Source: Lactococcus sp. S-13
GTDB taxonomy: Bacteria; Bacillota; Bacilli; Lactobacillales; Streptococcaceae
Assembly: GCF_004210295.1 (NCBI RefSeq)
Contig: NZ_SDAK01000001.1
Span: 1,922,001-1,986,000, forward strand
DNA length: 64,000 bases
Direction of reading: 5' to 3'
Shown: piece after piece, positions 1 to 64,000 of the stretch
How the letters are laid out: the number at the start of each line of letters is the position of its first letter
Numbering within the stretch: the stretch's first letter is position 1
Program-made: the position numbers and the translations under genes
The notes under the pieces: model-generated
The model's input: the letters and a program-made list of their open reading frames with translations, nothing else
Database searches by the model: none
Told to the model about the DNA's origin: nothing

Positions 1-131
1 AACTCGGTTTGGACGTCCCCTTCTCGTCAAATCTAATGAAAGATTTGCGGGCCAATGGTTTTGATTTGCCTCAAAAATACCTGAGTGAAACCGAATTAGT
101 TGAACTTTTAGCTGAAAATTTGCGAAAATAA
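1..131 (+). CDS. ecfA1: EcfA1 ATPase, C-terminal end (partial)
   Basis: The window opens inside a reading frame whose last 42 residues (start LGLDVPFSSNLMKDLRANGF, end AENLRK) resemble the C-terminal tail of the first ATPase of the energy-coupling factor transporter. The motor core lies outside the window, so Walker motifs cannot be checked. EcfA1 pairs with EcfA2 and the transmembrane EcfT to power uptake by exchangeable vitamin-binding S components. The gene order ecfA1-(insert)-ecfA2-ecfT supports the call. The frame closes with TAA at 129-131. Confidence 0.75.
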   Translation, partial: LGLDVPFSSNLMKDLRANGFDLPQKYLSETELVELLAENLRK

Positions 132-166
132 ATGCTGATTGAAGCATCAGCAGAAAGTGTGTTCAT

Positions 167-1252
167 ATGAACGGAATTGAGAGAGAAAACTGGCCTTTAA
201 AAATTAAAGCTTCGTGGTGGAAATTAGCACTCACCTGTCTATTTTTTATCGCCGCGTGCCTAGTTGCCATTCTTTTTAGCCATTCTATCTTTATAAAAAT
301 AGGCTGTGTTATCGGGATTATCTTTTTCGTCTGGCTTTACATTCGTAGCCTAAATCTTGTTCGAATTTATGCAGATGAAACAGGGATTACGGCCAATTCA
401 GGAGGTGTTTTTGCCAAAAATCCTGTCGGCCCGATTGCTTGGGAAGATATGATTGATTTGCGCCTTGAGCGGGTTGTTGCAGGACGTAGCACGCAGTATT
501 ATTTAATTTGTGATGTTCTCCATCCTGAAAAATACATTCTCGCTGATGAAAATGATAAACGCTATCGGCAACTAAAAAATTTACAAAAATGTCAAGGCTA
601 TCGTGATGAATCATTGATTTTCAAAGTTTTGCTCAATGGGACAAACATCAATCGTAAGAAAGCCTTGGAAATACTAAAAGAAGAACGTGCGCGCCACAAT
701 CAGCCAATACTGGATGACAGTGATCGCACGAGCAATCAAGCTAAAATTACCAAAGTTAATCCGAGAATCTCGCGGAAATGGCGGCTGGTACTTGGACTAG
801 CAGGGCTCTTTGTCCTATTTGCATGGCGATTTTCGGGTAATCAGCTCGGACGCTCCCCATTAACAATCGGTGATGCTTATGTCGTGAGCGCCAAGGCCGA
901 CTCACAATTTATCTTTGCCTTCGATGTCAATGCCCACGCCGACAGCTCTTACGTTGGTTTTCATGAAAATGCGACAGCAGCCGAAGTCAAAAAACTTGCC
1001 AACGCACTTTACGACAGTCCTGAAGCAGGTGATAAGCTAGAAAAATCAGGCTTGAGCGCACAAGATAACGCCTTTGATACAGAGATAAAAACCAGTGCAA
1101 TATGGGCAAATAAGTATTTCATCACTTTTAAATTTGCAGATGGAAAATATGATAAACTCACTGATTTCCAGAAAAACGCCCAAGGAAAAATCAGCGCCAC
1201 ACTCTCAAATGAAAATGGTGCAAAAATAAAAGTGCTTGTTAGCAAACAATAA
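167..1252 (+). CDS. Uncharacterised membrane protein inside the ecf operon
   Basis: 361 residues, not recognised with certainty. Two hydrophobic segments lie near residues 19-40 and 44-60. A cytosolic-looking stretch follows, with an '[14 protein letters not shown]' motif of the kind seen in small two-TM bacterial proteins with a PH-like domain. A third membrane segment lies near residues 206-220, then a soluble, probably external, C-terminal domain of about 140 residues. The gene sits between ecfA1 and ecfA2, which are usually adjacent, and its 3' end is 40 bases before ecfA2, so it is probably co-transcribed. No catalytic motif is visible. A role in the ECF module is only inferred from position. 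The ribosome site before the ATG is weak. Confidence 0.6.
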
Positions 1253-1292
1253 AAGTTTATTTGAGCAACTCAGTAAAAATGAAAAAAGAAAA

Positions 1293-2222
1293 ATGATTAA
1301 ATTTGAAAAAGTAAATTACACCTACCAACCCAACAGCCCCTTTGCCAGTCGAGCCTTATTTGACATTGATTTAGAAGTCAAAAAAGGCAGTTATACGGCG
1401 CTGATTGGCCACACAGGCTCTGGAAAATCAACCCTTTTGCAACATCTCAACGGTCTTTTGCAACCAACACAAGGGAAGGTCACTGTTGGGGATATCCTTG
1501 TGACCTCGACCAGTAAGCAAAAAGAAATCAAACCTGTCCGCAAAAAAGTGGGCGTTGTTTTCCAATTTCCAGAAAGTCAACTTTTTGAAGAGACCGTCCT
1601 CAAAGACGTGGCATTTGGCCCTCAAAATTTTGGCGTTTCTAGCGAAGAAGCCGAAAAAATTGCCGCCCAAAAGTTAGAAATGGTGGGACTTGCCGAAGAA
1701 TTTTGGGGAAAATCTCCCTTTGAACTTTCTGGCGGGCAAATGCGCCGTGTGGCTATTGCTGGAATTTTGGCGATGGAGCCAGAAGTGTTAGTTCTTGATG
1801 AGCCAACAGCAGGGCTGGATCCCAAAGCGCGCATTGAAATGATGAAGCTTTTTGAAAGCATTCACGCTGCGGGGCAGACCGTTGTTTTGGTTACACACTT
1901 GATGGATGATGTGGCTGATTACGCGAACTATGTTTATCTTTTGGAAAAAGGACGCATCATCAGCTCAGGAAATCCATCTGACGTTTTCCAAAATGTTGCA
2001 TTTTTGAAAAGCCATGAACTCGGCGTTCCCAAAGCTACCCAATTTGCTGACCAATTGCAAAAAACAGGTGCCATTCAATTTGATAAGCTCCCTATCACAC
2101 GAGCAGAGCTTGTTTCAGCGCTTACGAAAGCCAAAAATTTTCCAGAGAAAATGCTGACGGAAAAACAAAACCAAAAACCTCAGCCAACAAATCCGTCAGT
2201 AAATTCGGGAGGTGAAGACTGA
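1293..2222 (+). CDS. ecfA2: Energy-coupling factor ATPase EcfA2
   Basis: ABC ATPase of the shared ECF vitamin/cofactor transporter. It shows Walker [10 protein letters not shown] (residues 39-47), a Q-loop in VFQFPESQ, signature LSGGQMRR, Walker [14 protein letters not shown] and the H-loop VTHLMDD. I chose the ATG at 1293 because the protein then begins [12 protein letters not shown], the usual family start; an upstream in-frame start at 1236 would add 19 residues of no family resemblance and overlap the preceding gene. The stop overlaps the ecfT start (TGATG), implying translational coupling. The tail after about residue 280 contains EKMLTE and NPSVNS, which are translated copies of the dispersed CTGACG repeat, and is likely dispensable. 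Confidence 0.93.
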
Positions 2223-3022
2223 TGCAAAATATGCTTATGGGGCGCTACATTCCAGGGAATTCCCTGATCCACCGCATGGATCCCCGCTCAAAACTTTTAG
2301 TTATGCTCGCCTTTGTGGTCGTCATTTTCTTGGCGCATGATTGGCTCGGTTACTTGTTATTATTGATTTATACTTTTGCGGGAGTCTTTTTATCTAAAAT
2401 TTCTGTGCGCTATTTCCTCAAGGGGCTGCGCCCAATGATTGGACTTATTTTGTTCACAGTGATTTTCCAGATGCTGTTTACAAGCGGCCCACACGTCATT
2501 TTTAGCTTTTGGTTCATCAAAATCTCCACAGAATCGCTCATCAATGCTGTTTACATCTTTTTTAGATTTGTATTGATTATCTTTATGTCGACAATTTTGA
2601 CCTTGACCACACCTCCCTTGACTTTGGCAGACGGGATTGAGAAAGGGCTGGCTCCCTTGAAAAAAATCAAAGTTCCCGTCCATGAGCTAGGGCTGATGTT
2701 GTCCATTAGTTTACGCTTCATCCCGACCTTGATGGACGACACTACCATGATCATGAACGCACAAAAAGCACGAGGAATGGACTTTGGCGAAGGCAATCTT
2801 CTCCAAAAAATCAAATCGGTCATTCCAATTTTGATTCCGCTGTTTGTTAGCTCTTTTCGTCGAGCGGATGATTTAGCCGTAGCGATGGAAAGCCGTGGTT
2901 ACCAAGGCGGAGACGGTCGCACCAAATATCGCCAGCTCAAATGGCAAAATCGGGACAATCTCTTAGTATTAAGCATCATCATTATGGCTGCCCTCTTGAT
3001 TCTATGGACAAGGATGCCATAA
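2222..3022 (+). CDS. ecfT: Energy-coupling factor transmembrane protein EcfT
   Basis: 266-residue membrane subunit linking the EcfA1A2 ATPases to S components. Several hydrophobic segments are visible (for example residues 25-60, 72-90, 105-130, 245-265). The two coupling-helix motifs typical of EcfT are present: AQKARGMDFGEG and AMESRGYQGGDGRTKYR, each with the conserved Arg-Gly. It overlaps the ecfA2 stop codon by one base. In Lactobacillales this module serves several unlinked S components; bioY, thiT and a cobalamin-type S gene elsewhere in this window are likely clients. Confidence 0.93.
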   Translation: MQNMLMGRYIPGNSLIHRMDPRSKLLVMLAFVVVIFLAHDWLGYLLLLIYTFAGVFLSKISVRYFLKGLRPMIGLILFTVIFQMLFTSGPHVIFSFWFIKISTESLINAVYIFFRFVLIIFMSTILTLTTPPLTLADGIEKGLAPLKKIKVPVHELGLMLSISLRFIPTLMDDTTMIMNAQKARGMDFGEGNLLQKIKSVIPILIPLFVSSFRRADDLAVAMESRGYQGGDGRTKYRQLKWQNRDNLLVLSIIIMAALLILWTRMP

Positions 3023-3044
3023 AAGACAAAAAGCGGAGAAGAAT

Positions 3045-3656
3045 ATGATTACTTTGAATGTAAATAGTCTAGAAAACGCCGAAATTTTCTTTAAAGAACT
3101 TGGTTTAGAAGAAGAAATCGCCCTCAATGAAACCTACGATCCAATTTTGGAGACACTCGCTCTCCCAGTCGAAATTATTGATGAAATTCATGACAAAATC
3201 CTCGCACTAAAACTTCCGGTTAGCCCAATCACACCAAGTGTTGACGGCAAGCATATGTTCAGCTTTATTGCGCCAGAAGGCAACACCTTTATCGTGATAG
3301 GTGAGTGGGTTGAACAGCCCTACACCAGCGAGGCTCGCACGGAATTTTTGACCAACATCAAAGCACTCAAACCCTTATCTGCTCAGCAGTTGGCAACTTT
3401 GCCAGCAGAAAGTTTGATTCTTTTTGGACGGGTCACTTGCCCGTGGACACGTCGCTTTGCTCGTCAATTACCCGCTTTTGCTGACCAGACGATTTACTAC
3501 GTGGACACTGAGAATACCGATCTTGATTTGGATTTACAAGCCTTTAGAAGCACTTACACTATTGCCACTGTCCCAAGTTTTATTAGAAAAAATGCTGACG
3601 GAACTTTCCGTAAGTTTGATAACAAAAAAGAAAACTTATCAGACTTTATAAAATAA
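3045..3656 (+). CDS. Thioredoxin-like protein with an N-terminal glyoxalase-like part
   Basis: 203 residues. The C-terminal half reads ESLILFGRVTCPWTRR, followed by a predicted beta-alpha-beta pattern and 'TVPSFIRK' with a cis-Pro-like position, which is a thioredoxin fold. Only one cysteine is seen in the motif (C-P-W-T), so a monothiol or accessory role is more likely than a classic disulfide reductase. Residues 1-90 (LNVNSLENAEIFFKELGLEE..., then FSFIAPEGNTFIVIGEW) look like half of a glyoxalase/VOC-type domain. The ribosome site GGAGAAG precedes the ATG. It follows ecfT by 22 bases and may be co-transcribed. The motif AAAATGCTGACGG inside the gene is another copy of the dispersed repeat. 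Confidence 0.55.
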   Translation: MITLNVNSLENAEIFFKELGLEEEIALNETYDPILETLALPVEIIDEIHDKILALKLPVSPITPSVDGKHMFSFIAPEGNTFIVIGEWVEQPYTSEARTEFLTNIKALKPLSAQQLATLPAESLILFGRVTCPWTRRFARQLPAFADQTIYYVDTENTDLDLDLQAFRSTYTIATVPSFIRKNADGTFRKFDNKKENLSDFIK

Positions 3657-3683
3657 AAAACAGAACATTCGTCAGTAAAAAAG

Positions 3684-3703
3684 ACAGCATGAGCTGTTTT
3701 TTT
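3684..3703 (+). terminator. Rho-independent terminator after the ecf/thioredoxin-like operon
   Basis: Short stem ACAGC-ATGA-GCTGT followed by a run of eight T. It ends the ecf transcript before the dapH promoter. Confidence 0.7.
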
Positions 3704-3723
3704 TCGCCCAAAATTACAAAATT

Positions 3724-3732
3724 TGCTATAAT
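3724..3732 (+). promoter_or_regulatory. Extended -10 promoter of dapH
   Basis: TGCTATAAT, an extended -10 element, lies 60 bases before the dapH start and just after the preceding terminator. No convincing -35 hexamer is visible. The ribosome site AAGGAG is at about 3781-3786. Confidence 0.6.
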
Positions 3733-3791
3733 AAAACCAATACAAAAAATAAAGACAATTTGTAATTTACCGAAAAATTTAAGGAGAACAT

Positions 3792-4562
3792 ATGGAAGCA
3801 CAAAAATTATCTGCCCAAGAAATCATTCAATTCATCGGCTCAGCCGAGAAAAAAACGCGAGTAAAAGTCACGCTCTCAGGAATGCCAAGCTTTAAAAGCG
3901 CAGGGTTTCTCGCTGAGAATGGCCGACCTAATTTTAAAGCATTAGCCAACAAAGGCATTCAAGTGCTCGGTGATTTCCACACCCATTACAGCCTAAAAAT
4001 AATCATCGGTGACTGGCAAGCGGTAAAACCTCTTCTTCAGGGATTAGTTGAAGATAAAGACTACACCATTGAATTTGACGGCAGAAATTCCGCTGTGCCT
4101 CTCCTTGACACCCGCGCCATCAATGCACGCATCGAACCCGGAGCGATTATCCGCGACCAAGTGAGCATTGGGGACAACGCCGTAATTATGATGGGCGCAA
4201 TTATCAATATTGGCGCAGAAATCGGTGAAGCAACCATGATTGACATGGGAGCAGTTCTTGGCGGTCGAGCAACCGTTGGAAAAAATTCTCACATCGGAGC
4301 AGGAGCTGTCCTTGCAGGCGTCATCGAACCCGCCTCGGCCGAACCCGTCCGTGTTGGTGATAATGTTCTTGTCGGCGCCAATGCCGTCATTATCGAAGGC
4401 GTCCAAGTCGGCTCAGGTTCCGTTGTTGCCGCTGGTGCCATCGTTACCCAAGACGTCCCAGAAAACGTGGTTGTCGCAGGCGTTCCAGCTCGTATCATCA
4501 AAGAAATCGATGAAAAAACTCAACAAAAAACAGCCCTAGAAGACGCGCTGAGAAATCTGTAA
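3792..4562 (+). CDS. dapH: Tetrahydrodipicolinate N-acetyltransferase
   Basis: 256 residues. Acetylates tetrahydrodipicolinate from acetyl-CoA in the acetyl branch of the diaminopimelate/lysine pathway. The N-terminal helical domain (1-80) is followed by left-handed beta-helix hexapeptide repeats (about residues 95-230), visible as runs such as [19 protein letters not shown] and [16 protein letters not shown], and a short C-terminal helix. Length and start ([16 protein letters not shown]) match the family. The deacetylase dapL lies two genes downstream, confirming the acetyl rather than succinyl branch. Confidence 0.93.
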
Positions 4563-4564
4563 AA

Positions 4565-5293
4565 GTGACGATATTAAAAATTTTGACGCTCAATGTCAAA
4601 AATTATATTGATTTTAAAAGTTTTGGGAAAGAAACAGCCTTCATAAGTGAAAGAAATCTGGAAATTTCCGAACGAATGATAAAACTATCGCCTGATATTT
4701 TTGTCTTAACGGAAGTTAATCCAGAACGCTTTGAAGCAGCTAGAACTAAATTGGAAGCCCATCATTTCATAATCTATTATGCCAAACACAATGGGAGCAC
4801 TAAATCATGTGTCCTTATCGGAATAAAAGATACAGAAAAACTGAGAGTCACAGCGCACAGTGAAGAATTTCCAAGCTACCCCAATAAAAAGCTCCTATTA
4901 TCTCATAAAAAATTTAATCTTTTAGGTCTTCACTGCGCTGCTAGCTCTGTTGCGGAAGAATTTCATAAGCCACTCTTGCGATGGATTGAGAAAAATAATA
5001 CCAATGCGGAAGATTTTTTAGTCATCGGTGACTTTAATTTAGACACAGATTATGATGATAAATACGCACGTGACTATTTTGAGGAATTTAAAAAAATGGC
5101 TGAAAAATACGACGCTTACCATACTGTGAAGCCAAAAAATAGACCAGAAGAAAGAGCGACTTTTATTGCCGGCACTCGCATCGATAGAATCTTTACTAAC
5201 CTAGCAGTTGAAAGCCTTGAGCATGATAGAAAAACTTTCAGAGGCTTAACAGACCACTATGCCGTAATCGCAACACTAAAAATAGGACTATAA
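4565..5293 (+). CDS. Endonuclease/exonuclease/phosphatase family protein
   Basis: 242 residues with the metal-dependent phosphoesterase (EEP) fold. It opens with [11 protein letters not shown], has [12 protein letters not shown] (metal-binding Glu), [19 protein letters not shown] (GDFN motif), RIDRIFTN and the closing [11 protein letters not shown] with the catalytic Asp-His. The start is GTG at 4565, two bases after the dapH stop, so translation is probably coupled. The natural substrate (nucleic acid or phospholipid/sugar phosphate) cannot be told. Its place between two lysine-pathway genes is unusual and is probably an insertion rather than a pathway link. Confidence 0.75.
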
Positions 5294-5295
5294 AT

Positions 5296-6426
5296 ATGTT
5301 AGATTTAATCAAAACCCGCCGTACACTTCACCAAATCCCCGAAATCGGCCTTCAAGAATTTGAGACACAACAAGTTTTGTTAGAAATCATTCATCAATTG
5401 ATTGCTGATAAAACCTACATCGCCCTCAAAACTTGGCGCACGGGTATTTTGGTCTTCTTGCAAGGAACAAGCCCAACCAAGACAATTGGTTGGCGTACAG
5501 ACATTGATGGCTTGCCGGTCGAAGAAAAGACAAAGCTCACATTTGCCAGTAAAAATGGGAAAATGCACGCCTGTGGTCACGACATCCACATGACAGTAGC
5601 GCTTGGTCTGCTCGAAAAACTCAGCCAAAGCCAACCCAAAGAAAACCTCCTTTTCCTCTTCCAACCCGCCGAAGAAAATGAAGCAGGTGGAAAACTGATG
5701 TATGACGAGAATGCCTTTGGTGACTGGCTACCAGATGAATTTTACGGCTTGCACGTCCGACCAGATTTAAAAGTTGGCGATATTGCAACCAACCGCCACA
5801 CTCTTTTTGCAGGAACTTGCGAAGTCGAACTGACTTTCACAGGTACAGGAGGTCATGCAGCCTTTCCCCACACGGCGAATGACGCATTAGTTGCCGCAAG
5901 TCACTTTGTCACACAAGTTCAAACCATAGTCAGCCGAAATATTGACCCACTTGCCGCCGCTGTAGTCACTTTTGGCAAAATGGAAGCTGGAACCACTAAT
6001 AACATCATCGCGGAAACCGCCTTTCTCCACGGAACAATTCGCAGTTTAACCCAAGAAGTCAATGAATTAACTCAAAAACGTTTACGCGAGCTTGCCCAAG
6101 GAGTAGCTCAATCTTTCAATATGAAAATTGATCTAAGGCTCAAACAAGGGGGCTACTTACCCGTTGAAAATAATCCCGAGCTGGCTCAAAAGCTCATGAC
6201 TTTTTTTGAAGCTCAGCCAGAAGTTAACCTGATTGATATCGCCCCAGCTATGACCGGAGAAGACTTTGGTTACTTGCTAAGCAAAATCCCGGGAGTGATG
6301 TTCTGGTTAGGCATAGACAGTCCAGCTCCTCTTCATTCTCAAAAAATGGATCCCAACGAAGCAGCACTTGAATTTGCCGTCAAAAATATCAGTAAATTTT
6401 TGGATTTTAAGACAAATAACGAATAA
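5296..6426 (+). CDS. dapL: N-acetyldiaminopimelate deacetylase
   Basis: 376 residues, M20 metallopeptidase family. It removes the acetyl group from N-acetyl-LL-diaminopimelate. Visible metal and active-site motifs: [49 protein letters not shown] and [15 protein letters not shown]. The dimerisation insert is in the usual middle position. It starts two bases after the preceding gene, so the three genes 3792-6426 form one operon closed by a strong terminator. Confidence 0.92.
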
Positions 6427-6435
6427 AAAACTTTA

Positions 6436-6458
6436 AAATCGCCTTTCGGCGATTTTTT
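6436..6458 (+). terminator. Terminator of the dap operon
   Basis: AAATCGCC-TTTC-GGCGATTT followed by T5: an eight-pair stem with a stable tetraloop. Confidence 0.88.
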
Positions 6459-6620
6459 GTACCATATTAGGGTCTTTTACTCGAATCCAATGATTTTATG
6501 AAAATGTAAGCAGCCTTTATAATTTCTCCTAATGGAGATAGCGAACAAGTGTTCCAATGCTTGCTATCAGTGCTTTGGCAGACTTTAAATAAAAAAATTA
6601 ATGAATAATCGAGTTTATTC

Positions 6621-6649
6621 TTGACAAGATTAAGGAAACTTGATATACT
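6621..6649 (+). promoter_or_regulatory. Strong promoter of the tRNA genes
   Basis: TTGACA at 6621-6626 and TATACT at 6644-6649, separated by exactly 17 bases, 22 bases upstream of the tRNA-Arg gene. Confidence 0.85.
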
Positions 6650-6671
6650 AAGATAGTCGTTTGAGAGAAAC

Positions 6672-6745
6672 GCAGGCGTGGCTCAACTGGATAGAGTACC
6701 TGACTACGAATCAGGCGGTTGTAGGTTCGAATCCTACCGCTTGCA
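6672..6745 (+). tRNA. tRNA-Arg (anticodon ACG)
   Basis: Cloverleaf folded by eye. Acceptor stem GCAGGCG pairs with CGCTTGC (one G-T). The anticodon stem CCTGA/TCAGG frames the loop CTACGAA with anticodon ACG. The T arm GTAGG-TTCGAAT-CCTAC is canonical and the discriminator base is A. No CCA is encoded. Confidence 0.95.
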
Positions 6746-6803
6746 TAAACAAAATATGGCGTAAGTCATTTTTTTGTTGGAATAGCTAATTGAATATTTG
6801 CTA

Positions 6804-6877
6804 CGGGAAGTAGCTCAGCTTGGTAGAGTACTTGGTTTGGGACCAAGGTGTCGCAGGTTCGAATCCTGTCTTCCCGA
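6804..6877 (+). tRNA. tRNA-Pro (anticodon TGG)
   Basis: Acceptor CGGGAAG pairs with CTTCCCG. The anticodon stem CTTGG/CCAAG holds loop TTTGGGA (anticodon TGG). The T arm GCAGG-TTCGAAT-CCTGT is regular and the discriminator is A. It is separated from tRNA-Arg by 58 bases without another promoter, so the two are probably one transcript. Confidence 0.95.
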
Positions 6878-6892
6878 CTACCGACTAACCCT

Positions 6893-6920
6893 AACTCATC
6901 TTTCGTGGATGAGTTTTTTT
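6893..6920 (+). terminator. Terminator of the tRNA transcript
   Basis: AACTCATC-TTTCGTG-GATGAGTT followed by seven T. Confidence 0.85.
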
Positions 6921-6946
6921 GTTCAAAAATAAAAAGTTTGTAATTC

Positions 6947-6975
6947 TTGAAAGTGTTATCAAGATGTGATAAAAT
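6947..6975 (+). promoter_or_regulatory. Promoter of the 38-codon mini-gene
   Basis: TTGAAA (6947-6952) and TAAAAT (6970-6975) with a 17-base spacer, between the tRNA terminator and the small gene at 7040. Confidence 0.7.
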
Positions 6976-7039
6976 GCAAGTGAATAATGCGAGGCTAGAG
7001 TATAAATCGAAAGAGCACGCATGAATGAAAGGAGCCACA

Positions 7040-7156
7040 ATGGCATATAAATCACATAAATTTGGTAAACGCAATGGTAAAAAACACTTTAACGCAGTAG
7101 GTGTAAGAACAGTCGCTAAACCACAAACAAAAGAAGCTAAAAAAGAAGAAAAATAA
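7040..7156 (+). CDS. Small basic protein of 38 residues, function unknown
   Basis: ATG at 7040 with an excellent ribosome site GAAAGGAG six bases upstream, its own promoter (6947-6975) and its own terminator (7213-7240): a complete transcription unit for a tiny protein. The product begins MAYKSHKFGKRNGKKHF and ends KEAKKEEK. It is very rich in Lys and Arg, has no cysteine, and has no membrane segment. The charge pattern suggests binding to RNA or the ribosome, but this is inference. I do not recognise a named family. Confidence 0.65.
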   Translation: MAYKSHKFGKRNGKKHFNAVGVRTVAKPQTKEAKKEEK

Positions 7157-7212
7157 ACTTTGAGATAGCGTTTAGCTATGCTTGGTCAAATTTCAAATCT
7201 AAACCTTTTTCT

Positions 7213-7240
7213 AACTCATCTGCAAATGATGAGTTTTTTT
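7213..7240 (+). terminator. Terminator of the mini-gene
   Basis: AACTCATC-TGCAAAT-GATGAGTT with seven T. The stem is the same sequence as the tRNA terminator 320 bases upstream, suggesting local duplication. Confidence 0.85.
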
Positions 7241-7424
7241 GCTCCAACAAGTGCTGATATACTGTGTATATCAGGTCTTGACAGAAGTTCAATGAATCAA
7301 GGTAATTTTTGTTAGTGCTCTTAGAATATCAAAAATAAAAGAACCTCAGTTAACGGTTCTTGAACTAAATGTTGCCACCGACTTTTAATCGGCTACAATG
7401 GGATTTGTTGACGCAAGTCCTTTT

Positions 7425-7460
7425 TTATTTAATTTAATTATCTATAATTAAATTAAATAA
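7425..7460. repeat. Perfect 16-bp AT-only inverted repeat
   Basis: Left arm TTATTTAATTTAATTA, four-base loop TCTA, right arm exactly complementary. In RNA it would be a weak all-AU hairpin. In DNA it could extrude as a cruciform. Confidence 0.75.
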
Positions 7461-7484
7461 GTTATCTTTAATTTTGTCAATTCA

Positions 7485-7506
7485 AATTGCAATTAAATTT
7501 GCAATT
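7485..7506. repeat. 8-bp inverted repeat AATTGCAA/TTGCAATT
   Basis: AATTGCAA-TTAAAT-TTGCAATT, a perfect dyad 25 bases after the larger palindrome. Confidence 0.6.
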
Positions 7507-7520
7507 CATCCTTTGAATAG

Positions 7521-7548
7521 CTCATAACTTAACCGTTATGAGTCTTTT
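7521..7548 (+). terminator. Terminator-like hairpin, CTCATAAC/GTTATGAG family
   Basis: CTCATAAC-TTAACC-GTTATGAG followed by TCTTTTTC. The same hairpin type recurs at 14897, 15898 and 17857. Confidence 0.65.
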
Positions 7549-7680
7549 TCTTTTATATCTAATTATTTGATAGTAATCTAGATTTTACTTGTCTATAGAT
7601 ATGGACAAATAAAAGTAGTGAACCACATCAAAAAAAGATAAAATAAAGATATAAAAAGAGAACGGATACAGGAGGGTGAG

Positions 7681-9144
7681 ATGTTTTTAAATACAAGCGA
7701 ACGCCAAGTATTGAGTCTTCTAAATTTTGAAAATTATGTTGTAGCTTCAGTATTAGCAAAGCAGTTACTTGTATCTGATAAAACAATTAGAAGAATGATA
7801 GCCAAGATTAATGAGGAGTACTTAGCATACTTTGATAATACGCTAATTATTTCTCAATCAGGCAAAGGTTTTAAGCTGTCAAATGATTTTAAAGGAAAAA
7901 ATATTTATAAATATTTAAAGGTCATCGAACAAGAAGACAATGAATTATACAGGATAATGTTAACAATTTTATTTAGCCACCCTTATAAGAGGAGGGATGA
8001 TGTTTTAGAAGCTGACTATTTATCTGCTAGCGCTAAAATAATCAAATTAAAGAAAATCGAAAAATTTTTTAAAAAATATAATCTTATTTTTAAAGCTGAA
8101 CAACACTATGTTTGGATTAATGGGGAGGAAGATAGTATTAGAAAAGCGATAAATAGTCTGATACTGTTGACAAATAATATGAGTCTTCAACTTTTCGAAG
8201 GAGATAATAACTTCATTAATTCTCAAGTTGAATTGATTGAAGAACAAATGAATCAATATCTAAGCTATCCTTATGATTGGACTATTAAACTCTATCTCTC
8301 TACGCTTGTAAAGCGTACAAGAGAAGGAAAGGTTACTTGGGACATACCGAAAATAACGAATATAGAAGAAAAACTTGTGTCTAAAAATAAGTTACTGGCA
8401 AATTTGGCAAAAAAAATTATTCAAAACTTATCACAATATCTTAATATTTCGTTTGATGAAATAGAGCAGATTTTATTCTTTCAGACACTATATGCCATTA
8501 ATCTCAGTAGACAAGAAAGCCTGAAAGTTGATGACGAATTGGCGCACGAGATTATCAAACATATAATTCTTAGTTTTTTTGACAAATCAGATTTCAGAAA
8601 TTTGAACCAAATTGATAGACTTCAAGAGGACCTGTACCAGCATATTTTACCTATGATTTCTAGATTAAGAGTAGGATTACATGTCGAAAATAATTTATTA
8701 GATGAAATTAAATTAAAGTACAATCATACTTTTGTAAAACTATCAACAATAATTGTTTCAATAAATAAAGAACTTGCTTTTGAAACAAAAATTGATGAAG
8801 CGGAAACGGGATATCTTACTCTCTATTTTGAAAAATTTTTTTTAGAAAGTACAACTAACAAAAAAGTGTTGTTGGTGTGTTCAACTGGTATAGGGACTAG
8901 TGAGTTATTACAAATCAGAATTAAGAAGAAAGTTCCGAACTTAAATATTATTGGGACAATGAGTAACCGACAGGCTGAAAAAAATAAAGAATATCTTCAA
9001 AAAAATACGGATTTAATACTAACAACAATTGATACTCCTATAAAAGAAATTGGAGATGTTCCAATTATAATGATTAGTCCGTTATTAACAGAAAATGATA
9101 TTCAAAAAATAAACTATATTTTAGAAGATAGTGGTGAACAATGA
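7681..9144 (+). CDS. PRD-domain transcriptional regulator (BglG/MtlR type) of a sugar PTS operon
   Basis: 487 residues. N-terminal winged helix-turn-helix (about 1-65, with LAKQLLVSDKTIRRMIAKIN), a middle of two PTS-regulation domains (about 170-390), and a C-terminal EIIB-like domain starting near residue 395 with VLLVCSTGIGTSELL (Cys400 in the phosphate-loop position). No EIIA domain is fused; a separate EIIA gene overlaps its end by four bases. Such proteins activate the neighbouring PTS operon according to the phosphorylation state of the PTS. It has a strong ribosome site AGGAGGGTGAG. Codon use is visibly more AT-rich than the core genes. Confidence 0.85.
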   Translation: MFLNTSERQVLSLLNFENYVVASVLAKQLLVSDKTIRRMIAKINEEYLAYFDNTLIISQSGKGFKLSNDFKGKNIYKYLKVIEQEDNELYRIMLTILFSHPYKRRDDVLEADYLSASAKIIKLKKIEKFFKKYNLIFKAEQHYVWINGEEDSIRKAINSLILLTNNMSLQLFEGDNNFINSQVELIEEQMNQYLSYPYDWTIKLYLSTLVKRTREGKVTWDIPKITNIEEKLVSKNKLLANLAKKIIQNLSQYLNISFDEIEQILFFQTLYAINLSRQESLKVDDELAHEIIKHIILSFFDKSDFRNLNQIDRLQEDLYQHILPMISRLRVGLHVENNLLDEIKLKYNHTFVKLSTIIVSINKELAFETKIDEAETGYLTLYFEKFFLESTTNKKVLLVCSTGIGTSELLQIRIKKKVPNLNIIGTMSNRQAEKNKEYLQKNTDLILTTIDTPIKEIGDVPIIMISPLLTENDIQKINYILEDSGEQ

Positions 9145-9608
9145 TGACAGAAATAGATTTGAAAAAAGTGATTCATAAAAATTTGATGATTATTCCATCA
9201 AAATCTAAAAATAAAGCAGAGGTTATTAAAGAATTAGGAAGTTTACTTGCTAGTAGTGGCTATGTAAATAATGCTCAAGAATTTATAAGTGATGTCTACC
9301 TACGTGAAGCGGAGGGGGTAACAGGTATTGGGCAAGGCGTTGCTATTCCGCACGGAAAATCCCCATCCGTTAAAGATACAACAATTGCTATCGCTGTACT
9401 GGAAAATGAAATTGAATGGGAGACTTTAGATAGTGAACCAGTCAAAGTAGTTATTATGTTTGCTGTAAAGGATATAGATGCTACAACAACCCATATTTTA
9501 TTATTGCAACAAGTAGCTCAACTTCTAGCACATGATGACTTTCTTAAAGAGCTAGTTCAAGTTACAAATGTCAATAACTTATATCAGTTATTGACAAAAA
9601 TTGATTAA
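9141..9608 (+). CDS. PTS fructose-family EIIA component
   Basis: 155 residues. Carries the phosphorylatable histidine in GIGQGVAIPHGKS (His71), the standard EIIA-Fru/Mtl motif, followed by the conserved IAIAVLENEIEWETLDSEPV block. It takes phosphate from HPr and passes it to the EIIB encoded two genes downstream. The start overlaps the regulator stop (ATGATG; either ATG possible), indicating co-translation. Confidence 0.9.
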   Translation: MMTEIDLKKVIHKNLMIIPSKSKNKAEVIKELGSLLASSGYVNNAQEFISDVYLREAEGVTGIGQGVAIPHGKSPSVKDTTIAIAVLENEIEWETLDSEPVKVVIMFAVKDIDATTTHILLLQQVAQLLAHDDFLKELVQVTNVNNLYQLLTKID

Positions 9609-9661
9609 TGTGAACATGGCAATTTTGCCAAAAAATATTTTTATATAAAGGAGACCTACAA

Positions 9662-10537
9662 ATGGTTTTAGTAACAGGAAAAGAATTACTCGATGTCGCA
9701 AAAGAACAAAACTTTGCAATTCCAGCATATAATTGCGGTTCGGGGCCTTTGTTAAACGCTACACTACAGGCGTGTGAAGAAGATCAAACCCCCTTTATCA
9801 TTGCAATTCATCCAGATGAGTTGAGCTTTTTGGAAGATAACTTTGTTGCTTCATGTATTGATGCAGCTAACAAAACTAAATTACCAATTGCCATCCATTT
9901 GGACCATGGAGCTAGCTATGAACAAGTTATTCATGCTATTCAACTCGGAATGACATCGGTTATGATTGATAAGTCTTTGGCACCATTTGAAGAAAATATT
10001 GCAATTACAAAAAAAGTTGTCGAAGCAGCACACGCTGTGGGAGTTTCGGTAGAAGCGGAGTTAGGAACGATTGGAAACACTGGTAATAATGTTGAAGGAG
10101 GAAACCAAGAAGTACTTTATACAAATCCTGCTCAAGCTAAAGAATTTGTTGAGCGCACAGCTTGTGACTCGCTTGCTGTAGGAATTGGTACCTCTCATGG
10201 TCTTTATCCAAAAGGTTTACAGCCAAAATTAGCCATTGATGTTTTGGGGGAAATTGTCAAAGAAACTAGAATTCCTTTGGTTCTACATGGTGCATCAAAT
10301 AATTTGGACTCAGAAATCGAAGCCGCTGTTACTCATGGTATTAATAAAGTAAATATTTCTTCTGATATCAAAATAGTTTTTGCCGAAAAATTACGAGAAG
10401 AATTAAATGATGGTAACTCCGAAAAACGAGAACCTAATGTGCTCTTCCCAGAGCCGATGAAAGAAACTGAAAAAGTAGTTCATCATAAAAACAAACTGTT
10501 TGGAGCTATTGATAAAGCCAAATATTATTTCCAATAA
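9662..10537 (+). CDS. Class II ketose-bisphosphate aldolase
   Basis: 291 residues, zinc-dependent class II aldolase of the fructose/tagatose-bisphosphate family. Visible motifs: FAIPAYNCGSG, IAIHLDHGAS (His79/His82, zinc and catalytic region), VEAELGTIG, VGIGTSHGLYP and LVLHGASN, then NISSDIKIVF near the end. Its place inside a PTS operon without an obvious kinase gene suggests it cleaves a phosphorylated ketose made by the PTS plus a housekeeping kinase. The exact sugar cannot be assigned. Confidence 0.85.
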   Translation: MVLVTGKELLDVAKEQNFAIPAYNCGSGPLLNATLQACEEDQTPFIIAIHPDELSFLEDNFVASCIDAANKTKLPIAIHLDHGASYEQVIHAIQLGMTSVMIDKSLAPFEENIAITKKVVEAAHAVGVSVEAELGTIGNTGNNVEGGNQEVLYTNPAQAKEFVERTACDSLAVGIGTSHGLYPKGLQPKLAIDVLGEIVKETRIPLVLHGASNNLDSEIEAAVTHGINKVNISSDIKIVFAEKLREELNDGNSEKREPNVLFPEPMKETEKVVHHKNKLFGAIDKAKYYFQ

Positions 10538-10548
10538 TCACTAAAAAT

Positions 10549-10577
10549 TCCCTTTGACGTCACTTAAATCAAAGGGA
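10549..10577 (+). other. Intra-operon hairpin without T-run
   Basis: TCCCTTTGA and TCAAAGGGA form a perfect nine-pair stem with an 11-base loop between the aldolase and EIIB genes. There is no T-run, so it is likelier an mRNA processing or stability element than a terminator. Confidence 0.55.
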
Positions 10578-10628
10578 CAATCTAAAACGCATTTAGTGAA
10601 CGGTCACTTTAAGAAGGAGAGGTCACTT

Positions 10629-10943
10629 ATGAATATCGTCGGAATTACAGCTTGTACGGCAGGAATTGCACATACCTATATTGCAAAAGAAAAATTAACT
10701 CAAGCAGGGATAGAACACGGACATAGGATTCGCATTGAAACTCAAGGTTTGGCCGGAATTCAAGAAAAGCTTGATTCTAAAGAAATTTCAGAGGCTGATG
10801 TAGTAATTATTGCTGCAGACATCAAAATTAGCGGTCGTGAACGATTTGAAGGTAAAAAAGTTGTAGAAGTACCCACAAGTTTAGTGGTAAAGTCTCCTAA
10901 TAAATTAATTGAAAAATTGGAAGAAATAAACCAAGGAGCGTAA
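10629..10943 (+). CDS. PTS fructose-family EIIB component
   Basis: 104 residues from the ATG at 10629, which has ribosome site AAGGAGAGG. An in-frame start at 10554 would add 25 unrelated residues spanning the hairpin and is rejected. MNIVGITACTAGIAHTYIA shows the phosphocysteine (Cys9) and the AHTYIA loop typical of EIIB-Fru. It phosphorylates the incoming sugar bound by EIIC. Confidence 0.9.
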   Translation: MNIVGITACTAGIAHTYIAKEKLTQAGIEHGHRIRIETQGLAGIQEKLDSKEISEADVVIIAADIKISGRERFEGKKVVEVPTSLVVKSPNKLIEKLEEINQGA

Positions 10944-10944
10944 C

Positions 10945-12045
10945 ATGAATACTTTAAAAACTATAGGTTTCAAAAAACATTTAATGACAGCTATTTCCTT
11001 TTTTCTTCCTGTTGTATGTGCTGCTGGGTTTTTACTTGCAATTGGAAATATAATGGGTGGTAAAAGTATAGTTGATTTTTCAAAATCATTTGCTTTTGCA
11101 GATACGCTATCGACTATGGGGGGATATGGCCTAGGGTTTCTGCCAGTAGTTGTTTCAACTGCGATTGCATATTCTATTGCGGACAAACCAGGAATAGCTC
11201 CTGGTCTAATTGTCGGTTTTGTAGCCCATGGAATCAATACTGGTTTTATTGGCGGAATTGCTTCGGGTTTTGTGGTAGGGATAATTACCTTGATTTTCTA
11301 TCAAAATATAAAAGTACCGAAATGGATGGAAGGGCTTATGCCTACACTTATTGTTCCATTTGTCTCCTCTTTTCTTGGAGGAATGGTTATGTACTATGTT
11401 CTTGGTACACCAATCAATTATTTAGTAAAAATATTAACTAACTATTTAATAAAGCTTGATCCATCACAACTATTAATTTATGGATTAATCATTGGAGTTT
11501 TGTCTTCTATTGACTACGGGGGACCCATCAATAAAACTGTGTTTGCTGTTGTTTTTACAATGTTTTCAGAAGGTATCTATCCCCCTCTTACCGTTTTAAT
11601 TGGTGCATCTATGATTACGCCATTTGGGTACGGATTTGTGTTCTTTTTGCAAAAAGTATTTAGAAAAAATGTTTTTGATAAACAAGATGCAGAGACTTTA
11701 AAATCAGCTATTCCTATGGGATTCTGTCAAATTACTGAGGGGTGTTTTCCCATTATTTTCAAAAATTGGTTAAAAAATATGATTGCAACCGGAATTGGTG
11801 GTGGCGTATTTGGAGCAGTAGCAATGTTCTGGGAGTGTGATAGTCATATCCCTGCATCTGGGATGTTTGCAGTGCCAACTATGACAGGGAATCATGGTTT
11901 ACTTTTTGTCCTTGCCCTTGCCATTGGGTCATTAGCACAAGCAATAACTTTTATTATTATAATGCAACCTGTTGACCCAAATGAGATGATTGAATTCGAA
12001 GAGAAAGAAGAAGAAATTGATCTTAAGGATTTCAAAATTTCATAA
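10945..12045 (+). CDS. PTS fructose-family EIIC permease
   Basis: 366-residue polytopic permease. Starts MNTLKTIGFKKHLMTAISFF, followed by about nine hydrophobic segments. FruC-family landmarks are the GLIVGFVAHGINTGFIGGI region and SSIDYGGPINKTVF. It forms the transport channel with the separate EIIA and EIIB. Ribosome site AAGGAGCG sits seven bases before the ATG. Confidence 0.9.
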   Translation: MNTLKTIGFKKHLMTAISFFLPVVCAAGFLLAIGNIMGGKSIVDFSKSFAFADTLSTMGGYGLGFLPVVVSTAIAYSIADKPGIAPGLIVGFVAHGINTGFIGGIASGFVVGIITLIFYQNIKVPKWMEGLMPTLIVPFVSSFLGGMVMYYVLGTPINYLVKILTNYLIKLDPSQLLIYGLIIGVLSSIDYGGPINKTVFAVVFTMFSEGIYPPLTVLIGASMITPFGYGFVFFLQKVFRKNVFDKQDAETLKSAIPMGFCQITEGCFPIIFKNWLKNMIATGIGGGVFGAVAMFWECDSHIPASGMFAVPTMTGNHGLLFVLALAIGSLAQAITFIIIMQPVDPNEMIEFEEKEEEIDLKDFKIS

Positions 12046-12055
12046 GGAGAATAAA

Positions 12056-12373
12056 ATGGGGTATGAAAAAAATATAGAAAAATTTTTAAAAGATTCAAAA
12101 ATAGCATTTACTCAACAAGAAATAGATAGTATAGACTATGCAGATTTTGGATTAAATAATATCCGAGAAGAAGGATTAAATCTGATTGTCTACATTAATA
12201 ATGAACGTTATTGCGCTAAAGAAATGGCATTGTTAGCAGGGCAAACTTGTCCTGAACATAAGCACCCCCGCAGAGGCCAAAACCAGGAGATTGAAGGAAA
12301 AGAAGAAACCTTCCGTGTTCGCCAAGGACGAGTTTATCTTTATGTAGAAGGAGAAAACAACGTAGCAAAAATT
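12056..12373 (+). pseudogene. D-lyxose (mannose/lyxose) ketol-isomerase type gene, truncated by an IS
   Basis: The first about 106 codons (ATG 12056, ribosome site AAGGAGA) match the N-terminal half of the cupin-type D-lyxose isomerase family: YADFGLNNIREEGLNLIVYI, NNERYCAKEMALLAGQTCPE, HKHPRRGQNQEIEGKEETF and VRQGRVYLYVEG, including the cupin metal ligands His-x-His...Glu. The family is about 220 residues. Here the frame runs into transposase sequence near 12373 and the cupin C-terminal half is missing. The open frame continues as a chimera to 12691. It is the last gene of the PTS operon, so loss of the isomerase probably disables or alters sugar use. Confidence 0.75.
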
Positions 12374-12836
12374 TCTGCTAGATTGCCAGAAAGGAATAAA
12401 GATCTGGTTATGGATTGCTTCTTACAAGCTTGTGGGAAAGAACATTCTCAGCCTGGTTTGATTGCCCATATTGATCAAGGAAGTCAATATACAAGCTCAC
12501 GTTATCAATCCCCCCTTCGTCAAGTCGGGGCTCAATCTAGCATGAGTCGTAAAGGAATTCTTTATGACAATGCAATGATGAAGTTTTTTTGTAAGACGCT
12601 AAGAGGGAACTTATTAATGATGCTCATTTTAAGGCAAGAGCTGAGGCTACCCAAGAAATTTTTATATATATTGAGACCTACTACAATATAAGAAGAATGC
12701 ATTCAGCTCTAGATTACAACTCTCCAAAAGACTTTGAAAAATCAGTATTTAGTTTTTCGTTGACTTTCCACATGGGCCCAAATTTATGGGTGTACGACAT
12801 GAATGAGATAGGAATATCTCATTTTTTTGTATAATA
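12374..12836 (+). mobile_element. IS3-family transposase (OrfB) 3' remnant
   Basis: Translated text ARLPERNKDLVMDCFLQACG, HIDQGSQYTSSRYQ, SSMSRKGILYDNAMMKFF is the end of an IS3-family integrase core (second Asp and final Glu region; here the catalytic Glu context is MMKFF instead of MMESF). A frameshift near 12600 moves the remainder (NDAHFKARAEATQEIF, RRMHSALDYNSPKDFE) to another frame, which stays open to 12836. The 5' two thirds of the IS are absent. The right end is not precisely located; CTTTCCAC near 12765 may be part of it. Confidence 0.75.
12802..12828 (+). terminator. Terminator after the IS remnant
   Basis: AATGAGATA-GGAA-TATCTCATT followed by T5. Confidence 0.75.
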
Positions 12837-13137
12837 AAATCATCAGATTGAATTAGTCTAATGGTTTGAAACCTAGAATTAATGGCGTTTTTTATGCTGA
12901 TTTTTTCAATCCGTCCTCAAAAAATCTTGACAGACAATGCCGGAAAACAATACGACTTCAAAAAATATTGGAGTTAAACAGCTTATGCACCAGTTTTTGT
13001 GTTCAAACTTTCGTAGTATCACTCTATTAGAATGATATGGGGTTAGTTTTATCTTCGAGGCGAGGCTCAACAAAAGATTTTTTTTTGACCACATTATCAT
13101 AGAATTTAATTAGAATACGCATACAAATTTAATTTTA
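12837..13137. other. Intergenic stretch with no supported gene
   Basis: About 300 bases with short open stretches on both strands but no ribosome site or recognisable protein text. Possibly decayed mobile-element sequence. Confidence 0.4.
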
Positions 13138-13166
13138 TTGCATTGTATGTTTAATTTTGATATAAT
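13138..13166 (+). promoter_or_regulatory. Promoter of the LPXTG repeat protein
   Basis: TTGCAT (13138-13143), 17-base spacer, TATAAT (13161-13166) with an upstream TG. The implied 5' leader is about 115 bases. Confidence 0.7.
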
Positions 13167-13291
13167 AATTTATAAATATTTTTAATTCCTACCTTATAGT
13201 TCTTATCAACCTAGTGATAGGCTCTTGAGTTAGTGTATCCCTTCGAAAACACGAATTTACAAAAAAATTACCTAGAAAGAAAAATTTTAAA

Positions 13292-14806
13292 ATGAAAAAA
13301 CCTACACAATACACACTTTTGGCAACCGCAGCTCTTGGGATTGTTGCAGTTGGAACACATGCCAAAGCGGCAGATGTTGCGCATGGTACTACCATTAATA
13401 ATTCAGTTATAATTGATCAAAATCTTAATAGATTGATCACAGCAAGCGGCGGAACTTATATCATTGACGGTAAAAAAGTATATGATCCCTCCTCGGGCCA
13501 AGTCATTGTAGCCCCACCAGTTACACCTCCTGCTACACCAGATCAACAAACACCAAATCAACAAACATCAACTGTAACGCCAAGTGCTACACCAGCTGCA
13601 ACACCAGTTGCAGTGCCACAAGCAAATCAACAAACATCAACTGTAACGCCAAGCGCTACACCAGCTGCAACACCAGTTGCAGTGCCACAAGCAAATCAAC
13701 AAACATCAACTGTAACGCCAAGTGCTACACCAGCTGCAACACCAGTTGCAGTGCCACAAGCAAATCAACAAACATCAACTGTAACGCCAAGTGCTACACC
13801 AGCTGCAACACCAGTTGCAGTGCCACAAGCAAATCAACAAACATCAACTGTAACGCCAAGTGCTACACCAGCTGCAACACCAGTTGCAGTGCCGACTAAA
13901 ACAACCACTAAAGTAACAAAAGCACCAACTGCAACACCAGTTGCAACTCCCGAAAACGTACCAACACCAAAAGCACCGGTAAAAACTCCAGTTGCAATAC
14001 CAGCACCACCAGTTGAATTTGTACCGAAAAAACGTATTCCATCAGCTGCAGTAGCACCTAAAATACCGACGCCAACTGCTACACCAGTTGCAACACCAAT
14101 TGCTACACCAAAAGTACCATTGATTCCAACTCCTTTGCCACAAACACCCAAAGCGTTCGCAACACCTACAGCTATTTATGTAGTACCCTTAAAAGTATCT
14201 GTGCAAGCAGCAGCACAAGACGGAACTTTGACACAATATATCCAAAAACCATCAGTATTATCAACAAATAGTGGCAAGTATGATGATGATAAATTTCCGC
14301 TTCGCAAACTTGGCACAATTTTTACAAGCCGTATCGGAGTAAATAAACCAGTTGCTACGCCAACTGCGACACCAGTTGCTACGCCAACTGCGACACCAGT
14401 TGCTACACCAACTGCAAAACCAGTTGCCACACCAACTGCAAAACCAGTTGCTACGCCAACTGCAAAACCAGTTGCTACGCCAACTGCAAAACCAGTTGCT
14501 ACGCCAACTGCAAAACCAGTTGCTACACCAACTGCAAAACCAGTTGCTACACCAACTGCGACACCAGTTGCTACGCCAACTGCGACACCAGTTGCCACAC
14601 CAACTGCAAAACCAGTTGCAAATCCAGCACCAAAAGTTGGTGCTATAAACGGACCAATCGTTAAACGTTCAACACTCGCAAAGTTGCCATTAACAGGCAG
14701 TAGAGAAGGACTCAAATTTTCGACTATGGGAGCACTTATTTTCGGAATTACTGCAACTTTTGTAGCAAGAAGGAGATATGTTGCAAAACATGATCGCAAA
14801 TATTGA
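13292..14806 (+). CDS. LPXTG cell-wall-anchored Thr/Pro/Ala repeat protein
   Basis: 504 residues. The signal peptide [20 protein letters not shown] ends in THAKA-AD. A short unique N-terminal part follows, then five copies of a 23-residue unit ([20 protein letters not shown] plus PQA), a unique Pro-rich middle, a short charged region (residues 325-350), eleven copies of the octad PVATPTA[T/K], and the sorting signal LPLTG followed by a hydrophobic helix and the charged tail [13 protein letters not shown]. The low-complexity stalk is like those that lift adhesins from the wall, but no globular binding domain is obvious. Antisense open frames here are shadows of the repeats. An exported sortase-like protein is encoded next. 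Confidence 0.88.
13556..13894 (+). repeat. Five tandem 69-bp coding repeats
   Basis: Units begin at 13556, 13625, 13694, 13763 and 13832. Copies are nearly identical at DNA level (for example AGTGCT versus AGCGCT), indicating recent expansion. All are in frame (23 codons). Confidence 0.93.
14348..14611 (+). repeat. Eleven tandem 24-bp coding repeats
   Basis: Each unit encodes PVATPTAT or PVATPTAK; order T,T,K,K,K,K,K,K,T,T,K. Copy-number variation would lengthen or shorten the surface stalk in steps of eight residues without frameshift. Confidence 0.93.
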
Positions 14807-14896
14807 AAGCTCAAGTTGCTCAAAGAATAAATAAATCGCTACAAGATTGAAGCTGGACTATTATTAATTAAGTGGAAAGATATATAAACTAGATAG

Positions 14897-14926
14897 CTCG
14901 TAACTTTATAGTTATGAGTTTTTTAT
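14897..14926 (+). terminator. Terminator of the LPXTG gene
   Basis: CTCGTAAC-TTTATA-GTTATGAG followed by T6, a member of the recurrent GTTATGAG hairpin family. Confidence 0.8.
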
Positions 14927-15226
14927 TTTTCAAAATATAAAACACTTATAATGTTGTACATCTTGTTAAAACGAGCATTTTGTCTTGTTAGGTTTCAGAC
15001 TATATGATAAAATCATTAGTATAAAGTAAGTGAAAAATGAGAATTATCGTTGAAAATTCATTATTAAGATTTATTGAGGGAAAAGGTAAATAGACTACCT
15101 ATATAACCTCTACTCTGTACCAAACTCGGATAATCGATACTGATAAACTAACATTTTAGGTAATAGCCAAAGGCTGCTAAGTATATAAGCCGTATTTATC
15201 AGGTGCAATGTAAGAAAGGTTGAATA
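14927..15226. other. Intergenic leader region
   Basis: 300 bases without a supported gene. A TATGATAAAAT sequence near 15003 could be a -10 for the next gene, but its -35 is unclear. An 18-codon frame at 15037-15093 has no ribosome site. Confidence 0.35.
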
Positions 15227-15850
15227 ATGATTATTAAAAAGGTAGCTTTAAGTTTGTTAGCAGTGACTGCTGGCTCAATATTTATAGTTCATAAGCTTTC
15301 AATTGCTAATCAATTAAAAGCACATGAACTTCATGAGACACAGCCTAGCTTAAAATCAGTTACAATTAAAAGTGACAAAAAAGATGTTTCCACATCTGAC
15401 TCCCATTCTTCAAAGTCAAATACTTCCTCGCAAGAGCAAGCGAAGAATCAAGTAAATGAAAAAGATCAAATTGAATCCTCCCTTCCAAAAACTACGATTC
15501 AAAGTTCAGAGGGTTTAAACTTCAATGGGAAGCATTACGATATTAGGGGGGTTTCTGGTCTAGGACATGTCCCTGCAGATGAATATGTTTATCAGTGGCT
15601 TGATTATACAGAGCACTTACATCTTTTAGCTGAAAGAAAAGGCCAAATTGGTATAGATGTACGAGAGGTAGCTGTAGGTTCAAAGATTATAGTAAATAAT
15701 CAAACATATACAGTTTATAATGTCATGAGTGGTGTTACAAACGACGAAAATGCTTATAACAGCTTATCAATAGGAGAGCCAGTGATTACTATTCAATCTT
15801 GCGATTCAGAGGATGATGATGCTACATTAACAATTTGGTACGCTGCTTAA
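15227..15850 (+). CDS. Exported protein with a sortase-like fold, atypical active site
   Basis: 207 residues. N-terminal hydrophobic anchor (residues 5-25), then a Ser/Lys-rich linker (35-90), then a domain with sortase-like text: DVREVAVGSKIIVNNQTYTV followed by SLSIGEPVITIQSCDSEDDD. The Cys in ITIQSC fits the sortase TLxTC strand, but the essential Arg expected some ten residues later is not there (the chain ends ATLTIWYAA) and the catalytic His position is unclear. It is next to an LPXTG protein. Either a divergent or inactive sortase, or a different beta-barrel protein. The ribosome site is AAGAAAGG upstream of the ATG. Confidence 0.5.
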   Translation: MIIKKVALSLLAVTAGSIFIVHKLSIANQLKAHELHETQPSLKSVTIKSDKKDVSTSDSHSSKSNTSSQEQAKNQVNEKDQIESSLPKTTIQSSEGLNFNGKHYDIRGVSGLGHVPADEYVYQWLDYTEHLHLLAERKGQIGIDVREVAVGSKIIVNNQTYTVYNVMSGVTNDENAYNSLSIGEPVITIQSCDSEDDDATLTIWYAA

Positions 15851-15897
15851 ACATTTGGATTGATAGCAAATAAGCGGATATGTATACAAACAAATCA

Positions 15898-15929
15898 GCT
15901 CACAACTGTTAAGTTGTGAGCGTTTTTTA
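15898..15929 (+). terminator. Terminator after the sortase-like gene
   Basis: GCTCACAAC-TGTTAA-GTTGTGAGC, a perfect nine-pair stem, then GTTTTTT. Confidence 0.85.
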
Positions 15930-15990
15930 TGTGTTATATTTAAAGGAAAAGAGCGGCTCTTAACTTAGGGTTATAAGCGGAAGGGAAAAG

Positions 15991-16562
15991 ATGAAAATCG
16001 GATATGCACGTGTTAGCACATTGCAACAAACATTGGAACATCAAATTGAAACTTTGAAAGAGGCAGGAACTGAAAAAATTTACAGGCGCTACTGTTGAAC
16101 GAACTCAATTTTATATTTTGTTGCAGTAATTAAAAATCAGGGGATACTTTAATTGTCGCCAGAATGGATCGCTTTGCAAGAAACACTCGAGAAGCGCTAG
16201 AAATCGTTCAAGAGTTATTTGCTCAAGGCATCAAAGTTCATATTTTAAATATCGGACTCATTGATAATACACCAACAGGTCAACTAATTTTTACTGTTTT
16301 TAGTGCCTTTGCTCAATTTGAACGAGATCTCATCATAACGAGAACTCAAGAGGGGAAAAATTTTGCTAAACTTCATGATCCCAATTTTAAAGAGGGACGT
16401 CCAAAGAAATTTTCTGAAGAACAAATTCAATTTGCTTATGAATTGAAGCAGCAAGGAATGACATACAAGATGATTGAGCGAAAAACAGGAATAAGTATCG
16501 CTACTCAAAAAAGACGATTTATGAAAGCTTTAAAAGATAAAGCGGTTGACAAAGAAGTTTGA
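15991..16562 (+). pseudogene. Serine resolvase/invertase gene, frameshifted
   Basis: ATG 15991 (ribosome site AAGGGAAA) opens MKIGYARVSTLQQTLEHQIE, the classic serine-recombinase start with the catalytic Ser10 in ARVS. A small deletion around 16080-16140 breaks the frame in the region expected to read KFTGATVERTQF. The rest reads VARMDRFARNTREALEIVQE, FSAFAQFERDLIITRTQEGK and a C-terminal DNA-binding helix-turn-helix (EGRPKKFSEEQIQFAYELKQ). Plasmid-type resolvase, presumably non-functional. Its 3' end overlaps the antitoxin-RNA promoter of the next locus. Confidence 0.88.
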
Positions 16563-16573
16563 AGTGTTATAAT
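16546..16573 (+). promoter_or_regulatory. Promoter of antitoxin RNA, copy 1
   Basis: TTGACA (16546-16551), 16-base spacer, TATAAT (16568-16573): both hexamers are consensus. It lies at the very 3' end of the broken resolvase gene. Confidence 0.85.
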
Positions 16574-16579
16574 GTAATT

Positions 16580-16648
16580 AACGAAGATTGTAGTGAGCAT
16601 ATTCTCACCACATAAACCGAGGGACTGCCAAAAACCCTCGGTTTTTTT
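16580..16648 (+). ncRNA. RNA II-type antisense antitoxin RNA, copy 1 (par/Fst family)
   Basis: Predicted transcript of about 69 bases from seven bases after the -10 to the T-run. Its 5' half carries ACGAAGATTGTAGTGAGCAT and CTCACC, a direct repeat of the sequence spanning the toxin start codon and ribosome site (16779-16808), so the RNA can base-pair with the toxin mRNA there. Its 3' half is a terminator hairpin (ACCGAGGG...CCCTCGGT, T7) whose loop carries CTGCCAAA. That is complementary to TTTGGCAG in the loop of the toxin mRNA terminator. This is the RNA I/RNA II layout known from plasmid pAD1 par: loop contact first, then pairing at the direct repeats. RNA boundaries are inferred. Confidence 0.8.
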
Positions 16649-16665
16649 ATTTTTTAATAAAAAAA

Positions 16666-16686
16666 CGTCCCTCTGCCAAAGGGACG
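16666..16686 (-). terminator. Toxin mRNA terminator, copy 1
   Basis: On the minus strand CGTCCCT-TTGGCAG-AGGGACG followed by T7. The loop is complementary to the antitoxin terminator loop. Confidence 0.8.
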
Positions 16687-16695
16687 AATAGTGGA

Positions 16696-16797
16696 TTAAA
16701 GGCGCTTATGTCGGTTTTTTAACCAGTCCTTGACCAGCTCAAGGATTACTCCAACCACTATTGGAGCGACAACTGATACGAAGATTGTTATGAGCAT
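16696..16797 (-). CDS. Fst-family type I toxin, copy 1 (33 residues)
   Basis: Minus-strand ATG at 16797 with an excellent ribosome site AAGGAGGTGAG. The product begins MLITIFVSVVAPIVVGVI, continues with a short acidic/basic stretch containing W25, and ends NRHKRL. It has the family hallmarks: one hydrophobic membrane helix with Ala-Pro-Ile-Val-x-Gly, then a charged tail. Fst-type peptides damage the membrane unless translation is blocked by the antisense RNA. The 5' leader can fold so that CCTTTCT pairs with AGAAAGG of the ribosome site, as in the pAD1 upstream helix. It is too short for normal gene finding. Recognition rests on peptide sequence plus the complete RNA II arrangement. Confidence 0.88.
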   Translation of the reverse strand: MLITIFVSVVAPIVVGVILELVKDWLKNRHKRL

Positions 16798-16850
16798 AAA
16801 CTCACCTCCTTTCTAAGGCAAAATTGCATCAGAAAGGTGCGCCACTAATT

Positions 16851-16856
16851 ATTATA
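16851..16856 (-). promoter_or_regulatory. -10 element of toxin copy 1
   Basis: TATAAT on the minus strand (ATTATA on plus), 54 bases upstream of the toxin start. The -35 is weak. The same element is conserved in copy 2 at 18562-18567. Confidence 0.6.
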
Positions 16857-17002
16857 GTATAAAATTGCTTAGCTACCCTACCTCTCAAATATTGGAAAAA
16901 CAACGAAAACCAGACCTAAAAAGCTCATGGGGGTTGCTTTATAATCTATTTTTTGTATGGCGATTTATTCAATGTTAGTCCAATATTGGGAGAAAATATC
17001 AT

Positions 17003-17018
17003 GTCACTTATAATTGAC
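17003..17018. promoter_or_regulatory. Candidate XRE operator 1 (GTCA-N8-TGAC)
   Basis: GTCACTTATAATTGAC overlaps the -35 region of the downstream promoter and has the same half-sites and spacing as 17050-17065. Confidence 0.5.
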
Positions 17019-17042
17019 ACAAGGAGTTTTTTGTGGTATTTT
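17014..17042 (+). promoter_or_regulatory. Promoter of the XRE/DUF3278 operon
   Basis: TTGACA (17014-17019), 17-base spacer, TATTTT (17037-17042). Confidence 0.55.
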
Positions 17043-17049
17043 TAATGTA

Positions 17050-17065
17050 GTCACATATATATGAC
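17050..17065. promoter_or_regulatory. Candidate XRE operator 2 (GTCA-N8-TGAC)
   Basis: GTCACATATATATGAC lies between promoter and coding region, 47 bases (about 4.5 helical turns) from operator 1. It covers the ATG at 17061, supporting the later TTG as the true start of the regulator. Confidence 0.5.
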
Positions 17066-17081
17066 CAAAGGAGTTGATTAC

Positions 17082-17285
17082 TTGAATAACGTAAGAATTT
17101 TTAGAGAAAAGGAAGGATTATCACAATTTGCCTTAGCTAAAGAAATTGGAGTAGCCAGGCAAACAATAAATTTAATAGAAAACAATAAGTACAATCCATC
17201 ATTAGATTTATGTATAAAATTGGCAAAGAGATTAAATTCAGATTTAAATGAACTATTTTGGGAGGAAAAAGCTGATGAAAAATAA
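17082..17285 (+). CDS. XRE-family helix-turn-helix regulator
   Basis: 67 residues from TTG 17082, which has ribosome site AAAGGAG eight bases upstream. The in-frame ATG at 17061 has no ribosome site. The product is a bare Cro/CI-type HTH: NNVRIFREKEGLSQFALAKE, then IGVARQTINLIENNKYNPSL and a final helix pair. This short class is usually paired with a small membrane protein, as here, and probably autoregulates through the GTCA-N8-TGAC sites. Its end overlaps the next gene by 11 bases. Confidence 0.85.
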   Translation: MNNVRIFREKEGLSQFALAKEIGVARQTINLIENNKYNPSLDLCIKLAKRLNSDLNELFWEEKADEK

Positions 17286-17808
17286 AGAACCTTTGAGAAT
17301 ACGGATAATCAGAAAATTTTATGGAATTGCTGGAGATTATGATGAATATAAAGAAAAAGAAGTAAATAGAATAGGAAATAATGCTTTTATGGGGTTATGG
17401 TGGTATTTTCTTATTGCAAGTTTTATAGCACTCTTTTTCGCATTTAAATACCCAGTACAAACATTATGGGTTTATCTTGGGAGTAATATACTTGTTGGGC
17501 TATTTGCCGTAAGTCTATATCTAATTATTGCCAGTCAAAAGAGTAGGTTGAATGATGTTGAAGTAGAAACATCAGACTTAAAAGTAGTTAAGAAAAAAGT
17601 CTTGAGGGCCGGGGTATTGGCTGGCATTCAATTTGGAATAAGTATGTATTTTTTAAGGATGCTAATGCTCTATGTAAGTGGTGATGGAAATATTGTTTCA
17701 TATTTCCACTCTCCAAAGAATTTAATCATGTCAATTTTACAAGCAATATTTTTTGGCGGATTTATCTACGCTATAGGTCGATTTAGGATAAAGAGAGCTA
17801 CTAAGTGA
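17275..17808 (+). CDS. DUF3278-type membrane protein
   Basis: 177 residues from ATG 17275 with ribosome site GGAGG (17261-17265); a longer in-frame start at 17248 overlaps the regulator more and lacks a ribosome site. An N-terminal amphipathic part (IRIIRKFYGIAGDYDEYKEK) is followed by four hydrophobic segments (about 42-60, 66-85, 118-138, 152-170). It matches the pattern of DUF3278 proteins encoded after small XRE regulators in Lactobacillales. Function is unknown. Confidence 0.7.
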   Translation: MKNKEPLRIRIIRKFYGIAGDYDEYKEKEVNRIGNNAFMGLWWYFLIASFIALFFAFKYPVQTLWVYLGSNILVGLFAVSLYLIIASQKSRLNDVEVETSDLKVVKKKVLRAGVLAGIQFGISMYFLRMLMLYVSGDGNIVSYFHSPKNLIMSILQAIFFGGFIYAIGRFRIKRATK

Positions 17809-17856
17809 CAAACCAAAAAAGAAATCAATTTCACGTTGCTTGAGAAGCTTGAAAAA

Positions 17857-17884
17857 ACTCATAACCGTTAAGTTATAAGTTTTT
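17857..17884 (+). terminator. Terminator of the XRE/DUF3278 operon
   Basis: ACTCATAAC-CGTTAA-GTTATAAGT then TTTT; one mismatch in the stem. A member of the recurrent hairpin family. Confidence 0.65.
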
Positions 17885-18002
17885 CCATTTTTTATATCTA
17901 TCCATTTGCTTACTATTGCTTTATGTCGTTTTATAATTTATACTTGAGTCAGGTATAGATTATGTGTGAAAGGAAGTATGGGATGATTAATTTCTGTTCT
18001 AT

Positions 18003-18116
18003 ATGTTAGGTGTAAATGAAATGACTCTAATTGGTATTGTTTTATTAGTTTTTATTGCTTTGGTGATAGCTATAATTCGATTCTTAATTAAATTTTTAAA
18101 AAATAAAAGTGATTAA
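18003..18116 (+). CDS. Possible 37-residue single-membrane-span peptide
   Basis: Open frame MLGVNEMTLIGIVLLVFIAL, continuing with a hydrophobic helix and the basic tail IKFLKNKSD. The composition is that of a genuine one-helix membrane peptide, but no good ribosome site precedes either Met, and AAGGAAG at 17970 serves an unrelated short frame. It could be a real small protein or decayed sequence. Confidence 0.3.
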   Translation: MLGVNEMTLIGIVLLVFIALVIAIIRFLIKFLKNKSD

Positions 18117-18261
18117 GATATGCCTTAAACACTGTGTTGTTGATTATAAGTAAAAACTTTGAACTGTACTATTAAAAATGGATAGAAAAGAAAATTCCAT
18201 AACAGGAATAAGTGTTGCCACTCCAAAAGAAGATTTGTAAAAACAACAAAGAATAAAGTAG

Positions 18262-18289
18262 TTGACAAAGAATATTGAAATGTTATAAT
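18262..18289 (+). promoter_or_regulatory. Promoter of antitoxin RNA, copy 2
   Basis: TTGACA (18262-18267), 16-base spacer, TATAAT (18284-18289), in the same position relative to the RNA as copy 1. Confidence 0.85.
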
Positions 18290-18295
18290 AAAAGT

Positions 18296-18362
18296 AACGA
18301 AGATTTGTGGGAGTGGTATCTCACAAGACAAGCCGAGGAACTGCGAATTTCTCGGTTTTTTT
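18296..18362 (+). ncRNA. RNA II-type antisense antitoxin RNA, copy 2
   Basis: Predicted about 67-base RNA. ACGAAGATTTGTGGGAGTGG plus TATCTCAC repeats the toxin start/ribosome-site region at 18489-18517. The terminator hairpin CCGAG...CTCGG (T7) has CTGCGAA in its loop, complementary to TTCGCAG in the loop of the copy 2 toxin terminator. The loop differs from copy 1 (CTGCCAAA), and the partner has changed to match. Ends inferred from promoter and T-run. Confidence 0.78.
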
Positions 18363-18374
18363 ATGCAAAAAAAA

Positions 18375-18398
18375 CGCCCAGTTCTGCGAAACTGAGCG
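18375..18398 (-). terminator. Toxin mRNA terminator, copy 2
   Basis: Minus-strand stem CGCTCAGTT/AACTGGGCG (one mismatch) with loop TCGCAG, then a T-run. Confidence 0.75.
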
Positions 18399-18406
18399 AA
18401 TGTGGA

Positions 18407-18508
18407 CTAATGGCGCTTATGTCGGTCTTTCAACCAATCCTTGACCAGCTCAAGGATTACTCCAACCACAATAGGAGCGACTACTGATACGAAGATTTGC
18501 AGAAGCAT
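18407..18508 (-). CDS. Fst-family type I toxin, copy 2 (33 residues)
   Basis: Minus-strand ATG at 18508, ribosome site GGAAGGGGGTGAGA. The product begins MLLQIFVSVVAPIVVGVI and ends DRHKRH; apart from residues 3-4, 28 and 33 it is the same as copy 1. Same membrane-helix plus charged-tail layout and the same local RNA arrangement, so it is likely active and controlled by its own antisense RNA. The plus-strand frame at 18275-18487 across this locus has no ribosome site and is rejected. Confidence 0.87.
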   Translation of the reverse strand: MLLQIFVSVVAPIVVGVILELVKDWLKDRHKRH

Positions 18509-18561
18509 TATCTCACCCCCTTCCTAAGGCATTTCTGCATTGGTAAGGTGCGCCACTGATT

Positions 18562-18567
18562 ATTATA
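18562..18567 (-). promoter_or_regulatory. -10 element of toxin copy 2
   Basis: TATAAT on the minus strand, 54 bases upstream of the start, the same spacing as copy 1. Confidence 0.55.
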
Positions 18568-18642
18568 GCATAAAAACAATCATCTATCATATCTCTCAAA
18601 TACTGAAAAATTAACGAAAAAATGACTCATAATGGTTAAATC

Positions 18643-18667
18643 TGATGTGACCCCCAAAAGTTAGACC
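18643..18667 (+). repeat. IS left inverted repeat
   Basis: TGATGTGACCCCCAAAAGTT plus AGACC; see the element entry. Confidence 0.85.
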
Positions 18668-18696
18668 AAAAATCTAACATTTGGAGGTCTTTTATT

Positions 18697-19271
18697 ATGA
18701 CAAAATACTCGCCAGAGTTTAAACTAAAAATTGTAAGGGAATATTTAGAAGGGGAAATAAGCGCTGCTGAGTTGGCACAAAAATACAACATCTTGTCTTC
18801 TGGGGGAGGGAAGGTTGGATAAAAGAATATCGCCTCAGGGGAAAGGCTGCTTTTCAAAAAAATTCTAAAGAGAAAAAGAATTATAGTACCGAGTTTAAAG
18901 AAAATGCAGTAAAATTATACTTAACAACTGATTTTACCTATCAAGAAGTTTCCTGCCAGCTAGATATTCGTACTATGGGGCTACTTTGTACTTGGGTAAA
19001 TCAATACAGAAAATATGGAGAGATTCCTGAACCAAAAAAACATGGTCGAAGACGGAATATGGAGTTAAAAAATCCTATGAGTGACGTATCTAATTCCTCA
19101 GATGAAGCATATTTACAACATATCAAAGAACTAGAAAAAGAACTTCGCTATGCCAAAATCGAGGTCAAATATTTAAAAGGGCTACGGAGATTGGGAAACA
19201 AGGTTCCAATGAACAAAAAGCAAAACTCATTCACAATCTCCGAAAAAAATTCAAACTCAAAGAAATCTTAG
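18697..19271 (+). pseudogene. IS orfA (HTH protein), one frameshift
   Basis: ATG 18697 starts MTKYSPEFKLKIVREYLEGE, an IS3-family OrfA HTH (AAELAQKYNI). Near 18800 one base is lost (expected text ends in a Trp-Ile-Lys; here SSGGGKVG stop). The next frame then continues KEYRLRGKAAFQKNSKEKKN and a second HTH (NAVKLYLTTDFTYQEVSCQL) to 19271, with a coiled-coil-like end (HIKELEKELRYAKIEVKYLK). Unless the frame change is bypassed, full OrfA is not made. Confidence 0.8.
19172..19178 (+). promoter_or_regulatory. Slippery heptamer for -1 frameshift between orfA and orfB
   Basis: T TTA AAA in the orfA reading frame, the canonical X XXY YYZ form, placed where orfA and orfB overlap. Slipping back one base joins KYLK to RATEIGKQGSNEQK in the orfB frame. 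Confidence 0.6.
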
Positions 19272-19402
19272 AGATTACAAAGTTTCCTAAAGCGACATAC
19301 TTCTATTGGAAAGCACGCTTTGAACGCCCTAATACAGATGAAAGTCTAGAGCAAGAACTTCTCTTAATCCATGATAAAAACCCTAATTATGGATATCGTC
19401 GG

Positions 19403-20092
19403 ATGGTACAAGCATTAAGACGGGAAGGATTCTTTATCAATCATAAAAAAGTTCAACGTTTAATGAAAAAGTTAGGAATTTGTGTGTCCTCCTACTGGCA
19501 TAAGTCACGGAAGTACAATTCGTATAAAGGAACTGTAGGTAGAATCGCTAAAAATAAACTTCGTCGTCGCTTTTGGACTAGCATTCCTCATCAAAAAATC
19601 ACAACAGATACGACAGAATTCAAATATTATGAAGATGGGGTTCAACGTAAGCTTTATCTTAACCCTTTTCTTGACCTCTTTAACAACGAAATTATTGCAT
19701 ATAATATTTCTAAAGCTCCTACTTATCAATCAATTTCAAATGCCTTAGAACAAGCAGTACAAATTACCTCAGATTGTCAATACAGACGTACTTTCCACTC
19801 TGACCAAGGATGGGGATATCAAATGAAACAATATTCTATACTCCTCAAGAAAAATAAAATATTTCAATCTATGAGCCGTAAAGGAAATTGTTATGATAAT
19901 GCGGTGATGGAAAATTTTTTGGGGTTACTCAAGCAAGAAATTTATTATGGTTATGTTTTCTTGTCTTTTAAAGCACTTCAAACAGCCCTTAAAGATTTTA
20001 TTTATTATTATAATCATGAACGAATTAAAAAGAAATTAGGCTGGAGATCTCCAATAGAGTATCGTCTGTGCCACGAAATAATAAATAAATAA
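19403..20092 (+). CDS. IS3-family transposase OrfB (DDE integrase core)
   Basis: The first ATG of the frame is at 19403, but the frame is open back to the slippery site near 19175 (text KLIHNLRKKFKLKEILEITK, YGYRRM), so the natural product is probably an OrfA-OrfB fusion. The catalytic triad is visible: Asp in TDTTEFKYY, Asp in HSDQGWGYQ, Glu in YDNAVMENFLGLLKQE. The end NHERIKKKLGWRSPIEYR is typical. The orfB part appears intact. Confidence 0.9.
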   Translation: MVQALRREGFFINHKKVQRLMKKLGICVSSYWHKSRKYNSYKGTVGRIAKNKLRRRFWTSIPHQKITTDTTEFKYYEDGVQRKLYLNPFLDLFNNEIIAYNISKAPTYQSISNALEQAVQITSDCQYRRTFHSDQGWGYQMKQYSILLKKNKIFQSMSRKGNCYDNAVMENFLGLLKQEIYYGYVFLSFKALQTALKDFIYYYNHERIKKKLGWRSPIEYRLCHEIINK

Positions 20093-20106
20093 AGATTGAT
20101 AAAAAT

Positions 20107-20135
20107 TTGACTTAATAATATCTATTAGATAAAAT
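20107..20135 (+). promoter_or_regulatory. Promoter of the IS passenger gene
   Basis: TTGACT (20107-20112), 17-base spacer, TAAAAT (20130-20135), between orfB and the phosphorylase gene. Confidence 0.65.
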
Positions 20136-20217
20136 CAGGCAATACAGTATATATTACTATGAACAATTATAAAATATATTTTAGTTATTCATACAATAGT
20201 TTAAAGGAGGAATAAAA

Positions 20218-20994
20218 GTGTGGTATTTTGAAGAAGATAACACAAGCCCAATAATCACCGGCAAAAAGCAGGCTCAATCAAATCATGGGAATATTAATCT
20301 TAAGCCCTTGCCAAAAACTGCCGTTCTTTTGTATATGAGGGGGTTAGAATCTATAAAAGAAAAGTATCAACTTGAACTAATTTCGAAAAAATTTCCTAGA
20401 TTTTTAAATTCTTGCCCAATTTATAAAGTTCCAGAGAGTGAAGTCTGTTTATTAGATGGGGGACGTGGTGCCCCAATGGCAGTAGATACGATTGAAGTCC
20501 TCAAATCATATGGTGTTGAGAACATAATTTCAATAGGTTTAATGGGTTCAATAGTAGGGGGAGTTGATGTAGGTGATATTGTAATCCCAAGTAAGGCTTA
20601 TGTAGAAGAAGGGGCATCATTACATTATTATAAAAAAATTGAATATAGCACACCAAATTTAGAATTATTAAATGTAATTTCTGAAAAAAGTCCTGACTCA
20701 ATAGTAAGACCAATTATTACCACAGACTCAATATATAGGCAAACTTATTATAAAGAAAAGTTATGGAGAAACAAAGGTTGTGTAGGAATTGATATGGAAA
20801 CGTCAGCTTTATTTTCAGTTGGAAGGTATTTAAGTATGAACGTTTGCTCAGCGTTAATGGTCTCTGATAAACATCCCATTGATCAATTTCAAGAAAGTTG
20901 GGGATGGAAATTAACTGAAAGTCAGCGACAAGAATTTTTAGAAAATATGCTTAATATTATATTGTTAACTTTTAAAACAAAAAAGATGAGGTAA
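20218..20994 (+). CDS. Nucleoside phosphorylase family protein (IS passenger)
   Basis: 258 residues. GTG start with ribosome site AAAGGAGG seven bases upstream. PNP/uridine phosphorylase-family motifs: LLDGGRGAPMAVDTIEVLKS, IISIGLMGSIVGGVDVGDIV, the base/ribose-binding GIDMETSALFSVGRYLSMNV, and SALMVSDKHP. It cleaves a nucleoside with phosphate to base plus (deoxy)ribose-1-phosphate; the preferred base is not predictable. It has its own promoter, lies wholly between the IS inverted repeats, and its stop is 38 bases from the right IS end, with a hairpin (AGATGAG...CTCATCT) in between. There is no functional link to either neighbour outside the element. Confidence 0.85.
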   Translation: MWYFEEDNTSPIITGKKQAQSNHGNINLKPLPKTAVLLYMRGLESIKEKYQLELISKKFPRFLNSCPIYKVPESEVCLLDGGRGAPMAVDTIEVLKSYGVENIISIGLMGSIVGGVDVGDIVIPSKAYVEEGASLHYYKKIEYSTPNLELLNVISEKSPDSIVRPIITTDSIYRQTYYKEKLWRNKGCVGIDMETSALFSVGRYLSMNVCSALMVSDKHPIDQFQESWGWKLTESQRQEFLENMLNIILLTFKTKKMR

Positions 20995-21008
20995 TTTCTC
21001 ATCTAAAA

Positions 21009-21032
21009 GTCCAACTTTTGGGGTTCACATCA
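21009..21032 (-). repeat. IS right inverted repeat
   Basis: Inward reading TGATGTGAACCCCAAAAGTT, partner of 18643-18667. Confidence 0.85.
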
Positions 21033-21071
21033 GTTTTCTATAAAAGGGGTTCTTTTTAATAAAAATATAAA

Positions 21072-21449
21072 TTATATGTGTTGTCGTCGAATTTTTAATC
21101 GATTCATAAAGAATGCTAACGGTGGAAATATGATGAATGTAGATAAAGCGTGGACGAAGTCGAAAGGAACGCCAGAAAGGTAATACCCTAAAAAGCCGCT
21201 GGTTCCAAAACCATAGATTATTCCTGAGAATAGAGTAATGCAGATTCCGTAAGAAAATACACCAGTCACAAGTATCGTGATAATCATAATCCATAAACTA
21301 TTTGTAAGCCCTAAAAAAAGGGAAAAAGCAAAAAACATTGCAGTGATTGGTTTAACATTAGGGAGAAATGCGAACCAAATTCTAAGAGTTGAGCACAGCG
21401 CTGCTAAAACAGCGATTAATGCTAGGCGGTGTATTAAGTTATTGTTCAT
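21072..21449 (-). CDS. ECF transporter S component, cobalamin type (shortened)
   Basis: 125 residues, very hydrophobic: RLALIAVLAALCSTLRIWFA, KPITAMFFAFSLFLGLTNSL, then FLGYYLSGVPFDFVHALSTF. This resembles the solitary B12-type S components, but the family is about 170-190 residues with six membrane segments; here the middle (after ILVTGVF and after SGIIYGF) looks collapsed, so part of the fold is missing. The start and end are family-like. It is last in the ethanolamine operon, where cobalamin uptake makes sense, and would rely on the EcfA1A2T module at the left end of the window. Possibly a decayed gene. Confidence 0.55.
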   Translation of the reverse strand: MNNNLIHRLALIAVLAALCSTLRIWFAFLPNVKPITAMFFAFSLFLGLTNSLWIMIITILVTGVFSYGICITLFSGIIYGFGTSGFLGYYLSGVPFDFVHALSTFIIFPPLAFFMNRLKIRRQHI

Positions 21450-21585
21450 ATTATAAAGTTTTCCTCTGGTTATTTGCTATGTGAGATTGAAGATTTATCT
21501 ATTTTTGTATGGATTGAACAATCGTAGTTGATTAAATAGCTATTTATAATCAATTGATGAGTAGATTTTGTTACTTGTATGAGCA

Positions 21586-22098
21586 TTAATAATAAATATC
21601 ACCTACTCCTGAGTTTTTATTGACAATCCGTGCCAAGGTGAAAAAATAATCTGAAAGTCGATTGATAAACTTAAGGAGTTCGCCTTCTTCTTGGTTTAGT
21701 AAAACGAGGTGACGCTCTGTTCGTCTTGCGATTGTTCTGCAAATATGCAAAATAGAAGCTCCTTGTTGACCATTCGGTAATATAAATTGGTTGAGTTCGG
21801 GGAGTAACTCACTATATTTATCAATTTTTTTCTCTAGTGATCTAGTGAATTTGCTTGTTATTTTTTCTGGTTTAATCCCTTGAAGATCACTTGAAAAATC
21901 AAAAAGTTGATGTTGTATCTCTAACAATTCTAAAGTGAGTTCTTTTTCTTTAGTGAGAAAACTGATTGCTAAACCGATGTAACTATTAAGCTCATCCAAG
22001 TTTCCTAGAACTTCAAATAGTTGATTTGACTTAGCAAGAAGTTTCCCGTCAAATGTTCTTGTCTTCCCTGTATCACCAAATCTTGTATATATTCTCAT
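21586..22098 (-). CDS. pduO: PduO-type ATP:cob(I)alamin adenosyltransferase
   Basis: 170 residues. [20 protein letters not shown] is the ATP-binding N-terminal motif; the conserved C-terminal helices show ASILHICRTIARRTERHLVL and INRLSDYFFTLARI. It transfers 5'-deoxyadenosyl from ATP to cob(I)alamin, making adenosylcobalamin, the cofactor of the EutBC lyase encoded upstream. Its start overlaps the permease stop by four bases. Confidence 0.9.
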   Translation of the reverse strand: MRIYTRFGDTGKTRTFDGKLLAKSNQLFEVLGNLDELNSYIGLAISFLTKEKELTLELLEIQHQLFDFSSDLQGIKPEKITSKFTRSLEKKIDKYSELLPELNQFILPNGQQGASILHICRTIARRTERHLVLLNQEEGELLKFINRLSDYFFTLARIVNKNSGVGDIYY

Positions 22099-23525
22099 TT
22101 TAAGTCACTTTCTGCTTCTTGAAGTAAGGCAAATTCTTCTTCGGGTGCTCCTGCGACGAGATGTTTTGAGCTATAAAGAAGATAATAGAGAATAAAAGCA
22201 AATAAAACTGCAGTTGCAATGCTAGCTGCTTGGGTGTCAACGGTAAATGTTGCAACGATTGCAATAAGGGATAGGAGGAATGAAAGTCCTGTAGTGATAA
22301 TGCCACCCGGAGTTTGGTAGACACGTGGCATATTTGGTTCTTTAAACCGCAGTATAATATGAGAAAGGTTTAGCAAAGCATAAGAAACAGTTGCACCAAA
22401 TACAGCAATATCTATCAATTTATCACCTGCAAAAGTTGTACCTGCTGTAACTTGTAAATAACTTGCTAACAAAAAGCCGATACTTCCAGGGACAACTAAT
22501 GCCCATACAGGTGTTTTTTGTTTGCTTGTTACAGAAAGAAATTTCGGTAAATAACCTGCTCTAGAAAGGGCAAAAAGTTGCCGTGAATAGGCATAGATGA
22601 TGGAAAAGAAGGAAGCGATAAGTCCCGCCAGCCCAGCGTAATTGACAAAAGTTGCGATGTTCTTATCACCAATGGCTTTAAGCGCATCAACCAAAGGTGC
22701 TCCGGAGTTACCGATAACTTTACTACCTGCACCACCAGCTGCTAGCAAAAGAACGGAAAAACCGGAAATTACTAGAACAATCATAGCAACGATAATACCG
22801 CGCGGCATGTCTTTTTTGGGATTATTTGCTTCCTCGGCAGCGAGGGGAACGCCTTCAACGGCGAGGAAAAACCAAATTCCAAAAACTAAAGCAGACATAG
22901 CCCCTGGAATTCCGTGAGGTAAAAAGCTAGAAGCCCCAAATGTAGAAGTGATTGGTTGGATATTAAAGAGATTATTAACATTAAAGTGTGGAAGCATTGC
23001 AAAGATAAAAATAAGAAGTGCCAAGACAGCTATGGCGGTGATTCCAAACATTAGTTTTAAGGCTTCTCCAACTCCGTGAATATGTATTCCGACAAAAATC
23101 AGATAGAAAACTAAAAAAATCGGCCAGCCATTTTTTATACCGAATAAACCAAGACTTTCGACATAACCACCAATGAAGACGGCAATTGCAGCAGGAGCGA
23201 TTGCGTATTCAATTAAAATAGCAATACCAGTAATGTAACCTCCAATTCGTCCTAAAGCACGTCTCGCAAAGCCGTATCCTGCCCCAGCTGATGGCATTGC
23301 TGAACTCATTTCAGCGAGTCCAAAAACCATTGTTAGATACATCAGTCCCATGAGGATAAAAGCAATAAGTAGACCGCCCCAGCCTCCTTTTAATAGTCCT
23401 AAATTCCATCCAGAGAAGTCTCCAGAAATGACATAGGAAACTCCTAAACCAGCTAGTAAAATCCATCCAGCAGATCCTTTGGCTAAGCTTCTGTTTTTAA
23501 AATATTCTTCTTGTGTTTTATCCAT
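22095..23525 (-). CDS. eat: Ethanolamine permease (APC family)
   Basis: 476 residues, about 12 membrane segments, amino acid/polyamine/organocation fold: [20 protein letters not shown] is typical of this family, and [20 protein letters not shown] fits the ethanolamine permease group. It overlaps eutC by eight bases, tying it to ethanolamine breakdown. This is not the EutH type of permease. Confidence 0.85.
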
Positions 23526-24309
23526 TATTTAATACCTCGTTTAATTCTAATCCAGACTTTTTATATTTCAACATATTGGCGAGGAGTTCAGCGATATAGG
23601 CTCCTGCTTCGACGACGGCTGTTCCGCCTTTGTGGATATTAGAAACAACATTACGTCTTGCTTCTGGCATTCCAGGAGTAGGGCGATATGCGATATAGGC
23701 GGACATTGACTCTGCTGAAACAAGCCCTGGACGTTCTCCAATGAAATAACAAATGACATCGCTCTGCGTGATTTCTGCAATCTCATCCATGACGGCGACA
23801 CGAGCGTGCTTGACAAAAATTATACTCTCTTCATCAAATGATAGATTGAAGGTTTTTAAGCCATTTTGTAAGCTAGGAATCATATCACGGATATTTGCTT
23901 CAATGGCAGCTGAAGACAAACCGTCCCCGACCATGATTTGAATTTTCTGTTTTTTAGGTACTTCTAAATCAATAAGCCTATGACTTTCAGATGAAAGTTG
24001 TCTGCCTAAATCTGGACGTGTAATATAGTCTTCTTTATCTTTGCATCTTGTTTCAACTTCTATAAAATTAAATTCTGATAAAAACTCTTTGGAAACATAG
24101 GACCAAACGGAGTCTTGGGCTGAGGCGTGATCGGCCCGAAAACGAAGCATTGTCTGTGTTAAATAAGAAGTTCCAGCTCGGCCAACGCCTAAGCGGGCGG
24201 GAGTCGTCAGCTTCATGTGACGATAGTTACGCTCGCTATTAGGGGATTTAACGAGAAGTTGAGATTTTAGATCAATTTTTGTTAAATCATCGATATAATT
24301 TTTTTTCAT
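23518..24309 (-). CDS. eutC: Ethanolamine ammonia-lyase small subunit EutC
   Basis: 263 residues. Family landmarks: [73 protein letters not shown], and the C-terminal [20 protein letters not shown]. With EutB it forms the adenosylcobalamin-dependent lyase that splits ethanolamine to acetaldehyde and ammonia. It is on the short side for the family, but the missing part is the variable N-terminal end. It follows eutB by 15 bases. Confidence 0.93.
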
Positions 24310-24324
24310 TCTAATTCCTTTCTT

Positions 24325-25686
24325 TCAATAGAAAATAGAGGCATCGCCAGCTTTGGCAGTCAATTTTTTATTCTCCATTATGCCCATTTTTTCGAGCCAA
24401 TGTTCAAATTCTGCTGTGGGTCCTTTACCAGAAATTTCTCGAATGCTGGCAACGTCATGATAACTGGTTGATTGATAATTGAGCATGACGTCATCTGCGT
24501 GAGGTATTCCCATGACAAAGTTAACGTTTGCTGAATTGAGTAGCATCAAAAGGTTGTCAGCATCATTTTGGTCTGCTTTCATATGGTTGGTATAGCAGAC
24601 ATCAACACCCATAGATAAGCCGTGCAACTTACCCATGAAATGATCTTCTAAGCCTGCACGAATAACCTGCTTTCCATCATAGAGATACTCTGGGCCGATG
24701 AATCCAACAACGGTATTTACCATAAAAGGGTCAAAATGTCTTGCAAAGCCATAGCAACGGGCTTCCATTGTTAGTTGATCTGCTCCATAATGAGCGTTCG
24801 ATGAAAGTTCGGAACCTTGTCCTGTTTCGAAGTAGAGTTTGTTTTTTCCGCTATTGATAGCTTTTTCTTCGGCAAGAACTTGTGCTTGTTCTAAATCTGA
24901 TTGTTCAAAACCGAAAGCGGTGTTTCCTTTTTGACTTCCTGCGATAGATTGAAATATTAAGCCTGTTGGAGCTCCTTTTTCTATAGCTTTCATCTGGGTC
25001 TTCACGTGAGCGAGGACACAGGTCTGCGTAGGAATTTCGTACTTACTACGAATCTCTTCGAATTTATTTAAAATTTTGCTAACATTTTCAACGGAATCAT
25101 CAACAGGGTTGAGACCAATCACTGCATCTCCCGAACCGTAACTCAGTCCTTCGAAAATACTTGCTAGAACACCATCAATATCATCTGTAGGGTGATTGGG
25201 TTGGAGGCGAGTGGAAAATGTTCCTCTTTTTCCGATGGTTGTATTAGCAGTTTTTGTGATTTCGATTTTGCTTGCAACTTTAACTAAATCCATATTACTC
25301 ATAAGTTTAGTGACGGCAGCAATCATTTCGCTAGTTAAACTGTTGGAAATGGCTTTGATTTCGAAATCGCCAGTTGTGCTTGCGAGTAGATACTCTCTGA
25401 GGTTTTCGATTGTCCAATTTTTTATTTTTTCATAATTTGTCAAGTTAAGGTCGTCAATGATAATGCGGGTAACTTCATCTTTGTCATAATCAACGATAGG
25501 GTTTTCAAAGCAATCTTTTAAGCTAAGTTGGCTAAGAACAATTTTCGCGGCTATGCGTTCTTCGTAACTTGTCGCCGCTATACCTGCAAGTTTATCACCT
25601 GATTTCTCTTCATTTGCCTTTGCTAAAACTTCTTTAAGTGAATTGAAACTATATGTTTTGGAAAATAATTTTGTTTTTAAAATCAT
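24325..25686 (-). CDS. eutB: Ethanolamine ammonia-lyase large subunit EutB
   Basis: 453 residues, near the usual 454. The TIM-barrel catalytic chain is recognisable from GDKLAGIAATSYEERIAAKI, TRLQPNHPTDDIDGVLASIF, GDAVIGLNPVDDSVENV, FETGQGSELSSNAHYGADQL and VGFIGPEYLYDG. No break or missing block was noticed. It follows eutA by eight bases. Confidence 0.95.
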   Translation of the reverse strand: MILKTKLFSKTYSFNSLKEVLAKANEEKSGDKLAGIAATSYEERIAAKIVLSQLSLKDCFENPIVDYDKDEVTRIIIDDLNLTNYEKIKNWTIENLREYLLASTTGDFEIKAISNSLTSEMIAAVTKLMSNMDLVKVASKIEITKTANTTIGKRGTFSTRLQPNHPTDDIDGVLASIFEGLSYGSGDAVIGLNPVDDSVENVSKILNKFEEIRSKYEIPTQTCVLAHVKTQMKAIEKGAPTGLIFQSIAGSQKGNTAFGFEQSDLEQAQVLAEEKAINSGKNKLYFETGQGSELSSNAHYGADQLTMEARCYGFARHFDPFMVNTVVGFIGPEYLYDGKQVIRAGLEDHFMGKLHGLSMGVDVCYTNHMKADQNDADNLLMLLNSANVNFVMGIPHADDVMLNYQSTSYHDVASIREISGKGPTAEFEHWLEKMGIMENKKLTAKAGDASIFY

Positions 25687-25694
25687 AGGTACTC

Positions 25695-27089
25695 CTATTC
25701 AAAAATAAGTGTTTTAATAGAAACGGGGAGGACACTGCCGTTTACTATAGGTTTTGCAATATCTAGGTAATCTCCGTCTTTGGCTGAAATTTCATCAAGG
25801 CAAATGTAGGGATATCCTCTAGCTAAAGCATTTTGCAAGAGTTGGCCTAGTGCTTTGGCGTTGTCCTCTTTTGTGAGAATAATCAACTTCCTTTTTTTCT
25901 TAATCAATTCTGTTAAGTTATTCAGTAAATCATTTTTGAGTTGAATAAGTTCTTTAAAAGTAGGATTTTTAATACCGCTCATACTAATAGCAATGGTATC
26001 AAACTCATTTAAATCAAACCAAGGAAGTTTTTCGCTGAGGTCTTTGGAAATTGTTTTTGGAGAAGTGTATAGAACAGGGATGTTTCTTACTGGTAAAGTT
26101 GATGAATTATAGCTGATGGTTGAGCCGCTGAGTTGCATAATACTTGTTCCGGCGCCGATTACTGTAGCGCGGATATCTTCTTTTGCTGAAAATTGTTTGA
26201 GCGTCATAAGCTTACTCTTTGAAATTTCTTCTGCCAGGATAATTCCCATATCTCCGTATAAATAAGGATTCTCTTGGGGTTCTTTTAATATCTTTGCTAT
26301 ACCGCCAGAAAATGAAATAGCTTCTGGTTGAGGATTTTTTAAACTTTTATTTGTGATGAGAAAATCAAAATAAGGCGAAGGCGTCCCTAGGTTTACGGCA
26401 TTTTCTAAAACTTGAACAAAAATTTTAGCTAATTGATGAAGAGAGTTGCTGTCGAGTTTTCTGTTGAGAGAAAGATTAAGTTTTTCTTTTTGAATTATTT
26501 TTAATGCTTTGGGAGAAATATAATTAATAATTTGCTGACTATCAAATTTTAAGTGACGTCCACCAATGTCAAAACAGGCGGTGTCGGTTACTAGCCCATC
26601 CAAGAAACAGGCGAGATTAGTGGTGCCTCCGCCAATATCAAAATTTATGGTGTTTTGATGAGTGAGTTTTGAAAACTTTTCTGCTCCGCTTCCTCGTCCA
26701 GCTACAATGCTCTCTAAATCAGGACCTGCAGTAGAAACAACAAATTCGCCTGAAGAAGCAGCAATTAATTTTGCAACCATTTCTGCATTTTCTTTTCTAG
26801 CTGATTCGCCAGTAATAATGGCCGCTCCTGATGTTATGTTAGATTTGTTTACATGAGCTATTTTGAGATTATTATCAATGAATTTTTGCAACATAATGAT
26901 ATCTAATAAGTTGTCTTTGGAGTGAGGGGTGAATATAATGGGGCTACGATAAATAACCTCTCGGCTAGTAATGACAATTTGTGGTATTGAAAAGGAGCTT
27001 TTTTCATTTTTTATTCTTAATTTGGAGATAATCATCTGACTGGTTGAAGTACCAATGTCTATTCCGATACTTAAAATTTCGTCATCCAT
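25695..27089 (-). CDS. eutA: Ethanolamine ammonia-lyase reactivating factor EutA
   Basis: 464 residues, actin/Hsp70-like ATPase fold: SIGIDIGTSTSQMIISKL (phosphate 1), NFDIGGGTTNLACFLDG (phosphate 2) and FSGGIAKI (adenosine). It exchanges damaged cobalamin in EutBC for fresh cofactor. First gene of the operon. The ATG at 27089 follows ribosome site AAAGGAAG; another ATG seven bases upstream is out of frame. Confidence 0.93.
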   Translation of the reverse strand: MDDEILSIGIDIGTSTSQMIISKLRIKNEKSSFSIPQIVITSREVIYRSPIIFTPHSKDNLLDIIMLQKFIDNNLKIAHVNKSNITSGAAIITGESARKENAEMVAKLIAASSGEFVVSTAGPDLESIVAGRGSGAEKFSKLTHQNTINFDIGGGTTNLACFLDGLVTDTACFDIGGRHLKFDSQQIINYISPKALKIIQKEKLNLSLNRKLDSNSLHQLAKIFVQVLENAVNLGTPSPYFDFLITNKSLKNPQPEAISFSGGIAKILKEPQENPYLYGDMGIILAEEISKSKLMTLKQFSAKEDIRATVIGAGTSIMQLSGSTISYNSSTLPVRNIPVLYTSPKTISKDLSEKLPWFDLNEFDTIAISMSGIKNPTFKELIQLKNDLLNNLTELIKKKRKLIILTKEDNAKALGQLLQNALARGYPYICLDEISAKDGDYLDIAKPIVNGSVLPVSIKTLIFE

Positions 27090-27145
27090 AGCATAATTCT
27101 TCCTTTCGATTATGGATTTGATAAGTTCATGTTATAATATCTGAC

Positions 27146-27174
27146 ATTATACGCCGTTGAAATTAAGTTGTCAA
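27146..27174 (-). promoter_or_regulatory. Promoter of the ethanolamine operon
   Basis: Minus strand TTGACA (27174-27169), 17-base spacer, TATAAT (27151-27146): fully consensus, about 57 bases from eutA. No antiterminator hairpins or EutV-type two-hairpin element were seen in the short leader. Confidence 0.85.
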
Positions 27175-27314
27175 GTATATTCAGAAAATTAGCGTGAATT
27201 ATAATTTAAATTTAATTAAAAAACAAGAAGAGAGAATCTAGGAGAAGAGTGAAAAGACAGGAGATGCGCGAACTAAAAAAGGATAAAATAATAAGTTAAA
27301 ACTTTATTGTAGTA

Positions 27315-27342
27315 TTGACAAATGGCTAGATTTTGATATAAT
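27315..27342 (+). promoter_or_regulatory. Promoter of rpsD
   Basis: TTGACA (27315-27320), 16-base spacer, TATAAT (27337-27342) with an extended TG. Confidence 0.85.
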
Positions 27343-27364
27343 GGAAAAGTTGAATATAGCAATC

Positions 27365-27470
27365 AGCTAGAAAACGCGTCACTATTTTGGGGTTCCATAT
27401 AAGTAACCGAAGCTATCAGGCGAATCCAAAATACACGCATTCGAGGCTGACAATATTCTTCAAATAAAAT
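27365..27470 (+). promoter_or_regulatory. Structured rpsD leader (probable S4 autoregulatory RNA)
   Basis: The 140-base leader contains ATTTTGG...CCAAAAT arms (27382-27433) enclosing further pairing. Firmicute rpsD genes are commonly repressed by S4 binding a leader of this kind. The fold was judged by eye only. Confidence 0.5.
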
Positions 27471-27488
27471 ATTTGGAGGACATAAAAT

Positions 27489-28100
27489 ATGTCACGTTAT
27501 ACTGGTCCATCATGGAAACAATCACGCCGTTACGGTATCTCACTTACTGGTTCTGGTAAAGAAATCGCTCGTCGTAACTACGTACCTGGACAACATGGTC
27601 CAAACAACCGTTCAAAACTTTCTGAATACGGTTTGCAATTGGCTGAAAAACAAAAACTTCGTTTTTCTTACGGTGTTTCTGAACGTCAATTCCGTAACTT
27701 GTATGTTGCTGCTACAAAAGTTCAAGAAGGAACTGTTGGTTTCAACTTCATGACTCTCTTGGAACAACGTCTTGATAACGTTGTTTACCGTCTTGGTCTT
27801 GCGACAACTCGTCGTCAAGCGCGTCAATTCGTAAACCACGGTCACATCCTCGTTGACGGAAAACGCGTTGATATCCCATCATTCCGCGTACAACCTGGTC
27901 AAGTGATCTCAGTTCGCGAAAAATCTATGAAAGTTCCTGCAATCCTTGAAGCTGTTGAAGCTACTAAAGGTCGCGCTAACTTCGTATCATTTGATGCTGA
28001 TAAACTTGAAGGAACTCTTGTTCGTCTTCCAGAACGTGATGAAATCAACCCAGAAATCAACGAAGCATTGATCGTCGAATTCTACAACAAAATGATGTAA
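27489..28100 (+). CDS. rpsD: Small-subunit ribosomal protein S4 (uS4)
   Basis: 203 residues: [20 protein letters not shown] start, S4 RNA-binding domain ([40 protein letters not shown]) and the end [11 protein letters not shown]. 16S rRNA assembly protein. Ribosome site TTGGAGG. Codon use is strongly biased to the highly expressed set, in contrast to the accessory region ending just upstream. Confidence 0.97.
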
Positions 28101-28119
28101 TCTGTTTTAAGATTAAATA

Positions 28120-28158
28120 AAACCCAATTTCCTTGGTACGAAGGGAGTTGGGTTTTTA
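28120..28158 (+). terminator. rpsD terminator
   Basis: AAACCCAA...TTGGGTTT with a 20-base inner part and T-run. Confidence 0.85.
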
Positions 28159-28222
28159 TTTTCTTTGATGTTATCAATAGATGAAAATATCTGAATTATA
28201 ATAAAGTTTTTTGTTTTTTTGA

Positions 28223-28228
28223 TATAAT
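28223..28228 (+). promoter_or_regulatory. Extended -10 of the 28252 gene
   Basis: TGATATAAT ending at 28228; weak -35; the start codon is 24 bases further. Confidence 0.55.
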
Positions 28229-28251
28229 ATGAATAGAATAAAGGAGAAGAT

Positions 28252-29082
28252 ATGAAAAAATTTAAAGGAAAAGCTGTCTTTGTTGGAGTTGGAGTAATTG
28301 TTTTATTAGGAATTGCTGGTGCTTCGGCTGCAATTTTAAGTCATGTTTCAAGGGAATCGGGTAAGCAAGTGACAACAAGTAAAACTCAAAACTCTTCGCA
28401 AACTATAAAAGGTAGTTTGCAAACTAAGAAATTATCATCATCAGATTCGTCACCGAAAAAGCAAACAACCGATTCGGTTCAACAAGACACTGTAATTGAT
28501 ACTAAAACTCTATCCGATTTACAATTTAAACAATGGGTGGCAATTTACGCAGGAGAAAATTCACTTGACAACCGCCCAGAAAGAATTGTTGTTTTTAATA
28601 GAGAAAGTGATGGTAAGAGGGTAGCAAATACAAAAATCACAGAGGCTCAGGTTGATTCGCGGAACACTTTTGAGGTAAATGAAAATGGCGAGTTGGAGAG
28701 TTTAGATTTTGAACATTATCCAGCAATGAAGGTATCTTCAACAAACTTTCCTAGTATTGATCAAAAAAAATTAAATGAAAAAGAAATAAAATACTGGGTA
28801 GTAGCTGTTCAGGATGCTATTTTTAGCAGTGAAGGCACTGACCCTAAACTTGACCTATCGTATGGTGTGGATGTCCGTTTAGAAAATAGCTTAGTTTATG
28901 CGGATGTATTCAAAATTTATTACACTCCTAATCCAGATGGAGGAGCTGCGATTGCGAATAGAACAAAGGTTAATGAATTTAGGGTTAATACTGATGGTAA
29001 TTTGGAAATGATTGATAAAAATGATCATTCAAAATATATTATTATTTCACAATTATTTATGGATGCGTCCTTAGTCAAATAA
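28252..29082 (+). CDS. Membrane-anchored exported protein, unknown function
   Basis: 276 residues. N-terminal hydrophobic anchor (MKKFKGKAVFVGVGVIVLLG, to about residue 28; no lipobox Cys), a Ser/Thr/Lys-rich linker to about residue 75, then an extracellular domain beginning LSDLQFKQWVAIYAGENS with a repeat-like WVA motif (FKQWVAIYA and IKYWVVAVQDA), suggesting two related subdomains. No catalytic motif recognised. Ribosome site AAGGAG, good start. A single-gene unit with its own promoter and terminator. Confidence 0.7.
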   Translation: MKKFKGKAVFVGVGVIVLLGIAGASAAILSHVSRESGKQVTTSKTQNSSQTIKGSLQTKKLSSSDSSPKKQTTDSVQQDTVIDTKTLSDLQFKQWVAIYAGENSLDNRPERIVVFNRESDGKRVANTKITEAQVDSRNTFEVNENGELESLDFEHYPAMKVSSTNFPSIDQKKLNEKEIKYWVVAVQDAIFSSEGTDPKLDLSYGVDVRLENSLVYADVFKIYYTPNPDGGAAIANRTKVNEFRVNTDGNLEMIDKNDHSKYIIISQLFMDASLVK

Positions 29083-29215
29083 AATAAGGAAATGAGTTGC
29101 CTCAGATGTAACTCTATAAAGTATAGCTTGAACGATGCAAGTTAATAGAATTTTAAATGTATCTAAGTATTGGTATAGAGCCAAAAAATGCTGTGACCAC
29201 TGATTATAATTTTTA

Positions 29216-29246
29216 AACTCGCCCCTATCTGGGAGCGAGTTTTTTG
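29216..29246 (+). terminator. Terminator after the 28252 gene
   Basis: AACTCGCCCC-TATCT-GGGAGCGAGTT followed by T5; one mismatch in the stem. Confidence 0.8.
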
Positions 29247-29321
29247 TGAATTTTTTGGTAAAATAGAGATAAGCATTGTGCTTAAAATTGACGATAAAAA
29301 CTAGTTAAGGATTATTTCTAA

Positions 29322-31460
29322 GTGGAAAATGTTAAAAAAATTGCTGAATTATTGAACATCAAAAATTCACAAGTTAAAAAAGTATTAGAATTGACAGCAG
29401 AGGGGAACACCGTTCCATTTATTGCACGCTATCGTAAGGAAGCAACAGGATCGCTTGACGAAGTTGAAATCAAAAAAATTATTGATGAAGATAATTTACT
29501 GACGAAATTATCAGAACGTAAAACGGCTGTTTTGTCAAAAATCGAAGAGCTTGGTAAGTTGACTGACGGTCTGAAAGCTCAGATTTTAGGTGCTGAAAAA
29601 CTGACAGAAGTTGAAGATTTGTATTTGCCCTACAAAGAAAAACGTCGGACAAAAGCAACGATTGCCAAAGAGAATGGGTTATTTCCCCTGGCACAATCAA
29701 TCGTAAAAAATGAAGCTAATCTCGATATTGCTGAAAAATTTGTGAATGAGAATTTTACAACAGCTCAAAAGGCTTTGGACGGCGCGGTGGATATCTTGTC
29801 GGAAGCAATTTCTGAAGATGCTCGTTTGCGTGCCTGGTTGACTGGTGAAATCAAAAATAATAGTCTGTTGACAAGCAGTTTGAAAAAAGGTGCGGTCGAT
29901 GAAAAGCAGATTTTCCAGATGTATTATGAGTTTTCTGAAAAAGTTTCAGAATTACCAAATTACCGTGTATTGGCTTTAAATCGTGGTGAAAAATTAGGGA
30001 TTTTAGCGGTTAAATTTGAAAACAATGAAGACAAAATCTTGCGTTATTTTGCTGCGCGTTTTGCCGCTCAGAATAATCCTTATATGCAGCTTGCGATTAA
30101 GGATGCCGTCAAGAAAAAACTCATTCCAGCAATGGAGCGGGCCATTCGCGCGGAATTAACAGAGAGAGCGGAAAGTGCTGCGATTGAAGTTTTTGGTGAA
30201 AATCTAAAAAATCTTCTACTTGTTGCTCCGCTTAAAGGACGTGTAGTCATGGGCTTTGACCCAGCCTATCGGACTGGTGCTAAGCTTGCTATTGTTGATG
30301 AAACAGGTAAATTATTGATGACAACGGTCATCTATCCTGTGAAACCGGCCAATGCTGGTCAAATTGCGCAAGCGAAAAAAGATTTAGCAAAGTTCATTCG
30401 GGAATATGGTGTGAATATGATTGCGATTGGGAATGGAACGGCCAGTCGCGAATCTGAAAGTTTTGTTGCAGAAGTGCTCAAGGAAAATAATTTTTCTGAT
30501 GTTTATTATGTGATTGTCAGTGAATCTGGAGCCTCTGTTTATTCAGCGAGTGAGCTGGCGCGTGAAGAATTTCCAGAATTGACCGTTGAAAAACGTTCAG
30601 CAATTTCGATTGCGCGTCGCTTGCAAGATCCACTGGCTGAACTGGTGAAAATCGAACCAAAAGCCATTGGTGTTGGTCAATATCAACATGACGTTTCTGA
30701 GAAAAAATTAACAGAAAACCTCGATTTTGTAGTCGAAACTGTGGTTAACCAAGTTGGTGTAAATGTCAATACGGCGAGTCCAAGTCTGCTTTCACACGTT
30801 GCTGGACTTAATAAGACTTTGGCGCAAAATGTGGTCAAATATCGTGAAGAAAATGGCGCTCTTAAGACAAGAGCAGAGCTTAAAAAAGTACCGCGTTTGG
30901 GGGCGAAAGCTTTTGAACAGGCAGCTGGATTCTTACGGATTCCAGAAGGGAAAAATTTTCTTGACAATACGGGCGTTCACCCAGAGTCTTATAAAGTGAC
31001 TGAGCAACTTTTGGTTGAAGTGGGCGCAGGGACTGATGTCAGTACAGAGAAATTACTGACGAAACTTTCGTCAGTAAATATTCTCGAGATGGCTGAAAAA
31101 CTTGGTGTTGGTCAGGAAACTTTGAGTGATATTATCAGTGATTTGCAAAAGCCGGGCCGTGATTTGCGTGATAACTTTGATGCGCCAATCTTGCGCCAAG
31201 ATGTCTTATCAGCAGGAGATTTACAGATCGGTCAACAGCTTGAAGGAGTTGTGCGTAATGTGGTTGATTTTGGTGCTTTCATTGATATCGGCATTAAAAA
31301 TGACGGATTGGCACACGTTTCCGATTTAAGTAAAAACTTTGTGAAAAATCCAAGCGATGTTGTGGCGGTTGGACAAATTGTAACAGTCTGGGTTAAATCT
31401 TTAGACTTACAGCGTGGTAAAATCAATCTGACTTTGGTTAATCCACGTGAGAAAAATTAG
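29322..31460 (+). CDS. tex: Tex-family RNA-binding transcription accessory protein
   Basis: 712 residues, GTG start with AAGGA upstream. N-terminal Tex helical domain (NTVPFIARYRKEATGSLDEV), YqgF-like domain (VVMGFDPAYRTGAKLAIVDE), helix-hairpin-helix (VNTASPSLLSHVAGLNKTLA) and C-terminal S1 domain (GVVRNVVDFGAFIDIGIKND). Binds RNA. A copy pair of the dispersed repeat inside the gene (31047-31079) is translated as EKLLTKLSSVN between the HhH and S1 parts. Confidence 0.95.
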   Translation: MENVKKIAELLNIKNSQVKKVLELTAEGNTVPFIARYRKEATGSLDEVEIKKIIDEDNLLTKLSERKTAVLSKIEELGKLTDGLKAQILGAEKLTEVEDLYLPYKEKRRTKATIAKENGLFPLAQSIVKNEANLDIAEKFVNENFTTAQKALDGAVDILSEAISEDARLRAWLTGEIKNNSLLTSSLKKGAVDEKQIFQMYYEFSEKVSELPNYRVLALNRGEKLGILAVKFENNEDKILRYFAARFAAQNNPYMQLAIKDAVKKKLIPAMERAIRAELTERAESAAIEVFGENLKNLLLVAPLKGRVVMGFDPAYRTGAKLAIVDETGKLLMTTVIYPVKPANAGQIAQAKKDLAKFIREYGVNMIAIGNGTASRESESFVAEVLKENNFSDVYYVIVSESGASVYSASELAREEFPELTVEKRSAISIARRLQDPLAELVKIEPKAIGVGQYQHDVSEKKLTENLDFVVETVVNQVGVNVNTASPSLLSHVAGLNKTLAQNVVKYREENGALKTRAELKKVPRLGAKAFEQAAGFLRIPEGKNFLDNTGVHPESYKVTEQLLVEVGAGTDVSTEKLLTKLSSVNILEMAEKLGVGQETLSDIISDLQKPGRDLRDNFDAPILRQDVLSAGDLQIGQQLEGVVRNVVDFGAFIDIGIKNDGLAHVSDLSKNFVKNPSDVVAVGQIVTVWVKSLDLQRGKINLTLVNPREKN

Positions 31461-31488
31461 ACTAAATTAAAATAAAAAGGAGAGAAAA

Positions 31489-31932
31489 ATGTTGAGCAAT
31501 CGAGAGTTAACAATGAAAGTTCGCCAGATTTCTCTGTCTTATTTCAAGCTTCCCTTTGAACATGAAGCTTTGTGGAACCAACGTTTGCGTACAACTGGTG
31601 GTCGTTTTTTCCCGCGTGATTTGCATTTAGATTTTAATCCTAGGATGGCTGACTTGACCGATTTTGATCGGGTGATTCTTCATGAATTAACCCACTATCA
31701 CCTTTATCGTGCCAAAAGAGGTTACAAGCATCAAGACTCTGATTTTAAAGAGCTTCTAGCTCAAGTGGGTGGATTGCGTTACGCACCGCAAGTTGCTGAA
31801 AAACTGATGAAATATTCTTATTGTTGCTTATCATGCGGGCAACTTTATCAGCGGCAACGTAAAATTGATACCAAAAAGTATCGCTGTGGAAAATGTCGAG
31901 GGAAATTACAGCTAAAAAAGGCTATTCTGTAA
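31489..31932 (+). CDS. SprT-family zinc metalloprotease-like protein
   Basis: 147 residues. HELTHYH at residues 65-71 is the zinc-protease motif; a C-terminal zinc ribbon follows (CCLSCGQLYQ...RCGKCRG). This is the short bacterial SprT-like form; peptidase activity is presumed. Ribosome site AAGGAGAG. It follows tex by 28 bases and may be co-transcribed. Confidence 0.88.
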   Translation: MLSNRELTMKVRQISLSYFKLPFEHEALWNQRLRTTGGRFFPRDLHLDFNPRMADLTDFDRVILHELTHYHLYRAKRGYKHQDSDFKELLAQVGGLRYAPQVAEKLMKYSYCCLSCGQLYQRQRKIDTKKYRCGKCRGKLQLKKAIL

Positions 31933-31948
31933 AAAGAATAGTCTTTTT
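31920..31948 (+). terminator. Terminator after sprT-like gene
   Basis: GGCTATTC...GAATAGTC with T6; the stem overlaps the stop codon. Confidence 0.8.
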
Positions 31949-31968
31949 TATGACAAAAAATAAAGAAG

Positions 31969-32076
31969 TTATACACAAAAATTCCCATTTATCCCCAAAA
32001 GCTGTGTATAAACAGGGTGATTTTGGGGATAAATAGCAAAAAATGGTTATTTTAAAGGAAATAAACTTTATCCACA
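31969..32076. promoter_or_regulatory. DnaA-box cluster
   Basis: Three perfect TTATNCACA boxes: TTATACACA (31969-31977, plus), the same on minus (32003-32011), TTATCCACA (32068-32076, plus). Two one-off TTATCCCCA boxes at 31989-31997 (plus) and 32024-32032 (minus). Five sites in 108 bases of non-coding DNA between sprT-like and add. DnaA-like genes are not nearby, so this is not evidently oriC. Confidence 0.75.
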
Positions 32077-32233
32077 GGATTATAAAATAATATCGTAGAA
32101 TAATTGCAATTTCTAAATAAAAGTCGTAGAATAGTAAAAATACATTTTGAAAGAGATGATTCGGGTCAGCGACTCGAAATATTTTATATTTGGGACTATT
32201 TATCCTAAAAATAGTCAAAAGAAGGAGAGAAAC

Positions 32234-33268
32234 GTGCTTAAACCAGAAATAATTGCTCAAATGCCCAAAGTTGAACTTCATTGCCATTTAGATGGCTCAT
32301 TAAGCTTAAATTGTATCAAACAGCTGGCCAAAAATGCAAAAATTAACCTGGAGATGACGGATGAAGAAATTTTGGAAAAAGCTCAAGCGCCTGAAAATAC
32401 TAGAAATCTATTAGAGTATTTGGCACGTTTTGATTTTGTTTTACCACTTTTACAGACTTACACTAATTTGGAGCTTGCGGCTTATGATGTGGCACGTCAA
32501 GCAGGGCAGGATAATGTGAAATATATTGAAATTCGTTTCGCACCGAGCCAACATTTATTAGAAGGGTTGAGCCTTGAAGAAGCCGTTGAGGCAGTGGTTG
32601 CTGGCTTGGCACGAGCTGAAAAAGATTTTGATTTAAAAGCAAATGCGCTAGTCTGTGGTCTTAAACAAGAGCCATTGGAAAAATTAAATAAACTAGTTTC
32701 AGTGTTTGACAAAGTCAGAGATGAGCATCTGGTTGGTTTTGATATGGCTGGAGATGAAATGAATTTTCCGCAGATTAAGTTTAGAGATTTGTTAGGAAAA
32801 ATTACCATGCGTGGTGTTCAGGTTACTTTGCACGCTGGAGAATGTCCAGATTGTGAACGAAATATACTTGATTCAATCAAAATGGGAGCGAGTCGCATTG
32901 GTCATGGCATTATGACCAAAAATCTGTCCAAAGCCGAACAAGAAATGATGATTGAAAAACAAATCGTTCTAGAAATGGCTCCGACTAGTAATTTTCAAAC
33001 AAAAGCGGTGACAGAGCTTGCGCAATATCCTTTTAAAGAACTTTATGACAAAGGAATACACGTGACATTAAATACCGATAATCGCTGTGTTTCAGCGACA
33101 ACTCTGCAGAAAGAATATGAGAAAATCTCAGCTTGGTATCCAGAGTTTTCTCTTGCTGATTTTGAAAAAATCAATCATTATGCGATTGATGGGGCCTTCA
33201 TTGGACAAGTAGAAAAAGAAGCGCTACATGAGCGATTCTCAAAGGAATATCAAAAAATCTCTGATTAG
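32234..33268 (+). CDS. add: Adenosine deaminase
   Basis: 344 residues from GTG 32234, which has ribosome site GAAGGAGAG; an in-frame ATG at 32147 would add 29 residues without resemblance to the family. Amidohydrolase motifs: PKVELHCHLDGSLS (zinc His-x-His), THAGE-like VTLHAGECPD, ASRIGHGIMTK and VTLNTDNRCVS (catalytic Asp). Converts adenosine to inosine for purine salvage. The upstream 300 bases contain the DnaA-box cluster. Confidence 0.92.
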   Translation: MLKPEIIAQMPKVELHCHLDGSLSLNCIKQLAKNAKINLEMTDEEILEKAQAPENTRNLLEYLARFDFVLPLLQTYTNLELAAYDVARQAGQDNVKYIEIRFAPSQHLLEGLSLEEAVEAVVAGLARAEKDFDLKANALVCGLKQEPLEKLNKLVSVFDKVRDEHLVGFDMAGDEMNFPQIKFRDLLGKITMRGVQVTLHAGECPDCERNILDSIKMGASRIGHGIMTKNLSKAEQEMMIEKQIVLEMAPTSNFQTKAVTELAQYPFKELYDKGIHVTLNTDNRCVSATTLQKEYEKISAWYPEFSLADFEKINHYAIDGAFIGQVEKEALHERFSKEYQKISD

Positions 33269-33283
33269 CCAGAGATTTTTTAT
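33250..33283. terminator. Bidirectional terminator between add and rnjA
   Basis: AAATCTCTG-ATTAGC-CAGAGATTT, flanked by A and T runs on both sides, so it serves both converging genes. Confidence 0.88.
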
Positions 33284-33287
33284 TTTA

Positions 33288-34973
33288 TTATTTTTTATCC
33301 GGTGTCATAATCATTGGGACAACCAATGGAGAGCGTTCTGTTTGTTTGTAAAGGAATGGTGAGAGGGCTTCACGCATCGCACGAGCGACTGAGGCTTCGT
33401 TGGCATTTTCCTCTAACATGGCTTCACGAATCGCATTGAAGAGGACACGTTGGCCAGAGCGTATTAAATCACCAGACTCACGCATGTAGATGAATCCACG
33501 TGAAAGCATATCAGGACCAGCCAGCACGGTTTTATTTTCAAAATCGACTGTGGCTACGGCTAGAACGATACCATCTTCGGAAAGTTCATGACGGTCATGC
33601 AAGACAGCATTACCGACGTCCCCGATTCCTGAGCCGTCAACGTAAGTATCAGCGGCTGGGAAATGATCAGCATATCTAGCACTGTCGGCGGTCAAAGCAA
33701 GGACATCACCATTTTCTTGAATGAAGCAATTTTCTTTAGGAACACCTGTGTCTTGGGCGAGTCCAGCGTGAATTTTGAGCATTCGATATTCACCGTGAAC
33801 AGGCATAAAGTATTTCGGTTTGATGAGCCGCAACATGAGTTTTTGCTCTTGTTGTCCACCGTGACCAGAGGTGTGGATGTTGTTCATCTTACCATAAATA
33901 ACTTCAACGCCAGCTTCAGCGATTTTGTTAATCAGTTGGTTAACGCCGTGGGTATTTCCAGGAATGGCATTTGATGAGAAGACAACTGTATCACCCATTT
34001 GTAAGGTAATGTGACGGTGCATTCCGTTGGCAATTCTTGAAAGTGCAGCCATTGGTTCACCTTGCGAACCTGTACACATGATCAAAAGTTCGTGTGAAGC
34101 GTATTGATTGACTTCGTTTGGCTCAATAAAGGTTCCTTTAGGAGCTTTAATATAACCGAGTTCCAAACCATTAACAATGGCTTTTTCCATTGAACGACCG
34201 AACACGACGATTTTACGTCCTGTTTTTACGGCTCCATCAACGGCTTGTTGGAGACGGAAAATATTTGAGGCAAATGAGGCGAAAATAATTCGCCCTTCAA
34301 TGCGTTCAAAAATTTTCATGATGCTTGCACCAACGACTTTTTCAGAATGTGAAAAAGTTGGAATTTCAGCATTGGTTGAGTCGGAAAGGAGAAGCAAGAC
34401 GCCTTCTGTTCCGAGTTCAGCCATACGGTGAAGGTCAGCAGGTTCACCCACTGGGGTGAAGTCAAACTTAAAGTCACCAGTAGCGACAATTTTACCTTGA
34501 GGGGTATTTACAACAATTCCTAGAGGCTCTGGAATTGAGTGAGTCGTGCGGAAGAAATCAAGGCTTAAGTGATTAAATTTAATGACTGAATCGGCATGGA
34601 TTTCATAAAGTTTAGCATCACGTAAAAGTCCGTGTTCTTCGAGTTTCCCACGAATGAGCGCAAGTGACAATGGGCCAGCATAGATAGGAATATTGGCTTG
34701 TTTCAAGAGGAATGGAATTCCTCCGATATGGTCTTCGTGTCCGTGAGTGATGAAGAGACCTTTGATACGATCGATGTTTTCAACGATGTAAGTATAATCA
34801 GGGATGACGTAATCTACACCTAATAAATCGTCTTCTGGGAATTTAATTCCGGCGTCAATGATGATAATTTCATCTTTATACTCAACGCCGTAAGTATTTT
34901 TACCGATTTCGCCGAGTCCGCCTATGGCGTAAACTGCGACTTCATCAGCTTTTATTTTAAGTTGCTTTGGCAT
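33288..34973 (-). CDS. rnjA: Ribonuclease J1
   Basis: 561 residues. Metallo-beta-lactamase motif [32 protein letters not shown]; beta-CASP part with [33 protein letters not shown] and [16 protein letters not shown]-terminal domain to the end. 5'-exo/endonuclease for mRNA decay and rRNA maturation. Transcribed with rpoY upstream, an order conserved in Firmicutes. Ribosome site CAGGAGAAAT. Confidence 0.96.
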
Positions 34974-35023
34974 ATTTCTCCTGTTCTTTGGAATTTTTAT
35001 AATACGTTTAGGTACGACAAAAT

Positions 35024-35063
35024 CACTTTAGATTATTGTCAGCTTTGACAAGAACCTAAAGTG
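35024..35063 (-). other. Long hairpin between rpoY and rnjA
   Basis: CACTTTAG and TTGTCA arms pair with TGACAA and CTAAAGTG across a four-base loop, with a small internal bulge. On the minus strand the following bases are ATTTTG, a poor T-run, so it may attenuate or act as a processing site that sets the rnjA level. Confidence 0.55.
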
Positions 35064-35085
35064 GCTTTTATGAGTTAATTGGGGA

Positions 35086-35316
35086 TTAGAAACTTGTGAT
35101 TTCAAATACGCCAGTTTCTTTTTCATATTCAACAGATTCATCTGAAAGTGAATCAATAAATTCAACATGGTATTCTGTGTTTTCAGCGAGTAATGTCCGT
35201 GCGGCAATAATCCCTGCTTCTTTTGTTTCTACATCAAGGTCGAGATAGAGTGTTTCAGTCGTTTCACGACGTGGTGAGCGGCTTTTATCTTTTTGGTAAA
35301 AAACTTTAAAAATCAT
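35086..35316 (-). CDS. rpoY: DNA-directed RNA polymerase epsilon subunit
   Basis: 76 residues: MIFKVFYQKDKSRSPRRETT, then LYLDLDVETKEAGIIAARTL, the standard epsilon (RpoY) sequence. A small auxiliary RNA polymerase subunit of Firmicutes. No ribosome site lies directly before the ATG; a GAAAGGAA is 26 bases upstream, separated by a hairpin (see next feature). Confidence 0.93.
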   Translation of the reverse strand: MIFKVFYQKDKSRSPRRETTETLYLDLDVETKEAGIIAARTLLAENTEYHVEFIDSLSDESVEYEKETGVFEITSF

Positions 35317-35327
35317 TTTTGTATGTA

Positions 35328-35341
35328 CGAGCTTTGGCTCG
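35328..35341 (-). promoter_or_regulatory. Hairpin between ribosome site and start of rpoY
   Basis: CGAGC-CAAA-GCTCG abuts GAAAGGAA (35349-35342) upstream and leaves 11 bases to the ATG. Folding would bring the ribosome site to normal distance. Confidence 0.45.
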
Positions 35342-35540
35342 TTCCTTTCTTAGTGGTTCGTGTTTGCTGTTCTTTGCAATTACTATCATTTTAGCATAAA
35401 TGATTGAAAATGGAAAGTTGGGCTATTATTTTTACTTTTGGAACGCTTACATAATTTGCAGGGGTGGAACTTGCCGTCCAAGCGTGGTAAAATATAAGGA
35501 AGTAGCTAAGAAATGTTAGAGAAAATTAAATAGGTAAAAA

Positions 35541-36266
35541 ATGAAAATATTAGCATTTGATAGTTCGTCAAAAGCTTTATCGGTAGCCTTGGTTGCGGAT
35601 GGGGTCTTGCTTGGTGAGCTGACTTTAAACTTGAAAAAAAACCACAGTATTACTTTGATGACAACGATTGATTTCTTATTGGCGCAGGCTGGACTTGAAC
35701 CGAGCGCCTTGGATCGGATTGCTGTGGCACAAGGGCCCGGTTCTTATACAGGCTTGCGGCTTGCAGCAACGGTTGGTAAAACTTTGGCGTTTAGTTTGAA
35801 TAAGGAACTTGTTGGCCTGTCGAGCTTGCTTGCGATTGCTTGTCGAGTACAGGATAAGGAGGCTTTTGTTGTGCCTGTCTTGGATGCCCGTCGGGGAAAT
35901 GCTTATGCGGCAGTCTATCAAGGTGGTCAGCAAATTATTGCGGATCAGCACTGTAATTTTAGTGAATTCTTGGTGGATTTATCTGAGAAAGTGACAACTT
36001 TTGATCAAGTGATTTTCACAGGGGAGACGGAAAATTTTGTGGCAGAAATTGAGGCCGCTGGATTTTCTAGTCGCCAAATTGTCACGGACAGTTTGACTAA
36101 ATTACCGTCAGCTTATGAACTTGCAAAGTTGGCTCAGGATTTGGTCGCAGAAAATGTGCACGCTTTTGTGCCAAAATACCTCAAAAAAGTAGAGGCTGAA
36201 GAAAAGTGGTTAGAAACTCATGAAAAAGCTGAAAACACTGCTGACGACTACGTTCAAAGGGTTTAG
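35541..36266 (+). CDS. tsaB: tRNA threonylcarbamoyladenosine synthesis protein TsaB
   Basis: 241 residues; MKILAFDSSSKALSVALVAD and VAQGPGSYTGLRLAATVGKT are family marks of this ASKHA-fold partner of TsaD. It dimerises with TsaD in t6A37 tRNA modification. The end overlaps the next gene by 47 bases. Cluster tsaB-rimI-rimI2-tsaD. Confidence 0.94.
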   Translation: MKILAFDSSSKALSVALVADGVLLGELTLNLKKNHSITLMTTIDFLLAQAGLEPSALDRIAVAQGPGSYTGLRLAATVGKTLAFSLNKELVGLSSLLAIACRVQDKEAFVVPVLDARRGNAYAAVYQGGQQIIADQHCNFSEFLVDLSEKVTTFDQVIFTGETENFVAEIEAAGFSSRQIVTDSLTKLPSAYELAKLAQDLVAENVHAFVPKYLKKVEAEEKWLETHEKAENTADDYVQRV

Positions 36267-36795
36267 TAGTCAAAAATTTAACCCACGTCGTTATTTAGAA
36301 ATGGCTGACGTGGAATTGGAACATGACAGAGACGGTGTGCATTATCGGTTGGCGGAACGTGCGGATATTGTGGCGCTTTTAGCAATTGAGCGTGATGTTT
36401 ATGATGGTGATATTCCGTGGACTTTTTCGCATTTTGAACATGAAATTGTCAAAAATAATGATGCTTTTTTCATTGTGGCGGAAATTTCGGAGCGTGTGGT
36501 TGGTTTTATTGGCACGCGAATCAATCATCATGGTCAGGACGCTCACATCACGAATCTAGCTGTTTTTAAGGCCTTTCAAGGGCAACGAATTGCTTCGACT
36601 TTGATTGAGCAGTTGGTTGTACTGATGGGAGCGCTGGGCAAACATGAGATGACACTTGAGGTTCGACGGGATAACACGAAAGCTCAAGGACTCTACCGTC
36701 GTCAAGGTTTTGCGACAGATAAGCTGTTGCCGCATTACTATGAAGACGGTGGCGATGCGATTTGGATGGTCAAAAATTTGCAAAATGAGAATTAA
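36220..36795 (+). CDS. rimI: GNAT acetyltransferase, RimI type
   Basis: 191 residues from ATG 36220 (ATG 36301 also possible, giving 164). GNAT fold: YRLAERADIVALLAIERDVY, ITNLAVFKAFQGQRIASTLI (acetyl-CoA loop, Q-G-Q-R-I-A variant), LEVRRDNTKAQGLYRRQGF. Presumed N-alpha-acetyltransferase of ribosomal protein S18. The long overlap with tsaB makes the exact start uncertain. Confidence 0.82.
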   Translation: MKKLKTLLTTTFKGFSSQKFNPRRYLEMADVELEHDRDGVHYRLAERADIVALLAIERDVYDGDIPWTFSHFEHEIVKNNDAFFIVAEISERVVGFIGTRINHHGQDAHITNLAVFKAFQGQRIASTLIEQLVVLMGALGKHEMTLEVRRDNTKAQGLYRRQGFATDKLLPHYYEDGGDAIWMVKNLQNEN

Positions 36796-37270
36796 ACGCA
36801 TACCAAAATCAGAGAAAATGCTGACGAAAGTGGAAAATTCACTGACGGAGCCAGAGAAAATGCTGACGGATTTGTCCAAGCAGATTTTTGAGCTGCTGAC
36901 GGTGGTTTACGGGCAGTCGCCTTGGTCAGAAGCTTATATTTTGGCGGATTTACGTCAGCAACATTCGGATTATTTTGTGCTTGAAGAGGGAGATAAATTG
37001 CTGGGATTTTTGGCAATTTCTACGCTGATGGATGAGCTGGAAGTTACGAATTTGGCGGTTCATCCCGATGTTCAAGGGCAAGGTTTTGCGACGAATTTAC
37101 TGACGGAATTAGAAAATTTCACTGGGAGCTTATTTTTAGAAGTCCGTGCGTCTAATTTGCCTGCCCAAAAATGTTATGAAAAATTTGGCTTTGTGATTTA
37201 TCACCGGCGCAAAAATTATTATGAAAAGCCGGTTGAGGATGCATTGTTAATGAGAAAAGAGCAATTTTAA
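36785..37270 (+). CDS. Second RimI-like GNAT acetyltransferase
   Basis: 161 residues from ATG 36785, overlapping rimI by 11 bases; a longer in-frame start at 36656 lies inside rimI and is rejected. GNAT text: [20 protein letters not shown] (acetyl-CoA loop) and [18 protein letters not shown]. The N-terminal 30 residues ([20 protein letters not shown]) are made of two or three translated copies of the dispersed repeat, an insertion not expected in the family. Two RimI-like genes in tandem before tsaD also occur in other lactococci and streptococci as far as I recall. Confidence 0.82.
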
Positions 37271-37271
37271 A

Positions 37272-38297
37272 ATGAAAGATAATTATATATTAGCCTTTGA
37301 AACTTCATGTGATGAGACTTCAGTGGCGATTTTGAAAAATGGTCAAGAGCTTTTGTGCAATATTATTGCAAGTCAAATCAATAGCCACAAGCGTTTTGGT
37401 GGAGTGGTTCCTGAGATTGCTAGTCGGCATCATGTGGAACAAATCACCGTTTGTATCGAAGCTGCTTTGGAAGAAGCAGAACTTTCGGCAAGCGATTTGA
37501 CAGCCGTTGCCGTGACGCAAGGTCCGGGGCTTAATGGGGCTTTGCTGGTGGGAATTATGGCGGCAAAAACTTTCGCTTGGGCCAATCATTTGCCACTAAT
37601 TCCTGTTAATCACATGGCTGGACACTTGATGGCTGCGGGCTTGGTGGATACGATTGAATACCCTGCTATGGCGCTTTTGGTTTCGGGTGGTCATAGTGAG
37701 CTGGTTTATGTTGAAAAAGAAGGCAGCTACAAAAAAGTTGGTGAAACCCGTGATGATGCGGCTGGAGAAGCTTACGATAAGGTCGGACGGGTCATGGGAT
37801 TGACTTATCCCAGTGGAAAAATGATCGATGATTTGGCGCACGAGGGTCAAGATACTTACCATTTTCCGCGGGCAATGATGGCAACACATGAGGTTGAATT
37901 TAGCTTTTCTGGCTTGAAATCGGCCTTCATCAATCTTGTCTACAATGAAAATCAAAAAGGAAATGATGTTGTCGCCAATGATTTAGAAAACTTAGCTGCA
38001 TCATTTCAGGCGGCAGTTATTGATGTTCTGGTTGCCAAAACGAAACTGGCCATGGAAAAATATCCTGTCAAAACGCTGATTATTGGCGGGGGCGTTTCGG
38101 CTAATCGGGGCTTGCGCGAACGCTTGAACACAGAGATTACAGAGCAAAAATTGATTGTTCCTCCTTTGCGTCTTTGCGGTGATAATGCTGGAATGATTGC
38201 AGCAGCAGCTTATGTTGAATGGAAAAAAGGATTAGAAAATTGTTCGGCGGGATTGGACTTGAATGCTCAACCGAGCTTAGTTTTTGAGGAGTTATAA
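37272..38297 (+). CDS. tsaD: tRNA N6-threonylcarbamoyltransferase TsaD
   Basis: 341 residues. [20 protein letters not shown], the metal-binding [50 protein letters not shown] and [14 protein letters not shown]. Catalytic subunit for t6A37 formation with TsaB and TsaE. It starts one base after the preceding stop. Confidence 0.96.
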
Positions 38298-38298
38298 A

Positions 38299-38502
38299 AT
38301 GATGAAATTGACTGGAAAGTTGTCAAACGGCATTACTTTCACCGAGGAATTTGACGGCATTAACGATTTTTTGGCGCTTCAACAAAGTGACTACGACGTC
38401 ATTGCTGATGAAATACTGGTTGAAAGCTTGATAATCAATGATGAAAAAGTTGACTTTACTGGAAATGTTGGTCAACTGTACGATAAATTGATAAAACAAT
38501 AA
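38299..38502 (+). CDS. Small conserved protein of 67 residues, possibly DUF4649
   Basis: ATG 38299 (or 38302) with ribosome site GAGGAG in the tsaD tail. Product MMKLTGKLSNGITFTEEFDG... then DEILVESLIINDEKVDFTG. Size and pattern fit the small DUF4649 proteins of streptococci/lactococci, not confirmed. Function unknown. Confidence 0.6.
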   Translation: MMKLTGKLSNGITFTEEFDGINDFLALQQSDYDVIADEILVESLIINDEKVDFTGNVGQLYDKLIKQ

Positions 38503-38504
38503 AA

Positions 38505-38538
38505 AAATTTACTGGCAAATGCGTCAGTAAATTTTTTT
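38505..38538. terminator. Bidirectional terminator built from the dispersed repeat
   Basis: AAATTTACTG...CAGTAAATTT with T7 and A7 flanks. The arms are copies of the TTACTGACG repeat in opposite orientation. Confidence 0.85.
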
Positions 38539-38541
38539 GAT

Positions 38542-38832
38542 TTAAAGTTCGTTAATCATTAAAATTTTTGCTTGAGGAAAATCTTTTTGTAGTTCGGAAT
38601 GATGAAATTTAAGCGCAGGATAACAAAAGATGTAATCTATTGCTTCCGATTTTTTAGTCAAGAGTTCTGAAAGATAAACTTTCTCGAGTTTGACATCAGC
38701 TCCAACAAGCTTTTGAGCTTTTTTCAGCCAAGGTTTCTCGATCTCACTATAGCCAAACATTTGTCCAATCGGCGCTCCAGCAGGAGTTTCTAAGGATTTG
38801 TCATTACCATAAAGTACATATGCGATTGTCAT
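38542..38832 (-). CDS. Hypothetical protein, 96 residues
   Basis: Begins MTIAYVLYGNDKSLETPAGA and ends DYIFCYPALKFHHSELQKDF plus a short tail. Not recognised. The alternating hydrophobic pattern suggests a small alpha/beta fold. Ribosome site GAAGGAGGCGG upstream supports translation. No operon partner. Confidence 0.55.
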   Translation of the reverse strand: MTIAYVLYGNDKSLETPAGAPIGQMFGYSEIEKPWLKKAQKLVGADVKLEKVYLSELLTKKSEAIDYIFCYPALKFHHSELQKDFPQAKILMINEL

Positions 38833-38948
38833 ATAACCGCCTCCTTCTCATGCCTTCATTATAAACTTAAGAAAATAAATTTGCAAGAAAAAGTAAGCGT
38901 TTTTACGTTTTTTACCTAGAGAATTTACTGACGTAAATGTGAAAATCC

Positions 38949-39737
38949 CTAAACAACTGACCGCTCATGTAGCGAGCGTCCGTCAGCATCCGTCAGCACA
39001 AGCCAGCTATTTGTTCCCGCAAAATACAGAAAATGCCCAACTTCATTGACGGATTTCAAGATAATATCAGAGGTGGTCACAAAGGTCTTGGCGTCCCAAT
39101 TTTCCAGTTGTTCTTCGCGTAAACTTTGCGTGAAACGATAGGCTAAACCAGGTGTTCCGTCAGCTTTCATACCACCATTTTCCAGCATTTTTGCCCCAGC
39201 TTTGATGACCAATTGGTTTGATTTCTGCCAAATGACTGTCGCTTTACTACCTTGATAGTCAACGAAAAATTCCACATCGGCCAATGCCTTTTTCCAGCGA
39301 TGTTGCGCCTTAGGCAAGACAATTTTCTTCTTTTCAAATTTAATTCCAAAAGCAGACAAGACAGGCAGAAATTCCTCAACTGCTCGCGAGCAAACTCCAA
39401 CTATATTTTTGGGAATTTTCACTGAATCTGTCGTTTCACGCAGTGTGATGCCATTTTCCTGCGCCAAATTTGTCAAAAATTGGCACAAATAAAGGACTTC
39501 TAAATCATATGCCGCACTATTGATAATCAAAATTCGATCAAATTCCAGCTGAGGAATGCTCGCCAAATCAGCTCCAATCATTTTAACCTGGCCTTTTTTG
39601 AGCAATAAGAAAAGCTCGTCTTTTTGCAAGGTAAAACGCGGATGATTTTGCTCCAAAAGTTGTAGAACGGCACCAGAAGCAAGAGCAATTTCTAAATTTT
39701 TATCTATCAAAGTCACTGTAAATTTTGTTTTTTTCAT
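38949..39737 (-). CDS. Protein with a C-terminal DUF4357-like domain
   Basis: 262 residues. The last about 70 residues (KTFVTTSDIILKSVNEVGHF, then NSWLVLTDADGRSL) follow the DUF4357 pattern, a small domain often found at the C-terminus of nuclease-related proteins. The first about 180 residues are not recognised and show no nuclease motif. Several repeat copies read in frame here (for example VLTDADG near the end). Function open. Confidence 0.5.
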   Translation of the reverse strand: MKKTKFTVTLIDKNLEIALASGAVLQLLEQNHPRFTLQKDELFLLLKKGQVKMIGADLASIPQLEFDRILIINSAAYDLEVLYLCQFLTNLAQENGITLRETTDSVKIPKNIVGVCSRAVEEFLPVLSAFGIKFEKKKIVLPKAQHRWKKALADVEFFVDYQGSKATVIWQKSNQLVIKAGAKMLENGGMKADGTPGLAYRFTQSLREEQLENWDAKTFVTTSDIILKSVNEVGHFLYFAGTNSWLVLTDADGRSLHERSVV

Positions 39738-39902
39738 ACTTTAATTATAACCTCTGAAAGCGAAAACAACAATACTTTAGGTTCAGCCCATGGAATTTTG
39801 TAAACTTTCCAAGAACTTAAGTTTAATTTGAGTAGGCGCTAAGATTTCTGCAAGAAAAGCTTGTTATACTTTGTACATCGTAAAAGAAAAGAGGATGTAT
39901 TC

Positions 39903-40013
39903 ATGAAAACAACATTTAAAATTAAAAATATCAACTATCAATTCCTTAAATCAGCCGCAGAATGCCGTCATCCCTACTCCGAATTCACTTACTCAAAGCC
40001 CGCAGAAAAATAA
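39903..40013 (+). CDS. Possible 36-residue small protein
   Basis: ATG 39903 preceded by AAAGAGGATG and, further upstream, an extended -10 TGTTATACT near 39862. Product MKTTFKIKNINYQFLKSAAE..., ending YSKPAEK, one Cys. Promoter-like and ribosome-site context argue for expression; no family known to me. Confidence 0.45.
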   Translation: MKTTFKIKNINYQFLKSAAECRHPYSEFTYSKPAEK

Positions 40014-40087
40014 GCCAAAAGGATTCGTCAGATGAGAAAACTATGATAAAATGAAATTACAATATCCAAATAAAAAGGAGGAAAGCC

Positions 40088-40570
40088 ATGCCTATTGAAA
40101 TTTCTGCTCACGGTACTAAAGTAGCAACAATCAACCCAGTTCCCAAAGGAGCAGCTCCAGATTTTACTTTGTCGGATTTGAAGGGCAATAAAATCACACT
40201 ATCAAAACTCACAAAACCAGTCTTAATTAGTGTTTTTCCTGATATCCATACCTCCGTTTGTTCCTTACAAACGAAACATTTTAATCAAGAAGCTGCTCAA
40301 CATTCAGAAATTGATTTTTTGAGCATCTCTAATAACAGCGCTGATGAGCAACGCGACTGGTGTGCTGCCGAAGGTGTCGAGATGACCATTCTCAGTGATG
40401 ATGGGACTTTTGGACAAGCTTATGGTTTAGTTTTAGACGGAGGCCCCCTTGCTCAACGCTTGGCACGCTCAGTTTTTGTCGTCAAAAATGGTGAAATTGT
40501 TTACGAAGAGATTTTAACGGAGCTGACTCAAGAACCAAACTACGCTGCTGCGCTAGCAGCAACCCGTTAA
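40088..40570 (+). CDS. tpx: Thiol peroxidase
   Basis: 160 residues. Atypical 2-Cys peroxiredoxin: PDFTLSDLKGNKITL, then VFPDIHTSVCSLQTKHFNQE with the peroxidatic Cys, the second Cys in RDWCAAEGVEMTIL, and RLARSVFVV. Reduces organic and hydrogen peroxide with thioredoxin. Strong ribosome site AAGGAGGAAAG. Confidence 0.95.
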   Translation: MPIEISAHGTKVATINPVPKGAAPDFTLSDLKGNKITLSKLTKPVLISVFPDIHTSVCSLQTKHFNQEAAQHSEIDFLSISNNSADEQRDWCAAEGVEMTILSDDGTFGQAYGLVLDGGPLAQRLARSVFVVKNGEIVYEEILTELTQEPNYAAALAATR

Positions 40571-40583
40571 AAATGAAACATCG

Positions 40584-40604
40584 ACCGTCCATGACGGTTT
40601 TTTT
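40584..40604 (+). terminator. tpx terminator
   Basis: ACCGTC-CAT-GACGGT then T7. Confidence 0.85.
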
Positions 40605-40654
40605 GAGTACTGACCAATGTAAACCTTCTTAGTACTCGAAATTTTCTATTCAAT

Positions 40655-40672
40655 TTGATATAATTATATCAA
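40655..40672. promoter_or_regulatory. 18-bp palindrome over the pepN -10 element
   Basis: TTGATATAATTATATCAA, perfectly self-complementary, containing TATAAT at 40659-40664. Candidate operator in the pepN promoter. Confidence 0.5.
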
Positions 40673-40693
40673 TACTGAAAATTAGGAGAAATT

Positions 40694-43234
40694 ATGGCTG
40701 TAAAACGTTTAATTGAAACATTTGTTCCAGAAAATTATAAAATTTTCCTTGACATCGACCGTAAAGCAAAGAAATTCAAAGGTCAAGTCGCAATTACTGG
40801 TGAGGCAAAAGATACAGTAGTGACTTTCCACGCTAAAGGTTTGCATTTTAATAAAGTTCGCGCCTTCAGCGTTGATACAAACTTCATTGAAAACGAAGAA
40901 GATGAAGAAATTGTAGTTAAAATAGGCGAAACAGGTCGTGTCACAATTTCGTTTGACTACGAAGCTGAGCTTACAGATAATATGATGGGGATTTACCCAT
41001 CATATTATGAAGTCAACGGCGAAAAGAAAATGCTGATTGGAACACAGTTTGAGAGCCATTTTGCGCGTCAAGCCTTCCCATCTATTGATGAGCCAGAAGC
41101 AAAAGCAACCTTTGATTTATCCGTTAAATTTGACGAAGAAGAAGGCGACATCATTGTATCCAATATGCCAGAACTTCTGAACATTGACGGGATCCACGTT
41201 TTTGAACGAACAGTTAAAATGAGTTCTTACCTTTTAGCCTTCGTCTTTGGTGAGATGCAATATAAAAAAGGTAAAACAAAATCAGGCGTTGAAGTAGGTG
41301 CTTTCTCTACCAAAGCACATAGTGAAGCTGCACTTGATTTCCCACTGGATATCGCCATTCGTTCTATCGAATTTTATGAAGACTATTATAAAACACCTTA
41401 TCCATTGGCTCATAGCTACCACATTGCACTGCCAGATTTCTCTGCTGGAGCAATGGAAAACTGGGGTTGTATCACTTATCGTGAAGTTTGTATGTTGGTT
41501 GACCCAGAAAATGCCACAGTACAAAGCAAGCAATATGTGGCGACAGTTATCGCCCATGAACTCGCTCACCAATGGTTTGGTGACTTAGTAACGATGGAAT
41601 GGTGGGATGACCTCTGGCTCAATGAATCATTTGCCAACAACATGGAATATGTATGTATGGATGCTTTGGAGCCGAGCTGGAATGTTTGGGAATCCTTCTC
41701 AATCGCCGAAGCCAATATGGCGCTCAACCGTGACGCCACAGACGGTGTCCAATCTGTCCATGTGGAAGTAACTCATCCAGACGAAATCGCTACCCTCTTT
41801 GATGCGGCGATTGTCTACGCCAAAGGCTCACGTTTGATGGTGATGCTCCGTAAATGGCTCGGCGACAAAGACTTTGCGGCTGGTCTTGCCCTTTACTTTG
41901 AACGTCATCAATATGGCAATACTGTCGGGGACAACCTTTGGGATGCTTTGGCTGAAGTTTCTGGTAAAGATGTAGCTGGTTTCATGCATTCATGGGTTAA
42001 CCAACCAGGCTATCCAGTCGTAACTGCTGAAGTGATTGATGATACTTTAGTTTTGAGCCAAAAACAATTCTTTGTCGGTGAAGGTGCGGATAAAGGACGT
42101 TTGTGGAATGTTCCTTTGAATACAAATTGGACAGGTCTGCCAGATTTACTTTCTGATGAAAAAGTTGAAATTCCAGGATTTGCTGCTTTAAAAGCTAAAA
42201 ATCAAGGTAAAGCACTTTTCTTGAACGATGCAAACATGGCGCATTATATCATTGACTACAAGGGTGAGTTGATGACTGCCCTCCTTTCAGAAATTGATAC
42301 TTTGGAAGATGTAACAAAATTCCAAATCTTGCAAGACCGTAAATTGCTTGCTAAAGCAGGTGTGATTTCATTTGCAGATGTGGTGAATATCTTGCCAGCA
42401 TTTGCTAATGAAGCGTCTTACATTGTTAATACTGGTTTGAGCCAACTTATTAGCGAATTGGAACTTTTCGTTGATGAAGATTCTGAAACGGAAAAAGCGT
42501 TCCAAAGCTTAGTTGGAAAACTTTTTGCAAAAAATTATGCACGCTTGGGCTGGGATAAGGTTGCTGGCGAATCTGCTGGTGATGAGAGTCTTCGTGGAAT
42601 TGTTTTGAGCAAGACTTTATACGCTGAAAATGCGGATGCCAAAGCCAAAGCAAGTGAAATTTTTGTGGCACACAAAGAAAATCTTGCCAGCATTCCAGCT
42701 GATATTCGTCCGATTGTATTAAATAATGAAATCAAGACGACTAATTCAGCAGAACTGGTTAAAAAATATCGTGAAACTTATGTCAAGACAAGTTTGCAAG
42801 AGCTTAAGCGTGAACTTGAAGGCGCTGTGGCTTTGATTAAGGATGAAAAAGTCATTGCCGAATTGCTGGAAAGTTTCAAAAATGCGGACATTGTGAAACC
42901 ACAAGACATTGCATTTTCTTGGTTCTATCTCTTGCGCACAGACTTTTCACAAGATGCGGCTTGGGCTTGGGAAAAAGCGAATTGGGCCTTCCTTGAAGAA
43001 AAATTGGGTGGTGATATGAGCTATGACAAATTTGTCATTTACCCAGGAAATGTTTTCAAAACTGCCGAGAAATTGGCTGAATACAAAGCATTCTTTGAAC
43101 CAAAACTTGAAAATCAAGGTTTGAAACGTTCAATCGAAATGGCAATTAAACAAATCACAGCGCGTGTTGCTTTGATTGATAGCCAAAAATCAGCGGTTGA
43201 ATCAGCTATTGCTGATATTGCAACAAAACTCTAA
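40694..43234 (+). CDS. pepN: Aminopeptidase N (lysyl aminopeptidase)
   Basis: 846 residues, M1 metallopeptidase. GAMENWG (252-258) exopeptidase motif, zinc motif HELAHQWFG (from His288) with the third ligand in WLNESFANNMEY, and a long C-terminal helical domain. Intracellular broad-specificity aminopeptidase, central to peptide use in lactococci. Ribosome site TTAGGAGAA. Confidence 0.97.
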   Translation: MAVKRLIETFVPENYKIFLDIDRKAKKFKGQVAITGEAKDTVVTFHAKGLHFNKVRAFSVDTNFIENEEDEEIVVKIGETGRVTISFDYEAELTDNMMGIYPSYYEVNGEKKMLIGTQFESHFARQAFPSIDEPEAKATFDLSVKFDEEEGDIIVSNMPELLNIDGIHVFERTVKMSSYLLAFVFGEMQYKKGKTKSGVEVGAFSTKAHSEAALDFPLDIAIRSIEFYEDYYKTPYPLAHSYHIALPDFSAGAMENWGCITYREVCMLVDPENATVQSKQYVATVIAHELAHQWFGDLVTMEWWDDLWLNESFANNMEYVCMDALEPSWNVWESFSIAEANMALNRDATDGVQSVHVEVTHPDEIATLFDAAIVYAKGSRLMVMLRKWLGDKDFAAGLALYFERHQYGNTVGDNLWDALAEVSGKDVAGFMHSWVNQPGYPVVTAEVIDDTLVLSQKQFFVGEGADKGRLWNVPLNTNWTGLPDLLSDEKVEIPGFAALKAKNQGKALFLNDANMAHYIIDYKGELMTALLSEIDTLEDVTKFQILQDRKLLAKAGVISFADVVNILPAFANEASYIVNTGLSQLISELELFVDEDSETEKAFQSLVGKLFAKNYARLGWDKVAGESAGDESLRGIVLSKTLYAENADAKAKASEIFVAHKENLASIPADIRPIVLNNEIKTTNSAELVKKYRETYVKTSLQELKRELEGAVALIKDEKVIAELLESFKNADIVKPQDIAFSWFYLLRTDFSQDAAWAWEKANWAFLEEKLGGDMSYDKFVIYPGNVFKTAEKLAEYKAFFEPKLENQGLKRSIEMAIKQITARVALIDSQKSAVESAIADIATKL

Positions 43235-43257
43235 TCGCTTAAAATGCAGAGATAAAA

Positions 43258-43291
43258 ACTCAACACCTCTTAGGGGCGTTGAGTTTTTTGT
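43258..43291. terminator. Terminator between pepN and the MFS gene
   Basis: AACTCAAC...GTTGAGTT with A and T runs on both sides; works in both directions. Confidence 0.85.
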
Positions 43292-44496
43292 TATAAATTG
43301 GCAGGAGTCACTTTTTCACGGGAGGAGGCAAGAACACCTAGGGCGAGGGTAAGGAAAATCACACCCATTATGGCGGGAGCGGCGTGTCCCAGACTAATGT
43401 AAATTTGTCCGCTGATCAAAGGGCCAACAACGCGCGTGAGCGCTTGAAGTGCTTGACTTCCTCCCTGAAGTTTTCCTTGTTCAGATGGGCGTGCAGTTTT
43501 TGAGAGTTTGCCATTGAAGGCCGTACCGAAAATACTGTCACCAAAAGCAAAGATGAACATGGCAAGAATAAAGATTGGCCAGATTTTAAGAAAACCTGTG
43601 AGGGCAAAAAGCGCATAAGCAGCGATTTCGCAGATGACACTCAAGGAGATGAGTTGAGTGTCATTAAAAACGGTCAAGAGTTTTGGCATAATAAAGAGTT
43701 GGGTGAGGATGTCCATAAGGCCCATTATGGATAAGGCAAGTCCGATAAAGACAGGCGTCCAAGCAAAGTTATCTAATGAAAACTGACTGATGATTGCTTG
43801 AAGGGCAGCATTTGGCAACCAGAGCAAGAGGCCTAGAAAGAGCAGACGGCTCAGATTTTTTAGGCGCAAAAGTTGAAAAATTTGACTGAAGGGATTGAGT
43901 TGTTTGAGGGAAAGACTAGAAACCCGGTCTGTCCTAGGCAAACTTTCGTGCATGGCAAAGTGGCCATATAAAAGATTTGCCAGAGAAAGTACAGCGCCGA
44001 AGTAGAAGGGGACACTATTTCCAAAGTGGGCGAGAAGTCCACTGATGGTCGGACCAGAAATGGTTCCAATGCCAACGGCAGCAGCTGCCCAACCGAAAAC
44101 TTTGGTGCGATTTTCTTCGTTCGTGATATCAGCAAAATAGGCAAAGAGGGCCACGATGTTGCCAGCAGTTAAGCCATCAATGATGCGCCCCAAAAAAAGC
44201 ATCCAAAGACTACCAGCTAGCCCAAAGACGAGGTAGCCAATGCTTGAGCCTGCCAGAGAAATGAGCAAGATTGGTTTGCGACCAAAGCGGTCAGAAAGTG
44301 AGCCAAGACCAGCAGCGCAAAAGAAGGTACATAGGCCATAAGTCGCCATAAGCGCAGTCACAATCAGTGCTTGATTGTGAGCAGTGGTGAAAGGCGCAAC
44401 TATAACGGGGACGACAGGAGAGATGATTGTAAAACCAAGCCCAGTCAAAAATGTTGTGATAAGCCCGAAGGCCAAGCTCTTTTTAGTAGTATTCAT
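43291..44496 (-). CDS. MFS drug efflux transporter (TetA/Bcr-like)
   Basis: 401 residues from ATG 44496 (MNTTKKSLAFGLITTFLTGL). A longer in-frame start at 44718 runs through the promoter and is rejected. About 12 membrane segments. The loop 2-3 motif GSLSDRFGRKPILLISLAGS is the hallmark of proton-drug antiporters, and motif C-like GIGTISGPTISGLLAHFG is present. The start overlaps the stop of an eight-codon leader frame. Preceded by a MarR gene, so probably drug-inducible. Confidence 0.85.
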   Translation of the reverse strand: MNTTKKSLAFGLITTFLTGLGFTIISPVVPVIVAPFTTAHNQALIVTALMATYGLCTFFCAAGLGSLSDRFGRKPILLISLAGSSIGYLVFGLAGSLWMLFLGRIIDGLTAGNIVALFAYFADITNEENRTKVFGWAAAAVGIGTISGPTISGLLAHFGNSVPFYFGAVLSLANLLYGHFAMHESLPRTDRVSSLSLKQLNPFSQIFQLLRLKNLSRLLFLGLLLWLPNAALQAIISQFSLDNFAWTPVFIGLALSIMGLMDILTQLFIMPKLLTVFNDTQLISLSVICEIAAYALFALTGFLKIWPIFILAMFIFAFGDSIFGTAFNGKLSKTARPSEQGKLQGGSQALQALTRVVGPLISGQIYISLGHAAPAIMGVIFLTLALGVLASSREKVTPANL

Positions 44497-44519
44497 GATG
44501 AAGTGATGCGTTCGCTCAT
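44493..44519 (-). CDS. Eight-codon leader peptide coupled to the MFS gene
   Basis: ATG 44519 encodes MSERITSS and ends with TGA overlapping the MFS ATG (ATGA). AAGGAGAGCG lies before this leader, whereas no ribosome site precedes the MFS ATG itself, so translation is probably coupled. Confidence 0.45.
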   Translation of the reverse strand: MSERITSS

Positions 44520-44598
44520 TTTTAGGACGAACGCTCTCCTTTCTAATCTGAGAGGTGGAATGTTGTTTTCGTAGAAGTTTTTTTGTTGCTTGTTTTGA

Positions 44599-44612
44599 GT
44601 TTCCTTGGAAAC
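44599..44612. promoter_or_regulatory. Candidate MarR operator of the MFS gene
   Basis: GTTTCC-TT-GGAAAC dyad just downstream of the -10 element of the MFS promoter. Confidence 0.5.
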
Positions 44613-44619
44613 AAAAACT

Positions 44620-44648
44620 AGTATAACTCATTTTTGTTTCTTTGTCAA
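44620..44648 (-). promoter_or_regulatory. Promoter of the MFS gene
   Basis: Minus strand TTGACA (44648-44643), 17-base spacer, TATACT (44625-44620). Confidence 0.8.
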
Positions 44649-44708
44649 CAAAAATAAATGAAATAATTTTCGTCAGTAAAAAAGGAGGGGATGACTGGGT
44701 CCAAAATA

Positions 44709-44735
44709 AAAGAACCACAAGTCAAACTTGTGATT
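44709..44735 (-). terminator. Terminator after the MarR gene
   Basis: AGAATCACAAG...CTTGTGGTTCT, followed on the minus strand by TTTTATTTT. Confidence 0.65.
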
Positions 44736-44760
44736 CTGTCAGAGATTTTACTGACGAAAA

Positions 44761-45222
44761 TTATTTTTCCAAATTTTTTCTGATGGATTGATCCAGATGA
44801 GCATTGTATTGCTCAAGAAAATCCAAAATATTGCTGACGGATTCATCAGTCAATTGGTCAAAGACAATTTGGTCATTTTCAGAAAATTTTTGGTGTAAAT
44901 TTTCATGACGTGTATTGATTTTTTGTCCCTCAGAAGTCAGGCGAAAATAAATTTCTTTTTTATTTTCAGGAAGTTGAAAACGTTCAATGAGCCCTTTTTT
45001 GAGCAATTTTTGGGTGATTTTGCTTGCTGCGCCGCGGGTCATGTAGAGATGCTGCGCCAGACGAGTGACGTTGACCTGCGGGTTTTTGGCGATGTATTCG
45101 ATCGTTTCAATCTCTGAGAGGGAAATATTTGTAAATTCAGCCTCCATTTGCGGGCGATAGTGGGCATTGATTTTATTGAATAAATCAGTCAAACTCGCCA
45201 TGATTTGTGCTTGTTTAGTCAT
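44761..45222 (-). CDS. MarR-family transcriptional regulator
   Basis: 153 residues from ATG 45222 (ribosome site GGAGG); the in-frame ATG at 45279 lies deep in the preceding gene. Winged-helix core: ITLSEIETIEY-like region, NPQVNVTRLAQHLYMTRGAA, SKITQKLLKKGLIERFQLPE and NKKEIYFRLTSEGQ (wing). Likely represses the adjacent MFS transporter through the GTTTCC-N2-GGAAAC site. Overlaps the cation transporter gene by eight bases. Confidence 0.85.
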   Translation of the reverse strand: MTKQAQIMASLTDLFNKINAHYRPQMEAEFTNISLSEIETIEYIAKNPQVNVTRLAQHLYMTRGAASKITQKLLKKGLIERFQLPENKKEIYFRLTSEGQKINTRHENLHQKFSENDQIVFDQLTDESVSNILDFLEQYNAHLDQSIRKNLEK

Positions 45223-46468
45223 GCGTTTTGTCCTCCGCCTTCGGTGTGGTTTGGCGGTAAAGGCAACGCCAGACATCATTACGACGCCAAATACTTGTCA
45301 CGATGAAATTTTGTTCATTTTGCCAATAGTTATAAGTCAAAATAAACGTTTTTTTGCTGACCTGACGTGATTTGTAATTTTTAATCGCCAGAGGAATTGC
45401 TGACGTATTTTTCGTCAGCATTTTTTCTGAATCCGTCAGCAAATTCTCTGACTCTTGCGCAGTGACCAGCCGTCCGTCAGGTAAAATTTCTTGGAAATCT
45501 CGCTCGGTCAACGCGGCTAGGTTTTCCCGGTTCAAAAATTGCTCTTCTTTTGCCAAAAGCTCTAAAGCCCGGCTAGCGAAATGTTCCTCTTCAGGCAGAG
45601 CCGCAGGTTCGACGTGGACATCCACATCATAAACACCAAAATTTTCAATCAGAAGTTTTTCAATGGATTCGGTCGCCTCATGACTCTCAAAAACGCTCAA
45701 GTCAGGCGACATTTCAACGACAACATCGAGAAAAACATTACTTCCGTAAGTTCGCCCGCGCACCATTTTCACACCTTTGACCTTAGGGACAAGGCAGATG
45801 GCTTCCTTATATTGTGTAATAAGATTTTCATCAAAACCATCAGACAGGCTAAAAACAGAGTCGCGGAAAATTTCGTAAGCCGTTTTCAGGATGAAAAAAC
45901 AAATAATCAGGGCCATAATCGGATCAAGCCAACTCCAACCAATACAGCTGGCAACAATGGCAATCGCAGTACCAATCGAGGTCACCGCATCAGATAAATT
46001 GTCTTTGCTCGCAGCAGATAGCGCCTGCGAATTTGTCTTTTTCGCCAAGTCACGATTGTAAAGATAAACACCAACCATGACAAAAGCTGAAAGCAGACCC
46101 ACGACAGCACCGAGCGGTTCAATCGTTTCTGTTTTATTAGAAAGAAGGGACATCACTGTTTCGCGTAGCACTTCAAAACCAACAAAAAACATGATAAAAC
46201 TTGAAATCAAACTGGCAATGGATTCAATTTTCCAATGGCCATAGACATGATCACTGTCGGCTGGAATCCGTGCAATTCTAAGCCCAATCAAAATTGCAAT
46301 ATTTCCCAAAATATCAGTCAAATTATTGAAACCATTGGCTTGAAGCGCACTCGAATGTACGATAGTAGCAAAAGCAATTTGGCCGATTGACAGGATAATA
46401 TAAGCAAAAATGGAGACCCAAACGCCTCTTTCTGCAAGTTTCAAATTTTGTGTACTTGAACTCGTCAT
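45215..46468 (-). CDS. Cation diffusion facilitator (CDF) family transporter
   Basis: 417 residues. Six membrane segments in about 15-210 with the metal-site motifs HSSALQANGFNNLTDILGNI and SKDNLSDAVTSIG, then a cytosolic dimer domain (VKGVKMVRGRTYGSNVFLDV, DVHVEP). The C-terminal extension beyond about residue 300 includes ENLLTDSEKMLTKN, translated from tandem repeat copies. Exports divalent cations such as Zn, Co or Mn; which one is not predictable. Confidence 0.87.
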   Translation of the reverse strand: MTSSSTQNLKLAERGVWVSIFAYIILSIGQIAFATIVHSSALQANGFNNLTDILGNIAILIGLRIARIPADSDHVYGHWKIESIASLISSFIMFFVGFEVLRETVMSLLSNKTETIEPLGAVVGLLSAFVMVGVYLYNRDLAKKTNSQALSAASKDNLSDAVTSIGTAIAIVASCIGWSWLDPIMALIICFFILKTAYEIFRDSVFSLSDGFDENLITQYKEAICLVPKVKGVKMVRGRTYGSNVFLDVVVEMSPDLSVFESHEATESIEKLLIENFGVYDVDVHVEPAALPEEEHFASRALELLAKEEQFLNRENLAALTERDFQEILPDGRLVTAQESENLLTDSEKMLTKNTSAIPLAIKNYKSRQVSKKTFILTYNYWQNEQNFIVTSIWRRNDVWRCLYRQTTPKAEDKTHD

Positions 46469-46594
46469 TTTGATCCTCCAGACTTTTCATCCCTTAATTA
46501 TAACACATTCCAGAAGTCAGCCTTTTCAAAAAAGACATTTTTATAGAGAGAAAATGCTGACGAAAATAAAAACTATTAAATTTAATCAAGTACC

Positions 46595-46623
46595 TTGACT
46601 TACATAGTAATATGAAGTACAAT
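46595..46623 (+). promoter_or_regulatory. Promoter of lmrR
   Basis: TTGACT (46595-46600), 17-base spacer, TACAAT (46618-46623). Confidence 0.65.
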
Positions 46624-46656
46624 ATACTTTGTTAAAAATAAGAGAAAGGACAAATA

Positions 46657-47013
46657 ATGGCAGAAATACCCAAGGAAATGTTGCGTGCGCAGACCAATGT
46701 GATTGTGCTGAACATTCTTGAAGCCGGTGACAACTATGTATATGGCATTATCAAGCAAGTGCGAGATGCTTCAAATGGCGCTTTTGAAATCAACGAAGCG
46801 ACACTCTACACCACCTTTCATCGCTTAGAAAAAGACGGAATCATCAGTTCATATTGGGGTGATGAAAGCCAAGGCGGTCGCCGCAAATACTATTGTTTGA
46901 CCAAACTTGGTCGGGAAAAATTACAGTTAGCCTTTGAATCATGGGCCAAAGTTGATCAAATTATTGAAAATATCAAAGCTCAAAAAGAGGGGCTTGACAG
47001 TAAAAAAGATTAG
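46657..47013 (+). CDS. lmrR: PadR-family multidrug-responsive repressor LmrR
   Basis: 118 residues, essentially the known LmrR pattern: EIPKEMLRAQTNVIVLNILE, GDNYVYGIIKQVRDASNGAF, the wing EATLYTTFHRLEKDGIISSY plus WGDESQGGRRKYYCLT, and the C-terminal helix with the drug-sandwiching Trp in LAFESWAKVDQII. It represses the lmrCD genes directly downstream and its own gene; planar drugs relieve repression. Confidence 0.93.
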   Translation: MAEIPKEMLRAQTNVIVLNILEAGDNYVYGIIKQVRDASNGAFEINEATLYTTFHRLEKDGIISSYWGDESQGGRRKYYCLTKLGREKLQLAFESWAKVDQIIENIKAQKEGLDSKKD

Positions 47014-47042
47014 CTTGTTTTAATTAGTTTGTTCAAAAGAAA

Positions 47043-47070
47043 ACTAACCATAATGTTTAACAGTGTTAGT
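47043..47070. promoter_or_regulatory. Inverted repeat upstream of lmrCD promoter
   Basis: ACTAAC...GTTAGT (16-base gap) immediately before the -35; possible LmrR contact. Confidence 0.35.
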
Positions 47071-47079
47071 AAATACTAC

Positions 47080-47107
47080 TTGTTTACTAAAAAAATAATG
47101 TTATAAT
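47080..47107 (+). promoter_or_regulatory. Promoter of lmrCD
   Basis: TTGTTT (47080-47085), 16-base spacer, TATAAT (47102-47107). Confidence 0.7.
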
Positions 47108-47151
47108 AATTTGCTTAATGATTTATCACTTAATTAAATCAAAAACTAACG

Positions 47152-47172
47152 AATGTAAACAAAATTTACATT
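47152..47172. promoter_or_regulatory. Candidate LmrR operator
   Basis: AATGTAAA-CAAAA-TTTACATT: perfect 8-bp dyad between promoter and lmrC, containing the ATGT...ACAT half-sites reported for LmrR targets. Confidence 0.65.
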
Positions 47173-47193
47173 TAAGACTTAGAAAGGAATTTT

Positions 47194-48933
47194 ATGATTT
47201 TCAAATCAATCATGAAACATAAATGGATTGCACTTTTTTCAATCATTTCAACATTCATTTATGCCGGAGTTCAACTCTATCAGCCACAAATCATGAAACA
47301 CATCATGACCGTGATGTCCTCTACTACTTATAGCCGTCATGAGATGGCAGACAAAGTATCAGGCTACGGTGTTCAATTGCTCGTTGTTGCGGGAATTGGG
47401 ATTATCTTTGCCATTTTCAGTACCCTGTCAGCAGCACGCATTGCCCAAGAAATTGGTGCTGATGTCCGTGAAGCAACTTACAAAAAAATCAACTCATTTT
47501 CTTATGAAAATGTCGAAAAATTCAATGCCGGAAACCTCGTTGTCCGTATGACCAACGACGTCACTCAAATTCAAAACTTGATGATGATGGTTTTCCAAAT
47601 TTTGATGCGAATCCCTGTCCTCCTCATTGGTGCTGTGGTTCTCTCAATCACAACAATGCCAAAACTTTGGTGGATTACCCTGATTTTGATTGTTGCCATT
47701 CTTCTTGTGACAGCACTTTTGATGGGACGCATGGGCCCTCACTTCATGGCCTTCCAAAAATTGATGGATCGTATCAATGCTATTGCTAAACAAAACTTGC
47801 GTGGCGCACGTGTCGTTAAATCTTTCGTTCAAGAACAAAATCAAATCAAAGATTTTGATGACACCTCTGATGAACTCTATGATCACAACTGGGCAGTTGG
47901 GAAACTCTTCTCAGCTATGATTCCCCTCTTTACAGTCATCGCCCAAGGCGCAATCTGGCTGGCGATTTATTTCGTTTCAACCTATGTAACTGATTCACCA
48001 ACGGTCGCACAAGATAGCATCGGCGGAATTGCCACATTCATGACCTACATGGGAATGATTATGTTTGCTATTATCATGGGTGGGATGATTTCCATGTTTG
48101 CTTCACGTGGTATGGTGTCAATCGGTCGGATCAATGAAGTTTTAAATACTGATCCAGCCATGAAATTTGATGAGAATGCCCAAGACGAAGTTCTCTCAGG
48201 TTCAGTCAAATTTGACCATGTTTCATTTAGCTATCCTAATGATGAAGAAGCAACGCTCAAAGACATTAGCTTTGAGATTCAACCCGGACAAATGGTTGGT
48301 ATCGTTGGAGCGACAGGTGCTGGTAAATCAACGCTTGCTCAACTTATTCCTCGTCTGTTTGACCCAACAGAAGGTTCGGTTTCAGTCGGTGGCAAAGACC
48401 TCAAAACAGTCAGCCGTGGCACTTTGAAACAAAACATCTCTATTGTCTTGCAAAAAGCTATTTTGTTCTCAGGAACAATCGCTGGAAATATCAAACAAGG
48501 TAAAGCTGATGCAACCGAAGAAGAAATGACTCGTGCAGCACGCATTGCCCAAGCCGCAGAATTTATCACTACTAAAGACGGTCAGTACGAATCTGAAGTC
48601 GAAGAACGTGGAAATAACTTCTCTGGTGGTCAAAAACAACGTCTGTCTATTACACGTGGTGTTGTAAAAAATCCCAACGTCTTGATTCTTGATGACTCAA
48701 CCTCAGCACTCGATGCCAAATCAGAAAAATTGGTTCAAGAAGCGCTTAACAAAGACCTTAAAGATACCACAACCATCATCATCGCTCAAAAGATTTCATC
48801 AGTTGTCCATGCGGATAACATCCTCGTGCTTGACCAAGGAAAATTAGTCGGTCAAGGGACTCACCAAGAGTTAGTCGAAAACAACGCGATTTATCAAGAA
48901 ATCTACGCCACACAGAAAGCACAGGAGGATTAA
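47194..48933 (+). CDS. lmrC: Multidrug ABC exporter half-transporter LmrC
   Basis: 579 residues: six membrane segments (about 10-310) then an ATPase domain with Walker A GATGAGKST, signature NFSGGQKQR and Walker B VLILDDST. The Asp in place of the catalytic Glu (D-D-S instead of D-E-A) is the degenerate site expected for the LmrC half. Works only as a heterodimer with LmrD, exporting hydrophobic drugs and bile acids in lactococci. Confidence 0.93.
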   Translation: MIFKSIMKHKWIALFSIISTFIYAGVQLYQPQIMKHIMTVMSSTTYSRHEMADKVSGYGVQLLVVAGIGIIFAIFSTLSAARIAQEIGADVREATYKKINSFSYENVEKFNAGNLVVRMTNDVTQIQNLMMMVFQILMRIPVLLIGAVVLSITTMPKLWWITLILIVAILLVTALLMGRMGPHFMAFQKLMDRINAIAKQNLRGARVVKSFVQEQNQIKDFDDTSDELYDHNWAVGKLFSAMIPLFTVIAQGAIWLAIYFVSTYVTDSPTVAQDSIGGIATFMTYMGMIMFAIIMGGMISMFASRGMVSIGRINEVLNTDPAMKFDENAQDEVLSGSVKFDHVSFSYPNDEEATLKDISFEIQPGQMVGIVGATGAGKSTLAQLIPRLFDPTEGSVSVGGKDLKTVSRGTLKQNISIVLQKAILFSGTIAGNIKQGKADATEEEMTRAARIAQAAEFITTKDGQYESEVEERGNNFSGGQKQRLSITRGVVKNPNVLILDDSTSALDAKSEKLVQEALNKDLKDTTTIIIAQKISSVVHADNILVLDQGKLVGQGTHQELVENNAIYQEIYATQKAQED

Positions 48934-48936
48934 GAC

Positions 48937-50937
48937 ATGGAAAATACAAAAACAACAAAGAAAATGTCTGACACCACACGTGCCATTCGCTTTTTCTACC
49001 TCTATCTGAAAAAATATAAACTCCAATTCTTTGTCATCATGATTTTCATCATCTTGGCAACTTGGCTACAAGTTATCGCACCTTCACTTTTGGGAGATGC
49101 CATTACAAACCTGAGTAAATATGTTGGAGAGTTCTTCACTCATCAAGCCGCAGCCGGCACCAAGAAAATGCTGGAAGGTTTTGCGCCTTTGATTAACCAA
49201 GCGCATTTGCCAGGCTCAACAAAGATGTCAGAAATTTTCCAAATGGCCCATCAAACAGCCAGCAGTATGCACCTCTCGGCTGACAAATTTAATCAATTAG
49301 CTGGGATGACGCTTGATCAAGCTAGAGCCGTTGCAGCAGCAAAACCTGCAAGCACAGCAACCTTCATGAATGGAATGTGGCAATTGCTTGCGGTTTACGT
49401 CGCAACTGGTGTATCAATGTTGCTTTATACATTGCTCTTTAGCCGTATCGTAGCGCATTCAACAAACCGTATGCGTAAAGGTTTGTTTGGTAAACTTGAA
49501 CGTTTGACTATTTCATATTTTGACCGTCATCAAGATGGTGACATCCTTGCTCGTTTTACTTCCGACTTGGATAACATTCAAAATACCTTGAACCAAGCCC
49601 TTGTTTCCGTCGTTTCTAATGCCGCTGTCTTTGTCGGTGTGATTATCCAAATTTTCAATAAAGATATCACTTTTGCTTGGTTGACGGTTGCTGCTTCACC
49701 AGTTGCGATTTTGTCTGCGATTATCATTATTCGTCAATCGAAAAAAGCCACAGATGCCCAACAAGAAGAAGTTTCGCAGCTTAATGCCTACATGGATGAG
49801 AAAATTTCAGGCCAAAAAGCGATTATCGTTGAAGGTTTGCAAGAAGATTCAATCAATGGTTTCTTGAGCCATAACGAAAGCGTGAAAAAACGTACTTTTG
49901 CTGCGCAAGCATGGTCTGGTATGATTTTCCCACTGATGAATGGTTTCCAACTCTTGTCAATCGCCATTGTTATCTTTGGTGGTACAGCTTATGTGCTTAA
50001 TGATGACAAGATGTCAATCGCCACAGGTTTAGGGCTCTTGGTTGCCTTTGTTCAATACGTTCAAAGTTACTACAACCCAATCATGCAAATTTCATCAAAC
50101 TTTGGTCAACTTCAACTTGCTATTACTGGGGCGACTCGCTTGAATGTTATGTTTGATGAGCCTGAAGAAGTACGTCCTGAAAATGGTAAGAAATTTGAAA
50201 CAATCAATCAAGGCATTCAAATTGAAAACCTTGACTTTGAGTATCTGCCAGGAAAACCAATCCTTAAGAATGTTAATATTGACGTGAAAAAAGGTCAAAT
50301 GGTTGCCCTTGTTGGTCCTACTGGTTCTGGTAAAACCACTGTCATGAACTTGATGAATCGTTTTTACGACGTCAATGGTGGTGCGATTAAGTTTGACGGT
50401 ACAGATATTCGTGAATTTGATTTGGATAGCCTTCGCTCAAACGTAGGGATTGTTTTGCAAGAGTCCGTCCTCTTTGATGGAACGATTGCCGACAACATCA
50501 AGTTTGGTAAACCCAATGCGACGCAAGAAGAAATTGAAACAGTCGCAAAAACAACGCATATTCATGAGTTTATTGAAAGCTTGCCAGAAGGTTATAACAC
50601 ACACGTTTCTGATGATGAATCTGTCTTCTCAGTGGGTCAAAAACAACAAATCTCTATCGCACGGACGATTTTGACGAATCCAGAACTTTTGATTTTGGAC
50701 GAAGCAACTTCAAATGTGGATACGGTGACTGAGCAACAAATCCAATGGGCGATGGAAGCGGCTATTGCTGGTCGTACTTCATTTGTTATTGCCCACCGTT
50801 TGAAAACAATTCTTAATGCAGATAAGATTGTTGTCCTTAAAGATGGTGAAGTTATCGAAGAAGGAAATCACCATGAGCTTGTTGCACAAGGTGGATTCTA
50901 CTCGGAACTCTATCATAATCAGTTTGTCTTTGAATAA
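48937..50937 (+). CDS. lmrD: Multidrug ABC exporter half-transporter LmrD
   Basis: 666 residues. N-terminal membrane domain with an extra soluble loop after TM1 (about residues 60-145), ATPase with Walker [10 protein letters not shown], degenerate signature VFSVGQKQQ (Val for Gly) and a canonical Walker [13 protein letters not shown]. Complementary to LmrC, so the pair has one consensus and one degenerate ATP site. It starts three bases after lmrC. Confidence 0.93.
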
Positions 50938-50966
50938 GAAAGAGGCGCTCCGGCGTCTTTTTTTTG
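50938..50966 (+). terminator. lmrCD terminator
   Basis: AAAGAGGCGC-TCC-GGCGTCTTT (bulged stem) with T8. Confidence 0.75.
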
Positions 50967-51058
50967 CTCAAATATCGAGAGCAGATGTTTGATTTTAGGG
51001 GAAAAACTTCAAAAATTGCTTTTTTATAGGATTTATTTCACTTTTTTGATAAAGAAGT

Positions 51059-51087
51059 TTGTCAAAAGACCTGAAAATTGATAAAAT
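51059..51087 (+). promoter_or_regulatory. Promoter of murA
   Basis: TTGTCA (51059-51064), 17-base spacer, TAAAAT (51082-51087) with extended TG. Confidence 0.7.
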
Positions 51088-51139
51088 AAAGGGCGGTGCA
51101 ATTACACTTGCATGAAAAAAATTGAAAAGTAATGAAAAA

Positions 51140-52405
51140 ATGAAAAAAATAGTAATTAACGGCGGAAAGCGAATCTCGGGAAAAATAACCATTTCTGGAG
51201 CGAAAAATTCAGTGGTTGCACTGATTCCAGCAACCATCTTGGCAAATGATGTGGTGACTTTGGAAGGTGTTCCAGATATTTCTGATGTGGAAAGCTTGAT
51301 TGAAATCATGGAAATCATGGGGGCAAAAGTTGAGCGACATCGTGAAGAAGGACGGCTTGTCATTGATACACGGTCTGTCGTTTCACGTCCTTTGCCTTAT
51401 GGTAAAATCAATTCGTTACGGGCATCTTATTATTTCAATGGTGCGCTTTTGGGACGCTTTGGTCAGGCGACAGTTGGGTTACCTGGCGGATGTGATTTGG
51501 GGCCGCGTCCAACGGATTTGCATGATAAAGCTTTTAAAGCTTTGGGAGCAAGAAAACTTCAACAAGAAGAAGCGGAGCATTTGGAAGTCATTGGCGATCA
51601 TTTGGTCGGAACGACGATTTATATGGATATGGTATCGGTGGGAGCAACAATCAATACCATGCTTGCAGCCAGTCGTGCTAAGGGATTGACTGTGATTGAG
51701 AATGCGGCGCGCGAGCCAGAAATCATTGATGTGGCGACTTTACTTAATAATATGGGCGCTCAAGTTCGAGGAGCGGGAACAGATACAATCCGTATCCTTG
51801 GAACAGATACGATGCATGGCGCGCAACATACCGTTATTCCAGACCGCATTGAGGCAGGGACTTATTTGGCACTTGCTGCGGCAATGGGAGATGGTGTGGT
51901 GATTGAGAATATCATCTATGAACATTTGGAATCTTTCATTGCTAAGTTGGAAGAGATGGGTGTGCGGATGACGATTCGTGAGGATAGTATTGAAGTTCAC
52001 AAGTCAGAAAATCTTAAAGCGGTAAATATCACTACGGTGCCTTATCCTGGATTTGCGACAGATTTACAACAGCCAATCACACCGCTTTTGTTGCAAACAA
52101 AGGGTCGTGGTTGGATTGTTGATACGATCTATGAAAAACGAGTGAATCATGTGCCAGAATTAGCACGTATGGGAGCCGATATTTCTGTCTTGGAAGATCG
52201 TATTATTTATGAAGCCCCAAATGAGTTGACAGGTAATCAAGTAAAAGCTACGGATTTGCGAGCCGGTGCAGCTTTAGTAACTGCTGGTGTGATTGCACAG
52301 GGTAAAACGGAAATTACGAATATTGAGTTCATTTTGCGTGGTTATGATCATATTATTGAAAAATTAACTGCGGTTGGTGTGGATATTCAACTGGTTGATT
52401 TGTGA
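51140..52405 (+). CDS. murA: UDP-N-acetylglucosamine 1-carboxyvinyltransferase
   Basis: 421 residues from ATG 51140 ([20 protein letters not shown]); an in-frame TTG at 51122 adds six residues. Committed step of peptidoglycan synthesis. The catalytic loop [17 protein letters not shown] carries Cys118, the fosfomycin target. SGAKNS and the final [10 protein letters not shown] are conserved. Firmicutes have two paralogues (MurA, MurZ); the GGCDLGPRP loop leans to MurZ, but I leave the general symbol. Confidence 0.93.
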
Positions 52406-52448
52406 CAAAGTAAATATTTTTTCGTATATAAAAGTGAAGGAGAAAAAG

Positions 52449-52667
52449 ATGGCTGATAAATTAAAATTTGAAATTATCGAAGAATTGATTGTGCTTTCGG
52501 AGAATGCTAAAGGTTGGCGTAAAGAGTTGAACCGGGTGTCTTGGAATGACGCTGAGCCGAAGTATGATTTGCGCACTTGGTCACCAGATCACGAAAAAAT
52601 GGGCAAGGGAATCACTTTGTCTGATGAGGAATTTGCTGTGCTTTTGAAAGAGCTGGGAAATAAATAA
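52449..52667 (+). CDS. ydbC: YdbC, PC4-like single-strand DNA-binding protein
   Basis: 72 residues: MADKLKFEIIEELIVLSENA, then KGWRKELNRVSWNDAEPKYD and RTWSPDHEKMGKGITLSDEE. This is the lactococcal YdbC family with the PC4 coactivator fold, which binds single-stranded DNA. Ribosome site GAAGGAGAAA. Probably downstream in the murA transcript. Confidence 0.92.
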   Translation: MADKLKFEIIEELIVLSENAKGWRKELNRVSWNDAEPKYDLRTWSPDHEKMGKGITLSDEEFAVLLKELGNK

Positions 52668-52674
52668 GAATTAA

Positions 52675-52704
52675 AAAATACTCCTGATTTCAGGAGTATT
52701 TTTT
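52675..52704. terminator. Terminator after ydbC
   Basis: AAAATACTCCTG-ATTT-CAGGAGTATTTT; functions both ways. Confidence 0.88.
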
Positions 52705-53056
52705 AGACAAAAATCATCACGGTGAGAACAATATAGATGATCAGGGTAATGATAAATGTTAGGCGCCACCAGAGTTTGAGAAATCTGCGATAGGTGAACC
52801 GTTTGTAATAAAATAAATCAAGCAGCAGCAAGGTCAGTGCTAAGCCAGAAATGATGAGGATATAGTAGGGCAAAATGCTAATGCTGGTTATATTTTTAGA
52901 AAAAAGATGGATACCTAAGATGAGAAAAAGGGTCAAAACGTCTGGAATTTTCAATTTTCGATTCGTCAAACGACGGAGCCGAAAAAATTTGAAGATGAAA
53001 ACGAGCGCAATAAACGTGATAAAAGGATAAAGCGCCATGAGAACTTTTGTAAACAT
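52703..53056 (-). CDS. DUF3397-type membrane protein
   Basis: 117 residues, four hydrophobic segments (residues 5-22, 40-55, 60-80, 95-116) and a basic loop FKFFRLRRLTNRKLKIPDVL after the first. This matches the small DUF3397 membrane proteins of Firmicutes. Function unknown. Co-directional with bioY. Confidence 0.65.
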   Translation of the reverse strand: MFTKVLMALYPFITFIALVFIFKFFRLRRLTNRKLKIPDVLTLFLILGIHLFSKNITSISILPYYILIISGLALTLLLLDLFYYKRFTYRRFLKLWWRLTFIITLIIYIVLTVMIFV

Positions 53057-53079
53057 AGCTTAATTGTAGCGGTTTTGGG

Positions 53080-53619
53080 CTAGTTTGTAAAGTATTTGTT
53101 GGTGTGTGAGAGGGCACGAATCAGGGCTAGACCAAAGACTGTGACGAGAATGGCTTTGACAATCTCAACGATGATGAACGGTGTAAAGCCAAGTTTCAGA
53201 GCAATTGTCCAGTCTACTTGGGTGAAATATTTGAGCCACATCGTGCCAATAACCAGCATGAGGAGGTGACCAATGATATTGATTATCAAAGCGGGCAGAG
53301 GGCTATAATGAACTTTGTGGAGCGCCCAAGAAATAAAGGTTCCCATGAGGAGAAAAGCAACCAGAAAACCTCCAGTTGGCCCAAAAAGAACAGCAATCCC
53401 AGAAGCACCTCCAGTGAAGACCGGCAGGCCAATGAAGCCAAGGAGGAGATAAAGGAGAATCGAAAGAAAAGTCTCGCGAGGCTTGAGAACAGTGGCGACA
53501 AGCCCAATGGCTAGGGTTTGGAGAGTGACAGGGACGATACCAATAGGAATCGCTAAGGGCGAGAGGGCAGCAATAATTGCCGTGCCAAGAGCAATGATAG
53601 TGAGGGTTTGAGTTTTCAT
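53080..53619 (-). CDS. bioY: Biotin ECF S component BioY
   Basis: 179 residues: GIVPVTLQTLAIGLVATVLK, LGFIGLPVFTGGASGIAVLF, GPTGGFLVAFLLMGTFISWA, the biotin-binding BioY signature, with six membrane segments. No ATPase gene adjoins it, so it should use EcfA1A2T encoded at the left end of the window. Confidence 0.95.
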   Translation of the reverse strand: MKTQTLTIIALGTAIIAALSPLAIPIGIVPVTLQTLAIGLVATVLKPRETFLSILLYLLLGFIGLPVFTGGASGIAVLFGPTGGFLVAFLLMGTFISWALHKVHYSPLPALIINIIGHLLMLVIGTMWLKYFTQVDWTIALKLGFTPFIIVEIVKAILVTVFGLALIRALSHTNKYFTN

Positions 53620-53789
53620 TTCGTTTTTCCTTTATTTTATAGTTGAAATAAAATATACTAAAAATTTATTTTTTTTGCAAATTTCCGAGTGTTTTTAATA
53701 AAAAAGAGCTAAAAAAAGCTCTTGGGAATAGAGAAAATGCTGACGAAATTGATTTCTTAAATCCGTCAGTAATTTGGTCAGTAATGTTT

Positions 53790-54272
53790 TTAGTTTATTT
53801 CGCGAATCTCAACAAATTGGGCGTGAACAAAATCACCTAACAGGCGTGGTGCTATCTGGATACTCCGTCCGATTTCGCCTGCGGAGCAGATGATAAGATC
53901 GTGTTCAAGAGCGATATTATCAATAAAAATAGGAAATTTTTTGTTCTGCCAGATGCCGACAGGATTATTGGCGCCGTGAACATAGCCGGTTGTTTTTTGC
54001 AAGTCTTTTTGCGGAATCATGCTGACTTTTTTATTGCCGGAAACTTTCGCCAATTTTTTTTCAGAGAGGTGTTCGGTCAGAGGCAAAATGCCGATGATGG
54101 GGCCAGTCTTGTCGCCAATGAGCGCCAGCGTTTTGTAAATGTCGCTGCGTTCAATGTTTAAGGGTAATCCGCCTTCTTCTAGCGCATTGATTGCAAGACT
54201 GCTGTGTTCAATTTTAGCTTTGTCTAGAATTTGATCAACAAGGGTTTTCTTTAATTTTTGCTTTTTTGCCAT
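53790..54272 (-). CDS. YbaK/EbsC-family Cys-tRNA(Pro) deacylase
   Basis: 160 residues. ERSDIYKTLALIGDKTGPII, AKVSGNKKVSMIPQKDLQKT, TGYVHGANNPVGIWQNKKFP (with the family Gly-x-x-Pro) and the final GRSIQIAPRLLGDFV. Clears mischarged Cys-tRNA(Pro). A lone gene on the minus strand flanked by repeat copies. Confidence 0.9.
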   Translation of the reverse strand: MAKKQKLKKTLVDQILDKAKIEHSSLAINALEEGGLPLNIERSDIYKTLALIGDKTGPIIGILPLTEHLSEKKLAKVSGNKKVSMIPQKDLQKTTGYVHGANNPVGIWQNKKFPIFIDNIALEHDLIICSAGEIGRSIQIAPRLLGDFVHAQFVEIREIN

Positions 54273-54346
54273 AGTTTTATTATAGAAGATTTTGCTGATG
54301 CTGACAAGTTTCCTAGATTTTTTGCTCGAGAAAATGCTGACGCAAT

Positions 54347-54889
54347 TTATTTTGTTTGAAAGATTTTAGGAAATTTTTTGACGAAAATACTCAAGATGAT
54401 ACCGGCTGCGACTGCGGTCAAGATGCCACTGATTCCATTGACAGCAAGAGAATAAGCAACGGCTCCCCAGCCTTTCCAAGCGTACTGGCTCCAAAAAATA
54501 ATCCCTGCCAAAAAATGGAAAAAATATTTGACCAGAACAGCGATGAAGATTCCGCTGAGGACAGGAAAAAGTTTGAGCTTTGTAGTTTTTTGAGCGAAAA
54601 GTCCCGCTAATCCAAGGCAAACTGGAGCAATAAGATATTCCAGTCCGGCTTGAGTGAGCGTCAAAATATAAGCATGACCAGTAATAAGGGCTAAAATTCC
54701 CCAGATTAAGCCACCGAACGCTCCAGCCGCGAGGCCTCGCCGCAAGCTTAAAAGCAAAATCGGAATACAGGCAATCTCAATGATAATCCAGCCATAAACC
54801 GTGTTGGGAATCAGGCTGATCACGAAGGCGAGTGCTGCCATGAAAGCAATTTCCGTCAGTAGGCGGATGTTGAATTTAGAATTAGACAT
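54347..54889 (-). CDS. thiT: Thiamine ECF S component ThiT
   Basis: 180 residues: [60 protein letters not shown], then [20 protein letters not shown], the thiamine-binding ThiT pattern (including the Trp/His/Tyr-rich site). Controlled by the TPP riboswitch upstream. Shares the EcfA1A2T module. Confidence 0.95.
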
Positions 54890-54947
54890 AAGTTCCTCCT
54901 AGAGCTTTTAACTTTTTTGTCAGTAGAGAAAATACTGACGAAAAGTC

Positions 54948-54981
54948 AAAAAAACTCCTTTTTGATGCGCACAAAAGGAGG
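54948..54981 (-). terminator. Riboswitch-controlled terminator of thiT
   Basis: Minus strand CTCCTTTTG...CAAAAAGGAG followed by T7, between the TPP aptamer and thiT. Confidence 0.85.
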
Positions 54982-55002
54982 GGTTTGAGATTAGACAATT
55001 GT

Positions 55003-55102
55003 CTTGACACATTCCTACGCTGGCATTACCCAGATCAGGTCAGATGGTATTTCTCGCTATTAACTGGCTAACTGCCTGGTTAATAGACCCATTGTGCAAA
55101 TG
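55003..55102 (-). promoter_or_regulatory. TPP riboswitch (THI element)
   Basis: The minus strand contains GCGAGAAATACC and the highly conserved ACCTGATCTGGGTAATGCCA followed by GCGTAGGAA, closed by a P1 stem (GCACAAT/ATGTGTC region). With the terminator at 54948-54981 it should switch thiT off when thiamine pyrophosphate is plentiful. Confidence 0.93.
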
Positions 55103-55324
55103 TTTTGGTTACTTTTTAAGTTTAGCATATTTTTTGCGGAAAAGCGCTCTGGAAAACTTTTTAATTATTATGTTATAGATTACAGTGGAATAACAGTGGT
55201 TGTTTAACTTGAAATATAAGAGGTGAAAAAACAATAAAAATCACTTTTTCTAAGATTTTTATTGTTTTTTTCTTTTCTTTTTTTAAACTTAAAAAATATT
55301 TAAGGCAACATAAAAAATCCGTAA
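55103..55324. other. AT-rich intergenic stretch
   Basis: About 220 bases; nothing supported beyond A/T runs. The divergent promoters of thiT and the met operon must lie at its ends. Confidence 0.4.
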
Positions 55325-55363
55325 TTCAAAAGTCTATAAAGTTTGGTAAAATTACTTTATAGA
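55325..55363 (+). promoter_or_regulatory. Promoter and 10-bp inverted repeat of the met transport operon
   Basis: TTCAAA (55325-55330), 16-base spacer, TAAAAT (55347-55352). A perfect dyad TCTATAAAGT (55333-55342) / ACTTTATAGA (55354-55363) brackets the -10 element, an ideal repressor or activator site. Confidence 0.6.
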
Positions 55364-55374
55364 CAAATTCGGAT

Positions 55375-55694
55375 AGCAAATGCGATCGAGTGAGTAATGA
55401 TGAAAATTGGTACAGAGAGCTTGTGGTGGTGAAAACAGGCACAATGGAAATCGTGAAAATGGCTTGATTTTCGCAGCGGAGATGAGGTTTTATACTAAAT
55501 TTTCGACGGTTGGTTCTCGTTATTGAACTTGAAAGTTGCCTTTGTTCCAGTGATGGTTTGGCTTTACGAGTAAATGAATGTTGGGAACTTCCGTTGTTCA
55601 ACCGAATATTCAGCTTGTGAGTGACAAAGTGCTGGAATCAAGAATGGTACCACGATTTAGCTCGTTTCTTATTTAGAAATGGGCTATTTTTATT
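55375..55694 (+). promoter_or_regulatory. T-box leader, probably Met-specific
   Basis: Contains an AGAGAG box (near 55414), GGTGAAAACAGGCAC, the T-box AGAATGGTACCACG (55641-55654) and a terminator GCTCGTTTC...GAAATGGGC (55660-55684) plus T-run that competes with the antiterminator. An ATG at 55482 sits where the specifier codon is expected. Downstream genes are methionine transporters. Uncharged tRNA-Met would permit read-through. Confidence 0.85.
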
Positions 55695-55821
55695 CAGTGG
55701 ATTGCTTTTGCTTAACGAGATTTGTAGGAGAGAAGCTGACAACTGCAGGGTCAGTTGCTCTTGAAAATAAGAATTTATTATAGGAAATGATAGTGCGAGG
55801 CATTATCAAGGGAGAAAAAAC

Positions 55822-56688
55822 ATGAATCCAAGAAATCGAAATATTTTGATTGCTGCCGTTGTTGTTGTCATCATTGCGGTTGCTGCTTTCTTTGGCTTGA
55901 GCCATAAATCAACGAACAAAACGGCGACAAGCGCTGATAAAACAGTCAAAATTGGTGTGATGACTGGAACAAAAGAAGATGATACAATTTGGAACACTGT
56001 GGCTAAAACAGCGAAAGACAAATATGGTATCACTTTGAAATTCACGCATTTTACAGATTACACACAACCAAATACAGCCCTTAAAAATGGCGAAATTGAC
56101 TTGAATGCTTTCCAACATTATGCTTTCTTGAACGCTTGGAATAAAGCAAACAAAGGAACTTTGACAGCGATTGGGGACACAGTTATTTCACCAATTCGTC
56201 TTTATTCAAAAAAATTAACTTCTTTGGATCAGATCAAAGATGGTGATACCATTGCAGTACCAAATGATGCGTCAAATGAAAGCCGCTCACTTTACGTGTT
56301 GAAAGCAGCTGGTTTGATCAAACTGGATGTTTCTGGAAGCACATTGGCTACGGTTAAAGATATTAGCTCAAATCCAAAAAACTTGAATATCAAAGAACTT
56401 GATGCAGCTCAAACACCACGCGCACTTGATTCTGTCGCTGGCGCTGTCATCAATGATGACTTTGCAACAACGGCTAATTTAACTGCAAAAGAAGCGATTT
56501 TCACTGAGCCTGTCAACAAAGATAGCCAACAGTGGATTAACATTATCGTTGCCAACAAAAAAGATGTCAACAATAAAGTTTACAAAGACGTTGTGAAAGC
56601 TTATGAAACAAGCGCAACGAAAAAAGCAATTGAAAAAGCTTATCCAGATAAAAGCAAAATCCCAGCTTGGGGTTTGGATTTGAAATAA
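55822..56688 (+). CDS. Methionine ABC transporter substrate-binding protein, MetQ/PlpA family, copy 1
   Basis: 288 residues. The N-terminal membrane anchor (ILIAAVVVVIIAVAAFFGLS) has no lipobox cysteine, so it is probably anchored by an uncleaved helix. The NlpA/MetQ domain shows KIGVMTGTKEDDTIWNTVAK, ALKNGEIDLNAFQHYAFLNA, and AVPNDASNESRSLYVLKAAG. First of three tandem paralogues ahead of metN and metP, as in the plp cluster of L. lactis. Ribosome site AAGGGAG. Confidence 0.9.
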   Translation: MNPRNRNILIAAVVVVIIAVAAFFGLSHKSTNKTATSADKTVKIGVMTGTKEDDTIWNTVAKTAKDKYGITLKFTHFTDYTQPNTALKNGEIDLNAFQHYAFLNAWNKANKGTLTAIGDTVISPIRLYSKKLTSLDQIKDGDTIAVPNDASNESRSLYVLKAAGLIKLDVSGSTLATVKDISSNPKNLNIKELDAAQTPRALDSVAGAVINDDFATTANLTAKEAIFTEPVNKDSQQWINIIVANKKDVNNKVYKDVVKAYETSATKKAIEKAYPDKSKIPAWGLDLK

Positions 56689-56706
56689 GCATGTAAAATT
56701 TTAAAC

Positions 56707-56732
56707 AAAAGTCCCTAGTTTTAGGGACTTTT
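56707..56732 (+). terminator. Internal terminator-like hairpin after metQ copy 1
   Basis: AAAAGTCCCTA-GTTT-TAGGGACTTTT. It may lower expression of distal genes relative to the first binding protein. Confidence 0.65.
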
Positions 56733-56783
56733 GCCCTAAGTAGCAAAAATGTTGTATAAAAAATACGGAAAGTAGGAAAAAAG

Positions 56784-57647
56784 ATGAATCCTAGGAATCG
56801 GAATTTACTTATTGCAATTATTGTTGTCGTCATTGTAGCGGTGGGTGGTTTCTTCGCACTAAATCATAAAGGCAAATCAAACCAAGCAGCAACGCAAAAA
56901 ACGGTTACCGTAGGGATTATGAGCGGTAATAAACAAGAACAAAGCATCTGGAAAACTGTGGCGGCCACAGCCAAAGCAAAATATGATTTGAAGCTCAAAT
57001 TTGTTTATTTCACGGATTATAATCAGCCCAATGAGGCCCTACTTTCTGGCGATATTGATGTGAATGCTTTCCAATCTTATAATTACGTTGAAACATGGAA
57101 TAAAGCGCATAAGAGTGATATTGTATCGGTTGGAAATACGTTCATTACGCCAATGCATATTTATTCGAAGCAACTCACAAAATTGGCTGATTTAAAAGCA
57201 GGTTCAACCGTAGCTATTCCAAACGATCCTTCAAATGAAAGCCGAGCTTTGTTTGTTTTACAAAGTGCTGGTCTGCTCAAATTGAACACGACAGACGTCA
57301 GCAAATTGGTCAGCTTGACGGATATTACGGAAAATCCGCACCAATTGAAAGTCAAAGAAGTGGACGCTAGCCAAACGCCACGTGCTCTTGATTCAGTAGC
57401 TATTTCTGTGGTCAATTACAATTATGCCACAGCTGCCAGCTTGCCAAAATCAGAATCAATCTTCATGGAGCCTTTGAACAAAGCCTCTGCGCAATACATC
57501 AACTTCATTGCCACAACAAGTAAGCAAAAAAACAACAAAACTTTCAAAGAAGTCGCCAAAGCTTATGCCACAAAAGCCACAGCCAAAGAAATGAAAGTTC
57601 AATATCCAGATGGCGGAGAAATTCCAGCATGGAACTTGAAGTTGTGA
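56784..57647 (+). CDS. MetQ/PlpA-family substrate-binding protein, copy 2
   Basis: 287 residues; start MNPRNRNLLIAIIVVVIVAV nearly repeats copy 1. Domain text TVGIMSGNKQEQSIWKTVAA, DIDVNAFQSYNYVETWNKAH, AIPNDPSNESRALFVLQSAG. No lipobox Cys. The ligand pocket may differ (FQSYNYVE instead of FQHYAFLN), so a related ligand or methionine derivative is possible. Ribosome site AAAGTAGGAAAAA is modest. Confidence 0.88.
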   Translation: MNPRNRNLLIAIIVVVIVAVGGFFALNHKGKSNQAATQKTVTVGIMSGNKQEQSIWKTVAATAKAKYDLKLKFVYFTDYNQPNEALLSGDIDVNAFQSYNYVETWNKAHKSDIVSVGNTFITPMHIYSKQLTKLADLKAGSTVAIPNDPSNESRALFVLQSAGLLKLNTTDVSKLVSLTDITENPHQLKVKEVDASQTPRALDSVAISVVNYNYATAASLPKSESIFMEPLNKASAQYINFIATTSKQKNNKTFKEVAKAYATKATAKEMKVQYPDGGEIPAWNLKL

Positions 57648-57746
57648 GCAAGAGAAATTGCTGACGTAAATGCTTTGAGCCAGAAAAAATGCTGACGTAA
57701 ATTTCGTCAGTAAAAAAGTCGAAGAAAATGATAAAAGGAGACAATG

Positions 57747-58607
57747 ATGAATCCTAAAGTTCGAAAAATCATTGTGGGACTTGCACTTTTGGTCATCGTT
57801 GGTGGGGCAGTTGGTCTTTTCGTCTCAAGACAGGAAGGGGCGAAAAAATCAGCAGCCAGCAATACGGTCAAATTGGGCCTGATGCCTGGGGGAAAACAAG
57901 AAGACATCATCTGGAAGCAAGTTCAAAAAAATGCTAAAGATCAATATGGAATCACGATAAAATTTGTGAATTTCACAGATGGAGATCAGCCCAATAAAGC
58001 GCTAGTTAATCACGAAATTGACCTCAATGCTTTCCAACATTATGCATATTTAAAATCATGGAATAAAGTTAATAATGGAAATATTGTGTCCATTGGTGAT
58101 ACAATAATTACACCGATTCATTTATATTCGACAAAATACAAAAAAGTGGCGGATATTCCTGACGGAAGTACAATTGCGATTCCGAGCGACGTGACCAACG
58201 AAAGTCGGGCGCTTTATCTGCTGAAAAATGCTGGTTTGATTAAGCTTGACACTTCGCGCGGTGCTTTGGCGACAGTCAAAGATATCGTAGCCAATCCGAA
58301 AAAACTGCAAGTCAAAGAACTTGATGCGTCGCAAACAGCGCGTGCACTCAGTTCCGTTGCGGCTTCAGTCATCAACTATAATTTTGCAATTTCGGCGAAA
58401 ATTCCCGCTCATGCCTCAATTTTTGCTGAACCTTTGAACGCTGATTCTGCGCAATGGATCAATTTCATTGCCGCCAATAAAGCAGACAAAAATAACAAAA
58501 CTTACAAAAAAGTTGTCAAAGCCTATGAGCAAGCCAACATTTCAGCGCTCATCAAAAAAGAATATCCAGACGCAGGCGAATTGCCCGCATGGAATCTAAA
58601 ATTATAA
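57747..58607 (+). CDS. MetQ/PlpA-family substrate-binding protein, copy 3
   Basis: 286 residues from the second ATG (57747; the ATG at 57744 is equally possible) with ribosome site AAAGGAG. Helical anchor KIIVGLALLVIVGGAVGLFV, no lipobox. Domain text KLGLMPGGKQEDIIWKQVQK, EIDLNAFQHYAYLKSWNKVN, AIPSDVTNESRALYLLKNAG. The spacers before and after it (57651-57717, 58658-58730) are filled with dispersed repeat copies. Confidence 0.88.
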   Translation: MNPKVRKIIVGLALLVIVGGAVGLFVSRQEGAKKSAASNTVKLGLMPGGKQEDIIWKQVQKNAKDQYGITIKFVNFTDGDQPNKALVNHEIDLNAFQHYAYLKSWNKVNNGNIVSIGDTIITPIHLYSTKYKKVADIPDGSTIAIPSDVTNESRALYLLKNAGLIKLDTSRGALATVKDIVANPKKLQVKELDASQTARALSSVAASVINYNFAISAKIPAHASIFAEPLNADSAQWINFIAANKADKNNKTYKKVVKAYEQANISALIKKEYPDAGELPAWNLKL

Positions 58608-58754
58608 ACCAGAGTTCTCGCCATTGCGAGATTCTCTGTCAATGCTAACAAAACTCCCAGAGAAAATACTGACGAAAATCATTTTTCTCAGAGAAATTAC
58701 TGACGGAAATTTTGTCAGTATTGACAGAGAAGAAAAAAATAAAGGAAATAAAAT

Positions 58755-59861
58755 ATGACAGCAATTATTGAATTAAACAATCTTTCTGTGCAATTTCACC
58801 AGAAAGGACGGCTGATTACAGCAGTCAAAGATGCCACATTGCATATTGAAAAAGGAGATATTTACGGAGTGATTGGCTACTCAGGTGCTGGGAAATCAAC
58901 ACTTGTACGCACCATCAACCTCCTTCAAAAACCAACAACGGGGCAAATCGTAGTCAACGGAGAAGTTATTTTTGACAGCGAAAATCCTGTTCAATTCACT
59001 GGTCAAAAACTCCGCGAATTTCGTCAAAAAATTGGAATGATTTTTCAACATTTCAACCTTTTGAGTGAAAAAACCGTTTTTGAAAATGTTGTTTTCGCTC
59101 TTCAACACACGCAAACCCAAGAGGAAAACGGCAAAAAACGTTATCTGACCAAGCAAGAAAAAGCTGAAAAAGTCAATCATCTCTTGACTTTGGTAGACTT
59201 GGCTGACCTCGCCGACAAATATCCTGCCCAACTTTCAGGCGGACAAAAACAACGGGTTGCTATCGCACGCGCCTTGGCAAATGACCCAGAAATTTTGATT
59301 TCTGATGAAGGCACATCGGCACTTGATCCAAAAACAACCAATCAAATTCTTGATTTACTCAAATCTTTACACGAAAAACTAGGAATCACTGTGGTTTTGA
59401 TTACCCATGAAATGCAAGTCGTCAAAGAGATTGCCAATAAAGTTGCTGTCATGCAAAATGGGGAAATCATTGAGCAAAATAGCCTCATTGATATTTTTGC
59501 CCAACCTAAAGAAGTCCTGACTAAACAATTTATCGAGACGACTAGCTCAGTCAACCGCTTCATTGCAGGACTTTCGAAGACAGATTTATTAGCACAACTA
59601 GAAGACGACGAAGAATTGATCCACTTAGACTATTCAGGCACAGAACTTGCTGACCCTGTTGTTTCAGACATTACCAAAAAATTTGACGTGACCACGAATA
59701 TTTTCTATGGTAACGTTGAGCTTTTACAAGGACAACCTTTTGGATCACTCGTTTTGACCATTAAAGGAACCACAGAACATCGGCAAGCAGCCAAAGCTTA
59801 CTTGGCAGAACGCCATTTACAATATGAAGTTTTAGGTAAAATCGGAAAGGCGGTGAAATAA
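58755..59861 (+). CDS. metN: Methionine ABC transporter ATP-binding protein
   Basis: 368 residues. Walker A GYSGAGKST, Q-loop MIFQHFNLLSEKTVFENVVF, signature LSGGQKQR, Walker B ILISDEGTSALDP (Gly after the Glu where Ala is usual), H-loop VITHEMQVV. The C-terminal NIL/ACT-like regulatory domain (from about residue 285; GQPFGSLVLTIKGTTEHRQA) senses methionine in this family. Confidence 0.94.
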   Translation: MTAIIELNNLSVQFHQKGRLITAVKDATLHIEKGDIYGVIGYSGAGKSTLVRTINLLQKPTTGQIVVNGEVIFDSENPVQFTGQKLREFRQKIGMIFQHFNLLSEKTVFENVVFALQHTQTQEENGKKRYLTKQEKAEKVNHLLTLVDLADLADKYPAQLSGGQKQRVAIARALANDPEILISDEGTSALDPKTTNQILDLLKSLHEKLGITVVLITHEMQVVKEIANKVAVMQNGEIIEQNSLIDIFAQPKEVLTKQFIETTSSVNRFIAGLSKTDLLAQLEDDEELIHLDYSGTELADPVVSDITKKFDVTTNIFYGNVELLQGQPFGSLVLTIKGTTEHRQAAKAYLAERHLQYEVLGKIGKAVK

Positions 59862-60556
59862 TGATAGCATGGTTTGCACATACATTTCCAAACGTGGTAT
59901 ATCTTGGTTGGGGAGGTGAGACAGGCTGGGGAACAGCAATCTTCCAAACCTTCTATATGACCCTCATTTCAGCAATTGTTGGAGGTCTTTTAGGCTTGAT
60001 TTTTGGTATTGGAGTTGTTGTGACTGCCGAAGATGGCATCACACCAAATCGCCCAATCTTCTGGATTTTGGACAAAATTGTCTCCATTGGTCGTGCTTTT
60101 CCCTTTATCATCTTGCTTGCAGCGATTGCTCCTTTCACCAAAATTTTGGTTGGTACGCAAATCGGTGTGACCGCAGCCCTCGTCCCTTTGTCACTTGGTG
60201 TCGCTCCATTTTATGCTCGCCAAGTTCAAGCCTCACTAGAATCAGTAGATCACGGCAAAGTTGAAGCCGCTCAAACCGTTGGTGCAGACTTCTTGGACAT
60301 TGTCTTCACCGTCTATCTACGTGAAGAATTATCAAGTTTGATTCGTGTTTCAACTGTCACTTTGATTTCTTTGATTGGTCTGACCGCAATGGCTGGAGCT
60401 ATCGGTGCCGGTGGTTTAGGAAACACAGCTATATCATACGGCTACAACCGCTTTGCTAATGATGTGACTTGGTTTGCGACAATTTTGATTCTTATCTTTG
60501 TCCTGTTAGTCCAGCTCATTGGCGATTTCTTAGCTAAACGTGTTTCACACCGTTAA
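59861..60556 (+). CDS. metP: Methionine ABC transporter permease
   Basis: 231 residues with five membrane segments; the permease EAA-like loop VEAAQTVGADFLDIVFTVYL and the conserved GLTAMAGAIGAGGLGNTAIS are typical of MetI/MetP. The start ATG overlaps the metN stop by one base (TAATG). Completes the uptake system. Confidence 0.93.
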   Translation: MIAWFAHTFPNVVYLGWGGETGWGTAIFQTFYMTLISAIVGGLLGLIFGIGVVVTAEDGITPNRPIFWILDKIVSIGRAFPFIILLAAIAPFTKILVGTQIGVTAALVPLSLGVAPFYARQVQASLESVDHGKVEAAQTVGADFLDIVFTVYLREELSSLIRVSTVTLISLIGLTAMAGAIGAGGLGNTAISYGYNRFANDVTWFATILILIFVLLVQLIGDFLAKRVSHR

Positions 60557-60605
60557 TTTTAAAAACTAAAATTTAAAGTGATTGAGTCGCTAGAAAAGAG
60601 AAAAA

Positions 60606-61154
60606 ATGAAAAATAATTCTGTAAAAGTTGTTGTCGCCACAGGAATTGGTGCAGCGCTCTTTGTCATTATTGGATGGTTAATCAATATTCCGACCCCTAT
60701 CCCAAACACCAGCATTCAACTTCAATATGCGGTTTTAGCACTTTTTTCAGCCTTATTTGGCCCGCTCGCTGGTTTTTTGATTGGCTTTATTGGTCACGCC
60801 CTGAAAGACTCGTTTTTGTACGGTTCTCCTTGGTGGACTTGGGTTTTAGGCTCAGGCTTGATGGGGCTTTTTCTTGGATTTGGTGTCAATCGAGCTCGTT
60901 TGACCCAAGGAATTTTTGGAAATAAAGAAATGATTCGTTTTAATGCCGTCCAACTCATTGCAAACCTTGTTGTTTGGGGAATTATCGCTCCGATTGGAGA
61001 TGTTTTGGTCTATAGTGAACCAGCCAACAAAGTTTTCACTCAAGGGGTTGTTGCTGGCCTAGTCAATGCCGTGACAATTGCGGTCGCTGGAACTTTATTG
61101 CTCAAACTTTATGCCGCAACACGCACAAAATCAGGCTCATTGGATAAAGAATAA
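60606..61154 (+). CDS. ECF S component of the UPF0397 family
   Basis: 182 residues, six membrane segments: VVVATGIGAALFVIIGWLIN, QLQYAVLALFSALFGPLAGF, IGHALKDSFLYGSPWWTWVL, near-identical in style to lactococcal UPF0397 proteins. Substrate not established. Followed by a dedicated double ATPase and T protein, so this is a group I ECF transporter. Confidence 0.88.
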   Translation: MKNNSVKVVVATGIGAALFVIIGWLINIPTPIPNTSIQLQYAVLALFSALFGPLAGFLIGFIGHALKDSFLYGSPWWTWVLGSGLMGLFLGFGVNRARLTQGIFGNKEMIRFNAVQLIANLVVWGIIAPIGDVLVYSEPANKVFTQGVVAGLVNAVTIAVAGTLLLKLYAATRTKSGSLDKE

Positions 61155-61185
61155 ATCCATTTAGAGCAAAGATATGCTAAAATAA

Positions 61186-61213
61186 AAGCAGCAATTATTT
61201 GCTGCTTTTGCGT
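61186..61213 (+). terminator. Terminator-like hairpin between UPF0397 and the ATPase gene
   Basis: AAGCAGCAA-TTAT-TTGCTGCTT followed by TTGCG; weak T-run, so probably partial read-through to the ATPase gene. Confidence 0.6.
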
Positions 61214-61276
61214 TACTATCAGATGTGTTTTTTAGAATAATTCTGAAATAAAAAAAGCTTCAACATAAGGAAAAAA

Positions 61277-62974
61277 ATGGAACCACTCATCTCATTCAAA
61301 GATTTTACATTCAAATACGATTTACAAAAAAATCCAACACTAAAAAACATAAATTTAGATATTTTTGCTGGCGAAAAAGTCCTCATTGTCGGACCTTCAG
61401 GCTCTGGCAAATCCACAATTGGACAGTGCCTCAACGGCATTTTACCCCACCTGTATAAAGGCGAAGCGAGCGGTCATTTATCTATTGATGGTCTCCCCTT
61501 TGGAAGCTCGATTTCAGAGTTATCAACTAAAGTTTCAACGATTTTACAAGATACGGATGGCCAATTTATAGGGCTTACTGTGGCAGAAGACATCGCTTTT
61601 GCGCTTGAAAATGATGGAAAAGAGCCAGCCGACATGGTCACAGCTGTGAATTATTGGGCAGAAGTCACTGAAAGCAAGAAGCTCTTGGCCCAACGGCCAC
61701 AAGATTTATCAGGAGGGCAAAAGCAGCGTGTTTCTCTAGCGGGCGTCTTGATTGACGAATCTCCAATTTTGCTTTTTGATGAACCTCTTGCCAATCTTGA
61801 TCCCCAAACCTGCAAGGACACCATGCAGCTAATCAAAAAAATTCATGCCGAAAATAAAGTAACAACAATTGTTATTGAACATCGAATTGAAGAAGTCCTC
61901 AGCTTAGGAATTGACAAGATTGTTGTGGTAAATGAGGGGGAGATTGTGGCAATCGGTAGTCCAGATGAGCTTTTACGCACCACTGTTTTTGAAGAAAACA
62001 GTTTGCGTGAACCCCTTTATCTCTCGGCGCTCAAAGCCGTGAATTGCGCTAATTCATTGACCGATTTCTCTGATATCCAAAGTTTAGATCATCAAGGAGT
62101 CCAGCAAGCTCTTCTTAATTTTTCTAAGCAATATCAAACACCAATGGTCGCTGCCAGTGAAAATGAACTTCTATCAGTACAAAATCTGACGGTCAAATTT
62201 GATCAGCGTGAAGTTTTAAAGAATATTGACCTCAAAATTCAACAGGGAGAAAAAATTTCGATTGTCGGTAAAAACGGAGTAGGAAAATCAACCTTTGCCA
62301 ATGCCCTCTGTCATTTTGTCGAGGCTGAGGGGGAGATTTTTTACCGGCAAAAATCTATAAAAGCAGATAGTATTTCAGAACGTGCTGCCAAAATTGGCTA
62401 TATCATGCAAAATCCAAATCTGATGATTTCACAAAATATCGTCAGTGACGAAGTCGCCTCAGGACTTCGCTTGCGTGGGATAAGCGAAGAAATCATCAGC
62501 GAAAAGGTCGAAAAAATTCTGAAAGTCTGTGGACTTTATCCCTTTAGAAATTGGCCCATCAGCTCTTTAAGTTATGGTCAGAAAAAAAGAGTGACCATTG
62601 CTAGCATTTTAATTTTAGAGCCAGAAATTTTACTCCTAGATGAGCCGACAGCTGCTCAAGATTTGACATCCTACCGTGAAATCATGGATTTTTTGGATGA
62701 ACTGAACCAAAAACTCCATCTGACCATGATTATGATTACACACGATATGTATCTCATCACAGAATATACCAATCGCACGCTTGTTTTTGCAGATGGAACA
62801 ATTCTCGCCGATGATACACCTTACGAAATTCTTAAAAATGAGAAGTTTGTGATGAGCGGCAATCTCACCCAACCGAGTCTGTATGAGCTTGCAAAACAGA
62901 CTGCTATTGATCCAATAGCGCTGACAACTGCTTTTATCAACTATCAATCTAAAGAAAGGACAGTCCATGAATAA
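61277..62974 (+). CDS. ECF transporter double ATP-binding protein (YkoD type)
   Basis: 565 residues, two fused ABC ATPase domains. First: Walker A GPSGSGKST, signature LSGGQKQR, Walker B ILLFDEPLANLDP, H-loop IEHRIEEV. Second: Walker A GKNGVGKST, signature LSYGQKKR (Tyr for Gly), Walker B ILLLDEPTAAQD, H-loop THDMYLI. The fused form serves dedicated ECF systems. The stop overlaps the next gene by eight bases. Confidence 0.92.
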   Translation: MEPLISFKDFTFKYDLQKNPTLKNINLDIFAGEKVLIVGPSGSGKSTIGQCLNGILPHLYKGEASGHLSIDGLPFGSSISELSTKVSTILQDTDGQFIGLTVAEDIAFALENDGKEPADMVTAVNYWAEVTESKKLLAQRPQDLSGGQKQRVSLAGVLIDESPILLFDEPLANLDPQTCKDTMQLIKKIHAENKVTTIVIEHRIEEVLSLGIDKIVVVNEGEIVAIGSPDELLRTTVFEENSLREPLYLSALKAVNCANSLTDFSDIQSLDHQGVQQALLNFSKQYQTPMVAASENELLSVQNLTVKFDQREVLKNIDLKIQQGEKISIVGKNGVGKSTFANALCHFVEAEGEIFYRQKSIKADSISERAAKIGYIMQNPNLMISQNIVSDEVASGLRLRGISEEIISEKVEKILKVCGLYPFRNWPISSLSYGQKKRVTIASILILEPEILLLDEPTAAQDLTSYREIMDFLDELNQKLHLTMIMITHDMYLITEYTNRTLVFADGTILADDTPYEILKNEKFVMSGNLTQPSLYELAKQTAIDPIALTTAFINYQSKERTVHE

Positions 62975-63788
62975 TCAACTTAAAGTCTTGGGATTCAAGG
63001 CCGGAACAGGTGTTATTTATGAAATAAATGCCACAGCAAAACTTTTGTTTTTTCTTTTGATATCCATCAGTAGCATGATTACTTATGACACCAGATACCT
63101 TGCTTTTGTTGCTATTTTCTCACTTATTTTATTCCGTTTTTCAAAAATTCCGTTTGCCTCAGTTAAACGGGTAGCCCAATTTGCAGCTCTCTTTGCACTA
63201 CTTAACCTGTTGTTTGTTTTTATTTTCGATGCTGGTTATGGTGTACGACTTTATGGCTCTCAAACGATGTTGGTTGGGCCATTGAGTAGTGAAGAGCTCT
63301 TCTATCTTTTCAATCTCGTTCTTAAATATCTCTGTACGATTCCTCTTGCTCTTTTATTCATTTTGACCACAAATCCTAGCCAATTTGCAAGCAGTCTGAA
63401 TAAGATTGGCTTACCTTATCGTTCTTCATATTCTGTTTCACTGGCCTTGCGCTATATTCCAGATATGCAAGAAAAGTTTATAGCAATTCGTAATGCGCAA
63501 GAGGCTCGAGGAATGGATTTATCTAAAAAGGTCAACTTGTTTTTACGAATTAAGCTGAACGTACAACTTTTGCTCCCTCTCATTTTTTCAAGCTTGGAGC
63601 AAATTGATAGCATTTCAACGGCAATGGAACTCCGACGATTTGGTAAAAAGAAAAAAAGAAGCTGGTACAGCTATCAACCATTGCAGGCAAAAGATTATTT
63701 TGTAATCTTTATCGCAATTTTAGGCGTTTTAACAGTGATTGCCCTTTTCTTTGTCAATCAAGGTCGATTTTTCAATCCTTTTCGTTAA
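62967..63788 (+). CDS. ECF transporter T protein (YkoC/CbiQ type)
   Basis: 273 residues with about five membrane segments and both coupling motifs: RNAQEARGMDLSKKVNL and AMELRRFGKKKKRSWY (Arg-Arg rather than Arg-Gly in the second). Partner of the double ATPase and the UPF0397 S component. Confidence 0.9.
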   Translation: MNNQLKVLGFKAGTGVIYEINATAKLLFFLLISISSMITYDTRYLAFVAIFSLILFRFSKIPFASVKRVAQFAALFALLNLLFVFIFDAGYGVRLYGSQTMLVGPLSSEELFYLFNLVLKYLCTIPLALLFILTTNPSQFASSLNKIGLPYRSSYSVSLALRYIPDMQEKFIAIRNAQEARGMDLSKKVNLFLRIKLNVQLLLPLIFSSLEQIDSISTAMELRRFGKKKKRSWYSYQPLQAKDYFVIFIAILGVLTVIALFFVNQGRFFNPFR

Positions 63789-63881
63789 AAATAGAGCCAA
63801 AAATTTCCTTACCATAGTCAAGATGACGTGAAACATTTTTCTTTAAGTGAAATAGAGCAGACTAAATTTGTCTACACACTG

Positions 63882-63905
63882 AAAGCAGAGTAATCTGCTT
63901 TTTGT
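63882..63905 (+). terminator. Terminator of the second ECF operon
   Basis: AAAGCAGA-GTAA-TCTGCTTT then TTG. Confidence 0.75.
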
Positions 63906-63909
63906 TGTC

Positions 63910-63938
63910 TTGCAAAAATGACCGGAAAATGGCATAAT
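63910..63938 (+). promoter_or_regulatory. Promoter leading out of the window
   Basis: TTGCAA (63910-63915), 17-base spacer, CATAAT (63933-63938). The gene it serves starts beyond 64000. Confidence 0.5.
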
Positions 63939-64000
63939 AGGGAGTGTAAAAAACTTTTTACAAAAAATGATTTATAAAAAAATAAAATTTAAAAATTAAC

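Follow-up and report, generated by a model that had tools for sequence, protein, structure and literature searches.

A nucleoside phosphorylase superfamily gene between the ends of a decayed IS3-family element in Lactococcus sp. S-13

The element and its genes

The window analysed here is a 64,000-nucleotide stretch of the main contig (NZ_SDAK01000001.1, positions 1,922,001 to 1,986,000) of the 2.27-Mb genome of Lactococcus sp. S-13, which consists of four contigs. It contains an insertion sequence (IS), a decayed member of the IS3 family (IS150-type), in which a complete enzyme gene occupies a short slot ahead of the right end. This is an unusual arrangement. The features of the locus are listed in Table 1.

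Table 1. Features of the element and of its left flank, in window coordinates
Feature	Position	Strand	Remarks
Left flank, Fst-type plasmid module	18201..18639	.	95.7% identical to contig C2; ends three bases before the IS
Left inverted repeat (IRL), IS3/IS150-type	18643..18666	+	22/24 against the right repeat; termini as in plain relatives
orfA, 5' piece	18697..18822	+	Premature stop after 41 codons; 62% identity to L007 orfA residues 1-37
orfA, remainder in another frame	18804..19271	+	tblastn, L007 orfA residues 37-188, 64% identity
orfB, IS3-type DDE transposase, intact frame	19190..20092	+	NCBIfam transpos_IS3; no internal stop
Promoter-like site before the enzyme gene	20107..20135	+	TTGACT-17-TAAAAT, 10/12, 17-nt spacer
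Ribosome-binding site AAAGGAGG	20203..20210	+	Read in the sequence
PNP_UDP_1 (nucleoside phosphorylase superfamily) gene, 258 codons, GTG start	20218..20994	+	Pfam E 3e-25; NP-I fold model
3' hairpin of the IS	20984..21004	-	Terminator-like on the minus strand only; overlaps the last codons of the enzyme gene
Right inverted repeat (IRR)	21009..21032	+	28 bases, 21005-21032, identical to L007 4972-4999

The terminal repeats (TGATGTGACCCCCAAAAGTTAGAC / TGATGTGAACCCCAAAAGTTGGAC) agreed at 22 of 24 bases and at 19 of the first 20, compared with a best pairing of 17/24 in 60 base shuffles of the end regions. They begin and end with the TG...CA of their relatives, and as these termini were located at the matching place in 60 of 62 plain relatives, the window repeats represent the family ends. 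No second right-end-like 18-mer started between 20081 and 21050 (the next best had seven mismatches), in agreement with the original prediction that no other right-end repeat follows orfB. That prediction had also placed orfA, orfB and the enzyme gene between the repeats, with the stop of the gene 38 bases from the right end. The distance was borne out by the coordinates, and the repeats, orfB and a full-length gene were all recovered, but orfA proved to be frame-broken.

The orfB product scored 220.3 bits against the NCBIfam model transpos_IS3 (cut-off 160), identifying it as an IS3-type DDE transposase. Instead of the overlapping, readable orfA and orfB of the IS3 family, the element has an open orfB and an orfA broken after 41 codons. 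No sibling transposase close to orfB was present in the same genome, where the nearest orfB was 28% identical. The element itself is single-copy there, the sole other piece being a 61-bp left-end-like remnant (80%).

As predicted, a ribosome site (AGGAGG) lies ahead of the GTG start of the enzyme gene. The promoter ascribed to the gene is likewise present as a sequence matching at 10 of 12 positions; since such sites are frequent in the region (22 found versus 13.2 ± 4.0 expected), it is suggestive of a promoter and not more.

Family and likely activity of the encoded enzyme

Assignment of the product to the NP-I nucleoside phosphorylase superfamily (PNP_UDP_1) was supported by both family and fold, and the predicted identity is thus supported at superfamily level. 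The protein reached 89.2 bits against Pfam PNP_UDP_1 (cut-off 25.1, E 3e-25), and its structure model (mean pLDDT 76.6, with a poorly modelled stretch over the first 25 residues) matched purine nucleoside, adenosine and methylthioadenosine phosphorylases with a TM of ~ 0.7 and a Foldseek E of ~ 2e-17. It remained below all NCBIfam cut-offs, and far below those for DeoD, uridine phosphorylase and AMP nucleosidase; a score of 62.7 bits against the DeoD model (cut-off 230) places it outside the DeoD type.

Similarity to NP-I enzymes such as DeoD, adenosine phosphorylase and MTAP extends beyond the fold to individual residues. In an alignment of 14 sequences, Met193 and Glu194 were invariant and Asp217 nearly so. 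Differences from these phosphorylases concern the GDP-x-R loop, which was absent from the window protein and 12 others (a GDP loop was seen in L164 alone), and the position ahead of the G-x-x-G turn, where the window protein has Ser and the aligned phosphorylases carry Arg. The loop is a phosphate-binding motif. Because this phosphate loop is missing, a nucleosidase activity appears as possible as a phosphorylase activity, judging by residue roles.

Close relatives of the enzyme were scarce. Among 395 genomes of the order, 181 (own genome included) had a match at 1e-8, the best of these relatives being ~ 30% identical; 18 of the 24 relatives read out were 254-aa proteins. A peptide scan of genome_contigs returned 29 stretches with no close relative among them, all 43 plasmid records retrieved were below 60% identity, and phage and viral relatives were limited to one phage record at 28% and one viral contig at 26%. 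On the Lactococcus plasmid pLLNCDO702A (L176), a resolvase gene was observed to adjoin a distant gene for a nucleoside phosphorylase (24.5% identity).

Sequences downstream of orfB in related copies

IS150-type elements such as ISLla3 of Lactococcus share with the window element the orfA/orfB layout, the DDE transposase, the TG...CA ends and the 3' hairpin, and the window orfB is 67-68% identical to an ISLla3-annotated copy (L038). We collected orfB 3' contexts from plasmids, from a family search of 335 genomes and an order search of 395 genomes (30 loci each), and from a species-level collection (80 of 330 loci), so that the survey represents a sample of loci. After exclusion of repeated 3' contexts, of hits with less than 45% identity or falling short of residue 285, and of loci that contain the window element (L001, L004, L008, L135, L144, L179), 124 distinct contexts were retained.

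The right end was found within 80 bp of the orfB stop in 106 of these 124 contexts, whereas the window element has 916 bp between the orfB stop and the right repeat. A position directly after orfB is therefore the normal one, and very nearly the constant one, which would speak against a passenger in this family; the single cargo-bearing exception besides the window element was L007. The other 18 contexts comprised seven at a contig end, four with a far right end (L184 at 132 bp, L197 at 101 bp, L133 with a nested IS and L007 with cargo) and seven in which no right end was within reach (L009, L022, L061, L076, L086, L205, L208). Of the last group, L208 turned out on reading to be a plain copy, and inspection of L076 and L022 gave no explanation for the missing right end.

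Several further candidates were rejected as cargo-bearing copies, as the extra frame after orfB belonged to another mobile element. By Pfam, this was a Mutator/IS256-type element in L086, an IS91-type element in L061, a group II intron in L205 and an IS3 element, starting within the 3' hairpin, in L009. The frame in L133 was IS3-type with 28% identity to orfB, and that in L049, a locus outside the 124 contexts, was an annotated IS3 transposase. The recurrence of inserts after orfB in L086, L061, L205, L009 and L133 suggests that this gap is permissive.

Hairpin and right-end pieces also occur on their own, with no adjacent orfB, in two genomes (L134, L137; also L209, L210). One such solo piece lies downstream of a translation-GTPase gene, and the pieces start close to the A-run that also marks where the window cargo has its right junction.

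In aligned plain Lactococcus copies, an A-run and a hairpin mostly come before the right repeat; it is with this hairpin of gene-free copies that those of the window element and of L007 align. The terminator scan gave two terminator-like sites (1.4 ± 1.5 expected), with the window hairpin scoring on the minus strand only, so it would stop incoming outside transcripts rather than end the enzyme message. The alignment and the strand of the score together rule out the hairpin as the enzyme gene's own terminator; contrary to the original prediction, it is an IS-type structure recurring in gene-free relatives. Homologs of the enzyme end at, or some residues ahead of, the start of the IS-type 3' sequence. 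The last codons of the window gene overlap that sequence, and it is there that the gene runs into the right end of the IS.

L007 is carried by the L. lactis plasmid pUC06A (NZ_CP130278) and was the only other cargo-bearing copy found in the survey. Its left part is 73% identical to the window element, its orfB is split over two frames, and orfB is followed by a gene for a 139-aa protein, a MarR gene, the hairpin and a right end with 28 bases equal to those of the window. The slot is hence the same in both copies, from the orfB stop to the hairpin and right end, but the cargo genes differ. By eye, the L007 cargo is preceded by a promoter-like sequence. The 139-aa protein had no Pfam match; in Lactococcus, the closest homolog of the MarR protein (45.5% identical) is encoded next to a counterpart of the 139-aa gene, annotated as 'polyketide cyclase'. 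This counterpart operon resides on the L. garvieae plasmid NZ_CP118952 and has a third gene with an EVE domain, which L007 lacks. No IS end of the window type was present on NZ_CP118952.

Insertion site and origin of the arrangement

Target duplications of 3 or 4 bp flanked 63 of 76 readable plain copies (readable in 76 of the 106 near contexts; 45/62 when the count was limited to 3-bp duplications). Neither cargo-bearing copy had one: the bases at the two ends were AATC and GTTT in the window element and TATT and AAGT in L007. Under random loss, absence from both would be expected with a probability of ~ 0.035 (15x14/78x77, calculated by hand for a comparison chosen post hoc).

The left flank of the element consists of plasmid-type DNA (resolvase, Fst-type toxin-antitoxin) that was partly matched by 147 Lactococcus plasmid records. 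Beyond the left-flank homology, contig C2 of the same genome differs from the right flank of the window element. No other plasmid was found in which the Fst module is linked to the C2 continuation, with no record covering 80% of the query, and C2 is therefore an imperfect empty site. The gene of the right flank yielded no empty chromosomal site either, its homologs in three genomes (G001, G012, G003) being located among other genes. The resolvase and Fst module occurs at 15897-18639 of the main contig and also on C2, and is split by a helix-turn-helix and DUF3278 pair (17061-17808). Beside the right end, a small membrane protein is encoded on the minus strand (21072-21449); its homologs in G001, G012 and G003 are ~ 43 residues longer in mid-protein, so the protein may be internally deleted.

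No second location of the IS and enzyme unit was detected in the own genome, the 17 other genomes of the genus, genome_contigs, the 43 plasmid records or the phage and viral records, and the check for identical orfB-phosphorylase pairs at other loci was accordingly negative. The proposal of an IS with a mobile passenger gene thus holds for the anatomy, in that a left and a right end belonging to one IS type enclose the gene. Movement as a unit finds no support in the absent duplication, the single copy, the lack of a close sibling transposase, the broken orfA and a right flank unlike C2.

Two explanations, about equally likely, were considered for this combination. According to the first, to which we give an even chance, the window element is a decayed single IS3/IS150-type copy with the enzyme gene captured in the gap between orfB and the hairpin. 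The presence of the ends, orfB and the gene in place, the IS-type hairpin, and plain copies that mostly leave no room after orfB count for capture, as do L007, where other cargo fills this slot ahead of an identical 28-base right end, and the permissive nature of the gap shown by the nested mobile elements. Counting against it are the missing duplication, the C2 mismatch, the single copy, the solo right ends and the operon-like cargo of L007.

According to the second explanation, which falls a little short of an even chance, the locus is a mosaic of two insertions: an IS landed beside a phosphorylase gene, probably plasmid-borne, and lost its own right end, and the hairpin and right repeat of another copy came to lie on the far side. 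The gene would never have been a passenger, and the frame of two IS ends would be a by-product of deletions or recombination. Solo right ends without orfB, as in L134 and L137, make such a chance frame around the enzyme gene possible. Both cargo-bearing copies have broken transposase genes in addition to lacking a duplication, the flanks of the window element do not match those of its C2 homolog, and the L007 cargo resembles a truncated plasmid operon, all of which is consistent with a mosaic. However, two independent cases share one layout, with orfB complete as far as its stop codon position, followed by cargo and only the hairpin and right end, which random deletions would not favour. The absent duplication, flank mismatch, single copy and solo right ends fit either origin, the mosaic or an insertion followed by recombination.

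That the phosphorylase gene is native to the chromosome of the species, with IS pieces fallen nearby, is improbable. Its full-length frame and the presence of a dedicated ribosome site speak for this reading, but none of the 17 other genomes of the genus had a homolog at E 1e-20, its G+C content is 32.8% versus 38.5% for the window, and the left flank is plasmid-type. Least probable is that the mobile element carries a gene of nucleotide-based defence, a role suggested earlier and otherwise favoured by the mobile setting alone, as no PADLOC family matched at E 0.1, the element contains no partner gene, and the relatives found were phosphorylase-superfamily proteins.

If the gene was captured, an accessory gene, perhaps plasmid-borne, would have entered the gap after orfB, where inserts may be tolerated because the transposase and both ends remain whole. 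Members of the IS3 family move by a circle route of transposition, by which an active transposase could have carried the cargo along with the ends. Later recombination at the seam between plasmid-type and chromosomal DNA would have taken away the duplication that matched at the two ends, and the break in orfA would have frozen the element, which is probably immobile now. The expected reaction of the enzyme would be cleavage of a nucleoside or of a related N-riboside by phosphorolysis or hydrolysis, the gene perhaps being expressed from its own promoter.

A broader reading, less likely than not, is that Lactococcus hosts a lineage of IS3/IS150-type elements in which the stretch from the orfB stop to the hairpin with right end acts as a cargo slot, capturing different accessory genes that the IS itself then moves. 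The cargo would then be the phosphorylase-superfamily gene here and the polyketide-cyclase-like gene with MarR on pUC06A.

IS with passenger genes are referred to as transporter IS (tIS), a kind described in the available text of PMC3129680 and PMC9330008. Like the window element, a tIS is one IS with transposase genes and an unrelated gene between two ends. The examples in the accessible part of PMC6305408 come from the IS481, ISL3 and ISNCY families and are given with target duplications, whereas the window element is of IS3/IS150 type and has none; the sole IS3/IS150 element in the table of that source has 0 passengers. A gene unrelated to transposition does lie between the IS ends in the window, which corresponds to the anatomical part of the tIS definition and not to demonstrated movement, and we therefore call the element tIS-like. 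Mobile insertion cassettes (MIC), named in the available text of PMC3129680, resemble the window element in that IS ends enclose a gene and no functional transposase is now encoded with it. A MIC has no transposase gene between its ends; the window element keeps orfB, which is most of the transposase gene, and is thus not a MIC.

No IS3/IS150-type element with a passenger gene appeared in the available portions of the open literature, including PMC10886379, PMC7371123, PMC6305408, PMC3129680 and PMC9330008; subscription papers and ISfinder lie outside this scope, and the result is no proof of absence. The window element would be a new variant of the tIS-type arrangement, if it is a unit at all.

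When IS carry ordinary genes, the distinction between an insertion sequence and a transposon becomes blurred. IS3-type elements are very common in bacteria, and if they do load cargo at a fixed permissive slot, genes would be spreading along a path that tends to be overlooked in annotation, where such a gene passes for a neighbour of the IS. If the mosaic is the true origin, the locus is a useful warning against taking a gene for part of a transposon on the strength of a single left and a single right end around it.

Elsewhere in the window, a frame at 11990-12691 begins like a sugar isomerase and is joined to part of an rve (integrase core) transposase, and a long surface-protein-like frame at 13292-14806 has many TATPVATP-type repeats and a cell-wall-anchor-like end.
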